Source: an uncultured Gammaproteobacteria bacterium (GTDB lineage Bacteria; Pseudomonadota; Gammaproteobacteria; Pseudomonadales; Pseudohongiellaceae). Taken from it: a DNA stretch of 41,235 nucleotides. The stretch lies in NCBI GenBank assembly GCA_903887045.1, contig CAISOD010000253.1, forward strand, positions 1 to 41,235, given 5' to 3'. Under the pieces are notes generated by a model that did not search any database, was not told where the DNA came from, and was given only the letters and a program-made list of their open reading frames with translations. Position numbers and translations under genes: made by a program. Of the stretch, positions 1 through 41,235 are shown piece by piece (within the stretch, counting starts at the first letter, position 1; every line of letters begins with the position of its first letter).

Positions 1-57
1 AAGCCGGTGTCGCGATCGCTATGATGAGGTCATAACTCCCCTGTATCGGAGACGCCC

Positions 58-600
58 ATGTCTGCCCAGTCCGTCTTTCCCATCAACCATCTGCTCAAAC
101 CGGTTGTCACTGCCCTGTTTGCAGTCGCCGTCAACACTTCCCTGGTGCAAGCCGCCGAACCTGCCAACACAACAACAGTTCAGGAATTGATGGCTGGTGT
201 AGTTACGGACACCACCAACGCGCTGTGGAATGCAGCATTGCTCGAACCCCCTGCCGGAGCCGAGAAGCCCGTACCCACCGATGCGCAATGGCAGGAGTTC
301 CGCGACAACGCCCTCAAGCTGCAAAATGCTCCCGCCTTGCTGATGGCTGACAATCTGCAGATAGCGCCCGCCGGCACACCTGCCACTGAGGGTTCTTTGG
401 CACCTGAAGCTATCGCCACGCTGCGCAAGGAAAAATGGGAAGCCTGGCAGGCGCAAGTAAGTATCCTGCAGGAAGGAACGGCGGCGGCGCTGCGTGCCAT
501 CGACGCAAAAGATTTCGATGCCATACTGCGGGCCGGGGACACGCTTTACGCTGTTTGCGACAGCTGTCACCAGCAGTTCTGGTATCCAGGCCAGCAGTAA
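58..600 (+). CDS. secreted monoheme c-type cytochrome (cytochrome c'-like)
   Basis: A 180-residue protein with an N-terminal signal peptide (hydrophobic stretch about residues 16-31, likely cleavage near the AEP at 33-35), so the mature protein should be periplasmic. A single heme-attachment motif CDSCH lies at 167-171, only nine residues from the C-terminus. The rest is mostly Ala/Leu/Glu-rich and probably helical. A C-terminal CxxCH on a helical bundle is the layout of the cytochrome c' / c-556 group, which bind gases or carry single electrons. The match is by layout only and no distal ligand can be assigned. The start is supported by GGAG six bases upstream. It ends 14 bp from the convergent GNAT gene. 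Heme attachment is well supported; its redox partner is unknown. Confidence 0.75.
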   Translation: MSAQSVFPINHLLKPVVTALFAVAVNTSLVQAAEPANTTTVQELMAGVVTDTTNALWNAALLEPPAGAEKPVPTDAQWQEFRDNALKLQNAPALLMADNLQIAPAGTPATEGSLAPEAIATLRKEKWEAWQAQVSILQEGTAAALRAIDAKDFDAILRAGDTLYAVCDSCHQQFWYPGQQ

Positions 601-614
601 CTGCGTAACTACCG

Positions 615-1088
615 TTATTCTGCCAACTTGCGTAAAGCGTCACCGCTGATGCGGTACTTGATCCACTCGCTTTGCGCCTGTGCACCTAGCGCTTCGTAAA
701 ATTCAATAGCGGGGGTGTTCCAGTCGAGCACGCTCCATTCCAGCCTGCCGCAATTTTCAGCCGCAGCTATCTGCGCCAGTTGACGCAACAACGCCTTGCC
801 GGCGCCTCGCCCACGAAACGCTGGCGACACGTAGACATCTTCCAGATAAATGCCATTGCGACCGAGCCAGGTAGAGTAACTGTAGAAATACACTGCGTAA
901 CCGACTGCCCGGCCGTCTACTTCACAGACCAGGGTTTTGGCGCGAGCAGTGGGACCAAACAGACTGTCGCTGATTCCGTTCTCATCCGTCACTACTTCAT
1001 GAGGCGCTTTTTCGTAAACGGCGAGCTCAACGATCAAATCAAAGATGAGTTTGGCATCGGCTGACGTTGCTGCACGGATATTGATCAT
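615..1088 (-). CDS. GNAT-family N-acetyltransferase (diamine acetyltransferase-like)
   Basis: A 157-residue single-domain GNAT protein. The acetyl-CoA pyrophosphate-binding loop RGRGAGKALL is at residues 92-101, preceded by the beta-4 segment YLEDVYVSP (81-89). A conserved WNTPAIEFYEALGA segment follows at 123-136. The YFYSYSTWLGR stretch before the core is reminiscent of spermidine/spermine or thialysine acetyltransferases (SSAT/SAT2 type), so a small amine is a reasonable substrate guess, but this is inference. The gene begins 9 bp after the cysG stop with GAGAGG just upstream, so it is probably the last gene of the ftsK-to-cysG run. I saw no intrinsic terminator after it. Confidence 0.85.
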   Translation of the reverse strand: MINIRAATSADAKLIFDLIVELAVYEKAPHEVVTDENGISDSLFGPTARAKTLVCEVDGRAVGYAVYFYSYSTWLGRNGIYLEDVYVSPAFRGRGAGKALLRQLAQIAAAENCGRLEWSVLDWNTPAIEFYEALGAQAQSEWIKYRISGDALRKLAE

Positions 1089-1097
1089 TGCAGCCTC

Positions 1098-2474
1098 TCA
1101 GTCACGCCAGCGCAGCGCGGCGTGAAGTTTGACCACTTCACCAACGATGATCAGTGTTGGTGGCTGCACGTTCTGGTTGGCAACCAGCGCAGGCAGCGTT
1201 TGCAGTGTGCCCGTATACACTCTTTGGTTGGGTGTAGTGCCCTGTTGGATCAGTGCTATCGGCAGATCGCGAGAAGCACCGTGCTGCATCAATTGTTTGC
1301 AGATCAGTGGCAGGCTGACGAGTCCCATGTAAAACACCACGGTCTGGCCGGCCTGCACCAGGGGTTCCCAGTCCAGATCACAGCTGTCGTCTTTCAGATG
1401 GCCGGTAACAAAGCGTACTGACTGCGCATGGTCCCTATGTGTCAGCGGAATACCGGCATAGGCAGCACAACCGGAAGCAGCAGTAATGCCGGGCACGATC
1501 TGGAACGGAATACCCGCTGCTGCCAACTCGGCGATTTCTTCACCGCCACGACCGAAGATGAAAGGATCGCCGCCCTTCAAGCGCAGCACACGCTTGCCCT
1601 GCTGCGCCAGTGTCACCATAAGTCTGCTGATTTCTTCCTGTGGCATCGTGTGGTCTGAGCGCTTCTTGCCGACATGAATACGCTCGGCATCCTGGCGGAC
1701 CAGTCGCATGATCTCCTTCGTCACCAGCCGGTCGTACAGCACAACATCCGCCTGTTGCATCAGCCGCAACGCCCTGAATGTCAGCAGATCAGGATCGCCG
1801 GGGCCGGCGCCAACCAGATAAACTTCACCCTGATCCCCCTTGGCGCGGCTCTGTGCCAACGTAGCCTGCAACAAAGCTTCGGCTCTTTCATGCTGCCCAC
1901 TCAGCATCAATTCGGCCACGGGCCCATTGACGATATCTTCCCAGAAGCGCATACGCAGACGCGTGGTGTGGATCCGGGATTTCACGGTATCGCGATAGCG
2001 ACCCATCATTTGCACCAGATTGCCGTAGGTCGAAGGAATGAGAGTTTCCAGTCTGGCTCGCAGCAAGCGCGCCAATACCGGCGCACTGCCACCACTGGAC
2101 ACCGCGACCAGCAATGGCGAACGATCAACAATTGAGGGGAATATGAAACTGCACAACGCAGGCTGGTCGACCACATTGACCGGAAGATTGCGAGCCTTAG
2201 CGTCCACCGACACACGGCGGTTTATGAGCTCGTCATCGGTAGATGCAATGACCAGACTCACACCATCAAGATCGCTGGCTTCATAGCTGCGAAGATAGCA
2301 AATGTGGGGTGGTACCAGTAGCACCTGCAAGCCATCGCAGATTTCGTGGGCAACTACAACCAGCTCTGCTTCGGCACGCAGCAGCAATTGGGCCTTGCGT
2401 AAGGCCACCTGACCGCCGCCAACCAGTAATACCCGCTGCTGGCGCAGACGCAGGAAGACCGGTAGAAAATCCAT
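1098..2474 (-). CDS. cysG: siroheme synthase CysG (trifunctional)
   Basis: A 458-residue protein, full length for CysG, making siroheme from uroporphyrinogen III for assimilatory sulfite/nitrite reductases. The N-terminal dehydrogenase/ferrochelatase half has the NAD-binding [13 protein letters not shown] (19-31), NVVD (100-103, containing the conserved catalytic Asp) and [14 protein letters not shown] (126-139). The C-terminal SAM-dependent methyltransferase has [12 protein letters not shown] (221-232), [15 protein letters not shown] (299-313) and [20 protein letters not shown] (329-348). It follows serS on the same strand with a 21 bp gap holding a GGAGG ribosome binding site. This serS-cysG adjacency is known from Pseudomonas. 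Confidence 0.97.
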
Positions 2475-2495
2475 TAGACAGCGAACCTCCGCTTT

Positions 2496-4198
<1,703 letters not shown>

Positions 4199-4200
4199 GT

Positions 4201-5556
4201 TCAGCGCCCCGGCTTGCCATAGCGCTGTTGGGCACTGGCGGCATCCAGTGCGCGCAAATGCGCGAGCTTCTGGCGTATCTGCTCTTCCAGTCCACGCTCT
4301 ACCGGAAAATAGTACTGCTTGTCTTTTATTGCCTCGGGAAAGTAGTTCTCTCCTGCTGCATAAGCACCCGGCTCATTGTGGGCGTAGCGGTATTCAGTAC
4401 CGTAATCGAGTTTCTTCATCAGGCCAGTAGGGGCGTTACGAAGGTGTATCGGCACTTCGTGGCTGGCACTGGCTTGCACATCGGCACGCGCGGTGTTGAA
4501 TGCGTTGTACACCGCGTTGCTCTTCGGCGCGCAAGCGAGAAACACCACTGCCTGGGCAATGGCAAGTTCGCCTTCCGGGCTGCCTAGACGTTCCTGCACA
4601 TCCCAGGCATTCAGCGCGAGTTGCAACGCGCGCGGATCGGCGATGCCGATATCTTCACTCGCCATACGCACAACGCGACGGGCGATGTAGAGAGGATCGC
4701 AGCCACCATCGAGCATGCGGCACAGCCAATACAGCGCAGCATCCGGAGACGATCCACGCACCGCCTTATGCAGCACGGATATCTGTTCGAAGAACACATC
4801 ACCGCCTTTGTCAAAACGGCGCACGCCACCCTGCAGCAACTGGGCAAGTACGGCGTCAGGCAATAATTCTTCACCAGCAGCATTGGTCTCCAGCATGTCG
4901 CACGCCAGCTCCAGCAGATTCAACAGCCGGCGGGCATCGCCATCAGCAGCCAATGCCAATTGCTGTTGTTGCCCAGCCGTCAGGACGATGCGGCGTTGGC
5001 CGAGGCCATTGTTCTCATCCGCCAATGCCAGTGCGATGACTTTGAGCAGCGCCGTTTCATCGAGGCTCTTGAGCACGTAGACCCGAGCCCGCGACAACAA
5101 TGCCGAATTCAACTCGAAGGAAGGGTTCTCGGTGGTAGCGCCAATGAAGATGACAATCCCGTCTTCAATGTGCGGTAGAAACGCATCCTGCTGCGATTTA
5201 TTGAAGCGATGTACCTCGTCGACGAACAAAACCGTTTTGCGGCCGTGCTGGCTACGGACATCCTGCGCACGCTCCAATGCAGCCCGAATTTCCTTCACAC
5301 CAGACAACACCGCCGACAGGGTTTCAAGATGCGCATTGGCGCCGCCCGCCACCATGCGGGCCAGCGTAGTCTTGCCGGTGCCAGGTGGCCCCCACAGAAT
5401 CATCGAATGCGGCTGGCCCAGACGAATCGCTTCATACAACGGTTTTCCCGGGCTGAGAATATGTTCCTGGCCGGCATAACCCGCCAACGCCAATGGCCGC
5501 ATGCGTGACGCCAGTGGCTGATATCCCGGCTTGTCCTGGAACAACGGCAGTGTCAT
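4201..5556 (-). CDS. rarA: replication-associated recombination protein RarA (AAA+ ATPase, MgsA)
   Basis: A 451-residue cytoplasmic AAA+ ATPase of the clamp-loader class acting at stalled replication forks and DNA ends. Walker A is GPPGTGKTT (56-64). Walker B is VLFVDEVHRF with DE at 113-114. IGATTENPSFELNSALLSR supplies sensor 1 and the arginine-finger region. The C-terminal half is the conserved MgsA tetramerisation region (RRVVRMASEDIGIADP, then PEGELAIAQAVVFLACAPKSNAVY). It starts 6 bp after lolA. Length and all motifs are normal. Confidence 0.96.
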   Translation of the reverse strand: MTLPLFQDKPGYQPLASRMRPLALAGYAGQEHILSPGKPLYEAIRLGQPHSMILWGPPGTGKTTLARMVAGGANAHLETLSAVLSGVKEIRAALERAQDVRSQHGRKTVLFVDEVHRFNKSQQDAFLPHIEDGIVIFIGATTENPSFELNSALLSRARVYVLKSLDETALLKVIALALADENNGLGQRRIVLTAGQQQQLALAADGDARRLLNLLELACDMLETNAAGEELLPDAVLAQLLQGGVRRFDKGGDVFFEQISVLHKAVRGSSPDAALYWLCRMLDGGCDPLYIARRVVRMASEDIGIADPRALQLALNAWDVQERLGSPEGELAIAQAVVFLACAPKSNAVYNAFNTARADVQASASHEVPIHLRNAPTGLMKKLDYGTEYRYAHNEPGAYAAGENYFPEAIKDKQYYFPVERGLEEQIRQKLAHLRALDAASAQQRYGKPGR

Positions 5557-5562
5557 GTCAAT

Positions 5563-6264
5563 TCAGTCGCGGGAGGCAGCGGAAGTGGAATCGGAAGTCG
5601 AATCCAGTGTGGAATCAATCACATCCACACCAGCCAGCGGCGCATAGCTGAAAGAGGCGGCATCAACCGAAATATTGCGCTGCACCGAATGGAAGCTCAG
5701 GCTGGTCTGCTGACCAAGACTGTCCTCAAACTGCATCTCTTCCAGCACCACACCGTTGAAAGTAAGGCTCATACGTTCGAACAGACTGTCGGGCTGCCGT
5801 GGCTGCAGGATAAAACGCTGATGCACACCATCCGTCATGGTAGCGGCAGTGACAGCATAGCTTTCGCGAATGCTGTCGGCACTGCCGTTGAGCAGCATCA
5901 CAGGAGTACGGTCAAGTTCGGTGTTGAAAGCCTGGATCGTGACTTGCTCCAGATCCGGCTCGTAGCGCCAGATCCTGCTGCCGTTCGTTACCATCAATTC
6001 GCTGTAGGGCTCGATAATTTCCCAACGAAAGTTGGAGGGCTTCTGCATCAACAATTGCGCGCGGGTTTCCTGCAACTCACGACCTTCCTGGTCCATCAAC
6101 AATTGCTCCACTTCTGCCTGCATCGTGTTGGTTTGCAGCAACAGTTCCACCAGAGCCTGCAACGCAAAGTCTTCGGCAGTGGCAACAGTGGGTGCATCGA
6201 CCGGCGACTGGCCCCACAGCGGTACAGCGGTGATCAACATCAGTATTGTTACGGGAATCTTCAT
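5563..6264 (-). CDS. lolA: outer-membrane lipoprotein carrier protein LolA
   Basis: The periplasmic chaperone that takes lipoproteins from LolCDE to LolB. Starting at 6264 (MKIPVTILML) gives 233 residues with a typical signal peptide ending near residue 18. The frame extends 20 codons further upstream but that would bury the signal peptide. Family features include an N-terminal helix-rich LLLQTNTMQAEVEQLL, FRWEIIEPYSELMVTNG and IWRYEPDLEQVTIQAF (the xxWxYxPxLxQVxI pattern). The C-terminal Asp/Ser/Thr-rich tail (TSDSTSAAS) is longer than usual and looks disordered. It is flanked by ftsK (22 bp upstream) and rarA, the usual order. Confidence 0.93.
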   Translation of the reverse strand: MKIPVTILMLITAVPLWGQSPVDAPTVATAEDFALQALVELLLQTNTMQAEVEQLLMDQEGRELQETRAQLLMQKPSNFRWEIIEPYSELMVTNGSRIWRYEPDLEQVTIQAFNTELDRTPVMLLNGSADSIRESYAVTAATMTDGVHQRFILQPRQPDSLFERMSLTFNGVVLEEMQFEDSLGQQTSLSFHSVQRNISVDAASFSYAPLAGVDVIDSTLDSTSDSTSAASRD

Positions 6265-6286
6265 CAAAGCCCTGTCTTGCGCAGTT

Positions 6287-8677
6287 TCACGAAGGTGGCG
6301 GTGCCAGCACTTCGCGGTTGCCATTGCTGCTCATAGCCGACACCACGCCTGCCATTTCCATGGCTTCAATCAGCCGTGCCGCGCGGTTGTAGCCGATACG
6401 GAATTTGCGCTGCACCGACGAAATGGAAGCCTTGCGCGACTCGGTAACAAATCGGACAGCCTGATCATACATCTGGTCATTCTCTTCGGCATTGCCGCCC
6501 TCGCCTTCTTCGCCTTCGCCACCCAAACCTGGTAGCCCGGCGCCGGATGAGTCAGAGGTAATCGACTCGATGTAGTTGGGCTCACCACGTGCCTTCCAGT
6601 CTGCCACAACGCGGTGCACTTCTTCGTCTGCCACGAAAGCACCGTGTACACGTTGCGCCACGCCGCCGCCGGGTGGCAGGAACAGCATGTCGCCGTGACC
6701 GAGCAACTGTTCGGCCCCGCCCTCACCCAGGATCGTGCGTGAATCGATTTTCGACTGCACCATGAACGACAGGCGTGTCGGGATGTTGGCCTTGATCAGA
6801 CCGGTCAGTACATCCACCGATGGCCGCTGCGTGGCCAGTATCAGGTGGATGCCGGCTGCACGCGCCTTCTGTGCTATGCGAGCGATCAATTCCTCCACTT
6901 TCTTGCCAACGACCATCATCATGTCGGCCAGCTCGTCTACAACGACAACGATCACTGGCAATTCGCTCAACCCATCCGGAGTCTGTTCTTCCAACGCCAG
7001 CATCGGATCGGGCTTCCACAGGGGATCGACTATCGGCTGACCGGCCTTGATCGCATCGGCCACTTTCTTGTTGTAACCGGCGAGGTTGCGCACACCGAGC
7101 GCCGACATCAACTTGTAACGACGCTCCATCTCGGCGACGCACCAGCGCAACGCGTTGGCTGCGTCCTTCATGTCGGTGACCACTGGCGTCAGCAAGTGCG
7201 GAATGCCGTCATAGACCGACAACTCCAGCATCTTCGGGTCAATCATGATCATGCGCACTTCCTGTGGTGTCGATTTGAACAGGATGCTGAGGATCATAGC
7301 GTTGACGCCTACCGACTTGCCGGACCCGGTAGTACCTGCCACCAGCAAGTGCGGCATACGGGCCAGATCGACCACCACTGGGTTACCACCGATATCGTGG
7401 CCAAGCGCCATGCTGACCGGCGAGCGCGCATTGTCGAACTCGGCTGACGACAGCACTTGACCAAGAAAGATCATTTCCTTCTTTTCGTTTGGTATTTCAA
7501 TACCAATGCAGGTTTTGCCGGGAATGACTTCAACCACGCGCAGACTGGATACAGCCAGCGAACGCGCCAGATCCTTCACCAGGTTGCTGATGCGGCTCAC
7601 CTTGATACCGGCGGCGGGCTGCACCTCAAACCGCGTGATGACAGGGCCGGGATTGATTCCAACCACGGTGATGTCGATACTGAAATCCTTGAGCTTGATT
7701 TCAAGCAGCTTTGACATTGCCTCAAGTGCTTCCGGTGAATAGCCAACCGGCTTGTTGTCTTCCCATTCATTCAGCAGCGTGATCGGCGGCAGGTCACCCA
7801 CTACCGGAGTTTCAAACAGCTTGCCCTGTTTCTCTTTCTGCTTTTCACGCACGACACGTCGGCTGGGCTCACGTGGCGCTTCGCGGATCGGCGTGATTTC
7901 GATCAGTGGTCTCTTGGCATCTTTCTCGATGAAGTTGTCGAGCGCTTCCTTGCGCTGGTTGATGTTGTGTTGGGTTTCTTCTTCTTCGCGCTGCTTTTCG
8001 CGGTGACGCTGCCATGCCTCACCTGCATAGCCGAAACACTTCAGGCTGATGGCACCTGTCCGGTCCACCACCTTGAGCCACGACAAGCCGAGTCCCAGTG
8101 TCATTCCCAGCACCAGCATCGTGAGTGCGAGCAGCGTAGTACCCACCAACTGGAACGCCGGCAACAACAAGGACACAAGCGAACGACCCAACAGGCCACC
8201 CGCCGAGCTTTGCAGACTGCTTGCGAAATGCAGACTTGCAAGCAGGCAACTGCTGAGCAACAGCATTACCAGACCCGCAGCACGCATGCTGAATACCGGC
8301 CAGTTGAAGGTGGATACAGTCTGGCGTTCGCGAAACAACGAGTAGGCTTTGTAGAACAATAGCAGCGGCAGCAGGTAGGCCAGGTTGCCTATCAACAGGT
8401 ACAGCACATCCGATAGCCAGGCACCGCTATTACCTACCAGATTGTTGACGGTTTCATTTTCGCCGGTGCTGGACCAGCCCGGGTCCTGTGGCGAATACGA
8501 CAACAGCGCCAGCAACAGATAAAACGCCAGCGCAAGGAAGATGATCATCATCCCCTCTACCATGAACAACTGACTCAGCCCGCTGGTCGGGCTGGGTGTG
8601 TCGTTACGGGTCGCTTTTTCCCGGACTGCTGCCACCGTGGTTACCGAATTTTTCCGCCAAAAACAGATACCTATCAT
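6287..8677 (-). CDS. ftsK: DNA translocase FtsK
   Basis: Septal DNA pump that clears chromosome dimers and activates XerCD at dif. With a start at 8677 the protein has 796 residues, near the short Pseudomonas-type FtsK and far shorter than the 1329 of E. coli, because the linker (roughly 200-310, charged, Lys/Arg/Glu-rich) is brief. The N-terminus has four hydrophobic segments (about 43-62, 88-110, 132-152, 166-199). The RecA-like motor carries Walker [13 protein letters not shown] near residue 445. The last ~65 residues are the winged-helix gamma domain ([20 protein letters not shown]) that reads KOPS. The start is uncertain: no good ribosome binding site precedes 8677, the frame is open to 8731, and a GTG downstream is possible. 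Confidence 0.95.
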
Positions 8678-8777
8678 AAACAATAACGGGGGCCGGCGAT
8701 ATGGCGCAGGAGCGCTGACACAGCAGGACATATCCTCATTGCACGTAGTCGGGCTGTCCTCAATTGCAACGCTGAGC

Positions 8778-8783
8778 TATAAA
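8778..8783 (+). promoter_or_regulatory. possible -10 box for the diheme cytochrome gene
   Basis: TATAAA (five of six to consensus) ends 30 bases before the ATG at 8814 and is followed by a good AAGGGGAA ribosome binding site. The -35 candidate at the right distance (TGTCCT) is poor, so this rests on the -10 alone. Confidence 0.3.
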
Positions 8784-8813
8784 CATGCCAACAACAAGAC
8801 CAAGGGGAATGCC

Positions 8814-9788
8814 ATGTACCAATACACCATGCTGAAACCGTTTGCGCGCTGGCTACCACTACTGGTTAGCAGCGCAGTGCTGGCGCAACAACCAGCGGCT
8901 GGTCCGCAAACACCCTTTGAGTGGGCCTACGGCATCAACACACCAGGACTCACCCTGCCTGCCCCCAGCGGCGCGCATAGAGTTCCCGGCAGCGAGCAGG
9001 AGTTCAGCTTCCCTCGCGACCGTTTTTCGCCACCTGACTGGCATCCGCAAGATCACCCTGTGATGCCGCCTGTAGTTGCACAGGGACGCCAGCCGCAGGT
9101 GTTCGCTTGTGGTTACTGCCACCTGCCTGATGGACAGGGCCGGCCAGAGAATGCCAGCCTGGCCGGCTTGTCGGCCGAGTACATCATGCAGCAGATGGCC
9201 GACTATCGCGCCGGTCTGCGCAAGAGTTCTGAGCCACAAATGGTGCCACCATCACTGATGCAGGCGGTGGGTGCCAATGCCACAGCAGAGGAGGCTGAAG
9301 CTGCTGCACACTACTTTGCCAGCCTTACACCACGGCCCTGGATACGAGTGGTGGAAACCAGCATGGTGCCGGAGACTGTCGTGTCAGGCTTCATGTCCAT
9401 CGTTAAACCCGGCGGTGGCGAAGAACCGATCGGCAATCGCATCCTCGAAATGCCGGAAGACCTCGAACGCACCGAGCTGCGCGACAGCCATTCCGGCTTC
9501 ATTGCCTACGTGCCAGTTGGCAGTGTTGAACGTGGTCGTGTATTGGCTGCTGGAACTGATCCCAAAACCAAAGCCTGTGCGCTGTGCCATGGCGAAAATC
9601 TGCACGGACTTGGCCCGGTGCCTCGTTTGGCCGGCCGCTCTCCCAGCTATATGGCCCGTCAGCTGTACGATCTTCAAACCGGCAGCCGCAAAGGGTTGTG
9701 GTCGCCATTGATGACTGAAGTAGTAGCCAAACTGACTCCGGCAGATATCGTGGCGCTCTCTGCCTACATTGCATCACTTAGTCCGTAG
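8814..9788 (+). CDS. secreted diheme c-type cytochrome (c4/c553-like tandem domains)
   Basis: A 324-residue exported protein. The start at 8814 (MYQYTMLKPF) is chosen because AAGGGGAA precedes it and it gives a clear signal peptide ending near VLA at 22-24; the open frame upstream to 8598 has neither. Two heme-binding motifs are present: CGYCH (99-103) with a following GxGRPENASLAGL, and CALCH (255-259) followed by GENLHGLGPVPRLAGRSP. Each is trailed by the YxxxQLxxxxxGxR pattern of class I cytochrome c domains, so this is a tandem di-domain cytochrome such as c4. About 80 residues of non-heme sequence separate the two domains. It probably shuttles electrons in the periplasm; the partner is unknown. 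It is transcribed divergently from ftsK. Confidence 0.85.
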   Translation: MYQYTMLKPFARWLPLLVSSAVLAQQPAAGPQTPFEWAYGINTPGLTLPAPSGAHRVPGSEQEFSFPRDRFSPPDWHPQDHPVMPPVVAQGRQPQVFACGYCHLPDGQGRPENASLAGLSAEYIMQQMADYRAGLRKSSEPQMVPPSLMQAVGANATAEEAEAAAHYFASLTPRPWIRVVETSMVPETVVSGFMSIVKPGGGEEPIGNRILEMPEDLERTELRDSHSGFIAYVPVGSVERGRVLAAGTDPKTKACALCHGENLHGLGPVPRLAGRSPSYMARQLYDLQTGSRKGLWSPLMTEVVAKLTPADIVALSAYIASLSP

Positions 9789-9827
9789 TCCAATTCTGGC
9801 GGTCATCGTTGTTTTCAATCAGGCACA

Positions 9828-10858
<1,031 letters not shown>

Positions 10859-10870
10859 CCATTAACACCC

Positions 10871-11563
10871 ATGCGTGTCTCACTGCCTTGGCTGGATCCG
10901 GTAAGTCTCGAGTTTCCGGATCCGTCCACTGCGCTCACTACCCCGAACGGCCTGTTGGCCGCTGGCGGCGACTTGAGTCCCGCCCGCCTCTTGTGCGCGT
11001 ACCATCTTGGCATCTTCCCCTGGTTCAGCGATGGTCAGCCGATCCTGTGGTGGTCACCTGATCCTCGCATGGTGTTGTTACCGGCGGAGCTTCATATAAG
11101 CCGTAGCCTAGCCAAGACACTGCGCAGCGGCCGCTTTACATTCAGCTCAGACCAGGCCTTTGCCGATGTGTTGCTCGGTTGCGCCGGCAATCGCCGCGAC
11201 AGCGACGGCACTTGGCTGGATATTGACATGCAGCAGGCATATAGCGATTTGCACCGCCTCGGGCATGCACATTCAGTCGAAACCTGGCGGGACGGCAAAC
11301 TGGTGGGCGGCGTGTACGGCGTCGCGCTTGAGGGAATATTCTTCGGAGAGTCGATGTTCAGCCGCGAATCCGATGCTTCGAAGGCTGCTCTTGCCACACT
11401 GGTCAAGGCATTGATACCAGCAGGTTATCGCCTGATCGATTGCCAGGTGACGAATCCGCACCTCGCCACCCTCGGTGCACGTCAGATTGCGCGGCAGGAA
11501 TTCATGCAATATCTGCCATCCACAGCGGACATTTCCCGCCCTGCACACTGGCCCTTACAATAG
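10871..11563 (+). CDS. aat: leucyl/phenylalanyl-tRNA--protein transferase
   Basis: A 230-residue enzyme that adds Leu or Phe from aminoacyl-tRNA to proteins with N-terminal Arg or Lys, making primary N-degrons for ClpS-ClpAP. Diagnostic segments are LLAAGGDLSPARLLCAYHLGIFPW near residues 28-51, WWSPDPRMVL, GTWLDIDMQQAYSDLHRLGHAHSVE, and LVGGVYGVALEGIFFGESMFSR. The gene starts 12 bp after trxB and is followed 25 bp later by bpt, with the clpS/clpA genes nearby on the other strand. Confidence 0.96.
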   Translation: MRVSLPWLDPVSLEFPDPSTALTTPNGLLAAGGDLSPARLLCAYHLGIFPWFSDGQPILWWSPDPRMVLLPAELHISRSLAKTLRSGRFTFSSDQAFADVLLGCAGNRRDSDGTWLDIDMQQAYSDLHRLGHAHSVETWRDGKLVGGVYGVALEGIFFGESMFSRESDASKAALATLVKALIPAGYRLIDCQVTNPHLATLGARQIARQEFMQYLPSTADISRPAHWPLQ

Positions 11564-11588
11564 CGCAATATTGTTTCTGGCCGCTGCC

Positions 11589-12314
11589 ATGACCTCGCTG
11601 AAAGACATCCGGCTGTTTACTACCCAGCCGCACAAGTGCAGTTATCTGCCCGATCAGGAGGCGCAGACACTGTTCATTGATCCTGAATTCCAGGTACAGC
11701 AATCACACAACAGCCGTCTGTCAGAAATCGGTTTTCGCCGCAGCGGGAGTCATGTGTACCGCCCGAATTGCAAGAACTGCCAGCAGTGTCTGTCGTGCCG
11801 GGTGCTGGTGCAGCAGTTTGAACTTAACCGCCGCTTCGACCGTGTGCTGAAGCGCAATTCCGATGTCGAAGTAGCCGAAGTGGATTCGATCATCGATGAC
11901 GAGTATTTCCTGCTGTACAAGCATTACATAGCCGTACGTCACGGCGATGGCGACATGTACCCCCCAAGCCGCGAGCAATTCGAGGCTTTTCTGCTGAAGC
12001 GATGTGACGGTACCCAGTACTTCACCCTGCGCGCCAAGGGTCGCTTGCTGGGGGTATTGGTCACAGACAGGCTCGAAAACGGCCTGTCGGCGGTTTATAC
12101 CTTTTTCGACCCCTTGGAAGATAAGCGCTCGCTCGGCACCTTCGGCGTACTATGGCAGATCCATGAAACCCGCCGGCTTGGTCTCACCTACCTATACTTG
12201 GGTTATTGGATAAGAGACAGCCGCAAAATGCGCTACAAGATCCACTACAGGCCAATGGAACTGTTGGTCCGCCAACGTTGGGTGCTGATGACCGACGCCA
12301 TGCTGGCCCCGTAA
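11589..12314 (+). CDS. bpt: aspartate/glutamate leucyltransferase Bpt (ATE1-like)
   Basis: A 241-residue transferase that adds Leu to proteins with N-terminal Asp or Glu, feeding the N-degron pathway. The ATG at 11589 gives the family N-terminus MTSLKDIRLFTTQPHKCSYL; the frame is open further upstream but overlaps aat. The Cys-rich YRPNCKNCQQCLSCRV and the start of the C-terminal ATE domain (RFDRVLKRNSDVEV) are visible. So are the YFDP-like YTFFDPLEDKRSLGTFGVLW and the closing LGYWIRDSRKMRYKIHYRP. It lies between aat and infA. Confidence 0.95.
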   Translation: MTSLKDIRLFTTQPHKCSYLPDQEAQTLFIDPEFQVQQSHNSRLSEIGFRRSGSHVYRPNCKNCQQCLSCRVLVQQFELNRRFDRVLKRNSDVEVAEVDSIIDDEYFLLYKHYIAVRHGDGDMYPPSREQFEAFLLKRCDGTQYFTLRAKGRLLGVLVTDRLENGLSAVYTFFDPLEDKRSLGTFGVLWQIHETRRLGLTYLYLGYWIRDSRKMRYKIHYRPMELLVRQRWVLMTDAMLAP

Positions 12315-12352
12315 CAACCACGTCCCATTGGTCGCCGGGGGTCAATTCACCG

Positions 12353-12382
12353 TTTACGGCACCTGCGCTTTTCGGGCAGAAT
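12353..12382 (+). promoter_or_regulatory. weak candidate promoter for infA
   Basis: TTTACG (12353-12358), 18 bp spacer, CAGAAT (12377-12382), each four of six to consensus, 30 bases before the infA start. infA could equally be read through from bpt. Confidence 0.22.
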
Positions 12383-12411
12383 GCCCCACCTTGCAAACAC
12401 AGGCTTATTGA

Positions 12412-12630
<219 letters not shown>

Positions 12631-12645
12631 GCGCCCTGTTGGGCT

Positions 12646-14955
12646 TCAAACGCCCAGATTCTCCTCCTTCAGATCTTCGTCGTCTTCCCGCTGAATCGGC
12701 ATAGTTGCTGACGGTGTGATGTCAAGGCAGATGTCGTCGTTGTTGACGGTTACATTCACATCGCCACCACTTATCAACCTGCCAAACAGGATGTCCTCGG
12801 CCAGCGGTTTCTTGATCTTGTTCTGGATGAGTCGCAACATCGGACGTGCACCCATTGCCTTGTCGTAACCATGGGCAACAAACCAGTCGATCGCTTCGTC
12901 TTCGACATGCACTACTACCTTCTTGTCGTCGAGCTGCACCTGCAGCTCCACCAGGAACTTGTCAACCACGGTGCGGATGATCGAGCTGTCCAGTGAATGG
13001 AACTGGATTATCGAATCCAGTCGGTTACGGAATTCCGGCGTGAACATGCGACGGATCACTTCCATGCCATCGGTCGTATGGTCCTGGGTAGCAAAACCAA
13101 TCGACGCCCTGCTCATTTCCTGTGCGCCGGCATTCGTGGTCATGATGAGGATCACGTTGCGAAAATCCGCCTTGCGACCGTTGTTGTCAGTAAGCGTGCC
13201 ATGATCCATCACCTGCAGCAGCAGGTTGAACACGTCGGGATGTGCCTTTTCGATTTCATCGAGCAGAAGTACGCAGTGCGGGTTCTTCGCAATAGCCTCG
13301 GTCAATAGACCGCCTTGGTCGAACCCGACATAGCCAGGGGGCGCACCAATCAGGCGAGATACCGTATGGCGTTCCATGTATTCCGACATGTCGAAGCGGA
13401 TCAGCTCGATACCAAGGATCTTCGCCAACTGGCGGCTCACTTCGGTTTTCCCAACCCCGGTCGGACCTGCAAACAGATAGGAACCGATGGGCTTCTCTCC
13501 TTCTTTCAAGCCAGCGCGAGACAGTTTGATCGATGCCGACAAGGCGCTGATCGCTTCGTCCTGGCCGAACACCACCATTTTGAGGTTCTTCTCGAGATCT
13601 TTCAGCGTGGTCTTGTCGGAGGCAGACACGTTTCTTGGCGGAATCCGCGCAATCTGCGCCACCACACGTTCAATGTCACCGACCTGGATCAGCTTCTTGC
13701 GTTTGCTGGCACTCTGCAGCCGTTGATAGGCTCCGGCTTCGTCGATCACGTCGATTGCCTTGTCAGGCATGTAGCGGTCATTGATGTAGCGCGATGCCAG
13801 TTCGGCTGCAGCACGCAGCGCCTTGTCGGTGTAGCGCAGGTCGTGGTGTTCCTCATAACGCGATTTCAGGCCTCGCAGGATCTGATAGGTGGTTTCAACA
13901 TCCGGTTCGCTGACGTCGATTTTCTGGAACCGGCGGGACAGCGCCCGGTCCTTTTCGAAGATGCCACGGTACTCCTGGTAAGTAGTGGAACCAATGCAAC
14001 GCAATCGGCCAGTGGTCAACACCGGTTTCAACAGGTTGGATGCATCCATCACACCACCCGACGCAGCACCGGCGCCGATGATGGTATGGATTTCGTCGAT
14101 GAACAAAATGGCGTGTTCCTTCTTGCCGAGCTCGGCCAACAACGCTTTGAAGCGCTTCTCAAAATCACCACGATACTTGGTGCCGGCCAGCAACGCTCCC
14201 ATGTCCAGCGAGTAAACCACGCTGTCTTTCAGGATATCGGGCACCTGGCCGTCGACAATCTGGCGCGCCAGACCTTCGGCGATGGCGGTCTTGCCTACAC
14301 CGGATTCACCGACAAACAGCGGGTTGTTCTTGCGACGACGTGACAGTACTTGTACGAGGCGGGTGATTTCCTCTTCGCGCCCAATCAGCGGGTCGATGCG
14401 ACCGGCTTTGGCTTCATCGTTGAGGTTGGTGGCAAAACTTTCAAGCGGGTTTTGCGGCTTTTCCCTGGGTTCACCGGTGTTGTTGCCAAGCTCCGACTCG
14501 CTTTCTTCGCTGGCGCCGGGACCACGGATATTACCGTGAGTAATGAAGTTGACCACGTCACCCCGATTGACGCCATGCTTCTTAAGCAGGTAAACGGCGT
14601 GGCTGTCTTTTTCACCGAAAATCGCGACCAATACGTTGGCGCCGGACACTTCTCGTTTGCCGGTGGACTGCACATGGAACACTGCACGCTGGATCACACG
14701 CTGGAAACCCAGTGTCTGCGTGATGTCTCCACCATCGTTCTGCTCGGTGACCTGTGGCATCTGGCTGTTGAGGTATTGCTGCAATTCAACACGCAGTTTT
14801 TCGATGTCGACATCGCCCGCCTGCAGGATATCCCTGGCCGCACTTTCGTCGAGCAGAGCCTGCAACAGATGTTCTACCGTAATGAACTCGTGGCGCTTGG
14901 TACGGGCCCAGGTGACCACCTGATTGAGAGCACTTTCAAACTCTTTACTGAACAT
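12646..14955 (-). CDS. clpA: ATP-dependent Clp protease ATP-binding subunit ClpA
   Basis: A 769-residue Hsp100 unfoldase that feeds substrates to ClpP. The N-terminal ClpA/B repeat domain (about 1-140, ALNQVVTWARTKRHEFITVEHLLQ) is the ClpS docking site. D1 has Walker A GESGVGKTA near 215 and DEIHTIIGAG. D2 has GPTGVGKTE near 490 and LLDEIEKAHPDVFN. An acidic linker (SEESESELGNN) separates the N-domain from D1. The C-terminal tail is acidic (REDDEDLKEENLGV). An AAAGG precedes the ATG. clpS lies 116 bp upstream on the same strand. Confidence 0.97.
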   Translation of the reverse strand: MFSKEFESALNQVVTWARTKRHEFITVEHLLQALLDESAARDILQAGDVDIEKLRVELQQYLNSQMPQVTEQNDGGDITQTLGFQRVIQRAVFHVQSTGKREVSGANVLVAIFGEKDSHAVYLLKKHGVNRGDVVNFITHGNIRGPGASEESESELGNNTGEPREKPQNPLESFATNLNDEAKAGRIDPLIGREEEITRLVQVLSRRRKNNPLFVGESGVGKTAIAEGLARQIVDGQVPDILKDSVVYSLDMGALLAGTKYRGDFEKRFKALLAELGKKEHAILFIDEIHTIIGAGAASGGVMDASNLLKPVLTTGRLRCIGSTTYQEYRGIFEKDRALSRRFQKIDVSEPDVETTYQILRGLKSRYEEHHDLRYTDKALRAAAELASRYINDRYMPDKAIDVIDEAGAYQRLQSASKRKKLIQVGDIERVVAQIARIPPRNVSASDKTTLKDLEKNLKMVVFGQDEAISALSASIKLSRAGLKEGEKPIGSYLFAGPTGVGKTEVSRQLAKILGIELIRFDMSEYMERHTVSRLIGAPPGYVGFDQGGLLTEAIAKNPHCVLLLDEIEKAHPDVFNLLLQVMDHGTLTDNNGRKADFRNVILIMTTNAGAQEMSRASIGFATQDHTTDGMEVIRRMFTPEFRNRLDSIIQFHSLDSSIIRTVVDKFLVELQVQLDDKKVVVHVEDEAIDWFVAHGYDKAMGARPMLRLIQNKIKKPLAEDILFGRLISGGDVNVTVNNDDICLDITPSATMPIQREDDEDLKEENLGV

Positions 14956-15071
14956 GGCGCTTACCTTTCATCGGCATACATGGGTACTCATATGTCACGG
15001 GTGATACGCAACCGTCTACGCATCCGTTCAATGCAACATGGGGGCTTTGCTGACAAAACAAAGGGCCGGCA

Positions 15072-15482
15072 TCAATCATCCACCTCGATATCACACAGCA
15101 GTGGATGTTCCGCCGCCCGCGCGTGCTCATTCACCTGGATGGCCTTTGTTTCAGCGATCTCTTTCGGATAAACACCACACACACCTTTGCCTTCGGTGTG
15201 GACTTTCAACATCACACGGGTAGCGGTTTCAGCATTCATGCCAAAAAACTGGCGCAACACTGCAACCACGAATTCCATAGGTGTGTAGTCGTCATTCAAC
15301 AGAACGACGCGATAGAGTGGTGGAGGTTTGAGTTTGACCTGCTCGGGCGCGAGCACCTCGCGGATACCAGTGCCGCGCTGGTCATTGTCATCACGACTGT
15401 CGTCATTGCTGTCGTCGTGGTTGTCGTTCTGTCCACTCAAGGTGGCGGCAGCAACGTAGAGAAAAAGGCTTGCGTCATTCAT
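15072..15482 (-). CDS. clpS: ATP-dependent Clp protease adaptor ClpS
   Basis: The N-degron recognition adaptor that hands substrates with N-terminal Leu/Phe/Tyr/Trp to ClpA. The core (about residues 50-136) is typical: [25 protein letters not shown], with the NDD/M that line the N-degron pocket, then [23 protein letters not shown] and the C-terminal DIEVDD. The protein is 136 residues, longer than the ~106 usual. The surplus is an N-terminal extension holding a low-complexity Asp/Asn/Ser tract (about 18-36). An alternative TTG start at codon 15 would shorten it to 122. The ATG at 15482 has only a weak ribosome binding site, so the exact start is unsure. Confidence 0.94.
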
Positions 15483-15532
15483 GGTTTATCACGTGCTCAC
15501 TGGTATCAACTGCACCCAGATGGTACGACCTC

Positions 15533-15541
15533 ACTATAGCA
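15533..15541 (-). promoter_or_regulatory. extended -10 promoter for clpS-clpA
   Basis: On the minus strand TGC-TATAGT (15541 to 15533) is an extended -10 element, with TGn and five of six matches in the hexamer. The -35 region is poor, as is usual for extended -10 promoters. Predicted start near 15526 leaves a ~44 nt leader to the clpS ATG. Confidence 0.45.
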
Positions 15542-15611
15542 TGATTCATTGTGCGTCCTGTGCCGGCGAAACCCTCCGGCTGTGACTCTATTAGTGGGGG
15601 CGAAATTGGGT

Positions 15612-15640
15612 TTGACAAGCTAATTCTTTAGCGCTATACG
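15612..15640 (+). promoter_or_regulatory. sigma-70 promoter of cspD
   Basis: A perfect -35 TTGACA (15612-15617), an ideal 17 bp spacer and a -10 TATACG (15635-15640, four of six). Transcription would begin near 15647 and leave a ~130 nt leader before the cspD ATG at 15779. Long leaders are common for cold-shock family mRNAs. Confidence 0.65.
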
Positions 15641-15778
15641 TGCCGCAACCTGCAAAAAAACCCGACAAAAGCAGGGGTAAAACAACAAGCTGGACAACAA
15701 GCAGCGCCTCAGTCTGCACAACATTCAGCACAACAACAAAAATCGGGAATTCAATAAGAACTACAGAAGGGGGGATGT
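15641..15778 (+). promoter_or_regulatory. long A/C-rich 5' leader of cspD with AACAACAA motifs
   Basis: Untranslated stretch between the cspD promoter and start, very poor in T and rich in A and C. AACAACAA occurs at 15681-15688 and 15732-15739, and CAACAAGC is repeated at 15683-15690 and 15695-15702. CCTGC (15649-15653) can pair with GCAGG (15671-15675) near the 5' end. The leader closes with a strong AAGGGGGG ribosome binding site (15767-15774). ARN-type repeats such as AACAACAA are the kind bound by the Hfq distal face (with Crc in Pseudomonas); such binding here is inferred. Confidence 0.4.
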
Positions 15779-16030
15779 ATGAGTACCGGTCAGGTCAAAT
15801 GGTTCAATAACGCCAAGGGTTTCGGTTTCATCTTGCCCGACGATGGCGGCAGTGATCTCTTTGCACACTATTCGGCAATTGCGATGGAAGGGTATAAAAC
15901 CCTGAAGGCCGGCCAGGCCGTATCGTTTGACATCATTGAAGGACCGAAGGGGTTGCACGCCATCAATATCATGGCGATCAAGGATGCAAGTACCAGTATG
16001 CACGCTGACCAAGCGGACGTTGCGGCCTGA
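15779..16030 (+). CDS. cspD: cold-shock-like protein CspD
   Basis: An 83-residue single cold-shock domain protein. RNP1 is KGFGFI within [13 protein letters not shown] (7-19). RNP2 is DLFAHYS where ordinary Csps have DVFVHF, and it is followed by [17 protein letters not shown]. The AHYS and GYKTLKAGQ features are those of CspD rather than CspA. In E. coli CspD is a single-stranded nucleic-acid binding inhibitor of replication made in stationary phase, and its gene is also divergent from clpS-clpA. The C-terminal ~15 residues ([14 protein letters not shown]) form a variable tail. A very strong AAGGGGGG precedes the ATG. Confidence 0.92.
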
Positions 16031-16051
16031 GGCCCCTCGTTATCTATCCGG

Positions 16052-16606
16052 GTGCTGGTCCTGTTCAACAAACCTTACGGGGTACTGAGTCAATTTACCC
16101 CCGAGGCAGGTCACCCCGGATTGCAGGATTACATTCCGCTCAAAGGTGTCTACCCTTCAGGTCGTCTAGACCATGATTCAGAGGGGTTGCTGCTCTTGAC
16201 TGACGACGGCGCCCTGCAGAACCGCATCAGCAATCCCCGCCACAAACTCGCAAAAACCTATTGGGCCCAAGTAGAAGGCACAGTCACTGAAGAGGCTTTG
16301 GCCTGTCTCTGTCGAGGTGTCGAATTGAATGATGGTCCAACACTGCCTGCGCAGGCTGCAGCGATGCGTTCCCCCATGCTGTCGCAGCGCGATCCACCGA
16401 TCCGCTTTCGCAAGTCAGTCCCCGATAGCTGGCTGTCGTTGACGCTTACCGAAGGTCGCAACCGCCAGGTGCGCCGCATGACCGCTGCGGTTGGTTTTCC
16501 GACATTGCGACTGGTGCGCTGGCAGATAGGGCCGTGGACACTGGAAGGGTTACAGCCCGGCGAATACCGGGTCATCGAGAAGCCGAGGTTGAGTGATCGC
16601 AGCTGA
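16052..16606 (+). CDS. rluE: 23S rRNA pseudouridine synthase, RluE-type
   Basis: A 184-residue RsuA/RluB/E/F-family pseudouridine synthase without an S4 domain, as expected for RluE (which modifies U2457 of 23S rRNA). The catalytic Asp lies in [17 protein letters not shown] (about 37-53). [14 protein letters not shown] and [24 protein letters not shown] are the other family motifs. Translation appears to begin at a GTG (16052), since the first internal Met is far inside the domain. It lies 21 bp after cspD and may be cotranscribed. It is convergent with moaE with only 5 bp between them. Confidence 0.88.
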
Positions 16607-16611
16607 CAGCA

Positions 16612-17064
16612 TTACCAGCGCTTGCTGGCCTCCTCGTCGGATTCCTTGGCGGCAATCCAGTGGCCACCTTCAATGAACAGGCATTTTTTCCAGAACGGTG
16701 CCCGCGTTTTCAGGTAGTCCATCAGGAAATCACACGCGGCAAACGCAGCAGCACGATGCGCACTGCTGATGCCAACAAACACGATCTGCTCTCCCGGCAA
16801 CAATTCACCTATACGGTGGATGATCACTACGCCCAATAGTGGCCAGCGTGTTGCAGCTTCATCCACGATCGCTCGCAGACTTTTTTCTGTCATGCCGGGG
16901 TAGTGTTCCAGCACCAGCGCACGGATATCGCGGCCGTTTTCCTGCCCGCGCACAAGTCCGCTGAATGTCACAACCGCGCCGGCATCAGCAGCATTTGCCC
17001 GCAACCAGTCAGTTTCCTGCTGGCTGCTGAAATCGTCATGCTCCACACGGATATCGATGTCCAT
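16612..17064 (-). CDS. moaE: molybdopterin synthase catalytic subunit MoaE
   Basis: Large subunit of molybdopterin synthase, which with thiocarboxylated MoaD inserts two sulfurs into cyclic pyranopterin monophosphate. Visible family segments are GAVVTFSGLVRG, LVLEHYPGMTEK, VVIIHRIGELLPGEQIVFVGISSAHR, and the active-site AFAACDFLMDYLKTRAPFWKK with its catalytic lysines. I start at the ATG at 17064, giving 150 residues 7 bp after moaD. A GTG at 17079 would overlap moaD by 8 bp and begin MAET, as the E. coli protein does, so it cannot be excluded. It is the last gene of moaC-moaD-moaE. Confidence 0.95.
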   Translation of the reverse strand: MDIDIRVEHDDFSSQQETDWLRANAADAGAVVTFSGLVRGQENGRDIRALVLEHYPGMTEKSLRAIVDEAATRWPLLGVVIIHRIGELLPGEQIVFVGISSAHRAAAFAACDFLMDYLKTRAPFWKKCLFIEGGHWIAAKESDEEASKRW

Positions 17065-17071
17065 TACAGTC

Positions 17072-17323
17072 TCAGCCACCGGTTACCGGCGGGAAGAACG
17101 CCACTTCATCGCCGTCCTTGATAACAGCAGTGATCGGTACTACCACTTGGTTGACTGCTGTGAGTACGCGGGTTTCGTTGAACAGCGACTGCCAGCGCCC
17201 GCCGTGTTGTACCACCAGGGTATCGATCAGGGCTGCCACGGTTGCCGGCTGTGGAAGTGCTACCTGTTCGCGCGCCACTCCGAGCATTTCGCGGATATTG
17301 GCAAAGTAATGCACGTCGATCAT
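17072..17323 (-). CDS. moaD: molybdopterin synthase sulfur carrier subunit MoaD
   Basis: An 83-residue ubiquitin-like sulfur carrier ending in the required Gly-Gly (FFPPVTGG), which MoeB adenylates and which then carries the thiocarboxylate. The N-terminal IDVHYFANIREMLGVAREQV is typical of MoaD. GAGG six bases before the ATG supports the start. It is 7 bp after moaC. MoeB, MoaA and MoaB are not in the window. Confidence 0.94.
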   Translation of the reverse strand: MIDVHYFANIREMLGVAREQVALPQPATVAALIDTLVVQHGGRWQSLFNETRVLTAVNQVVVPITAVIKDGDEVAFFPPVTGG

Positions 17324-17330
17324 TGCAACC

Positions 17331-17816
17331 TCAGGCTTCAGTCGTACGTTGCCAATGGCCGGATTTGCCGCCCTGTTTATCGACCAGCCGTACCTGGCGG
17401 ATCACCATGCCGCGATCGACTGCCTTGCACATGTCGTACAACGTAAGAGCAGCAATCGAAGCAGCGGTCAACGCCTCCATTTCGACACCGGTCTGGCCGG
17501 TCAATGTGCAGGTAGCGGTGATGTGGACGCTGTGCTCTGCCGGCAACGGCTGCAACTCTACCTTCACGCTGCTCAACATCAGCGGATGGCACAGCGGGAT
17601 CAGGTCAGCACATTTCTTCGCCGCCTGGATACCGGCGATGCGCGCCACAGCAAACACATCACCCTTCTTGTGGGTGCCATCAGTGATCATCCGCAGCGTA
17701 GCCGGTTGCATGTCGACCCAGGCTTCGGCGGTGGCCGAACGCTGTGTCAGGGCCTTGCTGCCAACGTCTACCATGTGGGCGCGGCCTTGGTCATCGAGAT
17801 GGGTCAGGGAACTCAT
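17331..17816 (-). CDS. moaC: cyclic pyranopterin monophosphate synthase MoaC
   Basis: A 161-residue enzyme converting the MoaA product (3',8-cyclo-GTP) to cPMP in molybdenum cofactor synthesis. It starts [19 protein letters not shown]. It contains [51 protein letters not shown] and [11 protein letters not shown], which are near-invariant and include the catalytic Asp/Lys region. AAGG precedes the ATG. First gene of the moaCDE operon, divergent from nudJ. Confidence 0.97.
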
Positions 17817-17845
17817 GGAAACCTTAAATTTCTGGGATGTGGGAC

Positions 17846-17874
17846 ATTATCCCCCTGTGCCGTGCGTTTATGAA
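17846..17874 (-). promoter_or_regulatory. candidate sigma-70 promoter of moaCDE
   Basis: On the minus strand TTCATA (17874-17869), a 17 bp spacer and GATAAT (17851-17846, five of six). A start near 17839 leaves a ~22 nt leader carrying the AAGG ribosome binding site of moaC. The molybdate/Moco-responsive elements known from E. coli moa leaders could not fit in so short a leader. Confidence 0.45.
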
Positions 17875-17926
17875 AGGCCGTTATTCGGGTAGCATGCGGC
17901 CCTCCTCGCAGTCGCGGAAACCCTGC

Positions 17927-18373
17927 ATGATCTGGCTTGCCCACAGCTCTGTTGCCACCATTGTCGAACACAACGGCCGCTTCCTGATGGTGGAAGAACG
18001 CGATGGCGACGCCCTCGTGTTCAACCAGCCAGCCGGGCATCTCAATGAAGGCGAAACCTTGTTCACAGCTGCAGTACGCGAAACGCTGGAAGAGACCGGG
18101 TGGGATGTAGAACTGACGCATCTGCTCGGGCTGTACCACTACCCTGCCCCAAACGGCGTGACTTACATCCGTCATTGCTTTGCTGCCAAACCGTTGCGTC
18201 ACCTTCCAGACCGCGAGCTGGACACACCTATTGTTGCCGCTCACTGGCTGACGGCAGGTGAGATCATGGCGCCCGGCTTTGCCGCTCGCAGTCCGATTGT
18301 GCAGCGTTGTTTGCAGGATTACCTCGACGGCCAACGCTATCCGCTGGCTGTCATATACCATCACCGTCCATGA
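17927..18373 (+). CDS. nudJ: NUDIX hydrolase, NudJ-type phosphatase
   Basis: A 148-residue NUDIX protein. The start at 17927 gives [24 protein letters not shown], which lines up with the NudJ N-terminus; the frame is open 30 codons further upstream without family similarity. The Nudix box is complete: G, HLNEG, E, seven residues, then RETLEETGW (about 41-63). NudJ acts on HMP-pyrophosphate and nucleoside di/triphosphates in E. coli; the precise substrate here is inferred. It overlaps mnmA as ATGA (18370-18373), which implies translational coupling, an adjacency also seen in other gammaproteobacteria. Confidence 0.9.
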
Positions 18374-19470
18374 GCAATGCCTCCACCAAGGTCATCGTCG
18401 GCATGTCCGGCGGTGTCGATTCCTCTGTCGCGGCACTGCTGCTGATTGAACAGGGTTACCGTGTAGAAGGACTGTTCATGAAGAACTGGGATGAAGATGA
18501 CGGTACCGAATACTGCACGGCCAAGGCTGATCTTGCCGACGCCGAGGCGGTCTGCAACAAACTCGGCATCAGGCTGCACACTGCCAATTTTGCTTCCGAG
18601 TACTGGGACAACGTGTTCGAGCATTTCCTTGGCGAATACAAGGCCGGCCGCACCCCCAACCCCGACATCCTCTGCAACCGCGAGATCAAATTCAAAGCAT
18701 TCCTCGACTACGCCACAATGCTGGGGGCCGACTTGATCGCCACCGGCCACTATGCCCGTACGCGCCTGGTGCAGAACGACACCTGGTTGATGAAGGGCCT
18801 TGATCCCGGCAAGGACCAGAGTTATTTCCTCTGCGCGGTACAGCAACCACAACTGGCGCGCACACTGTTTCCGGTAGGCGAACTCCACAAGAGCGAAGTG
18901 CGCGCACTGGCAGCGCGTCACAGCTTTGTCACACACGACAAGAAAGACAGCACTGGCATCTGTTTCATCGGCGAACGTCGTTTCCGCGACTTTCTGCAGA
19001 GTTATCTGCCTGCAAAGCCCGGGGATATCGAAACTCCGGACGGGCGGGTGCTCGGCCGTCATCAGGGTCTGATGTACCACACGCTGGGCCAGCGTGCCGG
19101 TCTCGGCATCGGTGGCGTCAGCGGCAGCGATGAAGCGCCCTGGTATGTAGCTGCCAAGGACCTGGTGCGCAATGTGCTGATAATCGTGCAAGGCAATGAA
19201 CATCCGCTGCTCTACTCAATCGCTTTGAGTGCCGACCAGATGTCGTGGGTCAACCCGCAACCGCCGGTATTGCCACTCTCGTGCCTCGCCAAGACCCGCT
19301 ATCGCCAGCCAGACCAGGACTGTGTTGTAGACGCAAGCGTCGGCCCGGCTTTGCGGGTACGGTTCAGTGAACGCCAGCGCGCCGTTACCCCCGGCCAGCA
19401 TGTGGTGTTCTACAGCGGCGAACGCTGTCTTGGCGGCGGCGTAATCCGCGACTACCAACTGGCAAATTGA
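18370..19470 (+). CDS. mnmA: tRNA-specific 2-thiouridylase MnmA
   Basis: A 366-residue enzyme that places the 2-thio group on U34 of tRNA-Lys, -Glu and -Gln, taking sulfur from the Tus relay. The PP-loop [13 protein letters not shown] is at about 11-23. The two catalytic cysteines lie in ILCNREIKF and in [11 protein letters not shown]. The C-terminal beta-barrel ([30 protein letters not shown]) is intact. The start is set by the ATGA overlap with nudJ; the upstream 21 codons of open frame lie inside nudJ. hflD starts at the base right after its stop. Confidence 0.97.
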
Positions 19471-20094
19471 ATGAGCCGTCACCAACAAGTCATTGCATTG
19501 GCTGGTGTTGCGCAGGCGGCCGTGCTGGTACACCAGTTGGCACTGCACGGGGTGGTGGCGCAGGACAAGCTGGCCACTGCCGTCAACAGCCTGTTCGCAC
19601 TCGATCCTGCCAACACGCTCGACGTGTTCGGCTCCTTGCGTCAACTGCGGCTTGGGCTGGAAACGTTGAAGGAACTGTTTGGCAGCTACGATTCATTGCT
19701 CGCCCCCGGTGAAGGTCTGCGTTACTTCTCCGGCCTCCTGCATCTGGAAAGCCAACTGAAATCCCGCGATGCCATGCTGGGTCAGATCCGGAAAGACCTG
19801 GAGCGACTGCAGCAACGCTACCCGGCCATCACGATCGTCGACGAACCCGCTGCATTGCGCGAGTTGGCGGCACTGTATCGCACTACCTTGAGTACACTGC
19901 CATTCCGTATCCACGTGCGCGGCGACATGAACTACCTGCGCAACGAGCACGTGGCGGAGAAGGTTCGCATACTGCTGTTTGCCGGTGTTCGCGCCGCCTT
20001 TCTATGGCATCAGGTGGGTGGCCGCCGCTGGCACCTGCTATTCAGCCGCGGCAGCCTGGCTGCTGAGGTAGACACGCTGTTGCGCTCGTTGTAG
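19471..20094 (+). CDS. hflD: lysogenization regulator HflD homolog
   Basis: A 207-residue helical protein matching HflD in size, in sequence features (QVIALAGVAQAAVLVHQLA, then LRYFSGLLHLESQLKSRDAML and VRILLFAGVRAAFLWHQVGG) and in position directly after mnmA. In E. coli it is a peripheral inner-membrane protein that binds lambda CII; its ancestral cellular role is not established. The ATG abuts the mnmA stop. purB follows 93 bp later. Confidence 0.93.
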   Translation: MSRHQQVIALAGVAQAAVLVHQLALHGVVAQDKLATAVNSLFALDPANTLDVFGSLRQLRLGLETLKELFGSYDSLLAPGEGLRYFSGLLHLESQLKSRDAMLGQIRKDLERLQQRYPAITIVDEPAALRELAALYRTTLSTLPFRIHVRGDMNYLRNEHVAEKVRILLFAGVRAAFLWHQVGGRRWHLLFSRGSLAAEVDTLLRSL

Positions 20095-22688
<2,594 letters not shown>

Positions 22689-22691
22689 CGC

Positions 22692-23276
22692 TTATTGTTT
22701 GATGCCTTCAATGGCCAGGATCAAACGCAGTTCGCCGTTCGGCAGCAAATTTACACCGTAGTCCTGCACATTGACGGTTGTCTCGGCTTCAAAACCTACG
22801 CGGGTATCACCAAAAGGAGTTTCGCCTTCGCCGGTTTTCACTGCTTCAAAGCTGATTTCCTTTGTCACGCCGTGCAGCGTGAAGTTGCCCATTACGTGCA
22901 GCTTGCCGTTGCCGGCATCCATGATATGGGTGCTCTCGAAACCGGCTGCCGGGAACTTGGTGACATCCAGGTAATCAGCTGTTTTCAAGTGGGTATCACG
23001 GGCTTCAAGGTTGGTATTTATCGAAGCCGGGTTGATCTTGACGCTGATCTTCGATGCAGCAACATTGGCACCGTCGTAGCTGAAAGTGCCGCTGATGTCG
23101 TCGAAACGGCCCCACAACGAGCTGATGCCCACGTGGCTGGCACGGAAACTCACGGAAGAATGCATACCGCCACCGCTGCCGTCGATTACATAATCAGCTG
23201 CCAGTGCGACATTGCCGAGTGCCAACAGGGAAGCAAGGGCGAAAACTTTTACCGGGACATTATGGGTGTACAACAT
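22692..23276 (-). CDS. YceI-family periplasmic lipid-binding protein
   Basis: A 194-residue YceI-like protein with a signal peptide (MLYTHNVPVKVFALASLLA, cleavage near ALAADY). The lipocalin-like barrel has the family hallmarks SVSFRASHVGISSLWGRFDDISGTF (in pieces SVSFRASHVG and WGRFDDISGTF), NLEARDTHLKTADYLDVTKFP, GNFTLHGVTKEISF and a C-terminal basic/acidic strand. YceI proteins bind isoprenoid or other amphiphiles in the periplasm. AGGAG nine bases before 23276 fixes the start; the upstream open frame to 23348 is not coding-like. Divergent from dusA. Confidence 0.92.
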   Translation of the reverse strand: MLYTHNVPVKVFALASLLALGNVALAADYVIDGSGGGMHSSVSFRASHVGISSLWGRFDDISGTFSYDGANVAASKISVKINPASINTNLEARDTHLKTADYLDVTKFPAAGFESTHIMDAGNGKLHVMGNFTLHGVTKEISFEAVKTGEGETPFGDTRVGFEAETTVNVQDYGVNLLPNGELRLILAIEGIKQ

Positions 23277-23359
23277 GGATGTGAACTCCTGCATCAGGTA
23301 GGGAATACGAAAGCGCCGCAAATTACCGTAATCGGCAGCGATACTCAATCAGAGGGCTT

Positions 23360-23365
23360 TATAAT
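23360..23365 (+). promoter_or_regulatory. consensus -10 box at dusA, possibly giving a leaderless mRNA
   Basis: A perfect TATAAT ends six bases before the dusA ATG, so transcription would begin at or next to the A of the start codon. No Shine-Dalgarno sits at normal distance (GAGGG at 23352-23356 is 15 bases away). The -35 region (AGCGAT) is poor. Confidence 0.45.
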
Positions 23366-23371
23366 CGCGCC

Positions 23372-24397
23372 ATGACAATCGTTCTGCCACACCGCCGTTT
23401 CTGTATCGCCCCAATGATGGATTGGACAGACCGTCACTGCCGGTATTTCTTGCGACTGCTCAGTCAAAAAGCCCTGCTCTACACCGAAATGGTGACCACT
23501 GGCGCACTGTTGCATGGCGATCGCCACCGCCATTTACGCTACAGCCCGGCGGAACTGCCGTTGGCGCTGCAACTGGGTGGCAGCAATCCAGTGGAGCTGG
23601 CTGCCTGTGCCCGCATGGCCGAAGCCGAGGGCTACAGTGAGGTCAACCTGAATGTTGGCTGCCCGAGCGATCGCGTGCAGAACAACATGATAGGAGCCTG
23701 CCTGATGGCGCATCCACTACTGGTGGCGGACTGTGTGGCCGCAATGCGGGCTGCTGTCCGCATTCCGGTCACGGTGAAATGCCGTACCGGCATCGATGAC
23801 ATGGACAGCGAAGATGCGCTGGCTGCCTTTATCTCCTCGGTTGCGGATGGCAGTGGCTGCTCCACTTTTATCGTGCACGCCCGCATCGCTGTCCTGCAGG
23901 GACTCAGCCCGAAGGAAAACCGTGAAGTTCCACCGCTGAACTACACGCGCGTACATCGCATAAAACAACGCTTTCCTCAGCTCGAAGTCATCATCAACGG
24001 CGGCATCCGCAGTCTGGACCAGGCGGCGCAGCAACTGCAGCATGTCGACGGCGTCATGATCGGCCGTGAGGCGTATCAGAATCCCTGGATATTGCACGAT
24101 GTCGATGCCCGTCTGTTCGGCTGCGAACCCGATACGCGCACCCGCGAGGAAGTACTGCAGCAATATCTGCCATACGCCAGCGATCAATTGGCTGATGGCG
24201 CTGCACTTAACCACATGAGTCGTCATTTGCTGGGGCTGTTCCACGGACAAGGCGGCGGCAAGCAGTTTCGGCGACACCTGAGCGAAAACGCCCATCTGCC
24301 CGGCGCTGGCTTGGCAACACTGCAGGATGCCTTGGCAGCAACCCGCCGGCACCTGCGTCCGTCCCATATCGCAACCCATGACCTTCTGACCGAGTAA
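23372..24397 (+). CDS. dusA: tRNA-dihydrouridine(20/20a) synthase DusA
   Basis: A 341-residue FMN enzyme reducing U20/U20a in the D-loop of tRNA. FCIAPMMDWTDRHCRYFLRLL (in pieces FCIAPMMDW and RHCRYFLRLL) opens the TIM barrel. The catalytic Cys is C97 in NLNVGCPSDRVQ, followed by the GACLM loop. ARIAVLQGLSPKENREVPPL is the DusA-specific segment. GVMIGREAYQNPW is part of the phosphate-binding site. The C-terminal helical domain (HMSRHLLGLFHGQGGGKQFR) binds tRNA. The protein starts only ten residues before the core, consistent with the ATG at 23372. terB-like gene follows 8 bp later. Confidence 0.96.
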   Translation: MTIVLPHRRFCIAPMMDWTDRHCRYFLRLLSQKALLYTEMVTTGALLHGDRHRHLRYSPAELPLALQLGGSNPVELAACARMAEAEGYSEVNLNVGCPSDRVQNNMIGACLMAHPLLVADCVAAMRAAVRIPVTVKCRTGIDDMDSEDALAAFISSVADGSGCSTFIVHARIAVLQGLSPKENREVPPLNYTRVHRIKQRFPQLEVIINGGIRSLDQAAQQLQHVDGVMIGREAYQNPWILHDVDARLFGCEPDTRTREEVLQQYLPYASDQLADGAALNHMSRHLLGLFHGQGGGKQFRRHLSENAHLPGAGLATLQDALAATRRHLRPSHIATHDLLTE

Positions 24398-24405
24398 ATC
24401 CTCCC

Positions 24406-24858
24406 ATGCTTAGCAGCATTCGCACTTTCTTCGATAGCTTCCTGCAGGCTGCCGACAACGGTTCAGGCAATACCACTGACCAACTGCAACTGGCCTGCGC
24501 CGCTTTGCTGGTGGAGATTTCTGCCGCAGATCAACAAACCAGTGCAGAAGAGAAGCAAACTCTCAACCTGATCTTGCGCAATAAATTCGGGTTGAATGAA
24601 TCCAGAGTGGAGGAATTATGGCAACTTGCAGCACAGGAAAGCCGTGAGGCAACATCGCTTTATCAGTTCACCAGTCTGGTGAACTCACACTACGGTTATG
24701 AGCAGAAAACCGCTCTGCTGCGGCAACTATGGCAGGTGGCCTATGCCGATGGTCGCATTGACCGCTTTGAAGAGCACCTGTTGCGCCGCATCGCTGACCT
24801 ATTGCATATGACACACGGCGACTTCATCCGCGCCAAGTTGGCCAGCAGGCCTGAGTGA
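24406..24858 (+). CDS. TerB-family (tellurite resistance B-like) protein
   Basis: A 150-residue all-helical protein of the TerB superfamily. It has two similar halves, each with an acidic helix-loop: LACAALLVEISAADQQTSAEEKQ (split LACAALLVEIS and AADQQTSAEEKQ) and QVAYADGRIDRFEEHLLRRI. The Asp/Glu positions in ADGxIDxxEExxLRRIADLL match the proposed metal-binding sites of TerB. No signal peptide. Its function is unknown; genes like this one occur singly in many proteobacteria, away from ter operons. It follows dusA by 8 bp and is probably cotranscribed. Confidence 0.85.
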   Translation: MLSSIRTFFDSFLQAADNGSGNTTDQLQLACAALLVEISAADQQTSAEEKQTLNLILRNKFGLNESRVEELWQLAAQESREATSLYQFTSLVNSHYGYEQKTALLRQLWQVAYADGRIDRFEEHLLRRIADLLHMTHGDFIRAKLASRPE

Positions 24859-24885
24859 GTCAGACACCGGTCTGGTGACCGGCCC

Positions 24886-25371
24886 TCATTCCTGTTGCTT
24901 GAGAGCCGACACCAGATCCTGGAATTCTAGGCGGTTCTGCTCGCTCATCGCCATCAGTGTCAGATGGGCGTCAATGACCTTGTCGCGCACAGTCGCTTCC
25001 GACTCCATCTGCATTTTCAACTCGCTGTACTGTGTTTGCTGCTTTGGCAGGCTGGATACAATGTTGCAGATGACATCGAAACTCATGCTGCGCAGGATGC
25101 GGGTGATGTCGGGATTCGGTGAAACAATGGTGGGCATGACATTGAAGCGGTTGCGCAACTGGATGGACATCTTGGCGAGCATGCCGAGCGCGGTACTGTC
25201 GATGCTGCGGGTCTCGCTCATGTCGACCACCATGGCATCGAGAATGCCGCGGCGATAAAGATTATTGCAGTAGTTATCGAGTGTTGAGCTCATCACCACC
25301 CTGACCTCTCCGACGAACTTCAACAACGCCATGTGTTTGTAGTCGGCTGCGAGTATCTTGCCGGCGTTCAT
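24886..25371 (-). CDS. hsbA: STAS-domain anti-sigma factor antagonist, HsbA-like
   Basis: A 161-residue protein with a STAS domain in the N-terminal ~105 residues. The regulatory serine is S59 in RSIDSTALGMLAKM, the SpoIIAA-type D-S-T/S-A-L signature whose phosphorylation state sets partner choice. The C-terminal ~55 residues form a helical extension (QTQYSELKMQMESEAT). In Pseudomonas HsbA binds the anti-sigma FlgM when dephosphorylated by HsbR or a diguanylate cyclase otherwise, switching motility and biofilm; this role is inferred here. The start overlaps the hsbR stop by ATGA, so the two are translated together. Confidence 0.82.
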   Translation of the reverse strand: MNAGKILAADYKHMALLKFVGEVRVVMSSTLDNYCNNLYRRGILDAMVVDMSETRSIDSTALGMLAKMSIQLRNRFNVMPTIVSPNPDITRILRSMSFDVICNIVSSLPKQQTQYSELKMQMESEATVRDKVIDAHLTLMAMSEQNRLEFQDLVSALKQQE

Positions 25372-26567
25372 CGTCGCGTCACACTCATGATGGCTATGTC
25401 ATCGGGCACTTGCATGTTCTTGGCTGGGGCCAGTGCCGCCTTGATCTCTTCGAACCTGCCCCGGCTTGCCTGTACTACCTGTCGCAAGTGCTCCTCTTTG
25501 GCGGCGTAATCGCCGTCTTTCAATACCTCAAGGATACCATCCGAGAACAACACCAATGCAAAGTCTTCCGCTATCGGCAGTTGCTCGTCGAAATATTCCG
25601 CGCCATCAAACAAGCCGATGGGGAAGCTGCTGCGCTCGACCGGAATGCTGCCGGCTTTGCCATGCTGGAACAACATCGGCAGCGGATGATGGCCGGCCAC
25701 GCTGAACTGCAGCATGTTGGTATTGTCGTTGAGAATGCCCATGAATACCGTGACATGCTTGTCAAGTCCGGACTTGATCAAGTCGCGGTTCAGCACGCCC
25801 AGTATGTGGGATGGTGTGAATTCACCTTCAAAACGACCGCGCAAGTGGTCTACCCGCATCTGCTCGATACGAAAGCGCAACAGGACAGTGATGAAGGCCG
25901 AAGATGAGCCATGGCCTGACACATCAGCAATGTAGAACAGTGCTTCATGGCGCGAGGCTGGTTTGTAATCAACGGTATCACCACTGAGGTACAGCGATGG
26001 CACGACTTTGTGATTGAAGTGGAACGGGCCGATGTCCTTTGGCGGAATCGGCATCATGTTGATCTGTACATGACGCCCGGCCTGCTGGTCCTGCTGGAAG
26101 ATTTGCACGCGCTGTTCCAACTCGGCATTGATCTGCTCCAGCTTCTTGCGAATGCGGATATTCTCTCCGACCAGGCGTGCCTTGCGCAGACTGTTGTCAA
26201 TCGAATGTTCGAGAATTGCCGCACTTTCCAGCGGCAAAAGCAGGTAATCGCTGACACCCAGCCGCAGCGCCAGTAGCAAGTCGTCTGAATTGCCGCGATC
26301 TGCCAGCACGATGATCGGCAAGTCGGGTGCGAGTTCAAGCAGTTGCTGGATGGCTGCGAACTTGCTGGCATCGGGCAGATCAATGTTGATGATGACGAGA
26401 TCGGGACAGGCAGTGTGGAAGCGTTCAAGTCCTTCTGCAGAATCGCGCGCCAACACCACCCGCTGCTGCAGGTTGTCGAGCATGCTGATAATCGATGACC
26501 TCAGCGAGTCGTCATCATTAATGAGGAGAATGCTGAGATTGGACGGTATGGTGACTGCCGATGTCAT
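25368..26567 (-). CDS. hsbR: HsbR-like response regulator with PP2C/SpoIIE phosphatase and degenerate receiver
   Basis: A 399-residue protein: receiver-like domain (about 12-128), coiled-coil linker (132-162) and SpoIIE/PP2C-type phosphatase (165-399). The phosphatase metal ligands look intact: SGDTVDY (195-201), IADVSGHGSSSAF (213-225), FSDGILE (341-347) and PDDIAIM (388-394). The receiver is not: the phosphoacceptor position reads LVIINIDLP with Asn61 in place of Asp, the Thr/Ser position is Ala89 (IIVLADRG), and the conserved Lys is Leu111 (SDYLLLPL). It most likely dephosphorylates Ser59 of the HsbA-like partner. No hptB-like gene is adjacent; hrpA lies upstream. The symbol is by similarity to the Pseudomonas pair. 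Confidence 0.82.
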   Translation of the reverse strand: MTSAVTIPSNLSILLINDDDSLRSSIISMLDNLQQRVVLARDSAEGLERFHTACPDLVIINIDLPDASKFAAIQQLLELAPDLPIIVLADRGNSDDLLLALRLGVSDYLLLPLESAAILEHSIDNSLRKARLVGENIRIRKKLEQINAELEQRVQIFQQDQQAGRHVQINMMPIPPKDIGPFHFNHKVVPSLYLSGDTVDYKPASRHEALFYIADVSGHGSSSAFITVLLRFRIEQMRVDHLRGRFEGEFTPSHILGVLNRDLIKSGLDKHVTVFMGILNDNTNMLQFSVAGHHPLPMLFQHGKAGSIPVERSSFPIGLFDGAEYFDEQLPIAEDFALVLFSDGILEVLKDGDYAAKEEHLRQVVQASRGRFEEIKAALAPAKNMQVPDDIAIMSVTRR

Positions 26568-26716
26568 GAGGCGGGTACAGCGGGTTGGGAACCGGTAATG
26601 GATAGCGGATAAGTAATTTTCAGAATCGGATGAAACCTTACTCCAGTCAGAGACTTACTTCAATAATTAAAGGTGGAACCTGATGTTTTTGTTCCATTAA
26701 AACAAGGGCTTCGACA

Positions 26717-29700
26717 CTATTTCAGGACTTGGTCCTGCCAGAACTTCTCCAGTCGCTTTTCTGACACTGGCAGTCGGGTTCCGAGAGCCTGAGCGAACAA
26801 TGAAACCCGTAATTCTTCCAGTAGCCAGCGGTATTCATCCAGAGCCTCATCGCGGATTTCACGACCCGCACAATACTGTTGCCGCTGGCTGTACTGCTGC
26901 CAGAGCCTGGCCAGCAAGCGTGTCCACTCCTGGTCCCTGGCAACCTGTGTTGGGTATTTATCCAACCGCTGCTGCACGGCTTCCAGATAACGCGGCAGTT
27001 GCTGCAGATGCAGCCACGGGGTCGTCAGCAGAAAACCGGGGAATACAAGTTGCTGCAGTTGTGCCTGTACATCTCCCTGCAACGCCAGCGCTGACGCGGC
27101 TGTAAACGCCTTGTGCTGCAACCGTTTGCGCAGTTCATGCCAACGCTGCAATACCTTGTACAGCAGCTCTTGCAAGCTGATTGCCACCGTCAGCACTTCA
27201 CTGCGACATTGCAGCAGGCGCTGCTCAAACTGCTCGCGACTGCGCGGCAGCTCCTCCTCTACCCTGAAAGCGATGCAGTAAGCGCGCTGTATAAGCTGGT
27301 CCAGCACTTCGTCACGTTTGCCAAGTTGCTGCAGTGCGTGCAGCTTCGAGGCATCCTGCAACAGGTCCTTCTGCAGATAGCGCAATTGCTGGCGCGACTG
27401 CAGCATGAACAAGCGGCTGACTCCCATCACACTGGCCAACCGCGCACGATAGGGTGTATCCAACAGACACAGATCAACGCTCTGACCGCGATCAATGAGG
27501 GCCGGGTACGACTTGATGCGCAGCTTGCTGGTGCCAAGCTCCTGCTCCTGCGGCAGGCCGGCGAATGACCATTCAGTGAGGCCCTGTTGCTCGCCGCTCG
27601 TACCACCCTGACCTGCGGCTTTGCTGATGCTGGCCTGTACTTCACGGCCCAGTGAGGTCTTGAGCGCCTCCAGATCACGGCCACTGCCGAGCAGCTTGCC
27701 GTTTTCGTCCAGCACGCGAATCATGAGTTGCAGATGGTCCGGCAACTGCACGGCCTGCCAGCAGTCCACGGGCAACTGCACACCACTATGGCGAAGTAAC
27801 TGGCGGGTCAGCGCTTGTTGCAGGGTGCCATCCTGCTGTTTGAGATGTGGGAGCAATTTGTCAACCACATCAGGCACTGGCACAAAATGCTTGCGCAGTG
27901 ATTTCGGCAGCGCCTTGATCAGTGCAATACATTTGTCTTTCAACAGCCCGGGCACCAGCCAGTCCAGCTCTTCCGGTCGCAGCTGTTTCAGTATGGTTAC
28001 CGGAATGTCGACCGATACGCCGTCGTGCTCCTTGCCGGGCGCAAATGCATAGTTGAGCGCCATCGCCATCGCGCTGGTCGTCGCCTGTTCGGGAAACTGC
28101 GCAAGTTCGGCGGCATCGACCGCGTTGTGCTGCAACTGCTGCTCTGTCAGCAGCAATCTGGCGGCCTTGTCTTTCGGCAACGAGAAATACCAGCGTTCAA
28201 GGCTGGCAACATCCACTACCGACGCCGGCAGCTGCTGCTCGTAGAATTCGGCGATGCGATTGTCGTCGATGAGAATGTCGCGCCGGCGCGTGCGTTCTTC
28301 CAATTCGGCAATCTTGTGGATCAAGCGGCAATTGGCATCGAAGAATGGTGCACGGGTTTTCAGCTGCATCGTTACCAGCGCTTCCCGGATGAGCAGTTGA
28401 CGGCTCACCACCGGATCGATGCGGCCATAGGCAACGCGACGCCGTTCAACCAGCGGCAGGCCGTACAACAGCACTTTTTCGTATGCCATTACCTGACCAC
28501 GCTTCTGTTCCCAGTGCGGCTCGGCGTATTCCTTGCGCACGAGATGCAGCGCCAGCTTCTCGATCCACTCAGGCTCCACCCTGGCATTCATGCGCGCATA
28601 CAACTGGGTGGTTTCCACCAGCTCGGCCGACACCAGCCAGCGCTGCTGTTTGCGGTGCAGCGTGGAACCGCGAAACACTACGTACTTGCGACTACGGGCA
28701 CCGAGGTAGCTGCCATCTTCCAGCCTGGATGCTACCTGGCTGATGAAGCCTGTCAGCACTGACTGATGGATTTCCTCGTAAGTCGCAGGTTCTTTGTTGA
28801 TGGGCAGCTTCAATTCCTGACACAGCAACAACAGTTGGCGATGCACTTCACGCCATTCGCGCATGCGCATGTAAGACAGAAAGTTCTGTTGGCAGAACTT
28901 GCGCATCTTGTTGGTACCTATTTGCTGGCGCTGCTCCTCATGGAAGTTCCACAAATTGACAAAGGCTAGGAAGTCGGATTCCACGTGCCAGAAGCGGCGA
29001 TGTGCCTCGTCGGCAGCCTGCTGGCGCTCCAGCGGCCGCTCACGCGGGTCCTGGATGCCGAGCGCACTCACTATGATAAGCAGCTCGTGCAGGCAATGCC
29101 GCTGTCCGGCTTCCAGCAACACACGGGCAAGCCGGGGATCGACCGGTAACCGTGCCATGTCACGGCCTTTCAGCGTCAGCACATCTTTGGCATCCACCGC
29201 CTGCAACTCTTCCAGCAGGTGGAAACCGTCGCGGATCGCGCGCGAATCCGGCGGATCCAGGAACGGAAAGTCGTCGATATTGCCGAGCTTCAGCGCCAGC
29301 ATCTGCAGAATGACCGATGCCAGATTTGTGCGCAGTATCTCAGGCTCGGTGAACTCAGGCCTGCCATTGAAATCCTCTTCGGCATACAAACGCAGGCACG
29401 TGCCCGGCCCGAGACGACCACAACGGCCTGCCCGCTGGTTGGCACTGGCCCGTGACACCGGCTCCACCGGCAACCGCTGGATCTTGCTGCGCACGCTGTA
29501 ACGGCTGATACGGGCAAAACCGCTGTCGATCACATAACCGATACCCGGCACTGTCAGTGAGGTTTCGGCAACGTTGGTGGTCAATACGATGCGGCGCCCC
29601 GCATGTGGCTCGAATACCCGCTGCTGTTCCTTGTTGCTGAGCCGGGCATACAATGGCAGGATTTCGACACCGGGGTATTGTTGCTTGCGCAACAGGTCGG

Positions 29701-30655
29701 CGCAGTCACGGATTTCCTTTTCGCCGCTGAGAAATACCAGCACATCGCGATACGCCTGCCGCTGTTGGCGTTCCAGTTGCAGAATGTGTTCATACCCGGC
29801 CAGTACCTGCTCAGGCAGCTCGGTATCTTCTGTGCCCTCAGCGGGCCGATACAACATCGTCACAGGATAAGTGCGGCCCGATACTTCCAGCACCGGAGCC
29901 CCATCAAAATGGGCCGCAAATTTGGCCACTTCGATGGTGGCAGACGTGATAATCAGTTTGAGTTCAGGCCGTTTGGGCAAAAGTCGTTTGAGGTAGCCCA
30001 GCAGGAAATCAATATTAAGCGAGCGTTCGTGGGCTTCGTCGATGATGATGGTGTCATAACGATGGAGCCATGGGTCATTTTGCGTTTCCGCAAGCAGGAT
30101 GCCATCGGTCATCAGCTTGATAAGCGTGTATTCGCTACTGGTGTCAGTGAAACGAACCTGGTGACCGACTTCCTCACCTTCCCGCACCCCGAGTTCGTCG
30201 GCAATGCGCATCGCTACCGTGCGAGCTGCCAAGCGGCGTGGTTGGGTGTGACCGATCAAGCCATGGATACCACGACCCAGCTCGAGACAAAGTTTCGGAA
30301 TTTGAGTGGTTTTGCCAGAGCCGGTTTCGCCTGCAATTATGACAACCTGATTGGCAGCAATGGCTTCTTTCAACTCGGCAACACGCGCTGATACCGGCAA
30401 GCCCGCCGGGTAATGAATGGCAGGACGACGTTCACGCCGCGCGTTTACGCGAGACATTGATGCCGCCACGCGATCGGCCAGCGTTGCCAGCGCGGATTCA
30501 AAAGACGATTGTTCGCTGCTCTGGCGACCTGTTTGTCGAAGACGCACCAGCGCATTCCTCAGCCGCCAGCGATCAGCCAGCATACAGGAATCAATACTGC
30601 GTTCGAGATTGTCGAGCACCTTTACAGAAGCAGGGTTTGCTGCAGGCGGATTCAT
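26717..30655 (-). CDS. hrpA: ATP-dependent RNA helicase HrpA (DEAH box)
   Basis: A 1312-residue cytoplasmic DEAH/RHA helicase, full length for HrpA, which in E. coli rescues stalled ribosomes. Motif I is AGETGSGKTTQIPK (about 107-120), Ia TQPRRLAARTVA, II DEAHERSLN, III ITSATIE, then TNVAETSLTVPGI (V) and ANQRAGRCGRLGPG (VI). These are followed by the ratchet/winged-helix, OB-fold and the long C-terminal DUF3418 region typical of HrpA. The N-terminal ~90 residues are the charged helical extension. No intrinsic terminator with a T-run is visible after it. Confidence 0.96.
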   Translation of the reverse strand: MNPPAANPASVKVLDNLERSIDSCMLADRWRLRNALVRLRQTGRQSSEQSSFESALATLADRVAASMSRVNARRERRPAIHYPAGLPVSARVAELKEAIAANQVVIIAGETGSGKTTQIPKLCLELGRGIHGLIGHTQPRRLAARTVAMRIADELGVREGEEVGHQVRFTDTSSEYTLIKLMTDGILLAETQNDPWLHRYDTIIIDEAHERSLNIDFLLGYLKRLLPKRPELKLIITSATIEVAKFAAHFDGAPVLEVSGRTYPVTMLYRPAEGTEDTELPEQVLAGYEHILQLERQQRQAYRDVLVFLSGEKEIRDCADLLRKQQYPGVEILPLYARLSNKEQQRVFEPHAGRRIVLTTNVAETSLTVPGIGYVIDSGFARISRYSVRSKIQRLPVEPVSRASANQRAGRCGRLGPGTCLRLYAEEDFNGRPEFTEPEILRTNLASVILQMLALKLGNIDDFPFLDPPDSRAIRDGFHLLEELQAVDAKDVLTLKGRDMARLPVDPRLARVLLEAGQRHCLHELLIIVSALGIQDPRERPLERQQAADEAHRRFWHVESDFLAFVNLWNFHEEQRQQIGTNKMRKFCQQNFLSYMRMREWREVHRQLLLLCQELKLPINKEPATYEEIHQSVLTGFISQVASRLEDGSYLGARSRKYVVFRGSTLHRKQQRWLVSAELVETTQLYARMNARVEPEWIEKLALHLVRKEYAEPHWEQKRGQVMAYEKVLLYGLPLVERRRVAYGRIDPVVSRQLLIREALVTMQLKTRAPFFDANCRLIHKIAELEERTRRRDILIDDNRIAEFYEQQLPASVVDVASLERWYFSLPKDKAARLLLTEQQLQHNAVDAAELAQFPEQATTSAMAMALNYAFAPGKEHDGVSVDIPVTILKQLRPEELDWLVPGLLKDKCIALIKALPKSLRKHFVPVPDVVDKLLPHLKQQDGTLQQALTRQLLRHSGVQLPVDCWQAVQLPDHLQLMIRVLDENGKLLGSGRDLEALKTSLGREVQASISKAAGQGGTSGEQQGLTEWSFAGLPQEQELGTSKLRIKSYPALIDRGQSVDLCLLDTPYRARLASVMGVSRLFMLQSRQQLRYLQKDLLQDASKLHALQQLGKRDEVLDQLIQRAYCIAFRVEEELPRSREQFEQRLLQCRSEVLTVAISLQELLYKVLQRWHELRKRLQHKAFTAASALALQGDVQAQLQQLVFPGFLLTTPWLHLQQLPRYLEAVQQRLDKYPTQVARDQEWTRLLARLWQQYSQRQQYCAGREIRDEALDEYRWLLEELRVSLFAQALGTRLPVSEKRLEKFWQDQVLK

Positions 30656-30740
30656 TTTGGGTACGTCAGTGCCTGCGGCTCTCGAAGCCCACAGACATGA
30701 ATTGCGCTTTTATTTTGTTGAAACAATGGATTCCAGTTCA

Positions 30741-30778
30741 CCAAAAATGAAACGGCCGGAGTATCAACCCCGGCCGTT
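30741..30778 (-). terminator. intrinsic terminator of the VOC gene
   Basis: A perfect 9 bp GC-rich stem, AACGGCCGG (30751-30759) with CCGGCCGTT (30770-30778), 10 nt loop, followed on the minus strand by TCATTTTTGG. It lies 32 bp past the stop of the VOC gene and isolates it from hrpA. Confidence 0.8.
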
Positions 30779-30809
30779 GGCCTGTTGCCGGTTGGCTTAC
30801 AGGGACAGT

Positions 30810-31370
30810 TTAGGCAGCTTGCTCGCGGTGGTATGCCTCGTTGTTCGGCGTGTGGTCGCCAGCCAACCAGCGCTTCAGCTCCGAGTGCGCCTTTGGCAGT
30901 ACTTCAGCATTGATCTTGTCTACCTGCGGATGATCGGTGCAGAACTCCACGATCATGTTGTCAGGGTCGAGCACATACAGCGAATTGCAGTAGCCATGTT
31001 CGAGGAAGTAGTACTTGTCGGCTGGGTAACTGGTCGCCTTCACACGGTCGATCAGTTCCAATTGGTGCGCCTTGTCGACTTTCAATGCGATGTGACGGAA
31101 ACCGGAAACCGGCAGTTCTGGACCGAACTGCTGCTGGTCAGCCCCATCGGCAAACTGGAAGAACGCCAGTGCGCTGCCGTCTTTAAGACCGAAGAAGCAA
31201 TGGCAGTAGATGCGTTCTTTGCCGAAAAGCTCGGTTTTTTCGCACCAGGTGGCCTGCAGCGGCATGCCCATCAGGTCTTCGTAAAAGGCACGGGTCTTTT
31301 CCAGGTCCTTGACCACATAAGCATTATGGTGAAGGCGCATTGGCAGCGGAATGTTCTGTTGGGCGTTCAT
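30810..31370 (-). CDS. VOC-family (glyoxalase/extradiol dioxygenase fold) metalloprotein
   Basis: A 186-residue cytoplasmic vicinal-oxygen-chelate protein. Two paired beta-alpha-beta-beta-beta modules are visible, the first opening RLHHNAYVVKDLEKTRAFYEDLMG (with H15) and the second FRHIALKVD (H93) and LYVLDPDNMIVEFC (E142). H15, H93 and E142 fit three metal-binding positions of the fold; a fourth ligand is not certain. Substrate cannot be told: VOC members include glyoxalases, extradiol dioxygenases and thiol transferases. Tandem ATGs at 31373 and 31370 follow an AGAGG; I prefer the second for spacing. It has its own terminator and is divergent from an alpha/beta hydrolase, so the two may act together. 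Confidence 0.82.
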   Translation of the reverse strand: MNAQQNIPLPMRLHHNAYVVKDLEKTRAFYEDLMGMPLQATWCEKTELFGKERIYCHCFFGLKDGSALAFFQFADGADQQQFGPELPVSGFRHIALKVDKAHQLELIDRVKATSYPADKYYFLEHGYCNSLYVLDPDNMIVEFCTDHPQVDKINAEVLPKAHSELKRWLAGDHTPNNEAYHREQAA

Positions 31371-31545
31371 CATGAAACCTCTTTTGTTGTGTAATTCTTG
31401 TTGATTGGATGACAGTTCTTTACTGCAGCCAATCGGGTGGGCCATCAGGGGTGAAATCCTAAGAGTTTGGCTTCGTTACTTCAACCTCAAGGTACCTCAA
31501 CACGATTTTAGGCCAACTGGCGCTGGAGCAGAACCACAATGGATA

Positions 31546-31554
31546 TGCTATAAC
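31546..31554 (+). promoter_or_regulatory. extended -10 promoter for the alpha/beta hydrolase
   Basis: TGC-TATAAC (31546-31554) is an extended -10 element with five of six matches in the hexamer, 28 bases before the ATG at 31583. The -35 region (around 31526, GAGCAG) is poor. Confidence 0.45.
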
Positions 31555-31582
31555 GCCGCCGCCTTGATTGTTGGTGGTTGTA

Positions 31583-32290
31583 ATGTCCAAACCCTTTGTT
31601 TTCCTGCTGCCCGGGATGCTGTGCGATGCCGCTGTCTGGGAGCATCAAACAGCTGCGCTGCAAGCCGGATTCACCCTGGGCATACCAGTGTTCCGCGGTT
31701 TTGATTGCTTTGATGCGATGGCCTCCCATGTGCTGGCGCAAGCGCCTACACGTTTTTCCGTAGTCGCGCACTCAATGGGTGGCCGCGTGGCGATGGAACT
31801 GCTGCGTCGCGCACCTGAACGCATCGAACATTTCGTCGTTATGGACATGGGTGTGCATGCGGTGACTCCGGGTGAGACAGAGCGTAACCAGCGTCTGTTG
31901 AAGCTGGCAGCCATGGGTGGGCTTGAAGCCGTAGCAGACAGCTGGATTCCCTATATGATCCATACTGATCGCTGCAACGACATCACACTCACGACAGCTA
32001 TTCGCACCATGGTTCTGCGCAATGAACTGGACGACCTGCGCGGGCAGTTGCTGGCAGCCGAGCGCCGCCATGACCAATCACGTTATCTTGCCGGCATGCG
32101 TCACAAGGTGCACATCATCTGTGGCGACAGCGATAACTGGAATCCACCTGAACTCCACCAGCACATGCATGCTCAACTGGCTGACTCCGTACTCGAAATC
32201 ATTCCGCAATGTGGACACATGGCACCCATGGAAAAGCCGGAAGCAGTCAATGCGCTGTTGCTCAAGTGGTTGAGCGCACCTCTCAGCTGA
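31583..32290 (+). CDS. alpha/beta-fold hydrolase
   Basis: A 235-residue cytoplasmic alpha/beta hydrolase. The oxyanion-hole segment FVFLLPGMLCDAAVW opens the protein. The nucleophile is S64 in VVAHSMGGRVAMEL. The acid is probably D182 or D184 in IICGDSDNWNPP and the base H212 in PQCGHMAPMEKPEAV, so the triad looks complete. The cap between strands is small. Relatives hydrolyse esters, C-C bonds (meta-cleavage products) or lactones; the sequence does not decide. The ATG at 31583 is chosen over one five codons upstream, which would begin with a non-homologous MLVVV. It is divergent from the VOC gene and convergent with the secreted-protein operon. Confidence 0.85.
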   Translation: MSKPFVFLLPGMLCDAAVWEHQTAALQAGFTLGIPVFRGFDCFDAMASHVLAQAPTRFSVVAHSMGGRVAMELLRRAPERIEHFVVMDMGVHAVTPGETERNQRLLKLAAMGGLEAVADSWIPYMIHTDRCNDITLTTAIRTMVLRNELDDLRGQLLAAERRHDQSRYLAGMRHKVHIICGDSDNWNPPELHQHMHAQLADSVLEIIPQCGHMAPMEKPEAVNALLLKWLSAPLS

Positions 32291-32360
32291 GAAAAGCATC
32301 CGCAGCGTTCGACTTGTCTTGGCGTATACCTGTGGGCGAAGCCGGAAACCACTCTCCCTT

Positions 32361-32397
32361 TAATGAAAAACGCCAGTGAAGAATCCCCCACTGGCGT
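32361..32397 (-). terminator. intrinsic terminator of the secreted-protein operon
   Basis: Perfect 9 bp stem ACGCCAGTG (32370-32378) with CACTGGCGT (32389-32397), 10 nt loop. On the minus strand it is followed by TTTTTCATTA. It starts 27 bp past the stop of the last operon gene (32425). Confidence 0.85.
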
Positions 32398-32424
32398 GCG
32401 ATGTACAGTTGCAGGGATGTCCGG

Positions 32425-33279
32425 TTAAGGGACGATGCTGCTGCTACGATCCACTGAGCTGGCTTCGCCACCGACCATCAGTTCCGCTGCATAGTTGGCT
32501 TGCTGGCAAACATATTCGAACAATTCTTCACCCTGGTTCCAGCGCAGGTTGAAACCTCCATCGAACGTCTTCGTATAGGCACCCGGGTCATCGAGCGTGA
32601 TGCGGTAATCGATGGTGTTCTTGTCGGTGCGCGTGAAGCGTTCAATCGTATGCAGCTGGTCCGTATGCGGCATGCCGCGACGATCAAGCCAGAACTGCTC
32701 AGTGAACCCAACGCTGTCAACCACCAGCGTATTGCCTTCCCACCTGCCTACCGAGTGACCATAGTAGGTGTGCTGAAAATCAGCTGGGTGTTCACGACCG
32801 TCCATGTAGATGGTACGGAATGTGTGCGGGCCGCCTATGTCAAAAATGATGATCTGCTCAAGTTCCGGCAGCTCGACAAATTCAACACCGTAAGGAGTGA
32901 GGAACTGGCGGGCAGTACCCGATGCCTTGCAGCGTGTGTGCGGCTCGAGTTCGCGGGTCTGGCGGTAGTCATACAACGCTTTTGACCATGGCTGGAATGG
33001 AATCTGCTCGTACGGGGTGATCGGGTCAAGGATACCGAATACCGGTGTCCAGGTGCCTTTGTCGCTCGGATCAGCGCCCTGCAAAAGCACTCTGCCGGCT
33101 GCATTGACCGGAGCCGGACCTGCTGGTGGCTGCTGCGCACGCTGCCCCTGCTGTGGTGCTGCGGTGGAAGAACTGGAACCCAGCGTATTCTGGGCTGCCG
33201 GTTGTGCAACAGCCACTGCGGCCACGGCGACTGCCAGTAGGGCCAAAGTTGCCTTGAGAGTTACATTGAAATTCTTCAT
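32425..33279 (-). CDS. secreted protein of unknown function, stand-alone 'WEGxTLVV/PHT' domain
   Basis: A 284-residue exported protein. Signal peptide about 1-25 (cleavage at VAVA-QP). A low-complexity Ser/Gln/Pro/Ala linker (30-58) follows, then a domain from about 95 to 265 with PFQPWSKALYDYRQTRE, RTIYMDGREH (156-164), GHSVGRWEGNTLVV (174-187), GFTEQFWLDRRGMPHTDQL (191-209) and ERFTRTDKNT (213-222). C117 and C258 bracket the domain and could pair. The same domain is the C-terminal half of the protein encoded at 33805-34917, where both cysteines are kept. I know the family only as an uncharacterised one expanded in TonB-receptor-rich bacteria. Last gene of a four-gene operon, 20 bp after the previous one. 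Confidence 0.8.
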   Translation of the reverse strand: MKNFNVTLKATLALLAVAVAAVAVAQPAAQNTLGSSSSTAAPQQGQRAQQPPAGPAPVNAAGRVLLQGADPSDKGTWTPVFGILDPITPYEQIPFQPWSKALYDYRQTRELEPHTRCKASGTARQFLTPYGVEFVELPELEQIIIFDIGGPHTFRTIYMDGREHPADFQHTYYGHSVGRWEGNTLVVDSVGFTEQFWLDRRGMPHTDQLHTIERFTRTDKNTIDYRITLDDPGAYTKTFDGGFNLRWNQGEELFEYVCQQANYAAELMVGGEASSVDRSSSIVP

Positions 33280-33299
33280 TGGCTCTGCCTCTGTCGGGA

Positions 33300-33743
33300 T
33301 CAGTTTTTCGGTTCTTGTTCTTTGGCGCGTTCTTCCAACTGGCTTGAACCCGCATCCAGCGTAGCACCGGGAGCGCCGCCGGTGCTGGCCAAGGTCACAT
33401 TCTTGGCATTGGCTCGCTTGCTGCCATTGCGAGCCAGGAAGCCGTCGACAGTTACCACAGTGCCGATAGACAGTGTGTCACGACGCCAGCCGCGGCGTTG
33501 CAACAAGTGTGGAGGTCCGAATTCCACGCCCCAGTTGACTGTCTGGCCATTGGTCGGGTCCTTCACGTTCATGTATATCCATACATGCGGGTTGGTCCAT
33601 TCGACCTTGGTGACAATACCGTTCAACGCAATGGTTTTTTCAGCATCAAACTCGGCAGCGAATGAGTGGTGGGCTACGGCAGCGTCTGCCGCTGCAAGGC
33701 CAAGGGACGCTGCCAGCATGGCGGCGATTAACCTGGATTTCAT
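33300..33743 (-). CDS. secreted DUF6152-type protein (stand-alone OB-like domain)
   Basis: A 147-residue exported protein. AGGAG seven bases before 33743 fixes the start. The signal peptide ends AAVA at 21-24, so the mature protein would begin with His-His (H25, H26) in HHSFAAEFDAEK. The rest reads like one OB-type barrel: LNGIVTKVEWTNPHVWIYMNV, then VNWGVEFGPPHLLQRRGW, GTVVTVDGFLARNGSKRANA, followed by a charged disordered tail. The family match (DUF6152) is from memory of its HHSF start and VEWxNPH motif. It is paralogous to the N-terminal half of the fused protein just upstream (shared F-D, L/S-G-I-V-T, W-x-NP, ARNGS). Function unknown. Confidence 0.82.
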   Translation of the reverse strand: MKSRLIAAMLAASLGLAAADAAVAHHSFAAEFDAEKTIALNGIVTKVEWTNPHVWIYMNVKDPTNGQTVNWGVEFGPPHLLQRRGWRRDTLSIGTVVTVDGFLARNGSKRANAKNVTLASTGGAPGATLDAGSSQLEERAKEQEPKN

Positions 33744-33804
33744 CTGACTACTCCTGATTTTTGTACTTGGCAATGACCTGCCGTTGAACTTGTCATCCGG
33801 CTCA

Positions 33805-34917
33805 TCATGGACGGTTGTCCTGACAGAAGAACGTCGGTACTTCCTGACCGGCTACCCACTGCATGGTCCAGCTCGCATTCCAGGGACGCGTGTAGGCACC
33901 GGCGTCTGTAAGAGTTACCTGGTATTGCAGCGTATTCATGTCTGAACGGGTAAAACGTTCGGTGAGTTCCAGCTTGTTCGTGTGCGGCAATCCGCCGTTG
34001 GTCAACCAGAAGTCTTCGTTGAAGCCCTTGGTGCTTACGACTAGTGTGTCGCCTTCCCATTTCCCAAGTGCACGACCGTAGTACAAGGGGTTGTCATCAT
34101 CTCCGGTCACGCTGCCCACTTTCTCCCGACCATCCATGTAGATGATACGGTAGTTGCGGTTGCCACTTCCCATCAGGATGAAGATCCGCTCATTGACTTT
34201 GTCTTCGACAAACTTGATGCCTAGATCGCTTTGGTACTGACGCGGACCTCCAGGCGGTTTGCAGTTGATGAACATCGGGTCGTCCTGCAGGCTGCGTTCC
34301 TGGCGATGTGCATACAAAGCCAGAGCCCACGGCTGCATCGGTGCAACCTTGGCGGCATCACCCAGCTCAGTCAGTTGGCCGTAACGATCCATCGGCACAT
34401 TGACACCGTCTTCCACCAGAGCGTGTTCACTAGGGAAGCCCCAGTAACCTTCGGCAGAACCCAGGATTACTTTACCGTCAGCGCCACGGGGAGCCGGTTC
34501 ACTGCGTGCCGGCGTTGCAGGCTTGAGGTCTTTCAAAGTGAAAACCGGTTTGCCTGCTACTGTCATTGTTTCCGACCATAGTTGTCGCGAACCATTGCGG
34601 GCACGCAGACCTTTGACGTCAACCCTATCACCCGGTTTGACGCTGGCTTCATTCCAGCCACTGCCTTTGAGGATCAACGGGCTTTCCAGCTCAACTGCCC
34701 AGTTGGTCACGGTGCTGCCATCGGTAACGTTGACGAATACATGGGCCCGCGGGTTTTTCCAGTCAACATAGGTGACGATGCCGGAAAGACTCATTTCACT
34801 GGCAGGGTCGAACTTGGCGATGATCGCCGGCTGGGCACTGACGTGCTCTATTCCAGCGCCCAACGCAGTGGCCAGCACCACCAGGCGGATCATGGATTTG
34901 AGTTTTGATTTTTGCAT
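33805..34917 (-). CDS. secreted two-domain protein: DUF6152-like OB domain fused to 'WEGxTLVV/PHT' domain
   Basis: A 370-residue exported protein. The start at 34917 has AGGA in front and a signal peptide (about 1-28, HVSA-QP); 80 codons of open frame further upstream are not supported. Residues 30-125 match the 33300-33743 protein (MSLSGIVTYVDWKNPRAHVF, GLRARNGSR). Residues 195-370 match the 32425-33279 protein: MQPWALALYAHRQERS, RIIYMDGRE, LGKWEGDTLVV (284-294), FNEDFWLTNGGLPHTNKL and ERFTRSDMNT. C219 and C365 match its two cysteines. The mature N-terminus lacks the His-His of the stand-alone copy. A central linker (130-190) is Pro/Ala-rich. Same operon as both; function unknown. Confidence 0.82.
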   Translation of the reverse strand: MQKSKLKSMIRLVVLATALGAGIEHVSAQPAIIAKFDPASEMSLSGIVTYVDWKNPRAHVFVNVTDGSTVTNWAVELESPLILKGSGWNEASVKPGDRVDVKGLRARNGSRQLWSETMTVAGKPVFTLKDLKPATPARSEPAPRGADGKVILGSAEGYWGFPSEHALVEDGVNVPMDRYGQLTELGDAAKVAPMQPWALALYAHRQERSLQDDPMFINCKPPGGPRQYQSDLGIKFVEDKVNERIFILMGSGNRNYRIIYMDGREKVGSVTGDDDNPLYYGRALGKWEGDTLVVSTKGFNEDFWLTNGGLPHTNKLELTERFTRSDMNTLQYQVTLTDAGAYTRPWNASWTMQWVAGQEVPTFFCQDNRP

Positions 34918-35014
34918 GGCAGTTCCTGTGGTTATCTGGCTGGAGTTCTCTTTGTTGTTCTTTTTTGGGATTGCATTGACTTGCATAGACTCGTTAGCCC
35001 GCATTGGCTTGCGA

Positions 35015-35392
35015 TCACTGGCGCACGATTTCCAGCGCGCCACTTGCGCCTTCCGGGCCTTTCCAGGTGCCAACAACCGAGCGCGCTGGCAATTCGAGTT
35101 TTTCGATTTTTCCATCCATCTCATAGCCACCGGCTTCGATATGCACACTCCAGTCATCCGGATTCAGGGTAGCTTCGGTGATATTGAGGTTGTCTGTACC
35201 CGGATTGATTACACCGGATATCTTGCTGCCATCCCAATCAAGGACCAAAAGCACAAAATCGCCGAGTTTCTGGTTGCCCTTCCACTCTCCAATCCATGAG
35301 CCTTTCATTGGATGCCCTTCTTGTGCGATTGCAGTCAGGCTCAGGCTCAGTGCTGCGGCCAAGAGGCCTGTTTTGATGATGGTGGACTTCAT
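35015..35392 (-). CDS. small secreted beta-rich protein of unknown function
   Basis: A 125-residue exported protein with a signal peptide ending AIA-QE (about residue 23). The mature part is short alternating strands with repeated G-x-W-x-G and turn motifs: MKGSWIGEWKGN (29-40), FVLLVLDWDGSKISGVINPG (46-65), WSVHIEAGG (81-89), SVVGTWKGPEG (105-115). This suggests a small lipocalin-like or other up-and-down beta barrel, which is inference. I do not recognise a named family. AAGGGG lies about 10 bases before 35392. First gene of the four-gene secreted-protein operon. Confidence 0.75.
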   Translation of the reverse strand: MKSTIIKTGLLAAALSLSLTAIAQEGHPMKGSWIGEWKGNQKLGDFVLLVLDWDGSKISGVINPGTDNLNITEATLNPDDWSVHIEAGGYEMDGKIEKLELPARSVVGTWKGPEGASGALEIVRQ

Positions 35393-35492
35393 TGTTTGTC
35401 TATCCCCTTGTATTGGAAGTGTTGGCAATTAGCGAAGACCTCGGGCTGCTCGGCAACCGCGACCCGGATTTTCGGATTCCGATTCTTTTTTC

Positions 35493-35519
35493 GGTATACG
35501 AACGCGTTTTAACAGTCAA
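35493..35519 (-). promoter_or_regulatory. possible promoter of the secreted-protein operon
   Basis: On the minus strand TTGACT (35519-35514, five of six), a short 15 bp spacer and TATACC (35498-35493, four of six), about 100 bases before the ATG at 35392. The spacer is below the optimum. The intervening ~95 nt leader holds no obvious structure. Confidence 0.33.
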
Positions 35520-35614
35520 AATTGAAAGAAATATGCAGCAGATTTTGCCTGTCAGGGCGCGGACGTGAACGAGTCTGCACCGGTTGCCAGTGGAAGGAAA
35601 GCAGGTTTTGTCCG

Positions 35615-35652
35615 GGCATAAAAAAACGGGGAAGAGTCACCTCTTCCCCGTT
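35615..35652 (-). terminator. intrinsic terminator of the TonB-dependent receptor gene
   Basis: Perfect 12 bp stem AACGGGGAAGAG (35625-35636) with CTCTTCCCCGTT (35641-35652) and a TCAC tetraloop. It is followed on the minus strand by TTTTTTATGC. It begins 28 bp past the receptor stop, so the secreted-protein operon downstream must have its own promoter. Confidence 0.9.
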
Positions 35653-35679
35653 CTCCACAAATGTGGAAATCCCCTCTGA

Positions 35680-38600
35680 TCAGAAGTTCATGTTGAGGCT
35701 GAGCTGATAACGACGCCCAAACTGTTCGTGGCTGTTGCTGAGCGCCTGGCCACCTGCACCTGCAATGATCGGCGGGTCGCGATCAAACAGATTGTTTATG
35801 TTGAAGCCAACCTGCCAATCACCACCATTGTTCAAGTCCCGACCATAGGTAAAGGCCAGGTTGAAAACGGTTTGTGAGGCAACGGTGTTGTCATCCACAT
35901 CTACCCCCTCTACCCAATTGGAGGTGGGACCGGTTAGACCTTCGTTGTTGCCGTTGCTCAACGTGCTGTCGTAGTAAGTTGTCTGCAACATGATGCCGTA
36001 GTCGGCAATGTTGTAGTTGAGCGTTGCCAGTGCCGTGAACTCCGGAGTCGAGATGCGCTTCACAAAGTTCGTGTATATGCCGGCAGCCGTCGTCGTTGAG
36101 CGTTCGGACAGATAGCCAGCCATTGCGCGCAGGTTGAGGCTCTCCTCCTGGCTTCCGAACAGATTGGGTACCGCGCTGTACTGCAATTCCACGTCTACAC
36201 CGCGGGTTTGAGCTCCGCCCGCGTTGGTTTGCACGTTCAGAATCTGCTGTACCTGGTTGGTGACAGGATCACGTCTGACCAGGCTGCATGCAAACGGATC
36301 CTTGGTGGTATAGCAGTCATTGACAATGGCTTGACCACCGTACAGACCGATCGATTTATCAAGATCGATCTCGAACCAGTCGATGGCTAATTGCGTGCCG
36401 TCAATCCACTCGGCAAAGCTCGGCTGATACACGAAGCCGGTGGTAATGGTATCGCCCTGTTCCGTCTGCAGGCCGGGGTTCGGCGAAGGCAGGATGGTCA
36501 AGGAGTTGTTTACCGCACCACCAAAGGCCGGGTCGTTGATAGTGCCACCGCCCGCGCCTGTGAAATAGCGTTCGCTCAGGTTGGGCTCACGCACGTCGCG
36601 GGACTTGGTGAAGCGCCAGCGCAGATCTTCGAACAACGTAACATCGAGACCGACCTTCCAGCTGTCAACAATGCCGGAAGTTGTGTAATCCGATTTGCGA
36701 TAGCCAAGGTTGGTACTGATGCTTTGACCGGTAGCGAATTCCCATACCGGGACGTTCAACTCGGCATAAATTTCGCGCACAGTGTTGGCGCCTGTACCTA
36801 CCGAAGGACCAGTGAATGCATGCAGAGTACGGTTGCCCGGACCAGCAAAGCCGGGCGGGATTCCTCGAATACCAAGAGCGGGTGCGTTGAGCAGACCGCG
36901 CTCGCCGAATGTAGGCAATGTGTATTGCAGTACTTCTTCATCGCGATAGGTCAAACCAAATGCAGCTCCGACAGGACCGGCACCCCAACCTTCGTAAAGA
37001 TCACCGTTCAGCAGGATTTCCGCAAAATCCTGATCCATTTCACGGACGGATTTCTTCTGATCGTTGAAGTAGTCGATGGATTCCTGCGAAACGTTACCTG
37101 AGCCGAAGATATTCTGCGGGCGGCATCCAGCAGCATCCAACGGACCTACCGGCGAACTTGCAGTCACGCCAGCGGGACTCAACGGGCTGGGCAGGATCTT
37201 GCCCTGCATGAATGCCGCCAACTGGGCTTCCGTCGGGTTGACGGTACTGACCTTACAGACAATCTTGCCAGAGGCATCCCGCACTGCATCGATAGAAAGG
37301 TAGTACTCATCTATTCGTGGCATGTTCCAAGTGCCTGTCTGCACCTTGCTCTTGCCGATCTGATAGTTACCGGTCAGTTGCCAGTTGCCATCAACTTCCC
37401 AATCAAAACCAACGGTCGCTGACTCCATGAAGCTCAGGTCGCGATTGGTACGATCGTCATAAGCATTGAGGCGGCCGGGAACCCGAATCTGACCGCGCTT
37501 CTCAACCGTGATCGTCTGCCGGTTGGTGCGGATCATCTCATCCCGGACCACCTGTGGCAGGTAGGGGTTTTCCTGATCAATTATGTAGGCGTACTGGGGG
37601 CCGGCGATGGTCATCTGACTGCGCAAGCCACGGGTGTTGGATTCGGTACGGCCGGCCATGGCCTGGGCGCGAACGCTGAAGCTGTCGCTCACGTCGTACT
37701 TCAGGGCACTGAAGAATGAACGCTGTACTACTTCGTTGCCGTCGGGACCGGCAGCAAAAGCCTGGATATTGTTGTTGTACTCAGGGCCACCGCTTTGGCT
37801 GTTGGTGAAGCTGTTGCTGTATTGGCCAAATTGATATGGACGAACGCCTTTGCCATCTTCGGTAAAGGTATAGTTATTGAATGCAAAACCTGCTGTTGTG
37901 ATCGTGCCGTTTGGGGAACCGCGGTTATCAAAGACATAAGGCACCGTGATACGACGCGGGACGTTCGGCGTGGCAGTGGCAGAGACCCAAGCCGGGTTCT
38001 GGACCAGACCCATGTCATTCCAGTTGTCGAGACGATTGCGGTCAGCAATTATCTGGTCAATGAAGCGGGTCTCCAGGGAACCGACAAAGTGCAGACGGTC
38101 ATCCATGAAGCTGGTACCACCAGCGACGGACAGGTTGTAGTTTTCACCGTCCATCCGTTCGGAAACACCGGTAGAAACCTTGGTTTTCAGACCCTCGAAC
38201 TCGCGGTCAAGGACGAAGTTGACCACACCCGCCAAAGCGTCAGCACCGTAGGCGGCCGAAGCGCCGCCAGTGATGACATCTACACGTTGCATCAATGCAG
38301 TCGGAAAGTTGTCGATGTTGGTGGCGCCACCGGCGTCAGCCGGAATCACGCGAGAACCATCAAGCAGTACCAGGGTACGCTGAGTCCCCATGCCGCGAAG
38401 GTTCAGGAAACTGCCGCTGGCAGTTGTAAAAGTGGTACCACCGCGCTGTGCTGTCTGGGTGTTGAAGAACTGAGGCAATTGGTCGAGCTGCTCTGCCATC
38501 GTCGACGCCGGATTCAAAGTGCTGAGTTCCGAGGTGGTAACTGCAGTGACCGGAGTTGGCGTGGTCATGCTGGTGGTGGTACGAATACGAGAACCGGTTA

Positions 38601-38721
38601 CCTGGATTTCTTCAATATTGGAAGCTTCCCCTTGTTCTTGTGCAAAGACGCTGCCTGCGAAGACTGCCGTCATTGCCGTGACCAACAGCTTTTGACGGTA
38701 ATACATTGAGTTACTGCGCAT
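35680..38721 (-). CDS. TonB-dependent outer-membrane receptor
   Basis: A 1013-residue outer-membrane active transporter. The start at 38721 has AGGAGT upstream and a signal peptide (about 1-27, SVFA-QE). A TonB-box-like IEEIQVTGSRIR (36-47) precedes the plug (LNLRGMGTQRTLVLLDGSRV, MQRVDVITGGASAAYGADA, GVVNFVLDREFEGL). The barrel follows, ending in SLNMNF with the terminal Phe needed for BamA. Two Cys pairs lie in predicted extracellular loops. No siderophore- or B12-specific signature is evident. It resembles the large receptor class expanded in sphingomonads, Cellvibrionales and similar scavengers. The ligand is unknown. It has its own terminator; the secreted-protein operon lies downstream on the same strand. 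Confidence 0.93.
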   Translation of the reverse strand: MRSNSMYYRQKLLVTAMTAVFAGSVFAQEQGEASNIEEIQVTGSRIRTTTSMTTPTPVTAVTTSELSTLNPASTMAEQLDQLPQFFNTQTAQRGGTTFTTASGSFLNLRGMGTQRTLVLLDGSRVIPADAGGATNIDNFPTALMQRVDVITGGASAAYGADALAGVVNFVLDREFEGLKTKVSTGVSERMDGENYNLSVAGGTSFMDDRLHFVGSLETRFIDQIIADRNRLDNWNDMGLVQNPAWVSATATPNVPRRITVPYVFDNRGSPNGTITTAGFAFNNYTFTEDGKGVRPYQFGQYSNSFTNSQSGGPEYNNNIQAFAAGPDGNEVVQRSFFSALKYDVSDSFSVRAQAMAGRTESNTRGLRSQMTIAGPQYAYIIDQENPYLPQVVRDEMIRTNRQTITVEKRGQIRVPGRLNAYDDRTNRDLSFMESATVGFDWEVDGNWQLTGNYQIGKSKVQTGTWNMPRIDEYYLSIDAVRDASGKIVCKVSTVNPTEAQLAAFMQGKILPSPLSPAGVTASSPVGPLDAAGCRPQNIFGSGNVSQESIDYFNDQKKSVREMDQDFAEILLNGDLYEGWGAGPVGAAFGLTYRDEEVLQYTLPTFGERGLLNAPALGIRGIPPGFAGPGNRTLHAFTGPSVGTGANTVREIYAELNVPVWEFATGQSISTNLGYRKSDYTTSGIVDSWKVGLDVTLFEDLRWRFTKSRDVREPNLSERYFTGAGGGTINDPAFGGAVNNSLTILPSPNPGLQTEQGDTITTGFVYQPSFAEWIDGTQLAIDWFEIDLDKSIGLYGGQAIVNDCYTTKDPFACSLVRRDPVTNQVQQILNVQTNAGGAQTRGVDVELQYSAVPNLFGSQEESLNLRAMAGYLSERSTTTAAGIYTNFVKRISTPEFTALATLNYNIADYGIMLQTTYYDSTLSNGNNEGLTGPTSNWVEGVDVDDNTVASQTVFNLAFTYGRDLNNGGDWQVGFNINNLFDRDPPIIAGAGGQALSNSHEQFGRRYQLSLNMNF

Positions 38722-39223
38722 TATGAGATTGACTCCTGTTGTGATTTTTTTCTGCTTCCTTCCCACCGTTCGTGACTCTACTTCTTGATTCGGCCCGGTC
38801 ACTTGGCTCGAATCGGTGGCAAGAAAGCTTCCCCCCATGAATACAGGGACGGTAATAGCCGGGTGCCTGCAGACATGGTGCTTACTTTTTCCCGCGCAAA
38901 CGGGCAGAGGCGCTTTTATATTAAGAATTCGCCTTCTGATTTTTTACGCTATCCAATCTTTACGGTCAACCTGATAATCAAGGAAGCAATCAGCAATAAC
39001 TGCAAGAGCGGCCAAATTTTGATTGCCATGAATATCGATTCCAGCATTAGAAATTGCGCGAAATAAGTTTCGTTTGCCGAAAATCCAGCCAAGCGATATG
39101 TTGGCTTCCGCATTGCCAGTAGTCGCCGTGACAAATCCGACATTGCCTGAGTATCATCCCACCGCAGCATGGATGCGGCACAACAACAAGACGCCGGTAT
39201 CAGCGCTGTCCAAGGATATTGAA
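38722..39223. other. intergenic divergent control region
   Basis: A 502 bp gap between the receptor (minus) and the beta-propeller gene (plus). It is clearly more AT-rich than its surroundings around 38905-39075 and holds the receptor promoter described separately. No tRNA, no convincing coding frame of either strand, and no repeat was seen. The open frames that cross it are upstream extensions without a ribosome binding site. A transcription-factor site is likely but I cannot identify a palindrome with confidence. Confidence 0.5.
38941..38969 (-). promoter_or_regulatory. candidate sigma-70 promoter of the TonB-dependent receptor
   Basis: On the minus strand TTGACC (38969-38964, five of six), a 17 bp spacer and TAAAAA (38946-38941, four of six). 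A start near 38934 implies a ~210 nt leader to the ATG at 38721. Confidence 0.45.
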
Positions 39224-40156
39224 ATGAAACTGCTGCAATCGTTTGCGCCAGCCGCACTGCTGCTCTGTACCTGCGCCACAGCGCAATCTCCATTACCCGA
39301 TATCCGCATCAATGACACGGATGTATTTCCGGAAAGCATCACCGCTACTGCCAGCGGTGCGGTCATCTCCGGCAGCACCAAGGGTGTTGTATATCGCGCA
39401 GAGCCCGGCGCTGCGCAGGCGCAGCCGTGGATCCGGCATAACGATGCCAATGGCATCCTCAGCATTCTCGGCGTATTGGCCGACGACAAATCCAACACGC
39501 TGTGGCTGTGTTCGGCGCCCAACTTCTTCGGGCCTGAACGCTCGCAAGGTGTTACCGCCGTCAAAACATTCGAACTCGATACCGGCAAGTTCAAATCCAG
39601 TTACGACTTCCCTGCCCCGGCCGGCACCTGCAATGACATCACCATCGCCGCAGACGGCACAGCCTATGCATCCGACACAGGCAATGGGCGTCTATTCATG
39701 TTGAAGCCCGGCGCCACTGCGCTGGCGCTGGCCGGTAGCGATCCGGCACTGGTCGGCATTGACGGTCTGGCTTTCAGCAGCGATGGCACTCTGTATGTAA
39801 ACAACGTGCGCAGCCAGCAACTATTCCGTGTCGCCCTCAATACCGATGGCACCATGGGGGGGATCACTGAATTGAAAGTGTCGCATACGCTCGGTGGCCC
39901 AGACGGCATGCGACTGATAAGTGGCAACCGTTTCATCCAGGCCGAAAGCACCATCGGCAGGTTGAGTATTGTCGAGATCAATGGCGATACGGCAACGATG
40001 ACAATACTGCGTGATGACCTTGAATCGGCACCGGGCGCTACCGTTGTTGGCAACACCGTTTATGTAGCCAAAACACAAATCAAGTACCTGCTCGATCCGG
40101 CACTCAAGGGTCAGCAAGCACCACCGGCCATACTGTACGCCGTGCCATTGCCTTGA
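39224..40156 (+). CDS. secreted SMP-30/NHL-like beta-propeller protein
   Basis: A 310-residue exported protein with a signal peptide (MKLLQSFAPAALLLCTCATA, cleavage near AQS). AAGGA eight bases before 39224 fixes the start; the open frame to 39074 has no such support. Repeating blades are visible, each with a D-G-T-x-Y turn: CNDITIAADGTAYASDTG, IDGLAFSSDGTLYVNNV, GPDGMRLISGNRF. The N-D of CNDI and the D of SDTG correspond to metal-ligand positions of SMP-30/gluconolactonases, so a lactonase is possible but unproven. C19 may be removed with the signal peptide. It is divergent from the TonB receptor and followed 43 bp later by another secreted protein. Confidence 0.78.
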   Translation: MKLLQSFAPAALLLCTCATAQSPLPDIRINDTDVFPESITATASGAVISGSTKGVVYRAEPGAAQAQPWIRHNDANGILSILGVLADDKSNTLWLCSAPNFFGPERSQGVTAVKTFELDTGKFKSSYDFPAPAGTCNDITIAADGTAYASDTGNGRLFMLKPGATALALAGSDPALVGIDGLAFSSDGTLYVNNVRSQQLFRVALNTDGTMGGITELKVSHTLGGPDGMRLISGNRFIQAESTIGRLSIVEINGDTATMTILRDDLESAPGATVVGNTVYVAKTQIKYLLDPALKGQQAPPAILYAVPLP

Positions 40157-40199
40157 TCAGGCTTTCATTGAAGAAACATTACAACTTACCGGGAAAACG

Positions 40200-41186
40200 A
40201 TGAACACTTTTGCAAGAAGTTCTGTCTTGGTGCTCTGTCTGTCTTCGCTCTGGGCAATACCGTCACTTGCCCAGGCGCCGGGCCAACCCAGCGCAGTTAT
40301 CAAAGTCGGCTGCGATCGTGACTGCCTGATTGGTTTTGCCCGTAATTACATCGCAGCGTTGAAAAACCGCGATGCCGACAGCGCTCGCCTCTCGCCGGAC
40401 GTCATGTTCTCCGAGAACAATGTACTGATGCCGGTTGGCAATGACGGCTTGTGGGGCACCATTTCCACAGTGCGCGACGGCGCGCTGGAACTGGCAGATC
40501 CACAAACAGGCAATGCCGCCTGGTTCGGCATTGTTGAAGAACACGGCAATCCTGCTTACCTGGCCATGCGCATCAAGGTGGAGCACAACCTGATTACTGA
40601 AATTGAAACCATCGTCAACCGTCTGCCTGACATGCCGAAACCGTTTGGCGATCCTGACAAGGTCACCCACGATCCAACCTGGAACGATATCCTGCCTCCG
40701 GAACAATGGCGTGCGCGTGAACGCCTGGTGGCTGTGGCTGATGGCTACTTCAATACAGTAGAACTCAACGACGGCCAAGTGTTCACCGACTTCGCAGAAG
40801 ACTGCGGCCGCCTTGAAAACGGCATCAGTACTACCAGCAACGGCGGCTCGGCCAGTATTGCCCAAGGTTGCGAAGCCCAGTTCAGGCTCGGCATCTACCG
40901 TATCAACAAGCGTGTGCGCGAACGCCGCTACCCGTTGATCGACGAAGCGCGCGGCATTGTGCTGGCTAGCGGATTCTTCGACCACGCCAACACCTTCGAC
41001 AGCTACAAGCTCACCGACGGTCGCGAAATGAAAACCGTTCTGAAGTGGCCCAACTCAATCTCGCTGCTGGAAGCCTTCAAGATCCGTAGCGGCGAAATCT
41101 CGCGCGTCGAAGCAGTATTCACCTATGTGCCCTACTTCATGCCGTCGCCGTTTGCTACCTCCAACGTCGACTACCAGACCCGCTGA
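40200..41186 (+). CDS. secreted tandem NTF2/SnoaL-like protein (DUF8021-like)
   Basis: A 328-residue exported protein with a signal peptide (about 1-25, SLAQA). Two cone-shaped NTF2-like units seem present: CLIGFARNYIAALKNRDADS with LMPVGNDGLWGT at about 40-85, and LVAVADGYFNTVELNDGQVF with FAEDCGRLENG at about 175-205. The closing RVEAVFTYVPYFMPSPF resembles what I remember of DUF8021 proteins, found in fungi and some proteobacteria; this is from memory. Four cysteines in the mature part (in GCDRDC, EDC and QGC) could form disulfides. No enzyme activity can be assigned. It follows the beta-propeller gene and precedes a third secreted protein on the same strand. Confidence 0.72.
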   Translation: MNTFARSSVLVLCLSSLWAIPSLAQAPGQPSAVIKVGCDRDCLIGFARNYIAALKNRDADSARLSPDVMFSENNVLMPVGNDGLWGTISTVRDGALELADPQTGNAAWFGIVEEHGNPAYLAMRIKVEHNLITEIETIVNRLPDMPKPFGDPDKVTHDPTWNDILPPEQWRARERLVAVADGYFNTVELNDGQVFTDFAEDCGRLENGISTTSNGGSASIAQGCEAQFRLGIYRINKRVRERRYPLIDEARGIVLASGFFDHANTFDSYKLTDGREMKTVLKWPNSISLLEAFKIRSGEISRVEAVFTYVPYFMPSPFATSNVDYQTR

Positions 41187-41200
41187 ACCAGGAGCCCATG

Positions 41201-41235
41201 ATGATGAAGAGCAAATCAAGACTGGCTGCACTGTG
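41201..41235 (+). CDS. start of a further secreted protein (truncated by window end)
   Basis: Three tandem ATGs (41198, 41201, 41204) follow AGGAG (41190-41194); the second is best spaced. The visible residues (MMKSKSRLAAL) are the basic beginning of a signal peptide. It lies 11 bp after the preceding stop, so it is in the same transcription unit. Nothing can be said of its product. Confidence 0.6.
   Translation, partial: MMKSKSRLAAL

Follow-up and report, generated by a model that had tools for sequence, protein, structure and literature searches.

Secreted DUF6152 and C domains, split and fused in one gammaproteobacterial operon: conserved N-terminal histidines suggest a metal-binding module

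Introduction

Why would one operon encode the same two secreted domains twice, once as separate genes and once as a single fused gene? The question is raised by the window analysed here, a stretch of 41,235 nucleotides (contig CAISOD010000253.1, assembly GCA_903887045.1) from an uncultured gammaproteobacterium of the Pseudohongiellaceae. The first domain belongs to DUF6152 (PF19649), whose Pfam entry gives no function, and the second is here called the C domain. The original prediction took the arrangement for a duplication followed by division of labour between two domains that belong together. A literature search in PMC returned no paper on DUF6152, DUF6644, PF19649 or PF20349, and a search on expanded secreted families in general returned nothing relevant.

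Organization of the locus

Table 1. Genes and sites of the operon, in coordinates of the window
Feature	Position	Strand	Description
C-domain gene, separate, 284 aa	32425..33279	-	secreted as judged from its N-terminal sequence; 220 bits against the family profile
DUF6152 gene, separate, 147 aa	33300..33743	-	signal peptide and predicted OB-fold domain; PF19649 E 1.4e-29
Asn-Pro-His (His53) of separate DUF6152	33585..33593	-	third conserved histidine, from sequence
His25-His26 of separate DUF6152	33666..33671	-	directly after predicted AVA|HH signal cleavage
Fused gene, 370 aa	33805..34917	-	signal peptide, DUF6152 and C; PF19649 E 5.6e-19
Asn-Pro-Arg of fused protein	34747..34755	-	replaces Asn-Pro-His, from sequence
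Gln29-Pro30 of fused protein	34828..34833	-	replaces His-His at the predicted mature N-terminus, from sequence
Small secreted protein gene, 125 aa	35015..35392	-	upstream of the fused gene; assigned to no family
TonB-dependent receptor gene	35680..38838	-	further upstream, same strand; Plug domain E 1.2e-17

Split and fused versions do lie side by side at the coordinates and on the strand first given for them, and the PF19649 and C profiles match both copies. The 125-aa protein has no match in Pfam or NCBIfam. Its homologue is found upstream of the fused gene in all eight loci L021-L028, and the order small protein, fused protein, C domain is repeated in them as far as the contigs reach, a recurrence that is not due to chance. 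The separate DUF6152 gene lies between the fused gene and C in L022, L023 and L025-L028 and is absent in L021, while L024 stops within the fused gene and L026 within the separate DUF6152. A homologue of the TonB-dependent receptor is present upstream only in L022, L023 and L024; it is absent in L021 and L025-L028, whose contigs extend 1.2 to 5.6 kb beyond the small gene on its upstream side, and L029 is unable to show it. It is uncertain that the receptor makes part of the operon block. Elsewhere in the same genome, L031 (8897-11467) has three unfused genes in the order C, DUF6152, C, accompanied by a homologue of the small protein.

Domain assignment and predicted fold

Both N-terminal domains of the window are members of DUF6152, as the separate protein scores 102.5 bits and the fused protein 68.5 bits against PF19649, which has a gathering cut-off of 27. 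AF2 models of the mature chains reached pLDDT 82.1 and pTM 0.76 for the separate DUF6152 and pLDDT 82.0 and pTM 0.78 for the fused protein. The separate model aligns with PriB (4apv) over 82 residues (Z 9.6, rmsd 2.1), and the OB part of the fused model does so over 80 residues (Z 10.1, rmsd 2.3); Foldseek matches were weak, with none at E ≤0.001 for the separate domain and one for the fused protein. From these models DUF6152 is predicted to adopt an OB fold. Searches of PDB sequences gave only chance-level matches with the fused protein (best E 0.05), seven chance-level matches with a profile of alignment A2 and none with A1.

Against the C profile, which was built by iteration, the fused protein scores 192 bits and the separate protein 220, and the separate C is 45% identical to residues 191-367 of the fused protein. 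Every motif quoted in the original prediction occurs in both copies. The cysteines said to stand at each end of the second domain are indeed kept, in at least 90% of 27 diverse C domains. The window's separate C protein matches nothing in Pfam or NCBIfam, no family of either is matched by more than one of the 27 (best E 0.04 and 0.053), and the C profile has no match among PDB sequences at E up to 10, so that C is, at the level of sequence, an unnamed family with no relative in Pfam, NCBIfam or PDB. The fold matches listed for the fused model were taken up by its OB part, and the lack of one for C among them carries no information on the fold of C. In viral contigs, one C domain (L082) was found among four pattern matches, and a search with the separate DUF6152 protein found no DUF6152.

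Family size and linkage of the two domains

The family is far larger than the window suggests, a scale that the original prediction overlooked. In the parts read of the window's genome there are 57 DUF6152 and 73 C domains in 110 ORFs, 18 of them fused, with a few counted twice at contig ends, and DUF6152 always comes first in the fused ORFs. When a short "HHGW" subfamily is set aside, 157 DUF6152 domains were read, and 148 of these are either joined to C in one protein or lie at most 2 kb from it, a count conditional on regions that were chosen around DUF6152 (and some C) matches. A sample of 299 Pseudomonadota genomes contains C in 10 (the window's genome included) and DUF6152 in 35, and all 10 genomes with C also have DUF6152 (Fisher p 1.4e-10). 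The claim that the two domains belong together is borne out by this survey and by repeated changes of fusion state (see below), and their linkage extends beyond the window's locus.

The window's genome, of 3.4 Mb, is an assembly of 313 contigs in which genes are repeated at some contig ends (L057/L068, L071/L078), and the fused gene might be suspected to be an artefact of MAG assembly or annotation. This is extremely improbable and is refuted by the genus survey, in which every one of the 11 genomes yielded a fused match, with an identity of at least 63% in 10; loci L021-L028 were mostly drawn from these genomes and do not count as separate evidence. The survey comprises 31 matches, of which 30 were obtained as loci, and 29 of the 30 show the fused DUF6152 half.

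Duplication and fusion history

Trees were built from 95 C and 82 DUF6152 domains, each of which spans 75% or more of the profile. On the C tree, the fused and separate C of the window belong to two sister clades of 12 rows each within one clade of 24 rows (99/94), so a local duplication of C fits. A common clade of the window's two DUF6152 halves is neither shown by the DUF6152 tree nor rejected (AU p 0.495), and the same holds for the idea that the fused DUF6152 half is a copy of its neighbour. The label "fused" needs at least six changes on the C tree, with the truncated fused row L029_1 excluded and two-C proteins scored as not fused, and ten changes on the poorly resolved DUF6152 tree, three of which are forced by supported branches. 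Several gains or losses of fusion took place.

These trees bear on the original prediction taken as it stands, in which a fused or split pair was duplicated locally, labour was divided and nothing more took place. The sister C clades and the unfused trio at L031 speak for it, but the DUF6152 halves are not shown as sisters, the family is far larger, and its fusion state changed repeatedly; we consider this reading, taken by itself, quite improbable.

Conserved histidines and their loss in the fused copy

A His-His pair directly follows the predicted signal cleavage in 174 of 177 aligned DUF6152 domains, the exceptions being two with Gln-Pro and one truncated, and the histidine of the NPH motif is likewise present in 174 of 177 (two Arg, one truncated). 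The pair is preceded by Ala (169/177) or Ser (6/177) at position -1, and residues -19 to -5 are hydrophobic (173 rows, 98% with a mean Kyte-Doolittle value above 1). The histidines are kept at a mean pairwise identity of only 33% among the 56 DUF6152 domains of the window's genome. A profile rebuilt without the histidine columns recovered 176 domains in the same set of ORFs, none of them new, with the same two untruncated exceptions.

Those two exceptions, with QP and NPR, are the window's fused protein and its closest orthologue, L021/L182, which group as sisters on the DUF6152 tree (100/97); the three histidines were lost jointly in one lineage, while of 29 fused homologues read across the genus the other 27 retain all three. 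For a histidine brace, which has a His at the mature N-terminus, the separate DUF6152 provides one at the cleavage site predicted from sequence alone, whereas the fused protein has Gln-Pro there and Arg in place of the NPH histidine. The fused window copy is predicted to be a derivative without the putative metal site, which the separate copy retains. The fused copy is still constrained (dN/dS about 0.08, with synonymous sites near saturation). Decay of its DUF6152 half was considered and is unsupported, given this low ratio and 85% identity to L021. The proposed division of labour now has a concrete difference behind it because the fused copy, in this species and its nearest relative, lost three conserved histidines; as a whole, the earlier interpretation is partly supported.

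The same domains can be read without a metal. OB folds often bind oligomers, and the fold matches listed for the DUF6152 models are largely nucleic-acid binders, so DUF6152 could be an OB-fold ligand or glycan binder in which HH and NPH serve structure or export, and the split and fused genes could be ordinary duplicates; the constraint on a copy that lacks the histidines agrees with this. We regard it as distinctly unlikely, as the three histidines, including the first two after the predicted cleavage, are conserved across very distant members and were lost together in one lineage, and as a CopD-related partner exists (see below).

N-terminal histidines have precedents in the metalloproteins DUF4198, DUF6702, Ang-1 and Ang-2, which resemble DUF6152 in having a conserved His straight after the signal peptide and further possible ligands (PMC12537917); they have beta-sandwich folds, whereas DUF6152 has a predicted OB fold that starts with His-His. 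A term search found no mention of DUF6152 in the main text of that paper. CusF and SilF, described in PMC10656224 as OB-fold Cu/Ag chaperones, are also secreted, but their ligands lie within the chain (His, two Met and Trp; His63, Trp71, Met74 and Met76 in SilF), in contrast to the N-terminal His-His and NPH of DUF6152. CusF is absent among the 50 fold matches listed, which excludes nothing.

DUF6644, a membrane partner of DUF6152

The HHGW subfamily has a recurrent neighbour which, like the N-terminal His-His, escaped the original prediction. In each of the 20 HHGW loci retrieved, a set smaller than that of all weak matches, the gene immediately downstream, on the same strand, is DUF6644 (PF20349). 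At E up to 0.001, PF20349 is found in 26 of the 299 genomes (19 above the cut-off), and all 26 have DUF6152 (p 4e-30). In the five plasmid records inspected, DUF6644 always follows a domain with AHHGW...PH; close relatives of DUF6644 occur in 72 plasmid records against 22 for close HHGW relatives. A DUF6644 relative on a Sinorhizobium plasmid seemed to lack DUF6152, but the ORF immediately upstream of it is a divergent DUF6152-like one (E 1e-5, AHHGW...NPH). Neighbours of the HHGW genes form 62 families in alignment A6, which holds 74 of 78 ORFs and omits four; they share no copper gene, which counts against the copper reading, and only DUF6644, with six members, is found in more than two.

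DUF6644 is a separate membrane family. The CopD (PF05425) cut-off is passed by one of ten DUF6644 proteins (36.4 against 32.1 bits), and at E up to 1 CopD is matched by 5 and UPF0093 by 7 of 59 rows, six of which were assigned to DUF6644 while lacking a PF20349 match at that threshold. A His, a Gly and a Lys are invariant in all 59. The His and Lys resemble those of HemJ, and DUF6644 is perhaps HemJ-like.

The HHGW subfamily, a small secreted domain with a predicted mature N-terminal His whose gene stands beside that of a CopD-related membrane protein, recalls the copper systems CopC-CopD and YcnI/YcnJ; as reported in PMC12362106, CopC and DUF1775 exchange Cu(II) beside CopD. The likeness has limits: DUF6152 has an OB fold by prediction, and CopC in Pfam is matched neither by the window proteins (E up to 10) nor by 22 DUF6152 domains (E up to 1), in searches whose HMMER filters discard most weak matches. 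Most DUF6644 proteins fall below the CopD cut-off, and DUF6644 is absent from the window. With three PF20349 matches in the window's genome, one above the cut-off, against 57 DUF6152 domains, a private DUF6644 is impossible for most copies.

The histidine site could instead be catalytic, with DUF6152 as a small copper oxygenase- or oxidase-like module, C supplying the substrate, and the copies directed to different organic compounds imported through TonB receptors. The large expansion would fit this, as would the greater divergence of C (mean identity 25% against 33% for DUF6152), and Sphingobium TomTYG65 plasmid copies adjoin monooxygenases and TonB receptors. Within three genes of these ORFs in the window's genome lie all six members of a TonB-receptor cluster, 4/6 of a PQQ-dehydrogenase cluster, 5/7 of a DUF1592 cluster and 3/3 of a DUF1552 cluster, counts that have no genome background because only stretches around these genes were covered. 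A CopD-like partner suggests transport, and the oxidase or peroxidase activity of those N-terminal-His proteins that have been characterised (DUF4198, DUF6702 and the anglerases) was weak at most (PMC12537917). A catalytic role is, in our judgement, unlikely.

Proposed function

DUF6152 is predicted, from its sequence features, to be an N-terminal-histidine metal-binding module, probably for copper, that partners C. The mature N-terminus of the secreted OB-fold domain would itself bind a single transition-metal ion, with copper the likeliest, in a site resembling a histidine brace: His1 would contribute both its amine and its side chain, and His2 and the NPH-loop histidine would complete the site. 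Where the arrangement is simplest, in the two-gene operon with the CopD-related DUF6644, the domain may act as CopC or YcnI does with CopD, holding the metal outside the membrane and passing it to DUF6644 or trading electrons with it. In the window's family the second secreted domain, C, would have become the usual partner, and this more variable half probably decides the docking target or what is recognized. The operon would then hold two modules: a complete one, formed by the separate DUF6152 and C, and a fused one without the histidines, which may have been retained for C and protein contacts, as a scaffold, decoy or competing subunit that carries no metal. Homology, linkage, predicted fold, the conserved histidines and their common loss come out of the computation, whereas metal binding, the choice of copper, transfer to DUF6644 and the parts played by C and the fused copy are inferred. 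As a whole, this explanation, with a metal-binding DUF6152, a C partner, CopD-like handover and a non-metal fused copy, is held with modest confidence; copper handling by itself hardly accounts for the tens of copies in each genome.

A more extended version places DUF6152 beside CusF and SilF as an OB-fold metal protein with a His-His site, makes DUF6644 part of a widespread two-gene metal or redox system, and sees in one bacterial family an array of about 50 secreted modules per genome built on C, whose recognition halves vary and in which fused copies like the window's would have lost the metal site and regulate the intact modules. It is offered tentatively, as possible more than probable.

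Two domains without known function, DUF6152 and C, fill about a hundred ORFs in a 3.4-Mb genome. The conserved N-terminal His-His suggests a concrete and cheaply testable function for DUF6152 and, via DUF6152, for DUF6644, and the window offers a natural control, as a fused homologue minus the three histidines stands beside an intact one. If the proposal is true, it would add a new class of metal site on the OB fold and would explain a large and so far unassigned part of the secretome of this bacterial family.

Gene content of the window

The fused DUF6152-C gene and the genes that encode the two domains separately have the layout and coordinates of the original prediction (table), and all the motifs quoted there are found in the fused and separate copies. 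C designates the second secreted domain, which is fused or adjacent to DUF6152 (PF19649). The trio lies on one strand with intergenic gaps of 20 and 61 nt, while 97 nt separate the fused gene from the gene of a small secreted protein and 287 nt separate the latter from a TonB-dependent receptor. The small protein is encoded upstream of the fused gene in 8/8 fetched loci (L021-L028), and a homologue of the receptor is present in three of them. The C protein of the window has no sequence relative in Pfam or NCBIfam, and 27 diverse members of C have none in Pfam, NCBIfam or PDB. A 328-aa secreted-looking protein (40200-41183), which has no Pfam match, belongs to a four-member cluster in the fetched loci of its own genome.

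Genes of the DUF6152-C locus in the window
Feature	Coordinates	Strand	Match
C alone (284 aa)	32425-33279	same as fused gene	C domain
DUF6152 alone (147 aa)	33300-33743	same as fused gene	DUF6152, over Pfam cut-off
Fused DUF6152 + C (370 aa)	33805-34917	minus	DUF6152, over Pfam cut-off
Small secreted protein (125 aa)	35015-35392	same as fused gene	no known family
TonB-dependent receptor	35680-38838		Plug, E 1.2e-17

Linkage of the two domains

A set of 299 Pseudomonadota genomes of 90% completeness or more, that of the window among them, contains 35 with DUF6152 and 10 with C; all 10 genomes with C also have DUF6152 (Fisher p 1.4e-10), so the co-occurrence proposed for the two domains extends beyond this locus; in one of the 10, G375, the sole C match has two stops. 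The loci read contain 177 DUF6152 domains, 20 of which form a short subfamily (HHGW) without C. Of the other 157, 32 are fused to C, 107 have a same-strand C no more than 700 nt away, 9 have a C up to 2 kb away regardless of strand, and 9 are without C. DUF6152-C pairs are also found on plasmids of Sphingobium, Novosphingobium and Croceibacterium. The plasmid of Sphingobium sp. TomTYG65 (L083) has the order C-DUF6152-C-DUF6152, with monooxygenases, TonB receptors, a peroxiredoxin and two DUF6644-like ORFs nearby. A C-domain ORF is present on an IMG/VR contig filed as viral (L082, 6001-7038).

Expansion and history of the copies

In the genome of the window (3,388,444 bases in 313 contigs), 103 places resemble the fused protein with E up to 0.01. 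A profile search of 50 of its stretches (444,507 bases, the window among them) yielded 110 ORFs that together hold 57 DUF6152 domains and 73 C domains, counts raised by two or more duplicates at contig ends (L057/L068, L071/L078) and by a few genes split into two frames. These ORFs comprise 51 with C alone, 39 with DUF6152 alone, 18 fused, all with DUF6152 first, and two with two C matches. Proteins with two tandem C domains adjoining a separate DUF6152 occur at L039 (5283-6833), L025 (2007-3788) and L026 (3798-5393).

DUF6152 and C are each found in 118 of 119 genomes of the family; one, G094 (88% complete), has neither. Genomes of the window's genus and of one sister genus mostly have at least 38 DUF6152 and at least 28 C candidates; DUF6152 numbers 18 to 25 per genome in a third genus and 0 to 12 in the remaining five. 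All 11 genomes of the window's genus match the fused protein with E up to 1e-100, 10 of them with at least 63% identity. L028 belongs to a record that bears the title Klebsiella pneumoniae MAG and contains a block of the window type; since its fused, DUF6152 and C ORF lengths are those of L189, a locus of the window's genus, and the compared fused stretch is identical, the title is probably wrong.

In a C tree of 95 rows, the fused C domain of the window and the separate one belong to sister clades, each with 12 rows and both nested in one supported 24-row clade, and the fused state requires at least six changes. On the DUF6152 tree, which rests on 87 columns only, it requires at least 10 changes (bootstrap 9-11), three of them forced by supported branches; the two DUF6152 halves of the window are not sisters there, but an AU test does not reject grouping their clades (p 0.495). 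The genome of the window also holds an unfused relative of this block at another place (L031, 8897-11467), ordered small protein-C-DUF6152-C, and its first C falls in the clade of the fused C.

Conserved histidines and predicted fold

Aligned DUF6152 domains start with His-His, directly behind a hydrophobic stretch and Ala. In loci picked for DUF6152 or C matches, this pair is present in 174/177 domains and a later His also in 174/177 (PH in 172, NH in two). The exceptions are one truncated row at each place and two real ones, the fused protein of the window and its orthologue in L021; a profile built without the histidine columns (176 domains) gives no further exception. These two are also the only ones without the histidines among 29 fused homologues of the genus readable at this place. 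The closest orthologue locus (L021; L182) is missing the separate DUF6152 between the fused gene and C, so that block is without an intact histidine site, while in the species of the window the separate gene retains such a site. The DUF6152 half of the fused protein is still constrained: it shares 85% identity with that of L021, with dN/dS of about 0.08 and synonymous sites near saturation.

AlphaFold2 gives pLDDT 82 for both the mature separate DUF6152 and the mature fused protein, and the DUF6152 part is predicted to adopt an OB fold in both. PriB (4apv) is the best listed fold match of both the separate domain (Z 9.6, rmsd 2.1, 82 residues) and the fused one (Z 10.1, rmsd 2.3, 80 residues); Foldseek E-values are weak for both models. 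In the fused model, the C part is predicted to be mostly beta, with helices in front.

DUF6644 as genomic partner

The membrane family DUF6644 (PF20349) is the only one common to the neighbours of the 20 HHGW loci (L108-L127, from other Pseudomonadota), where Pfam recognises it in 6 of 74 ORFs and a purpose-built profile identifies it as the next gene downstream, in the same orientation, in 20/20; DUF6152 is single-copy in 19 of the 20 genomes. The pair is found on public plasmid records of Paracoccus, Comamonas and Azospirillum. On Sinorhizobium pSymB the neighbour of a DUF6152-type gene is labelled DUF2214, and on another Sinorhizobium plasmid a divergent DUF6152-like ORF precedes a DUF6644 relative. 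DUF6644 (E up to 0.001) is present in 26/299 genomes, 19 over the cut-off, and all 26 have DUF6152. One DUF6644 member passes the CopD cut-off; with E up to 1, the 59 DUF6644 rows, six of them without a PF20349 match, include 5 matches to CopD, 7 to UPF0093 and 21 to DUF2214. All 59 rows share an invariant His, Gly and Lys.

The genome of the window has three PF20349 matches, one over the cut-off, and no DUF6644 near the window locus itself. One match sits in an array covered by L168 (G000:C71:15000-22000) and L056 (G000:C71:21000-30945), with the order TonB receptor-(opposite-strand gene)-DUF6644-DUF6644-DUF1592-DUF1552-ankyrin-fused DUF6152-C, in which the first DUF6644 is recognised by the purpose-built profile only. 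The DUF1592 protein has the architecture DUF1587/1592/1595/1588/1585 and DUF1552 is the family labelled HXXSHH. Ankyrin and DUF1592 clusters occur in 7 and 6 fetched own-genome loci, in a census without background control.

Predicted function of the module

An N-terminal His behind a signal peptide forms metal sites in DUF4198, DUF6702 and anglerases, as described in PMC12537917, in whose main text a term search finds no mention of DUF6152. The histidine brace is presented in PMC10952591 as an N-terminal His chelate with a further His. According to PMC12362106, CopC and DUF1775 (YcnI) bind Cu(II) via the N-terminal His and joint action with CopD is proposed for them. CusF and SilF are described in PMC10656224 as the only OB-fold proteins with metal binding as sole function. 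DUF6152 would combine these features: a predicted OB fold as in CusF and SilF, a predicted N-terminal His-His, which recalls the N-terminal His of DUF4198, DUF6702, anglerases, CopC and DUF1775, and a partner, DUF6644, that appears related to CopD. DUF6152 probably binds metal, with copper as the likeliest candidate. The presence of tens of copies speaks for a role of the module beyond copper uptake in the family of the window; bolder readings of this wider role are oxidative chemistry, or C as a variable recognition domain.
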